A DNA stretch of 24,260 nucleotides, taken from the IMG/VR virus record IMGVR_UViG_3300007539_000217, positions 1-24,260 of that record; one strand, 5' to 3'. The stretch's first letter is position 1; every line of letters begins with the position of its first letter. This DNA comes from a virus. The notes under the pieces are model-generated. The model was not told the origin of the DNA, did not search any database, and saw nothing but the letters and a program-made list of their open reading frames with translations. The translations under genes and the position numbers were made by a program. Shown here in pieces: positions 1 through 24,260 of the stretch.

Positions 1-768
1 AACCATTTTTGCCTTACCCTTTTTATTTGGGTTTGGATCTTCTTTACGCTTCTTTGCCGCTCTTCTACTTCTCTCTTTCTTGCTCATTGAAGCGCGATCA
101 TCAGCATCACGACAGAATGGTTTGGTCTTCTGACCAGGTTGTTTAGCACAGGGTTTTCCATCATACTTACCACCTGCCTGAACCCATCCACCACCGGCAA
201 ACCAATCACGAAGTGAATATCCCTTATCTTTGGGAGACTTACCATCACGCTTACCCTCTTCCATATAAGAAGAAGCGGCATCAGTATTGTGCTCAGTATC
301 CGTAATCTTTGCTTGAACCCAAGCAGGTATATCATCACACTCGGATTTTTTAGCAAGTACTCTGGCAAGTTTTTTCAAGTTGTCCATGGACTTCTTGACT
401 TGCTTTCTTGCCATTACGACTTCATGGTCGCAACCTTCTTTTTTCTCTTCGTTCACTTTCTTTCTTCCCTGACAATGTGCTCGCTGAGAGAAACCTTTTG
501 GATTATCGCAATCGATGGATTTCTTGTATTTTGCACTCCAACCCTCCGACACTCCTCCGCCATCAGAGCCCCCAGAAGAGTCCCCATTCCCACTTCCATT
601 GCCATTTGTACCATTGCCATTCTTTTTAGTCTCCTCTTCCTCTTTATGCTCACTATCCTTCATGATGCGACCAGTAGACGACATAAGATGCCATCCCTTA
701 GGGATCTTTTTACACTTCTCAGAAGTGAAACAATAGTAATATCCTTTCTTACAGGACCTCTTCGCCAT
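1..768 (-). CDS. Cys/Lys/Gly-rich protein after gp16, 3' end cut by window edge
   Basis: The frame is open from an ATG at 768 to the window edge, giving 256 residues with no stop, so the C-terminus is missing. It starts 2 nt after the gp16 stop. Visible segments are: a Cys-rich N-terminus (C6, C13, C19; CKKGYYYCF and KCKKIPKGWHLM); an acidic stretch and a Gly/Asn/Ser linker (about 38-75); SIDCDNPKGFSQRAHCQGRK with C87 and C99; a helical, basic part with DIPAWVQAKI (about 119-172); SLRDWFAGGGWVQAGGKYDG with C207 and C219 (about 185-220); and a very basic tail containing DPNPNKKGKAKM. I recall similar segments scattered through cyanophage and some algal-virus hypothetical proteins, but no function. 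Paired cysteines could bind metal, and the basic tail could bind DNA; both are inference. In T4 the next gene after 16 is 17, the large terminase, so this gene either intervenes or marks a different order. The gene is well supported; its role is unknown. Confidence 0.8.
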   Translation of the reverse strand, partial: MAKRSCKKGYYYCFTSEKCKKIPKGWHLMSSTGRIMKDSEHKEEEETKKNGNGTNGNGSGNGDSSGGSDGGGVSEGWSAKYKKSIDCDNPKGFSQRAHCQGRKKVNEEKKEGCDHEVVMARKQVKKSMDNLKKLARVLAKKSECDDIPAWVQAKITDTEHNTDAASSYMEEGKRDGKSPKDKGYSLRDWFAGGGWVQAGGKYDGKPCAKQPGQKTKPFCRDADDRASMSKKERSRRAAKKRKEDPNPNKKGKAKMV

Positions 769-770
769 AC

Positions 771-1205
771 TTATGCGTCTTGTGACTTATTATTATTTAG
801 AAAACCTTGCTTAAGTAGTTTTGACAACTCACTAGTAGAACCAACAAACAAGGCGTTGTTCGTTACATTATTTGTTGTTTGTTTAACAGTATCTTCTTCC
901 AAATCTTTGAGTTTCTTTTGCAAATCTGCCAACTTATCTGTCGTATCAGCAACACTTTTAATCAGTTGACCAGCAACTTCATATGCTCTTGGACTTGCAC
1001 TTTCACCGGCAAGTTCCATGATGCCATTGATTGCCTCTTGTCCCTTTTCTATAAGAGAATATAAGTTTGCTCTGGTATATTCATAATCTTTTCTAATGTC
1101 ATTAGTAACTGGCACCGAAGGTTTTACAATCGGTGCTTTTTCTGTTTCAACAATGCTACTCTCAATATCGAGTGCCTTGTCAATGGACTCATAATTATCT
1201 TTCAT
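771..1205 (-). CDS. gp16: Small terminase subunit, DNA packaging (gp16)
   Basis: 144 aa (T4 gp16 is 164). The small terminase recognises concatemeric DNA and stimulates cleavage and packaging by the large terminase gp17 at the portal. The match to recalled T4 gp16 is collinear: DYEYTRANLY against T4 DYGVVRRNMH, ASPRAYEVAGQLI against DSPRHMEVFATLM, TDKLADLQKKLKDL against NREILKLHKDMKDI, and a C-terminal NNALFVGSTSEL against NATVFMGSPTEL. The centre (about residues 40-105) is helical and predicted coiled coil, as expected for the oligomerising core. The ATG at 1205 lies 6 nt after the gp15 stop (TGA followed at once by TAA), with no clear Shine-Dalgarno, suggesting coupled translation. Position directly after gp15 is the T4 order. 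Confidence 0.92.
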   Translation of the reverse strand: MKDNYESIDKALDIESSIVETEKAPIVKPSVPVTNDIRKDYEYTRANLYSLIEKGQEAINGIMELAGESASPRAYEVAGQLIKSVADTTDKLADLQKKLKDLEEDTVKQTTNNVTNNALFVGSTSELSKLLKQGFLNNNKSQDA

Positions 1206-1211
1206 GGATTA

Positions 1212-2060
1212 TCAGGGGAGATCAGTTTGACGAGTTGGGCTGTATTCTTTTCCATCCGCGAAGAAAGTCCATTCTTCATCGAATCCGAAGTTATCTCCAG
1301 GAACGAGAAGTGGCGTATCTAAGGAATCAACAACACCATCATTATTTTTATCAACTTTGGCAACAGGTTCAACAGTATATCTCATTTCTCGTTTTGCTGT
1401 TGCAGTATCAGTGCTGCTATAAAGATCAACTTGAACCTTACGAATAAGACCATCACTGCTATCAGCGATAGGACCAAACAGATATGTTTTTGCAGTAAAC
1501 TGTAATGTATGTATCAGTGCTCTTCTAGTATCAAAGTTTCCTTCATAATCATCTTGAAAACTTACCGAATCTAAGATGATTGGAATGTCTCTTTTTTCGC
1601 CAATGGAGTCTATAAGATCAACTGTCAAATTAAAGTGGGGTTGAAAATATGGTAGAATCTGCTCTATAACTTGTAAAGAATCATCATTTAACTTTGAAAG
1701 AATATTAAGTTCAAATCCAATATTGTAGGGGACAGGCATAAAAACTTTTTTTACTTTACTGCCATCATCACAGGTCTTAAAAGTTTGTACTAAACTTGCT
1801 TTCCTGGTGGGATCATATTGAATAGATGTCATCTCAAATGACATCCTTGGTAAAGTAATTTGTATTGGTTTGTTTAGTTCTGGTTGTTGTGTAATTCTTG
1901 CTAAAAACTTTTGACTGGGACCATATGCAAGAGGAACTTTGATATCACTAATATCCAATCCGCTTTGATTCTGGTGACGAATGTGAATGTCATTAAATAA
2001 CGTTCCAAACGCTATGATTGTTTTTCTGATTATCTCGTGATAATAATAAGTTCCTAGCAT
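1212..2060 (-). CDS. gp15: Tail completion / proximal tail sheath stabilisation protein (gp15)
   Basis: 282 aa, close to T4 gp15 (272). In T4, gp15 forms a hexameric ring capping the contractile tail and is the surface that meets the neck. The clearest match to recalled T4 gp15 is the central block QVIEQILPYFQPHFN (T4 QIVEQILPYFQPHFN). Other matches are the N-terminus MLGTYYYHEIIRKT (T4 MFGYFYNSSFRRYA), an ITLPRMSFEM segment, and PIADSSDGLIRKV (T4 PVDDAEGLIRTT). Near residue 240 there is an aspartate-rich loop, DKNNDGVVDSLD, of dockerin/EF-hand type that I do not recall in T4 gp15. The start ATG overlaps the previous stop as TAATG, so translation is coupled to the 228-aa gp14-C-like gene. Confidence 0.95.
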   Translation of the reverse strand: MLGTYYYHEIIRKTIIAFGTLFNDIHIRHQNQSGLDISDIKVPLAYGPSQKFLARITQQPELNKPIQITLPRMSFEMTSIQYDPTRKASLVQTFKTCDDGSKVKKVFMPVPYNIGFELNILSKLNDDSLQVIEQILPYFQPHFNLTVDLIDSIGEKRDIPIILDSVSFQDDYEGNFDTRRALIHTLQFTAKTYLFGPIADSSDGLIRKVQVDLYSSTDTATAKREMRYTVEPVAKVDKNNDGVVDSLDTPLLVPGDNFGFDEEWTFFADGKEYSPTRQTDLP

Positions 2061-2746
2061 TAAAATGTACCAAATGGATTAGTTTCTGAAAAATCTAAAA
2101 TATCGTCGGCAAGTCTTTCAAACTCATCGTTTTCAGTGTATTTATCATATACATCGTCCTGCGTATAAATCTGAACAGACCAAGTCGCACCAGATTCTTC
2201 TCCAACGATCTTTTCTCCTGGCAAGAAAGCAAGCGCAGTAGATCCTATACCAACATTTGAAACTTTAAGAATGCGATCATCATAATCCCACGATTTTACT
2301 CTGGCATATGTTCCAGATCTAGAACCTCTAACTCTTTCATTGAAATAATATGTTCCAAATCCAGAAATAATATCTGGATCGGATACAGTAACAGCGGGAA
2401 TAGAAGTGTATCCTATTCCAGCATTGGATACATATATTGCTCTAACAGTATCTTCTACTCCAACTCTTCCGATAGAGGCAATACCAACGGCAGTTTTTCT
2501 TACGGATTCTGATGGAACATATCCAGAACCAGATTCAATAACTCTAACACCTGTGATAGAACCATTTACAATGATTGGTACAAATACACCAGCAACTGTT
2601 GGTTCTGATACATTTGCAATCGTTAACTTTGGTGGATTTGATTGAGAGTATCCAGAACCCCCATTAGACACAGAGAATGATGCGATCCCATAGTTGGAAT
2701 CAAAGTTTGCCTGTATTATTGCTCCTGATCCTGGTGGAATTGCCAT
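2060..2746 (-). CDS. Neck-associated protein resembling a displaced gp14 C-terminus
   Basis: 228 aa. The first half holds three GxGY repeats (GGSGYS near residue 30, SGSGYV near 72, NAGIGYTS near 110), spaced about 40 residues. The second half has a GE-x-SGA module (GEKIVGEESGATWSV) and an acidic C-terminus ending DDILDFSETNPFGTF. From memory, cyanophage gp14 proteins end in a very similar acidic ILDFSE-NPFG sequence, and T4 gp14 ends in a loosely similar SSPFDNDFMD. Together with the TAATG overlap onto gp15, the normal gp14 partner, this suggests the ORF is the C-terminal part of gp14 separated from its N-terminal part (3851-4972) by two genes. It could instead be an independent neck decoration protein. 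Start ATG is 2 nt after the lectin stop. The gene is certain; the gp14 relation is inferred. Confidence 0.75.
   Translation of the reverse strand: MAIPPGSGAIIQANFDSNYGIASFSVSNGGSGYSQSNPPKLTIANVSEPTVAGVFVPIIVNGSITGVRVIESGSGYVPSESVRKTAVGIASIGRVGVEDTVRAIYVSNAGIGYTSIPAVTVSDPDIISGFGTYYFNERVRGSRSGTYARVKSWDYDDRILKVSNVGIGSTALAFLPGEKIVGEESGATWSVQIYTQDDVYDKYTENDEFERLADDILDFSETNPFGTF
2390..2680 (-). repeat. Three tandem ~40-residue GxGY protein repeats
   Basis: Within the 228-aa neck protein, the pattern 'nGGsGY-x-s-x-P-x-(L/V)-T-I/V' occurs three times, about 38-42 residues apart, each followed by a beta-prone Ala/Val/Ile stretch. The same unit occurs in gp14 (4000-4330) and in the giant protein. Confidence 0.75.
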
Positions 2747-2748
2747 TT

Positions 2749-3555
2749 TTAACTATCTGGGAAAGTTGTTGTCGGTACAGAAAAGTTTTCAATATATCTA
2801 GCAACTCCTGTAGTAATTCTAATTTCGGAAAGGAACCCATTAAAATATGTGTTATTTTCAAAGTATGGTCTATAACCAATCGTGAATCCCTGGTTTCCTG
2901 CTTGATTATAATTTGTGGCGTCAGATGCTGTATCTTGAAGAACTCCATTCATGAAAATTCTTCCAGTTCCACTTTGTCGAGTTACAGCGACATGATTCCA
3001 TCTATTTAATGTAAATTCGGAGCTAACAATAACATCAGTATTATCTTGTGCAGCATGTTCTATCGCATTATTTGATGCTCCAAAACTACCCTCGGCATCA
3101 CTTCCCGTCAACCAAATTTTAAAATCACCATTTGTTGTAAAAATTTGATTTGTTTCTATAACCCTTGCGAATGGTGTTCCACTATGGCGTGTAGATGAAT
3201 AAATCCAAAATTCAACTGTATAATCACCAGTTCCAAAACTGAAATCTGCATTGGCAGCAACTGTTAAGTAATCATCTATGCCATCAAACCTTATGCTGTT
3301 ATTTCCAAATAAAGTTTGATCGGATGATATTGATACTCCATTAGAACCTGTGATCGTTATTCCATTACTACTAGAATCTGTAAAAGTTGTTGATCCATTA
3401 TCTCCACTCGCATGTATTAACAAACTAACGCTTTCAAAATTTTCATCAGTTCCTCCTCCACCACCAGATGACCAAATCAAGGATGAACCTGCATATAAAG
3501 ATTGGACCTGAGTAGATCCAATGTACATTTGTGTTATGGCGTTAGTTGCTGGCAT
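2749..3555 (-). CDS. LamG / concanavalin A-like lectin-fold protein, putative adhesin
   Basis: 268 aa. After a short N-terminal anchor (MPATNAITQMYIGSTQVQSL) and a Gly-rich hinge (SSGGGGG, about 30-36), residues about 40-268 look like a single LamG-like jelly roll (Laminin_G_3 / ConA-like superfamily). Supporting motifs are SIRFDGIDDYLTV, FSFGTGDYTVEFWIYSS, NRWNHVAVTRQSGTGRIFMN, GVLQDT, GFTIGYRPY and FNGFLSEIRITTGVARY. Such domains commonly bind carbohydrate. Here it may contact the host surface, lipopolysaccharide or another glycan, as a virion decoration. It lies between the two gp14-like parts, with 1-nt and 2-nt junctions to its neighbours, suggesting a neck or collar location (inference). 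No signal peptide or membrane segment is visible. Fold assignment is strong; ligand and virion position are unknown. Confidence 0.85.
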   Translation of the reverse strand: MPATNAITQMYIGSTQVQSLYAGSSLIWSSGGGGGTDENFESVSLLIHASGDNGSTTFTDSSSNGITITGSNGVSISSDQTLFGNNSIRFDGIDDYLTVAANADFSFGTGDYTVEFWIYSSTRHSGTPFARVIETNQIFTTNGDFKIWLTGSDAEGSFGASNNAIEHAAQDNTDVIVSSEFTLNRWNHVAVTRQSGTGRIFMNGVLQDTASDATNYNQAGNQGFTIGYRPYFENNTYFNGFLSEIRITTGVARYIENFSVPTTTFPDS

Positions 3556-3556
3556 A

Positions 3557-3826
3557 TCAAGGAAGAACTACATAAAGTGTATTTGGATCAGGTGATGCAA
3601 TTGCACTATACCCTGCTGAACTAATAAAGACAGCATTTGTAATCGTACTAGCGCCACCAATGTTGCTTACTGAACTTAAAACGATATTTTCAACAGTAAC
3701 GCCATCCGTGCTTATGCCGGTATAAATCTCATCAAAGTTTGCATTAATCTTTACAGCGCCACTCAGTAAAGTGTCGCCAGTTCCATCATTTGGTGAAGTT
3801 CCTGTTGATATCCCTTGCTTAGCCAT
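3557..3826 (-). CDS. Small structural protein with T4 gp10 N-terminus-like domain
   Basis: 89 aa. Residues 1-36 carry MAKQGISTGTSPNDGTGD followed by GAVKINANFDEIY, matching the recalled start of T4 gp10 (KQNINIGNVVDDGTGD ... GIKINENFDELY), the baseplate wedge protein whose N-terminus binds gp7. The pattern DGTGD-x(6,7)-KIN-x-NF-x-E-Y is also frequent at the start of phage tail and fibre proteins. The rest (about 37-89) is Ser/Ile/Val-rich and ends PNTLYVVLP; the long gp10 body is absent. It may be an attachment module that docks its downstream neighbour, the LamG protein, to the virion. The ATG follows an AT-rich 24-nt gap after gp14 containing a late-promoter-like AATAAATA. Gene likely real; role inferred. 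Confidence 0.8.
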   Translation of the reverse strand: MAKQGISTGTSPNDGTGDTLLSGAVKINANFDEIYTGISTDGVTVENIVLSSVSNIGGASTITNAVFISSAGYSAIASPDPNTLYVVLP

Positions 3827-3844
3827 AGTAAAAGGTTTTCTTTC

Positions 3845-3852
3845 TATTTATT
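3845..3852 (-). promoter_or_regulatory. Possible late promoter, AATAAATA
   Basis: Minus-strand AATAAATA, one mismatch from the T4-type late box TATAAATA, lies at the gp14 stop and about 18 nt before the 89-aa gene start. It overlaps the double stop TAATAA, so it may be chance. Confidence 0.35.
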
Positions 3853-4972
3853 AACCCGCATCAAACGTATATAACGTTTCATCTAATCCATAAGCAATAC
3901 TATCAAAACTTAATGTATATGTAGAGATTCCAGGTGTGCTTGGAGGTTCATTGAGAACATTGACAAATGTGGATGATGGGATTGCGGGTGCCTCTACAGT
4001 TATAATAGGAACAGTAGAGTATCCAACTCCACCATCTGTTACTGTAAATCTGATTACACCCTTATAAGAGGTTTCGATAGAACATGTGGCAGCTGCTCCA
4101 ACTCCTCCACCACCAGTTATTGTGATTGTTGGTGGAGTTGTATATCCTGCACCAGCATTTGTGAGTAAGATTTTCTCAACCGATTTTATTCCACCCCTTT
4201 CACGAGTGAATGCGACTGCTGTTGCATTATCGCCAGGATTTCCTGTTGGTGATGTTGTGATCCCAATAATTGGGGCACTGGTATAACCATATCCATCATT
4301 ATTCAAGAAAATCTCACGAATATATCCACTAAGTCCTGTTGCACCTTCAATAGATGCTGTTGCAAGTGCAGTTCTTCCAGCACCAACAAGTGATAGTGTA
4401 GTAATATATCCTTCTTCTTGAACTTGGCTATCAATCTCATAAATGGATGTATCAATAATCTCATCTTCATATTCAAACAGTTCACATTTCAGTAAGAAAA
4501 CATAATTCTTGCCAAGTTGGTAGAACGGATCTTCGTGTTCTACAAACTTAACTTCAAATAATCTTTGTCCAAGTGGGAAATAGACAAGATCTCCCTCTCT
4601 TGGTCTGCTGGATAAAATAATCTCACCCTCACCGCTACCATCATCCAATCCTCCCATAAAAGGAGCAATAAAATCCTCAAATCTTTCTTTTGATATTGTA
4701 AGTGTGAGTTCATCTCTAACACTTACACCAAACTTGGTTAAAATATCTCCCGCACCAGAATATCCATCGTAGTTATTAACATACGCTTCAATAGCATAGT
4801 TATCATCGAATGCAGATGATTGAACCTCTTCTATGATTGTTTTTTTGTTTACATATTTTCTTGGTATGTAGATAACCTCTACACCATGAAACCTCAGGTG
4901 CTCATTAACTAAATCCTGAACAAGTCTCTGTTCAGATGGTGTTCCTTGTAGAAAGAAGGGGTTTAGTGCCAT
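3851..4972 (-). CDS. gp14: Neck protein gp14 (head closure), possibly lacking its usual C-terminus
   Basis: 373 aa (T4 gp14 is about 256). With gp13 it forms the neck that seals the DNA-filled head and receives the tail. Residues about 1-185 match recalled T4 gp14: GVEVIYIPRKYV (T4 GVECYYVPREYV), a VNNYDGYSGAGDILTKFG block (T4 LNSFEGYEGAKSFFSNFG), REGDLVYFPLGQRLFEV (T4 KEGDLIYFPMDNSLFEI), and DPFYQLGKN. Beyond this come three GxGY repeats (near residues 229, 274, 316) and a short end, DETLYTFDAG, instead of the acidic ILDFSE-NPFG end I recall for cyanophage gp14. That end occurs in the 2060-2746 protein, two genes downstream. The ATG overlaps the gp13 stop as TAATG. Identity is secure; whether this is a truncated gp14 is open. 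Confidence 0.93.
   Translation of the reverse strand: MALNPFFLQGTPSEQRLVQDLVNEHLRFHGVEVIYIPRKYVNKKTIIEEVQSSAFDDNYAIEAYVNNYDGYSGAGDILTKFGVSVRDELTLTISKERFEDFIAPFMGGLDDGSGEGEIILSSRPREGDLVYFPLGQRLFEVKFVEHEDPFYQLGKNYVFLLKCELFEYEDEIIDTSIYEIDSQVQEEGYITTLSLVGAGRTALATASIEGATGLSGYIREIFLNNDGYGYTSAPIIGITTSPTGNPGDNATAVAFTRERGGIKSVEKILLTNAGAGYTTPPTITITGGGGVGAAATCSIETSYKGVIRFTVTDGGVGYSTVPIITVEAPAIPSSTFVNVLNEPPSTPGISTYTLSFDSIAYGLDETLYTFDAG
4000..4330 (-). repeat. Three GxGY repeats in gp14
   Basis: DGYGYTSAPIIGIT, NAGAGYTTPPTITIT and GGVGYSTVPIITV are spaced 45 and 42 residues apart. They form an extension absent from T4 gp14 and resemble the units in the 228-aa protein and the giant protein. Confidence 0.8.
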
Positions 4973-5814
4973 TATCCAATAAAGTCGAGAGGTGGAAGTT
5001 CATACTCCATTGCCATTCTGGACTTAATATCACTTAACTCTTGCTCTGCTGCTTGATATATTTCTCCACCATTCAACTCAATACCACCAGGAAGTTTGAC
5101 GCCCCTAAACTTGCTAAGATTTTGTCCCCACTGTCTCTTAATGAGGGCAGTCAAATATTTTTTTACAAAACTATCATTGTATATTTGTGAGAAAGACGCT
5201 GGATCAAGTGCTCTATAACATTCCAGTACAATGAAGTTGTCGACTGATTGAGATCCCCAATCAATATCTAAATATAACCTATCTTGCCTTTTATTAAATC
5301 TGATTTGTTTGTCTGTTGTTAAAAGAAAATCGATATCTTCAAGATATGATTTTGTCATCGAATATTGTAAGAGTTCAACAGAGTTGAAATAGTAAAGATC
5401 ATTCAAGAACAGTTGATATTTGATACTAAACATTCCACCAGAGATGGAACTAGTATCAAAACGGAATATTCTCTCAATACCAATTACTGATTCTGGAACT
5501 TGAATATAGTTTGAGTTTTCGTAAAAGTTAAATGTTGTTGTTCCGTAACCAGTTATTGTCGAAGATCCAGTTGTAGTTACAATACCAACCCCAGTTGTTC
5601 CAGATGCTCTTCCTCTATCAATATCATCTTGTGTGATTTTGTACTTCAAGTACATTTTTTCAACACCATCATAATGGCGCTCATTAAAATATTGAATGGT
5701 ATCATCAACCAGATCATCTATTTGATCATCATCAACGTTTATTTCGAGTACTGGAGCACCTAGTTGGCGCAGACAATAATCAATTAATTCTTGTCTAGTT
5801 GATGGTTTTGCCAT
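4972..5814 (-). CDS. gp13: Neck protein gp13 (head completion)
   Basis: 280 aa (T4 gp13 is 309). gp13 binds the portal side of the packaged head and, with gp14, forms the neck. Matches to recalled T4 gp13 are N-terminal LRQLGAPVLEINVDDDQI (T4 LRRLGAPIINVELTPDQI), the NERHYDGVEKMY helix (T4 GEYHFDGVNKGF), QDRLYLDIDW in the middle, and C-terminal VKKYLTALIKRQWGQNLSKF (T4 [20 protein letters not shown]), then LPGGIELNGGEI (T4 LPGGVTIDGQRL) and LPPLDFIG. A Gly/Thr/Ser loop at about 70-95 has no T4 counterpart. The ATG lies 4 nt after the preceding 64-aa gene; the stop overlaps the gp14 start (TAATG). Confidence 0.95.
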   Translation of the reverse strand: MAKPSTRQELIDYCLRQLGAPVLEINVDDDQIDDLVDDTIQYFNERHYDGVEKMYLKYKITQDDIDRGRASGTTGVGIVTTTGSSTITGYGTTTFNFYENSNYIQVPESVIGIERIFRFDTSSISGGMFSIKYQLFLNDLYYFNSVELLQYSMTKSYLEDIDFLLTTDKQIRFNKRQDRLYLDIDWGSQSVDNFIVLECYRALDPASFSQIYNDSFVKKYLTALIKRQWGQNLSKFRGVKLPGGIELNGGEIYQAAEQELSDIKSRMAMEYELPPLDFIG

Positions 5815-5818
5815 ATTC

Positions 5819-6013
5819 TTACTCTGGTTTTTCTTCTAACTGTTCTCTCAAATCTGCATTTTCTTGAAGCAAAGATTCAATCTGTTCTTTATAGTCTTGG
5901 GTTAATGTAGCAAGTTTTGCTTCAAGAAGTACATTTTGATTTGTCAATGCTGATAATTTGGAATTATAAAGTTTGATTAAAACATTCACATCCACTTCAT
6001 TTTGATTTTCCAT
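5819..6013 (-). CDS. Small coiled-coil protein, unknown function
   Basis: 64 aa, acidic, almost entirely helical. Residues about 10-60 show heptad-like spacing of Leu/Ile/Val (LIKLYNSKLSAL, LLEAKLATLT, IESLLQENADLREQLEE), predicting a dimeric or trimeric coiled coil. No enzymatic motif, signal peptide or membrane span is seen. Its start is preceded by GGAGG (6027-6031, 13 nt spacing) within the last codons of the fibre gene, so it is translated with the fibre. Location between a fibre and gp13 suggests a small fibre-assembly chaperone or virion linker; this is inference from context. Confidence 0.8.
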   Translation of the reverse strand: MENQNEVDVNVLIKLYNSKLSALTNQNVLLEAKLATLTQDYKEQIESLLQENADLREQLEEKPE

Positions 6014-6016
6014 TTA

Positions 6017-7756
6017 TTAGAAGTTGCCTCCGTCAAGAGTTGAAGTCCAAGTTGGTTTATTAGTATATATTACCGTTACAGCGGAGGGGATTGAGGAGAG
6101 ATCTTCAATAAATCCATTTTGTCCCTCTCTTCTGATGTTATAGGTATTGGTAAATGTTCCTTCAACACCAACGAGGTCAACACTACTTGCAGAAGATACC
6201 GATGTCTCAACTATACCATATGCACCAGAAGAATCCTGTCTGATAATATCGCCAGCACTCGCAGTGATTGCTGATCCAAGAGACAGAGTGTTCTTCGTAA
6301 CAGCGGTCAGTATCTGCTTCGATGTTAGTGTTGGTGAAGCAGGGTTATTGGTAGATCTCTGTAATCCCGTATCATCGAAGAATACTACTCCATTGGTGTT
6401 GAAATCACCAGACTGGTAGTAAATACCTTTTACATCTAAGAATCCTTTGGTTCCAGATACTACACTATTTGTGATAGTAGCGTCAGGAATATAAGTCCAT
6501 CGTCTACTATCATCAGCATGTGTTCCATTGGTTAATGTAGTTACTGTGCTATCTGCAATAGAACTATCATCTAAACCAAAGAAACCAGTTTTGTTATTGC
6601 TGGTTCCACTGCTGATATTGTATGCATATGAAACACCTCTATCGGTATTTGTATCATATGCGTGAGTGATTGTTAACTGTACTGTTGTTGAAATACCAGC
6701 AATAGTAGCGTCAGTTAATGTAATAATCTTGTTTGTAGTATCATATGAAGTGATTGTATTAGCAGCGCCAGCATTTAATCCAGCATTTCCACTAACAATA
6801 TCACCAGTGTTAATACCTACAACAGAATCTAATCTGATTGTACTTACACCAGAAACAACCGTCTCCATTACGGTTCTTTCGCTGGTTACATCACCAAGGT
6901 GAATGATTGGATCATTTACGGTTGCTGATGTTGAGTTAACTTGTGTGGTAGTTCCATCTACCTGCAAGTTTCCTTTAATGACAACCGTTCCATCATTGCT
7001 CAATCCATCGGGATATGGATCGATGTAGAGGGTATCGCCAGATCCAGAAAGAGTGGAAATGACATTATCTTCTATTTTTACCGAATCAAATATTGCCGAT
7101 CCAGATACATTAAGATCGCCACCAATATATAAGTTTTTCTCAATACCCGCACCACCTTCAACTACAAGTGCTCCGGTATCTTTATCATTGGATTGAGTAA
7201 CATCACCAACTACGATCTGAACACCTTCTTCGAAGTACCAATCGGCACCTTCAATTTCAAATCTATCATCGGTTGTTTCATCATAACGCATTCCTACGTT
7301 ATCATCATCACCAAAACTCAAATAAGTGTTGTCTGGTATTCTTACACTACCAATACCATTTGGATCAAGATTGATGTCTCCGTCAGTATCGGTAGAAGAT
7401 ATTGTATTTACATCAATTCTTATATTATCTACGTTCCACTGATCAACTTTGAGGGAAGATGCTCCACCTAAACCAGTATTAGTTGCTGGTGCAAGAACTG
7501 CAACAACACCATTATCTTGGTTTCTGGTATTTTGAACACCGTCGATAGCACCTGGTTGGTGCTCCATCATTGAGGTGTAGTAATATCCACCAACGGGGTT
7601 TACATTGGTGCCATCGTCACCAATAAAAATTCTATCTTTATATTGATTTAATCCGCCGTAACTACCAATACCTGTTACGTATCCAAATTCGCCCCATTGT
7701 AACGATGATGGTTTACTAGTACCCGAGGATCTTTTGATCCTGATAATACTTGCCAT
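6017..7756 (-). CDS. Fibre-like virion structural protein
   Basis: 579 aa. The N-terminus (IIRIKRSSGTSKPSSLQWGE ... KDRIFIGDDGTNVNPVGGYY) is the adaptor-like start I recall from many cyanophage structural proteins. Residues about 125-270 are Gly/Asn/Asp-rich beta repeats: GDINLDPNGIGSVRIPDNTY, GALVVEGGAGIEKNLYIGGD, LNVSGSAIF, GTVVIKGNLQVDGTTTQVNS. These resemble trimeric fibre shaft sequence. A GE-x-SGA-like segment (SAGDIIRQDSSGAYGIV) lies near residue 505, and the protein ends TLDGGNF. No catalytic motif is visible. It probably forms a tail-fibre or baseplate appendage. The ATG is 1 nt after the upstream stop, with GGAGG (7768-7772) at 11 nt. The end is a double stop, TAATAA. A specific T4 equivalent cannot be named. 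Confidence 0.85.
   Translation of the reverse strand: MASIIRIKRSSGTSKPSSLQWGEFGYVTGIGSYGGLNQYKDRIFIGDDGTNVNPVGGYYYTSMMEHQPGAIDGVQNTRNQDNGVVAVLAPATNTGLGGASSLKVDQWNVDNIRIDVNTISSTDTDGDINLDPNGIGSVRIPDNTYLSFGDDDNVGMRYDETTDDRFEIEGADWYFEEGVQIVVGDVTQSNDKDTGALVVEGGAGIEKNLYIGGDLNVSGSAIFDSVKIEDNVISTLSGSGDTLYIDPYPDGLSNDGTVVIKGNLQVDGTTTQVNSTSATVNDPIIHLGDVTSERTVMETVVSGVSTIRLDSVVGINTGDIVSGNAGLNAGAANTITSYDTTNKIITLTDATIAGISTTVQLTITHAYDTNTDRGVSYAYNISSGTSNNKTGFFGLDDSSIADSTVTTLTNGTHADDSRRWTYIPDATITNSVVSGTKGFLDVKGIYYQSGDFNTNGVVFFDDTGLQRSTNNPASPTLTSKQILTAVTKNTLSLGSAITASAGDIIRQDSSGAYGIVETSVSSASSVDLVGVEGTFTNTYNIRREGQNGFIEDLSSIPSAVTVIYTNKPTWTSTLDGGNF
6027..6031 (-). promoter_or_regulatory. Shine-Dalgarno GGAGG inside the fibre C-terminal codons
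   Basis: GGAGG formed by the Gly-Gly codons of the fibre's terminal DGGNF lies 13 nt before the ATG at 6013. Confidence 0.65.
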
Positions 7757-7757
7757 G

Positions 7758-7985
7758 TCAGAAATTTCCTCCGTTGATGTCTAAATTCTGTGTTGCGCCT
7801 GGTGTCAACTCCAAGGTTGCTTCCCACTTCCTAATTGCGCTATTATAAACAAGAACCATGCCATTTTGTAAATTAGTAGCACTAACATCACTAAGCTCAG
7901 ACAGAGAAAGACCTTGGGCACCAGCTAACGAAGAAATAACTTTTACAGCTGGTTGTTGACCTACTCTGACTTTGATTTCAGCCAT
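7758..7985 (-). CDS. Small virion-associated protein with LSDV motif
   Basis: 75 aa. Residues about 26-60 read LSLSELSDVSATNLQNGMVL then VYNSAIRKWEATLEL. This is the 'LSDV ... dG-x-VLVYN ... kW' unit common in phage tail-fibre and structural proteins. The C-terminus (QNLDINGGNF) echoes the end of the next gene's product (TLDGGNF), as if the two share a terminal interaction motif. The start ATG is embedded in minus-strand TATAAATG, 27 nt downstream of a TATAAATA box, so it probably heads a late transcript including the fibre gene. It may be a fibre partner or a detached fibre segment; the exact role is unknown. Confidence 0.8.
   Translation of the reverse strand: MAEIKVRVGQQPAVKVISSLAGAQGLSLSELSDVSATNLQNGMVLVYNSAIRKWEATLELTPGATQNLDINGGNF
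7768..7772 (-). promoter_or_regulatory. Shine-Dalgarno GGAGG inside terminal NGGNF codons
   Basis: GGAGG encoded by the Gly-Gly codons of the 75-aa protein's end lies 11 nt before the fibre ATG at 7756. Confidence 0.65.
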
Positions 7986-8012
7986 TTATATACAAGATCA
8001 GGATCTAAGAAG

Positions 8013-8020
8013 TATTTATA
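8013..8020 (-). promoter_or_regulatory. T4-type late promoter box TATAAATA
   Basis: A perfect minus-strand TATAAATA lies in the 38-nt gap after the 57-aa gene, 27 nt before the ATG at 7985. In T4-like phages this box is read by the gp55/gp33-modified host RNA polymerase. Being intergenic on the coding strand raises confidence. Confidence 0.7.
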
Positions 8021-8023
8021 CTG

Positions 8024-8197
8024 TTATGATCCCATGAGAGCAGCCACAACTTCCTGCTGTTTAAAATAAAGTTTCACGTATGACTTTGCAAGATTTTTCA
8101 AATCATCGATAGAATCTAATTTGTCTATCTCAGAAGCGATTTTGAAATACTCAAAACTCTTCGTTAAATTTTCAAGCTCAATTTTGTCTGGATCCAT
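8024..8197 (-). CDS. Small 57-aa protein, unknown function
   Basis: Starts MDPDKIELENLTKSFEYFKI and ends QQEVVAALMGS. It is acidic to neutral, helical, with no membrane span or enzymatic motif. The ATG at 8197 overlaps the end of the preceding 75-aa gene by 20 nt in another frame. It has a good Shine-Dalgarno, AAGGA at 8206-8210 with 8 nt spacing, supporting it as a real gene despite its length. Small helical proteins of this kind sit among structural genes in cyanophages as I recall them. It may be an assembly factor or minor virion protein; this cannot be decided from sequence. Confidence 0.75.
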   Translation of the reverse strand: MDPDKIELENLTKSFEYFKIASEIDKLDSIDDLKNLAKSYVKLYFKQQEVVAALMGS

Positions 8198-8405
8198 TTG
8201 TAAGTTCCTTTAATAGGGATTTGATTTCTTCAATATCACTTTTTATTTGATTGAGTTCGTCTTTCTCCTTCTGTTTTTGTTCTTTCATCCTAATATAGTT
8301 TGAATATGCCGATCTGTCTGTATTGACAATAGCACCCGTAAATCTATCCCTAAAAAGATTGCCATGACCTTCAACAGGTATTAGATTTTCATCCTCAGTA
8401 TTCAT
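8178..8405 (-). CDS. Small charged helical protein, unknown function
   Basis: 75 aa from the ATG at 8405. The frame can be extended to a TTG at 8420, but that would overlap the upstream stop; the ATG placed as TGA-T-ATG is the natural choice. Residues 1-35 hold a beta-prone, conserved-looking segment (GNLFRDRFTGAIVNTDRSAY). Residues about 38-70 form a Lys/Glu-rich coiled coil (KEQKQKEKDELNQI, DIEEIKSLLKELTN). I recall similar small proteins ('xRDxxTGAIINT' plus coiled coil) near structural genes of cyanophages, of unknown function. It is tightly coupled to the giant gene upstream and overlaps the 57-aa gene by 20 nt. Confidence 0.8.
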   Translation of the reverse strand: MNTEDENLIPVEGHGNLFRDRFTGAIVNTDRSAYSNYIRMKEQKQKEKDELNQIKSDIEEIKSLLKELTNGSRQN

Positions 8406-8406
8406 A

Positions 8407-11400
8407 TCATGCAAGAGCAATACATCTAAAATCTTTCAGTTTAACAGGAGTAGATTCGTTGGTTGAAGAAAGAACAACTTTAATAGCAAATGCATCAAAC
8501 TGTTCCAGATTATTTGCAGTAAACTGATATTCTGAGAAAGTTTGTGCGTTGTTTGGAGCAACAAAACCATCTGCTCTTCCACTATTTTTGTTTGGATCGA
8601 CAACTTGATCTCCAAAACCATCACCGTCAGTATCAATCATATTATCATATCCTGGGAATGGAACAAACTTCTGAGGAACTTCAGAAGAATCTGCTTTGAA
8701 AAGTTTATAGAAAACTCTAAAATCAGCATCTTCTTGTCTATTAGCAGCAATAACAACACGTAAACTTGTTGCTGGTTGCAAAAGACCAACTGTTCTTGTT
8801 ACAAAAACTGCTCCATGTGGATCACTGTTGATTTCATTCGATCTGCTATCAACAACATAATCATCAATAGGTTTGTTGGATTTATTTCTTCCAAGAACAA
8901 ACGTTGCATTTTGAATGTCCATTACGGGAGAAAGATTTTCATTCTCTGTTCTGAAATCTACCTGTAATGTCAGAGATTTATTAGATGGAAGATCTGTCAA
9001 TCTTTCCAGTTCATTTACTCTAGATGCAACCATTCTTGGTGTTGGAAGTTGAATAACTCTATTCAGAGGAATAGATTCAAATCCTTGATCAAGGAATGAA
9101 ACTTCACTTCCACCTGCACTTGTTCCAGAAATAGTTCTCAGTCTGCTATTTGCAGAAGTTCCCTTTCCTGGGGTAATAACATTGAATACTGGTTCAATAG
9201 AACTAAACTGGTGGTTTTGTGAAATACCAACCGTATTTCCACCAAATCCTTTCTCACCCTCAAAGTTGATCATCGATGCACCACTAGATCTAATAGTTGG
9301 TGAAGTTCTGCTAAACTCTAAGAAGTAGTTGTCAAGGTTGGAACTTTCTGATTTGTAGTATGTTGATGGAATATCATGAGTGGTGTTGATTCTCATAAGA
9401 GAAACGCCATTTACTTCATATGGTTGAATGAAATCTGTTGCAGGGTGAGTGCTCTTAACAGAGTTATTCAGATTTCTTGCATCGATTGTGAGAGTTCCTG
9501 CTCCACCAGATCCAGCAGTGATATTGCTGTAAGAAACAACTTCATTTTGAATCAATGCATATCCACGGCTAGTAGATATTCCTTCAAATGTTGCGAATGG
9601 GGTGGTATTTGCAACTGATACAGTTGTATCATTTAATCCAAATGCTGCTGTCAGAGCAACTCTTTCTCTATCTGGGGAAACATTTGTGATTTCAATCTTA
9701 TTGTTTCCACCATGATGTGCGTGATTGTATTGCTTAACTCTGAATATATTTCCAGAGTACTTATCATCAATCAAACTAGAAGTTCCATTTACAGATGCAG
9801 ATGTATTAGTTCTAGTTGATTCGTCAGTTTGATCGGTGTAGTAAACAACAGTTGCAGAGTTTGTGAAGTTCTGACCCTGAACATTGGTCAAGTAAATGGT
9901 ATCAAATGTATCATGCTCAGTTACACCAACTCTCGCACCAGATCCACCACCGATAGTTGATGTGGTGATTCCAAGAACTTCACCATTAACATAACCACTA
10001 CCACTGGTAGTAACATTAACGGCAGTAACTATGTTTCCAGAAACAGTAACCGTTGCTTGAGCACCAGATCCTTTTCCAGAAAGGGAGAAGAGTGGTACGG
10101 AAGTATGTGTTCCATTTGGATACTGACTTCCTGCGGTAATAATCTCAACATTGCCAGTTCCAGTTGGAATAGGACCACCAGTATTTTCAACAATACCCGT
10201 GATGCTTGGGCTTGAACCCTCACCGATTTTAACTCCTGGTTTAATATTTGCAACCTCTGTTCCAGTAACACCAGATACGGGCAGTTTCAGTTTTCTTGGA
10301 AGACCCTCGATTGGATTTTCTGCAAGTTTTGCAGCATTATTTCCATTTGGAGTAATATCTGAGTTATAGAATGTCAAAGTTCCGGATGGAACAAACTTTG
10401 CCTTATAAAGTTTGAAGGTCAAATCTTGATATTGGCTTGCAGTCCAAATAGTACCATTTTGGGACTTAAAGAGAGACCCTCCAATATACTGTTTAGTGAC
10501 AACAACGTTCTGAACATCTGGGAGATTCTGTGTTCTAACAGTCTTCTGACCCATTGTTGCTGTCCACATTTCATAACCATCAGATGCAGGTGAGAGGATT
10601 ACGATAGCGTATTCTTTGTCTGCTTCCAAATAAACAGGAGATGGGAATCTGATTCTAGTTGGAACTGGTTCAAATGGATTTGCTTCATTGATATTGATAT
10701 TTTCTGGATTCAGTGCTACTTGTGTATAGTCCTGAACCAAGAACGATGTTGGAGTTCCAAGTTCAACAGTTCTAAGTTCAATATAGATCTTAGCACCTGG
10801 GTCCTTAGTGGCAAAGTAAAGATCGAATGATGTTAAGAATGCACCTCTTCCATCAACGGTAAATGATTGTGCAAGTGGGTCTCTGTGTGGTGCCTTAACT
10901 TGAACATTAACCTCTGTCGCTTTCGCTGCTGGTTTGGGTGGATTTCTAACTGCAACACGACTGGTTTCTTGTGTAAGAATAGTACCAGATCCGCTATACG
11001 TTCCAAGTGCTTCACTAGCAAATACGGTTGAACCTGGAAGTGGTGTAACACCAGGAGGAACTGCTGTAACTTTTACAGTCTTAGTTCCACTCTTAACTTT
11101 TACTGGTGGTGGTGGATTGCTGTTTGGATCTCTGAAGAAGAAGTTGGCAACAATATCACCCCAGTTATCAGATACCAACTCTGCTCTGGTAATATTTGCG
11201 ATTGCACCACTGGATCTACCAACAACTCTTGCACCAGCGGTTACATAACCATAATATTTTTCTTCGGTAGAAAGTGCTCTTACTCCAAAGTTGATGAGTT
11301 TTGATGTTGGTGAATATGAAGTTCCAGGTGCTGGTCTAGTTCTATCATATGGATCAACACTATATTCCTCAACGAGAACAGCGGGAGATCCTAATCCTGC

Positions 11401-14214
11401 ACCAATATCAGGTCTAGATGTATCGCCAAACTTGTGATTTGGTTTTTGAACTCTAATATGACCAATCTTTCTTCCACCATAGAAGATATCTGCGTCCTCA
11501 AACACCTGGAAAGTTCCAGATACCATTTCAATCTCACAAAGTTTTGGTACAAGATCTACTTGCTGACTATCAAGGTAATGGTAGTGCTTGGTAAATGGTC
11601 TCAAACCATTTGCATTGAAGTATACGTTTCTTGAACGCATATATGGATCAACATTACCAGAAATCTTAACATCCTCAACATAGTTAAACTCTCTTGATGG
11701 ACCTTGAAGTTTTGGTGTATATTGTGTTGTGGTTGTGGTAGTTGTTGTTGTAAACGCCTTTGTTGTTTTCTCTCCTCTACCACCACCTTTCCTGTAAGTG
11801 ACGTATTCGGTTTGATTGTCAACATCGACATTTACCTTTGCTTCCTGTACCCAGTTAGCGCCAGTTGATTCTACTCTGTGATCATCAATGTAAATCGTTC
11901 TTACCCAGTTATCTGACTGAGGATCAAGAGCGATTCCTCCAACAAATACAATGACATTGAATGGGTTAACATTTTCCACATTAGTTGCATGTGGTTGGTT
12001 GATCCAATCAACTTCTTGATAAGCAAGAGTTAATAAATCGCCAGTTTTTTGGATATTTGCATCAAGTAACTTTAAGTTTTGGGAAAGGTCTGCTTTTGTT
12101 CTATCAATTCCTGGATCCAATGCAAGCTCTGCTGGCATTGACCAAAAGTCAATAGGTGTGATTGCAGTTGCACTTTCTCTACTTACATCGATAGTTGAGT
12201 ATCTTGGATCTGCAAGAGATTTATCTCTAAAATCACTAACAATAAAACCGGACTTAAATCTATTCAAACCGTTTGCATCGGTTACTTCAAGAGATTTTGC
12301 ATTAAGTTCAAGCAAAGACAAACTTGTAACTTCTTCAAGATTTTCAATTCTTTGCTCAAGTTTAGCAATATCACGCATCGTGAATCTTCTGTTGTCTCTC
12401 AGAAGAATCTTTGGATCTTTTGCTGGATTGAAAAGATATGCTGGGAGACTAATTTGTGCGATTTCCATCGCATCATCGGCAAGAACTGGTGCCTGTGGGT
12501 TATCATTAGCATCACCCTGAACGATTTCAATCTCGCCAAGGCGGTTGAGAGTTACCAAATCTATTCTTGGTAGATAGTAACTATATCCAATAAAGGATGT
12601 TTCATCAGGAGATACAATGTATCTGTAATTTGTTTCGTATGATCTGCTACTAAATGCAAATGGAGATGCATTGGTAGAAGATGGATCAAACTCATTGACT
12701 CTTGGTCTAAAATCGAGAAGATCTGTTACACGAGTTCCATTTGGAATAGAAGGAATATCTGATGTGTATCTATCTTCCGTATAGGAATTGACAGTAAAGA
12801 TATCTCCACTGTTTCCTGTGGCAACCTTATAGTGATCAAGAACGATCAAGAGTTGTTTTGTTGGTACAGCAGCACCTTGTCTTCTTCTTATTCTAGAATA
12901 ATCGCAGTATTGATTCTTATGACCCTTATCTAGAACATAGTTTTTAGTTCTATCTACATAACTTCCATTCGTTACTTCTTGGATTACTGCACTGATTGCA
13001 GATTCCTTAAACTTGACAGTTTCACCAACTTCAAAGTTATCTTCGTTGAGATAAACAAAATCTACTGTTGTTGATGTCTTATTGACAATTTGTGCAACGG
13101 CTCTACTATCTTCTCCTACGATCTTTTCGCCAACAATAGCATTTGCATCCAGAGAAAGTCCTGTTGCAAAGGTTAACTTATCAAGAACAGGAGCAGATGT
13201 ATTTGTAGACTCGTAAACAGCACGAACATTAACAACATCGGGAACATTGAGCGAGATTTCGTTATCTTCTACTCTTAAACCATAATACAAACTAGTTGTT
13301 AATCCAGTTGCTGTTGAAGATCCACTTGTTCTTGTTACTGATACCTGCTTACTTCTTGTGAAGTTTTTGGACTTATTAGTAACATTTCTCTTGTTGAGAG
13401 TTGCAACAACAGTTACGTTAGACTGTGATGCTGTAAGATTTGTGAAGGAAACGGATCCTCCATTAGCACCAAGAGTGAACTGATCTGATGTGAGTTGCTC
13501 AGTAGATCCATCACTGTAGTGAATAGAGTATCTTTCAGCATCAAATGCCTCAAAGAATACGCTAGTGATGCCTGCGGAGGTATCTAATGCATCTGATGTT
13601 GTAATGGTAAGTTCTCCACTACCATTAGTAGATCTTCCTGTGATTTGCTTTGTGATCGTAAGATCTGATTGTGCCAAATCAACGGATGCAATCTTTGATT
13701 TGGGAAGTTCACTATAAAGACCAGATGCCTCAGATCCTGTGATTTTTGGAACCATGATTCTGAATACAGAATCTCCATTATCAACGTTTGCCCTTGCAAC
13801 TCCACTAACACTAGAATCTATTGCTGCCAAACCAATAGAAGTTCCATTGGCAGCAATAGAGGTGATTCTGTTGAAGTTTGGATCACTTTGACCAGCAGTT
13901 TGATATGCAATGATTGATTCGGTTTTGATTCCAGTTACTGCACTGAAAAGTCTACCTGGAACAGCACCAGTATTTCCACCACTGACCGTCAACTTGTCGG
14001 TGATAGAAAACTTGGGTGGCATTGTCGCATACAAAACAGCATCCGCAATGAAATCAGTCTGTAAGGATGTGTTTAAAGTATTTGAGTCCTGATGTACGGA
14101 CTTAATGTCTTCTACTGCATGAACATCTACCGCTTTGATTGCAACCTTATATTCTGGATTTTCATTGATGATTACCTGCTCACCAACTAAGAAAGTTCCG
14201 ATGTTTGTGAAATG
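8407..14214 (-). CDS. 3' part of frameshifted DUF4815-type giant baseplate/tail protein
   Basis: The frame is open from 14214 to the stop at 8407 (1935 codons) without a credible start: a TTG at 14034 and an ATG at 14022 lack a Shine-Dalgarno. The 60 codons upstream of 14034 read as normal protein (GTFLVGEQVIINENPEYKV; AVEDIKSVHQDSNTL) continuing the upstream gene. Features in order: GE-x-SGA modules (GEKIVGEDSRAVAQIV); a coiled-coil block MRDIAKLEQRIENLEEVTSL near 12310-12390, typical of DUF4815 proteins as I recall; a nine-Thr run (11725-11751); a beta module starting DPLAQSFTVDGRGAFLTSFD (10820-10885); GxGY-like repeats near 9990; and a Ca-type loop DTDGDGFGD near 8625. It is probably a baseplate-to-fibre connector. 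In the sequence as given it would be untranslated unless the frame is corrected. Confidence 0.85.
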   Translation of the reverse strand, partial: HFTNIGTFLVGEQVIINENPEYKVAIKAVDVHAVEDIKSVHQDSNTLNTSLQTDFIADAVLYATMPPKFSITDKLTVSGGNTGAVPGRLFSAVTGIKTESIIAYQTAGQSDPNFNRITSIAANGTSIGLAAIDSSVSGVARANVDNGDSVFRIMVPKITGSEASGLYSELPKSKIASVDLAQSDLTITKQITGRSTNGSGELTITTSDALDTSAGITSVFFEAFDAERYSIHYSDGSTEQLTSDQFTLGANGGSVSFTNLTASQSNVTVVATLNKRNVTNKSKNFTRSKQVSVTRTSGSSTATGLTTSLYYGLRVEDNEISLNVPDVVNVRAVYESTNTSAPVLDKLTFATGLSLDANAIVGEKIVGEDSRAVAQIVNKTSTTVDFVYLNEDNFEVGETVKFKESAISAVIQEVTNGSYVDRTKNYVLDKGHKNQYCDYSRIRRRQGAAVPTKQLLIVLDHYKVATGNSGDIFTVNSYTEDRYTSDIPSIPNGTRVTDLLDFRPRVNEFDPSSTNASPFAFSSRSYETNYRYIVSPDETSFIGYSYYLPRIDLVTLNRLGEIEIVQGDANDNPQAPVLADDAMEIAQISLPAYLFNPAKDPKILLRDNRRFTMRDIAKLEQRIENLEEVTSLSLLELNAKSLEVTDANGLNRFKSGFIVSDFRDKSLADPRYSTIDVSRESATAITPIDFWSMPAELALDPGIDRTKADLSQNLKLLDANIQKTGDLLTLAYQEVDWINQPHATNVENVNPFNVIVFVGGIALDPQSDNWVRTIYIDDHRVESTGANWVQEAKVNVDVDNQTEYVTYRKGGGRGEKTTKAFTTTTTTTTTQYTPKLQGPSREFNYVEDVKISGNVDPYMRSRNVYFNANGLRPFTKHYHYLDSQQVDLVPKLCEIEMVSGTFQVFEDADIFYGGRKIGHIRVQKPNHKFGDTSRPDIGAGLGSPAVLVEEYSVDPYDRTRPAPGTSYSPTSKLINFGVRALSTEEKYYGYVTAGARVVGRSSGAIANITRAELVSDNWGDIVANFFFRDPNSNPPPPVKVKSGTKTVKVTAVPPGVTPLPGSTVFASEALGTYSGSGTILTQETSRVAVRNPPKPAAKATEVNVQVKAPHRDPLAQSFTVDGRGAFLTSFDLYFATKDPGAKIYIELRTVELGTPTSFLVQDYTQVALNPENININEANPFEPVPTRIRFPSPVYLEADKEYAIVILSPASDGYEMWTATMGQKTVRTQNLPDVQNVVVTKQYIGGSLFKSQNGTIWTASQYQDLTFKLYKAKFVPSGTLTFYNSDITPNGNNAAKLAENPIEGLPRKLKLPVSGVTGTEVANIKPGVKIGEGSSPSITGIVENTGGPIPTGTGNVEIITAGSQYPNGTHTSVPLFSLSGKGSGAQATVTVSGNIVTAVNVTTSGSGYVNGEVLGITTSTIGGGSGARVGVTEHDTFDTIYLTNVQGQNFTNSATVVYYTDQTDESTRTNTSASVNGTSSLIDDKYSGNIFRVKQYNHAHHGGNNKIEITNVSPDRERVALTAAFGLNDTTVSVANTTPFATFEGISTSRGYALIQNEVVSYSNITAGSGGAGTLTIDARNLNNSVKSTHPATDFIQPYEVNGVSLMRINTTHDIPSTYYKSESSNLDNYFLEFSRTSPTIRSSGASMINFEGEKGFGGNTVGISQNHQFSSIEPVFNVITPGKGTSANSRLRTISGTSAGGSEVSFLDQGFESIPLNRVIQLPTPRMVASRVNELERLTDLPSNKSLTLQVDFRTENENLSPVMDIQNATFVLGRNKSNKPIDDYVVDSRSNEINSDPHGAVFVTRTVGLLQPATSLRVVIAANRQEDADFRVFYKLFKADSSEVPQKFVPFPGYDNMIDTDGDGFGDQVVDPNKNSGRADGFVAPNNAQTFSEYQFTANNLEQFDAFAIKVVLSSTNESTPVKLKDFRCIALA
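11725..11751 (-). repeat. Nine-threonine run
   Basis: Nine consecutive Thr codons (mixed ACA, ACT, ACC) follow a Gly/Lys-rich stretch (KGGGRGEKTTKAF) and precede QYTPKLQGP. This looks like a flexible linker between domains of the DUF4815-type protein. Confidence 0.8.
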
Positions 14215-14217
14215 CTA
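14187..14217 (-). other. Apparent -1 frameshift / one-base deletion site
   Basis: The upstream frame stops with TAG at 14187-14189, and the downstream frame is closed by TAG at 14215-14217, so any shift must lie between. Upstream the frame reads ...SISQTS; shifted, it reads GTFLVGEQV. Adding one base at the TCGGA near 14198-14200 restores QTSGTFLVGEQ and makes 15773-8407 divisible by three (7367 + 1 = 7368). No canonical X-XXY-YYZ slippery heptamer is present in the correct frame, so a deletion or sequencing error is favoured over programmed shifting. Confidence 0.8.
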
Positions 14218-15773
14218 AATGCAGCATCATTTGGTTTTGATGCAAGATATCCAGTTGCACCACTTGAAAGACCTCTTACGAAAGATGTCAGTGGGACATC
14301 TGATGTCGAATATTCTTTTCCAAGATAAAGAGTCGTGTAGGTTTGGATATCATAGAGATACAAATCCCACTCAGTTGTTGCTCCGCTATATGGTGCATCG
14401 GAAACACCATACCAATAAACTCTTGCTTCACCGATCTTTAATCCTGTTCCAGCATTAGTTGTTGAGGTATTTCTTCTTCTGTTGTAAAGTGAGATTACAT
14501 TAGATCCACTACCAACAGGAGCACCAATATTTAAATATGGAACACCAAATACATTATTAACCTTTAAAAGGCTTCCCATCGAGAATGGTACTAATGCACC
14601 ATCAACTTTTTTGGTAGATCTTGGTTTTTCTACATCAACAATGGTAGATCCAACAAGATCAACATCAAAACCTTTAACATATGCGGTGCCAGCAGACACT
14701 CTAACACACATCAAATCGTCGCTAGGTACATTACCTTGCTCTGTTTTTTGACCTTCTCTATAAAGACCGCCATTACCAGTCTCATTATTGAGTGAGTTGA
14801 CTACATCTACTTTGAATGGATCAACTGCATAGTTTCCAGACTCTTCAAATGTTCTCTTGGCAAAGTAGTCCTTGATTACACTATACTCAGACTTATTCTG
14901 TAACTTCTTGATTACGCCCTGATCAACTTTAACTAACTCAACGAAGTTAGTATCATCAAAATCTGAAAGTTGCTTTTTAGATAATCTTACACTAATCTTC
15001 AATCTATCAGCACCAGGTGCTGCATAGTTTGTAAAACCTTTTGCATTATCGTTTAATCTTGGATCATCATCAGAATTGACAATCTCTTCTAAGATATCAA
15101 AACCAACTCTATATGATGGTTCGTTATTGTATGGATCAAGGATGATTTGTGATGTTGCAACATCTACAAAAACTCCTCTGATAAAATAGACTCCTTGTGA
15201 AACACCAACAGCATATCCAGTTGAAGTTGCATCAACTGAGAAGGTTGTTAATACTGTATCACCTGCGTTTAGTGTTGTATTTCCATACGTTACGTTTTCT
15301 TCGAGGATTAAAACTTCCCCATCTTCAAATTCAATAGATTCTCCATCAGAAGCACCATCACGGTACTTAACAAACAATGTAATCTCTTCAACTCCCTCTT
15401 CCGGTGGGAGCAAATATCCCTTTAATGTGCCGACAATACCTGAATTTTGTCCTTTTACCTTAATACCTTTTCCGTTATTTCCACCAACGATTGCATCGAG
15501 GTATACTGTAATGTCAATACCTAAGTGATCTGGATTTACTTTTACCGTAGTAAAAGCATTATCGCAAGTAACTCCACCAGGGATTACCATAGATCCTTCT
15601 TTGAAGATATGACTTCCGAAGGATTCTATCTGATTTTGTAAAGCAGATTGAAGACCAGTTAGTTCTCTTGCCTGAACTGGGTGACCAGGCTTGAAGAGAA
15701 CTCTGTAAAAGTTATCTCCTTTATCAAAATCATCATAGTAAGGACTTACATTTAGATTAGTCTTTTGTGGCAT
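14187..15773 (-). CDS. DUF4815-domain baseplate/tail protein, 5' part before frameshift
   Basis: 528 aa as read. The N-terminus (KTNLNVSPYYDDFDKGDNFY; VLFKPGHPVQARELTGLQSA; LQNQIESFGSHIFKEGSMV) is the signature I associate with DUF4815, a domain of tail/baseplate proteins in T4-like and other large myoviruses. Later segments include GVYFIRGVFVDVATSQIILD, DRLKISVRLSKKQL and AGTAYVKGFDVDLVGS. The reading frame ends inside a GE-x-SGA module (RGLSSGATGYLAS), which reads on naturally in the -1 frame. The intact protein would be about 2455 aa, running to 8407. The start ATG lies 3 nt after the gp8 stop, so it is coupled to gp8. Function is inferred as a large baseplate or fibre-base component, filling the space where T4 has genes 9-12. 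Confidence 0.88.
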   Translation of the reverse strand: MPQKTNLNVSPYYDDFDKGDNFYRVLFKPGHPVQARELTGLQSALQNQIESFGSHIFKEGSMVIPGGVTCDNAFTTVKVNPDHLGIDITVYLDAIVGGNNGKGIKVKGQNSGIVGTLKGYLLPPEEGVEEITLFVKYRDGASDGESIEFEDGEVLILEENVTYGNTTLNAGDTVLTTFSVDATSTGYAVGVSQGVYFIRGVFVDVATSQIILDPYNNEPSYRVGFDILEEIVNSDDDPRLNDNAKGFTNYAAPGADRLKISVRLSKKQLSDFDDTNFVELVKVDQGVIKKLQNKSEYSVIKDYFAKRTFEESGNYAVDPFKVDVVNSLNNETGNGGLYREGQKTEQGNVPSDDLMCVRVSAGTAYVKGFDVDLVGSTIVDVEKPRSTKKVDGALVPFSMGSLLKVNNVFGVPYLNIGAPVGSGSNVISLYNRRRNTSTTNAGTGLKIGEARVYWYGVSDAPYSGATTEWDLYLYDIQTYTTLYLGKEYSTSDVPLTSFVRGLSSGATGYLASKPNDAAFSISQTSELS

Positions 15774-15776
15774 TGT

Positions 15777-17336
15777 TTAAAATTCCAGTATAACTTTAAT
15801 GTCTTCTTTTTGGCGCAGGTTTCTAGCAATGCTAGGTCTATTGTCAAGATAAATTAAATCACCTGATCCTTTATTTATTTCAGGACTTGCCAATCCACTT
15901 GTAAAGTTAACACCAAGGTTAATCAACTTGGTGCCAGTTGGATTTGTCGTGATTCCAGCAAATCCAGTATCGATTGAAGCAGTAAATCCAGATGATTGAC
16001 CGCTGATCAAATTTGAAGATGATTCAAAATCGTATACTCTACCATTGGTAGATATACCAACATAATCTTGCTGGTCAAATGTTGTTTGGTTGTAGTAGAG
16101 AGATCTGTCTCTGAAATATTTCAGGACTTTCGTCTCACTATCCCATGAAGCAACATATCCATATGCCTTTCCAGTTCCCCCTGCAACTGATTGCTCAACC
16201 TTTTCACCAACCGAAGGAGTTCCGGTAATAGTTGAGAACTTTAAGGAATACAATCCAGTAAATGTATTGTCACCGTAAACTTGATCAGATCCAATGGAAG
16301 TTGGGTTCTTTACGATTCCTACCTGAGCAAAACTTGTATCTACTGGGAAATCTTTTGTAGAATCATCAAATCTGGCATATACCAGAACTTTATCAGTACC
16401 CAGTTCTGTATAAACATCATAACCATGACCTTTCGATGGTGGTATGATGGGAACTAGTTTTGCATTAGTTCCAGTCGTATTTGAGTTAATGGCACCCAAA
16501 TCAACAAGAGCGTAACTATAATCTTTTCCACCAGAAGTAACAACAGTGTTTGTTATTCTTCCTCCCTCAACATCAACTCTAACTTTTCCACCTGTTCCAT
16601 CACCAAGAATATTTAATTCTTGCCCAAGACCATTAGAGTAGTTTGCTCCCGCCTTTTGAATATAGACCGTTTTAATCTGATTCTCGTTAACGGAAGAATC
16701 GCCAGATTCTCTAACCGATCTTATTTGAGAGTCGGTTGAAGTTGCCCAGCTATTTGGAACCGTGATATATTCTGTCGAATCAAACTTAATAATATCACTA
16801 GGTGATATTGTGAATAAGTACTTCCAGATATACCCGTCTCCACTATCACCAGCTCTTGATGGTTCTAAGTCTGTAAAGGTTGGTTCATCCTGGGAAACAT
16901 TTCCCTTAGGATTATCACCACTGGAACCATTTTCTATGCAAATATAAACTCTGTAATCAGAGTTCATTACATAGTAGTTTGCATCATACAATCTTGATGC
17001 ATTGGTCAGTGGTGCGGGATTAAGGACGCTGTAATCGTCCCTATACATCTCATATCTATTTCCAGAAACCCAATCTATTCTTCTAACAAGTCTCCTAATA
17101 TTGGCAGAAGTTATCTTCTTACCATACAAAACAACATCTCCCGCATGACTGTTGTAAGCAAAGTTATCAACAGGTGCGGGAGGGTTTGTATTCCAAGTAG
17201 TAGATCTTCCAAAACCAACGGCAGTTGGATTAGAAAGACTTACAGTAATATAATATGAGTTAGAAGCAGACTCAACAGAATCTACAAAATTACTGGCATT
17301 CAGAATTCTAAACTGATCAGTAACAATCGCTGACAT
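15777..17336 (-). CDS. gp8: Baseplate wedge protein gp8
   Basis: 519 aa, against 334 in T4. In T4, gp8 dimers join gp7, gp10 and gp6 within each baseplate wedge. Matches to recalled T4 gp8 run the whole length: AIVTDQFRILNASNFVDSVE (T4 AIVTSKFRTEKMLNFYNSIG), GFGRSTTW at 41-48 (T4 TFGRSEPW), RRIDW near 87 (T4 RRDW), GDGYIWKYLFTISPSD then EYITVP near 167-190 (T4 GDGYVWEYLFEIPPDV, EYIVVP), and C-terminal IYLDNRPSIARNLRQKEDIK (T4 IYMENRPPIIMAMDQTEEIN). The extra ~185 residues lie mostly at about 215-470 and contain GxGY-like and GE-x-SGA-like segments (GEKVEQSVAGGTGKAYGYVA). TATAAATA lies 17 nt before the ATG. Confidence 0.95.
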   Translation of the reverse strand: MSAIVTDQFRILNASNFVDSVESASNSYYITVSLSNPTAVGFGRSTTWNTNPPAPVDNFAYNSHAGDVVLYGKKITSANIRRLVRRIDWVSGNRYEMYRDDYSVLNPAPLTNASRLYDANYYVMNSDYRVYICIENGSSGDNPKGNVSQDEPTFTDLEPSRAGDSGDGYIWKYLFTISPSDIIKFDSTEYITVPNSWATSTDSQIRSVRESGDSSVNENQIKTVYIQKAGANYSNGLGQELNILGDGTGGKVRVDVEGGRITNTVVTSGGKDYSYALVDLGAINSNTTGTNAKLVPIIPPSKGHGYDVYTELGTDKVLVYARFDDSTKDFPVDTSFAQVGIVKNPTSIGSDQVYGDNTFTGLYSLKFSTITGTPSVGEKVEQSVAGGTGKAYGYVASWDSETKVLKYFRDRSLYYNQTTFDQQDYVGISTNGRVYDFESSSNLISGQSSGFTASIDTGFAGITTNPTGTKLINLGVNFTSGLASPEINKGSGDLIYLDNRPSIARNLRQKEDIKVILEF

Positions 17337-17353
17337 CGTTAAACTTTTTTATG

Positions 17354-17361
17354 TATTTATA
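17354..17361 (-). promoter_or_regulatory. T4-type late promoter box TATAAATA
   Basis: A perfect minus-strand TATAAATA lies in the 30-nt gap between the giant gene and gp8. The spacing predicts transcription starting a few bases before the gp8 ATG (17336), so the leader would be very short, with no clear Shine-Dalgarno. Confidence 0.7.
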
Positions 17362-17366
17362 TCTTG

Positions 17367-20300
17367 TTATGGAAGGTTGGAAAGTTTTCTGATTCCACCA
17401 CCATTTCTCAATCCAAAGGTTCTTCTTTGGATCGTTGGGAAGGTGGATAATCCAGAATCAACCACAAGACCAGTAACTCCGATGGAAACTGGATTTGCGC
17501 GTAAATCATAGTTATAAATCCTACCCCAAGAGATACTTCCTAATGGAAGTGTGGTTGACCCATTAGTTGCAATTCCAGCAACGTTGCTTGATGTGTGGAT
17601 GTTGCAGAGTATTTCTGCATCAGGTCCAAAGTTAGTCTTAGAGTTAACAATATAAACATTATCAAGGAATAATGTTCCAATTCCAACGATTGATGCATCT
17701 TCACTGTTAACTGATGTAAGACCAGTTCCAACGGTTGTATCATAAACAAGGATTGGATATCCAACTTGAAGGTCATTGGCATCTGATGCGTTTGCGCGGA
17801 AGTTAATCTTCAACGCAAGTGGATGACCACCAGTTCCAGTTGTAGTTGTGATTCCTGTAATAATGCCAGAGAATCCCTGAACATTCTGGATATTTGCAAC
17901 CAACTCAGTAACTGCCTTTGGAACTACGGTAATAACTTGTGGTGGATTTGTGCTTGTGTACCCAAAACCAGGATTGTCAATAGTTACCGAAGTTACAGAA
18001 CCGCCAGAGATCGTTGCCGTTCCAGAAGCGGTTGAACCGATTCCAACTCCGATAGAAGAAGGTGCGGAGAACTTAACTGGAACAGTAGCGACAGAATAAC
18101 CAATACCAGCGTTTGTGATTGTGATAGCACTGATTGTACCACCAGCGGAAACAGTTGCTGTAAATGCGGCAGATACTGGATCTGATCCCTCAACAATCAA
18201 TCCATCAACAGTATTGATTGTTATTCCATAGTTATCTTCTTCGTAGTTAAAGAACTGTGCATTATCTACAAAGATATCAGTTGATCCAACATTTAAGTCG
18301 CCAATGATTTTGGCAGTTGGGAAGATAGCGGGTTCAAGAGAATCTCTTGTCTTGTAAATGATATCACCCTTAACATACTTATCTTTCTTCTGCTTGATCC
18401 AATCAATTGGTTTGAATGTGGTATCATTGATTCCAGTACCAACATAAATGTCTGTTTCAACAGTATCGGAACCAAGAAGATCTACGATAGTTCTATCGCG
18501 CAGTTGATCAGCAGTTAATGGATACAGAGGATGTTTCTTAACAAAAACATCATCACCGATCTTGATTGTTTCATTTACGTCAATCAGAGTAACATCAACA
18601 CCTTCTTGACCAAGATAGAAGAATATATCAACCTTGTCAGATTCTTTTGGTGGTTCTGTGAATACCACTGAGGTTCCACCAGCAAACTGATATGCATATC
18701 CAGGTTGCTGAATAACACCGTTAACGAATATGACAAGAACCGCGTCAAGATCAATAGCACCAGAAAGTGGATTATTTGGATCAACCTCAAAACTTAACAG
18801 TTGACCATTGTAATACAGTGGGAATCTGGTTCTGCTTCCGTTTTGAAGGAATCTTGGACTATCGATGTAATCCATTTCTCCAAATGACCATGATGAGAAC
18901 AAGTCGTTAAATGTTTCAACAACTTCAAGTTGGAAGTCTGAGATTGGTTCAGCAAAGTCTTTTGCTGTAACAAGACCAACAACCTTCATAACATCGCCAA
19001 CTTGGAATGAATATCCAGGTCTTGTAATCTGGAAGGATTCTACCAAGAAGAGTGTAGATCCTATGCCAACGTTTGTACTTGCAGATCCAATCTTAACATT
19101 GAGGAGAAGATTGCTACCAGTTTCTGTTGTTGCACCGATTCCAAGTCTTGATACACCAACAACTTCCATATTTTCATAAATTGGTTCTGGAATTTCGATG
19201 TATGGTTCTACATATCCAGATCCACCACTAGTAACTGTAAATCCGAGTGTTCCACCTGCACCAACAGTAGCAGAAATAGTTGCTTCTGTGCCAGAATGAT
19301 TTGGATCTGTGATTCCGATTGATACTGGACCTCTGTATCCAGAACCATTATTTAAGGCAAAGTACTCATAAACAGTACCAAATCCAATATAGTTGTGTAC
19401 GATTGTGCTAGGTCCAACGTTAACTGTTAGACTCGTATCAGAAAGAATGTTAACAATGTCATATGCACGATCAACGAAGTTTGGTTGATCTTCTGGGAAG
19501 TATGAAGTAACGCCAGGATTTGTTGGGCAAGTGAATGCTAAACCAACCAGTTTTACTCTATCTCCACCATTCAAACCGTGTGCGGTAGTAGTTTCGATTT
19601 CAATAATACCAGAAGTATTATTGTAAGATGCTGTGCTAACTCCTAAACTTGCACCAGTAATAGTAGTTCCAACACTAACAACATCTACAATCGATCCAGA
19701 TCCATCAAGAACTGCCCTAACCTTTGCCCCTACAAGGGGTGCGTAACCAAGACCAGGTGTGGATCCAAGGGAAACGATCAAACCACCTCTTGGGAGTTGA
19801 TTCTGGTTGATGTCAAACTCAGATCTGATGTATGATCCATCTGTTGATGTAATGCCAGTAAACACTACACTAGAAATACCAGCAACAGAATCATTTTCAA
19901 ACTCATAGTTATTTCCAGAGTTATTGATTGTTGTTGGTGTTTGGAAAACACCGTTCAGGAACAGGATTCCATTTCCAATATCAACACCGGTGGTATTAAT
20001 ACCCTGAACAGTCATCGTGTATGTTTTACCAATACCAGTAAACTGATCAGAGATATCATCAAAAATCATATTGGTGTCATAGTTTGATCTCAGGAAGGTT
20101 CTGCCCGAATATTGTGCTCTTACATAAGGAAGATTACTTTCATCTCTTCTTGCTCTTGTATTACCCTTAGGTGGATCTGCGAAGAATATCTCATTTCCTA
20201 CAATATTAAATGATCCTCTATAAAGTTGAACATTTGCACCATCAGTGTGAGATATTGCTGTGCTACCGAAAGATGCTCTTACAACAGAAACTGTTGGGAA

Positions 20301-23300
20301 TGTTGCGGCAGTACCAGATTGAATAATACCATTGATAGGACCAAGTAAAGCACCGCCAACATTGGTACTAACACCAACTTCAACAACCTTCATATATTCA
20401 TCATCAATTTTAAGAATATCTCTTGGTTGAACAGATGAAATTCCACTCAGGTTGAAAGTTGCAATACCAGCAGAAATGGATCCACTATTGTATTGAAGAC
20501 TGTGGGAAATGGGAGTAAAGGTGATTGGTTGTTGAACAATACCATCAAGAGAGATTACTGACTTGGAAAGTTTCTTAGTCAGTTCAAGTTCATGTGCGTT
20601 TCCAAGTCCAACATCAGTAAATGTTACCGCAATGCCAGAAGTTGCATATTGCTTTTGAGTTGACAATCTAAATGTATCTGGTGTGATAACGATTGGATAT
20701 ACTCTCTCTGGCAATCTGTCGGTTACAACACCAAGATAGTTTGCTGTTGCTCCGATTCCCATAGCACTCTGTCCAACACCAATGAATGATGCTTTTGGAG
20801 TATAGATTAACTCTTCGCCAGTATTGAGGAAGTGATTTCTGATCGTAAATACACCAGTTTCAAGATCTATTACACTAGAATCTGATGGTGAGAAAGTCTT
20901 CTTATAGATTGGTATTCCCTGGTAAGTTAATGGGAAGTTGACTTTATTTGCTCTTGTTCCGTTGATACTATCATATGATGAGAGGAACAGTCTTTGGTTA
21001 CTTGGACCATATGAAAGTTGTAGAGGTTCATTATCAAAATCGCTGAGTGTGTAGAACACTTCATTGAAAGATTGAAGTTCAACATCAAAACCTGAATCTG
21101 GATAGAAGTTTAAGTAGAACTCATTTCCATTAACTTCTCCACCAAATGTTCCCAATCCAGAAACATTATTTGTTGGTGCAAAAGGACCAGGTGTTACTGT
21201 AACATCTTCACCATCATACAGTGCAGAAACCTGGTGAACAGCGGAACTACTTCCAGAAGAAACTCTTACCAAAGATGATGTTGATGTAATAGTGTTAATA
21301 TCAAAGGTTCCAACTCGGATAACAGTTGTTCCAAATCCAACAGTTGATTCAAGTCTTGCACTTCTTTCAGAACCAGATGGTTGAGCACTAACCAAGAACC
21401 TATAAGTTCCAATGCCAGCAGTTGTTGCTGCAAACCCTACAATGTTTGCACGAATGTCCAGATTATTAATAGTATCATTTTGAACTCTAAATGATACAAT
21501 ACCAGCAGTTGAATCGTATATTGATGTAACAATACCAATGGAAGAGTTGCTATATGATTGAGTAGTAGTATCAAAATAGTACTCACTCAAATAAGTATTT
21601 GTTCCATCAAAATCTAAAACTGCTTCAACATAGTTTAGATCCCTAGTGAATGTGTTGAATATTTCAATATTTGCAAACAATCCATTGAAGTTGCTATCAG
21701 AAACTTCCAAAACAGTGGCAATATTATTGGCGGTTCCAATGCTGGTAACACCAATAACGTTTGAACCTGTCAAGTTAACACAACCAAAGGTTTCTGTTCC
21801 TAACCCAGAAACAGAGTTTAGGAAAGTTTTCTTCAAGATCTTAATATCATGATCTCTTTCAAATCTGTCAGTAGGAGTGAATATTAATGTTTTTCTTCCA
21901 GTCGAATCAACATTGGCGCTGAAATCGCCAAGTTTCTCTTTTGTATATGTTGTTGACTTCTCAAACAAGATGGAATCGAGAGTTGTTGTTTGTAAAACCA
22001 ACTCGCTCAGTTGAGAATCAAAAGTATCTGGATCAACAATCTGAATCAGGTATCTTACGTGAGTATCAATAATATCAATCTCTTCAATCTCAACGAATGG
22101 ATCTTCAAATCCTCTGCTAGAAAATCTTCCGCTGATATCATCATGAATCAGAACTCTGTTAGTTCTACATTCCGTGTAATCAGTCAGTTTTCTATTTTGA
22201 ATCTGTAAGAACTTAGATTGATTTCCCCTAACATCATAATCAACGGTATTATCGAAGTTGTTGATAATATCAACTCTTCTTTCACCAACAACATCAAGAA
22301 TAACAAGACTTGTTGTTGATCCACCAAGACCAACAGATCCATTGGCGGCGGAAGTTATACCAACATCCGCAAAGTTCTTCATACCAGCAGGGTGAAGCAA
22401 ACCATTTACTGGATTCACAAACTCATTCCAAGAGATTGGACTCTTGATAGAGTAAGAAAGATTTTGATAATAATCGTTATTTGGAGTTACCTGATAATCT
22501 TCACTAATCTTACCAGTGTCATTTCTCCATCCAATATCTTTCTTCGAAGCATAATCAATAGTAAACTTGGCTCTGTTGCCACTGATGCTAGAAACTTCTG
22601 CTATAACACCACTAACTCTTCCCTTGATTCTATCTCCCTTCTGTAAGGAATATCTACCTTTTATCTTAATGTAATCATCTCTTACAGAGGTAACAAAAAT
22701 ATCCTGCTCAGAGAATCCAGATCCAATATCAACAAAGAGTTGCTCATTAAGGGCAAATACGCCTCTCTTCTTAATAACATCGATGATTGGATAGTTGGAT
22801 TCGTTGATGATGGTTGCATATCCAGATTGGAAAGTTTTTGCGATTCCTGGATTTGTTGTCAACCCAACTCCATCATTATCAACGAGAGCAAAGGTAACCT
22901 TTGCTGGATTTGTATTCAAATAGGACTGAACGGTGAAGAACTGATAGTCATAGTTTTCGGAGTTGTATCCAGATCCATTAGATCCATCTGTGAGTTCAAT
23001 ACCCTCAACAAATATTCTATCGCCAATGGTAAACTGTGGAACGCTAAATCCTAAAATTGGCGTCTTCAATGTGCATGTAGCAACACCAGAGTTGCTAGTT
23101 ACCATCGAACTGATACCAACACCATTAGAGTTATTAATAGCAATAATCTTATGTGGTTCAGAATCTAATCCGTATATTGGTGCTAACTGAATAACATCAG
23201 CGATTGATCCATTTGGAGTATCTGCCAGAAGTGTTGTAGTATCAACTACTTCCTTGGTTGTATCATTAAGAAGTATCAGATCGGGAGCACTGAGGTATTT

Positions 23301-24260
23301 TGCACCACCAAATTGAATGTCAATCTGATCGATAGTATCGAGATTGTCGATTCTAACAACAGGAGAAACAAATGCTTCTGGTCTCAGAGTCTTATCTGAT
23401 GGATACTCATATCCAATATCCTTAATCCTTACGCTCTTGATATTTCCAACCGAATCGGAAATCGCAGAAACGTTAGCATTTTCACCATCCCTAGTCTCAA
23501 CATCAACAAACTTTGGAAGATTTTTGAAGTTGAAACCTTTGGAAATGATTTTTACCTTTCCGATTGATCCATTTATTGCTGTTGAGGATTTTGTTGAGTA
23601 CTCTAATACATCAGTCTGATTCTCTGTGTATGTCAGAACAGAAGGAAGACTGTATGGTGAAATATTAAATGTATTTGTTGAGATTCCAAATATCTGATAG
23701 GTTCCATTGTACTCACTATCAACATAGTTGATGAGAGAATTGTTGGAAACATCTACGTCAGATGTGCTAATATATCCTGATTTTTCTAATGAATAGTAGA
23801 GTTTTGATGGTATATTTTTGGAGTATTTTAAAGTGAGGGAGGCAGTTCCTAGACCAACGCTACCAACACCAACAACATTGAACTGTCTATCATCGGAAGC
23901 ACTTACAAATTCATTTTTAAACTCTCTATCATAGAATATCTTCAAGTCATATCCAGTTAGAGAAGAATCACCAAGATTAAATACCAAATCGGAATTTCTA
24001 ACAACATTGATCTGAGGATTGATCAGCGCAAACGTGTGGATTGTTGCACCAGTTCCAACAATGTTGACTGTTTTTTCAGATGCAGGTTTTGCTTCATAAG
24101 CAGTCTCTGCCAATCTGAAGGTGCTGCTACTATCTCTTACAACGTAGTATGAACCAGTTGTCAATCCAGATGCAACCTCAATACTTGTGTAGTGAATCTT
24201 GTCGCCAGTCTTATATCCGTGATCAGTTACTGTAATAGTGTTTGTAACGGTATTAATCTG
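17367..24260 (-). CDS. Giant repeat-rich tail/baseplate protein, 5' end cut (gp7 position)
   Basis: The frame is open to the window edge, giving 2297 residues with the N-terminus missing. A TTG at 24164 is not a real start: 32 further in-frame codons precede it (INTVTNTITVTDHGYKTGDK). The protein is beta-rich with mosaic modules, numbered from the edge: an HGY-x-TGD-x-I-x-Y unit at about 13-25 and a variant (NHFLNTGEELIYTP) near 1120; GE/GD-x-SG units (GDRIKGRVSGVIAEV); three 'DG/NG-x-x-Q-x-P' units (SLDGIVQQP near 1240, FLNGVFQTP near 1432, FVNGVIQQPG near 1842); an AHGLNGGDRVKLVGL unit; and GxGY repeats near 1640, 1680, 2050 and 2095. There is no enzyme motif or membrane span. Immediately upstream of gp8 it occupies the place of T4 gene 7, a baseplate wedge scaffold, but I see no direct gp7 similarity. 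The stop at 17367 is followed by a late promoter. Confidence 0.85.
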   Translation of the reverse strand, partial: QINTVTNTITVTDHGYKTGDKIHYTSIEVASGLTTGSYYVVRDSSSTFRLAETAYEAKPASEKTVNIVGTGATIHTFALINPQINVVRNSDLVFNLGDSSLTGYDLKIFYDREFKNEFVSASDDRQFNVVGVGSVGLGTASLTLKYSKNIPSKLYYSLEKSGYISTSDVDVSNNSLINYVDSEYNGTYQIFGISTNTFNISPYSLPSVLTYTENQTDVLEYSTKSSTAINGSIGKVKIISKGFNFKNLPKFVDVETRDGENANVSAISDSVGNIKSVRIKDIGYEYPSDKTLRPEAFVSPVVRIDNLDTIDQIDIQFGGAKYLSAPDLILLNDTTKEVVDTTTLLADTPNGSIADVIQLAPIYGLDSEPHKIIAINNSNGVGISSMVTSNSGVATCTLKTPILGFSVPQFTIGDRIFVEGIELTDGSNGSGYNSENYDYQFFTVQSYLNTNPAKVTFALVDNDGVGLTTNPGIAKTFQSGYATIINESNYPIIDVIKKRGVFALNEQLFVDIGSGFSEQDIFVTSVRDDYIKIKGRYSLQKGDRIKGRVSGVIAEVSSISGNRAKFTIDYASKKDIGWRNDTGKISEDYQVTPNNDYYQNLSYSIKSPISWNEFVNPVNGLLHPAGMKNFADVGITSAANGSVGLGGSTTSLVILDVVGERRVDIINNFDNTVDYDVRGNQSKFLQIQNRKLTDYTECRTNRVLIHDDISGRFSSRGFEDPFVEIEEIDIIDTHVRYLIQIVDPDTFDSQLSELVLQTTTLDSILFEKSTTYTKEKLGDFSANVDSTGRKTLIFTPTDRFERDHDIKILKKTFLNSVSGLGTETFGCVNLTGSNVIGVTSIGTANNIATVLEVSDSNFNGLFANIEIFNTFTRDLNYVEAVLDFDGTNTYLSEYYFDTTTQSYSNSSIGIVTSIYDSTAGIVSFRVQNDTINNLDIRANIVGFAATTAGIGTYRFLVSAQPSGSERSARLESTVGFGTTVIRVGTFDINTITSTSSLVRVSSGSSSAVHQVSALYDGEDVTVTPGPFAPTNNVSGLGTFGGEVNGNEFYLNFYPDSGFDVELQSFNEVFYTLSDFDNEPLQLSYGPSNQRLFLSSYDSINGTRANKVNFPLTYQGIPIYKKTFSPSDSSVIDLETGVFTIRNHFLNTGEELIYTPKASFIGVGQSAMGIGATANYLGVVTDRLPERVYPIVITPDTFRLSTQKQYATSGIAVTFTDVGLGNAHELELTKKLSKSVISLDGIVQQPITFTPISHSLQYNSGSISAGIATFNLSGISSVQPRDILKIDDEYMKVVEVGVSTNVGGALLGPINGIIQSGTAATFPTVSVVRASFGSTAISHTDGANVQLYRGSFNIVGNEIFFADPPKGNTRARRDESNLPYVRAQYSGRTFLRSNYDTNMIFDDISDQFTGIGKTYTMTVQGINTTGVDIGNGILFLNGVFQTPTTINNSGNNYEFENDSVAGISSVVFTGITSTDGSYIRSEFDINQNQLPRGGLIVSLGSTPGLGYAPLVGAKVRAVLDGSGSIVDVVSVGTTITGASLGVSTASYNNTSGIIEIETTTAHGLNGGDRVKLVGLAFTCPTNPGVTSYFPEDQPNFVDRAYDIVNILSDTSLTVNVGPSTIVHNYIGFGTVYEYFALNNGSGYRGPVSIGITDPNHSGTEATISATVGAGGTLGFTVTSGGSGYVEPYIEIPEPIYENMEVVGVSRLGIGATTETGSNLLLNVKIGSASTNVGIGSTLFLVESFQITRPGYSFQVGDVMKVVGLVTAKDFAEPISDFQLEVVETFNDLFSSWSFGEMDYIDSPRFLQNGSRTRFPLYYNGQLLSFEVDPNNPLSGAIDLDAVLVIFVNGVIQQPGYAYQFAGGTSVVFTEPPKESDKVDIFFYLGQEGVDVTLIDVNETIKIGDDVFVKKHPLYPLTADQLRDRTIVDLLGSDTVETDIYVGTGINDTTFKPIDWIKQKKDKYVKGDIIYKTRDSLEPAIFPTAKIIGDLNVGSTDIFVDNAQFFNYEEDNYGITINTVDGLIVEGSDPVSAAFTATVSAGGTISAITITNAGIGYSVATVPVKFSAPSSIGVGIGSTASGTATISGGSVTSVTIDNPGFGYTSTNPPQVITVVPKAVTELVANIQNVQGFSGIITGITTTTGTGGHPLALKINFRANASDANDLQVGYPILVYDTTVGTGLTSVNSEDASIVGIGTLFLDNVYIVNSKTNFGPDAEILCNIHTSSNVAGIATNGSTTLPLGSISWGRIYNYDLRANPVSIGVTGLVVDSGLSTFPTIQRRTFGLRNGGGIRKLSNLP
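17925..18135 (-). repeat. Two GxGY repeats in the giant protein, distal pair
   Basis: ISAITITNAGIGYSVATVPV and VTSVTIDNPGFGYTSTNPPQ lie about 45 residues apart, matching the unit seen in gp14 and the 228-aa protein. Confidence 0.75.
19180..19375 (-). repeat. Two GxGY repeats in the giant protein, proximal pair
   Basis: ALNNGSGYRGPVSIGITD and GFTVTSGGSGYVEPYIEI lie about 40 residues apart and belong to the same repeat family. Confidence 0.75.

Follow-up and report, generated by a model that had tools for sequence, protein, structure and literature searches.

A single-base loss found in one contig only very probably splits a DUF4815/VrlC-type baseplate gene of a T4-like cyanophage

In this contig, and in no other, a T4-like cyanophage structural gene very probably lacks a single base, the break being a private one and neither a regulatory nor a recoding device. 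The window, the whole stretch of 24,260 bases of an IMG/VR record that was analyzed, encodes tail and neck components of such a phage on its minus strand, namely a baseplate wedge gene in the gp7 position, gp8, the DUF4815 gene, small structural genes, neck proteins, a gp15-type sheath stabiliser and the small terminase. The order gp7-gp8-DUF4815 is that of T4-like cyanophages and was matched to Prochlorococcus phage P-SSM2, in which PSSM2_113 forms one uninterrupted CDS of 7521 bp located after gp7 and gp8, a picture shared by other cultured phages. The features around the break, in the direction of transcription, are as follows.

17367..24260, minus strand: baseplate wedge gene in the gp7 position (phrog_2885), open to the contig edge and cut by the contig end
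15777..17336, minus strand: gp8-like baseplate wedge gene (Pfam Phage-Gp8, phrog_438), directly upstream of the split gene
14187..15773, minus strand: N-terminal half of the DUF4815/VrlC-type baseplate gene, 528 codons plus stop (phrog_358 positions 1-500, E 1.8e-181; Pfam DUF4815 39-249)
14187..14217, minus strand: frame overlap, the sole stretch in which both frames are open; no slippery heptamer
between 14199 and 14200, minus strand: the lesion, where alignments make the window one base shorter than a near-identical contig and the relatives; not in a homopolymer
8407..14214, minus strand: C-terminal part of the same gene, its frame shifted by one base; the ORF proper is 8407-14034, 1875 aa (phrog_358 positions 502-2055, E 0; Pfam DUF4815 370-566)

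The two open reading frames at 14187-15773 and 8407-14214 (minus strand) are halves of one DUF4815/VrlC-type baseplate gene. An earlier note on this DNA had attributed the 528-aa and 1875-aa products to one gene, and this is borne out by their matches to consecutive stretches of phrog_358 and by the Pfam DUF4815 match being divided between them, with PF16075 scoring above its cutoff in each. In profile searches both halves together span positions 1-2055 of the 2056 positions of phrog_358, and a consecutive match of this kind to one family lies far beyond chance. Using an intact relative as the tblastn query, residues 1-521 were found in one frame and residues 522-2448 in another, with the pieces meeting at the same base. 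The last few codons of the upstream ORF, before its stop, are out of frame; the loss of one base shifts the reading frame, and the protein terminates after a few more codons.

The downstream frame becomes readable past the TAG at 14217-14215, and the upstream frame runs as far as the TAG at 14189-14187; the 28 bases common to both accord with the proposal that the frames overlap only between the stops at 14187 and 14217. Furthermore, tblastn indicated that the downstream frame codes for homologous protein from its first codons past the TAG at 14217-14215. Relatives align from residue 6 of the 60-codon stretch between the opening of this frame and its first possible start, consistent with the claim that the 180 bases before that start encode good protein. 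The first in-frame starts are TTG at 14034 and then ATG at 14022, and a Shine-Dalgarno core was detected at none of the first eight. The earlier observation that the second ORF has no start with a ribosome binding site therefore holds (0 of 8), but as an argument against an independent start it is weak by itself, because the genuine upstream start at 15773 also lacks the core. The C-terminal frame has no credible start of its own. No structured RNA or tRNA was detected near the site.

The lesion was located by comparison with contig IMGVR_UViG_3300010297_000049, which overlaps the window over 19,098 bp at 99.84% identity and in which the same gene occupies one frame of 2455 codons from ATG, exactly the total of about 2455 aa that had been predicted. 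Across this overlap there are 30 substitutions, and the lesion is the only indel. The nearest substitution lies more than 670 bp from the lesion, and both flanks match at about 99.9%. Because the gene is continuous in so similar a contig, the broken frame represents a damaged copy of a DUF4815/phrog_358 member rather than a different family. Since the substitutions are mostly synonymous (23 of the 28 in coding sequence), both contigs appear to be good copies of a natural phage population, and the remaining window sequence looks accurate and under selection. Separately, seven substitutions relative to this contig are clustered within about 260 bases at the contig end (23970-24225), perhaps marking a recombination edge or a contig end of lower quality.

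Relatives were gathered by three protein scans, yielding 200 loci in about 107 groups of identical or near-identical sequence, 188 of which cross the junction. Among these 200 loci, comprising 972 kb of aligned gene, no frame break was found by the identical procedure that flags the window, a count in which broken copies may be under-represented since the retrieval keeps the best-scoring relatives and may favour intact ones. The proposal that one gene was split by the loss of one base is thus borne out directly, both by the unbroken relatives and by the position of the sole indel against the near-identical contig. The 36-base junction sequence of the window is absent from all other IMG/VR contigs, whereas its intact counterpart was recovered from the near-identical contig. 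Pairs of relatives at 98.9% identity or above, compared over 4.8-12.8 kb each, contained no indels. In GenBank, 289 phage records match the intact protein over 80% or more of its length at one location; among the 60 matches listed, those with annotation have one named feature beneath the match, with the exception of S-MbCM6, where two are named. On these sequence comparisons the one-base loss is private to this contig. This very large baseplate gene strictly retains its reading frame in all the relatives examined, so an interruption in it usefully flags sequence error or a defective genome.

With respect to the origin of the absent base, a technical cause, in which the base was lost during amplification, sequencing or assembly, is considered probable, as a matter of judgement rather than measurement. 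Since no other broken copy was found and the gene is strongly conserved, we infer that an error is more likely than a defective genome. Sequencing and assembly indels usually fall in homopolymers or repeats, and the absent base lies outside both, which argues against a technical origin and leaves room for a real mutation. A real frameshift, such that some of the sampled phage genomes have an interrupted baseplate gene and are defective, are complemented, or can dispense with the part, is accordingly a possible but distinctly less probable reading. It is favoured by the position of the lesion and by the accurate appearance of the rest of the contig; however, no second contig carries the lesion, an assembled consensus normally represents the commonest form, and loss of the gene appears to be selected against because it is unbroken in all 200 fetched loci. 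It is plausible that the part is essential in this phage. It is very unlikely that a real subpopulation with a truncated DUF4815 protein persists, whether sustained by intact phage infecting the same cells or able on some host to do without the C-terminal 1900 residues.

The earlier note had offered three explanations, of which sequencing or assembly error and a defective genome stand as candidates and an undescribed recoding event does not. Programmed -1 ribosomal frameshifting or transcriptional slippage would yield the full protein by linking the two frames, and a short overlap followed by a homologous downstream frame formally permits a -1 shift, yet the 28-base overlap contains no X XXY YYZ slippery heptamer, no homopolymer longer than 3 was found in or near it, and the relatives, including the contig at 99.84% identity, have a plain open frame. 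Conservation of the split frame, as would be expected of a frameshift gene, was observed at 0 of 200 loci. Recoding is unsupported because there is no slippery site, the relatives need none and the lesion is private; we regard it as extremely improbable, and with neither a slippery heptamer nor a long homopolymer in the overlap it was dismissed.

It is likewise very hard to credit that the window encodes a 528-aa protein and, as a separate gene with its own start, a second protein of roughly 1875 aa. In favour are the length of both ORFs and the start codons that can be assigned to them mechanically, but the second is preceded, ahead of its earliest possible start, by 60 codons of conserved protein, its internal starts lack a Shine-Dalgarno site and no relative is split here. 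An independent second gene is excluded for the lineage, given coding conserved upstream of all starts and relatives that are all joined. Automatic gene callers will nevertheless report two proteins for one, and the second would be given a false TTG start. A chimera of two phages at the junction was rejected because the two flanks agree with one and the same contig at about 99.9% and are free of substitutions out to 670 bp from the site, and repeat-driven misassembly was rejected as the 200 bp around the site have no near-identical repeat in the window.

Several other genes of the window were noted. The apparent gap after the DUF4815 gene (7758-8420) is filled by three small, tightly packed genes at 8178-8420, 8024-8197 and 7758-7985, with matches to phrog_473 and phrog_13853. 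An 89-aa ORF at 3557-3826 matches a wedge/tail-fibre connector family over just the N-terminal 66 of its 412 positions; one base further on lies a 268-aa laminin-G-like lectin protein (2749-3555), and this arrangement (2749-3826) may reflect natural exchange of a tail-fibre module. The 228-aa protein at 2060-2746 matches different structural families in its parts, the C-terminal region of head closure Hc2 and the N-terminus of a baseplate wedge protein, a mosaic that suggests decoration domains common to structural proteins of this phage. A lysine-rich open frame of 256 aa (1-768) follows the small terminase gene and runs off the contig.

Tailed phages have programmed -1 frameshift genes, for example the lambda G/GT tail assembly genes. 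The window resembles lambda G/GT in that two overlapping frames jointly encode a longer protein, but it has no slippery heptamer and its relatives encode the protein in one frame. A literature search under the name DUF4815 returned nothing relevant. Homologues with DUF4815 were found by sequence in Listeria phage A511 (gp106), in Herelleviridae (VrlC/TmpG) and in the solved structure PDB 9euf (ORF65), although these proteins, at about 1150-1175 aa, are far smaller and resemble that of the window only distantly. A511 Gp106 forms the pyramids of a two-layer baseplate and is proposed to make contact with the cell wall (PMC11406892), and VrlC has been described as belonging to the two-layered baseplates of pelagi- and cyanomyophages (PMC7029224). 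By extension from these published homologues, the intact cyanophage protein probably has a role in a two-layer baseplate. The closest counterpart is the 'VrlC/VriC' baseplate protein of T4-like cyanophages (PHROG 358, Pfam PF16075), which occupies the same place after gp7 and gp8, has the same length (about 2450-2540 aa) and matches both halves strongly over its full length; in the relatives examined its frame is continuous, whereas in the window it is broken by one absent base.
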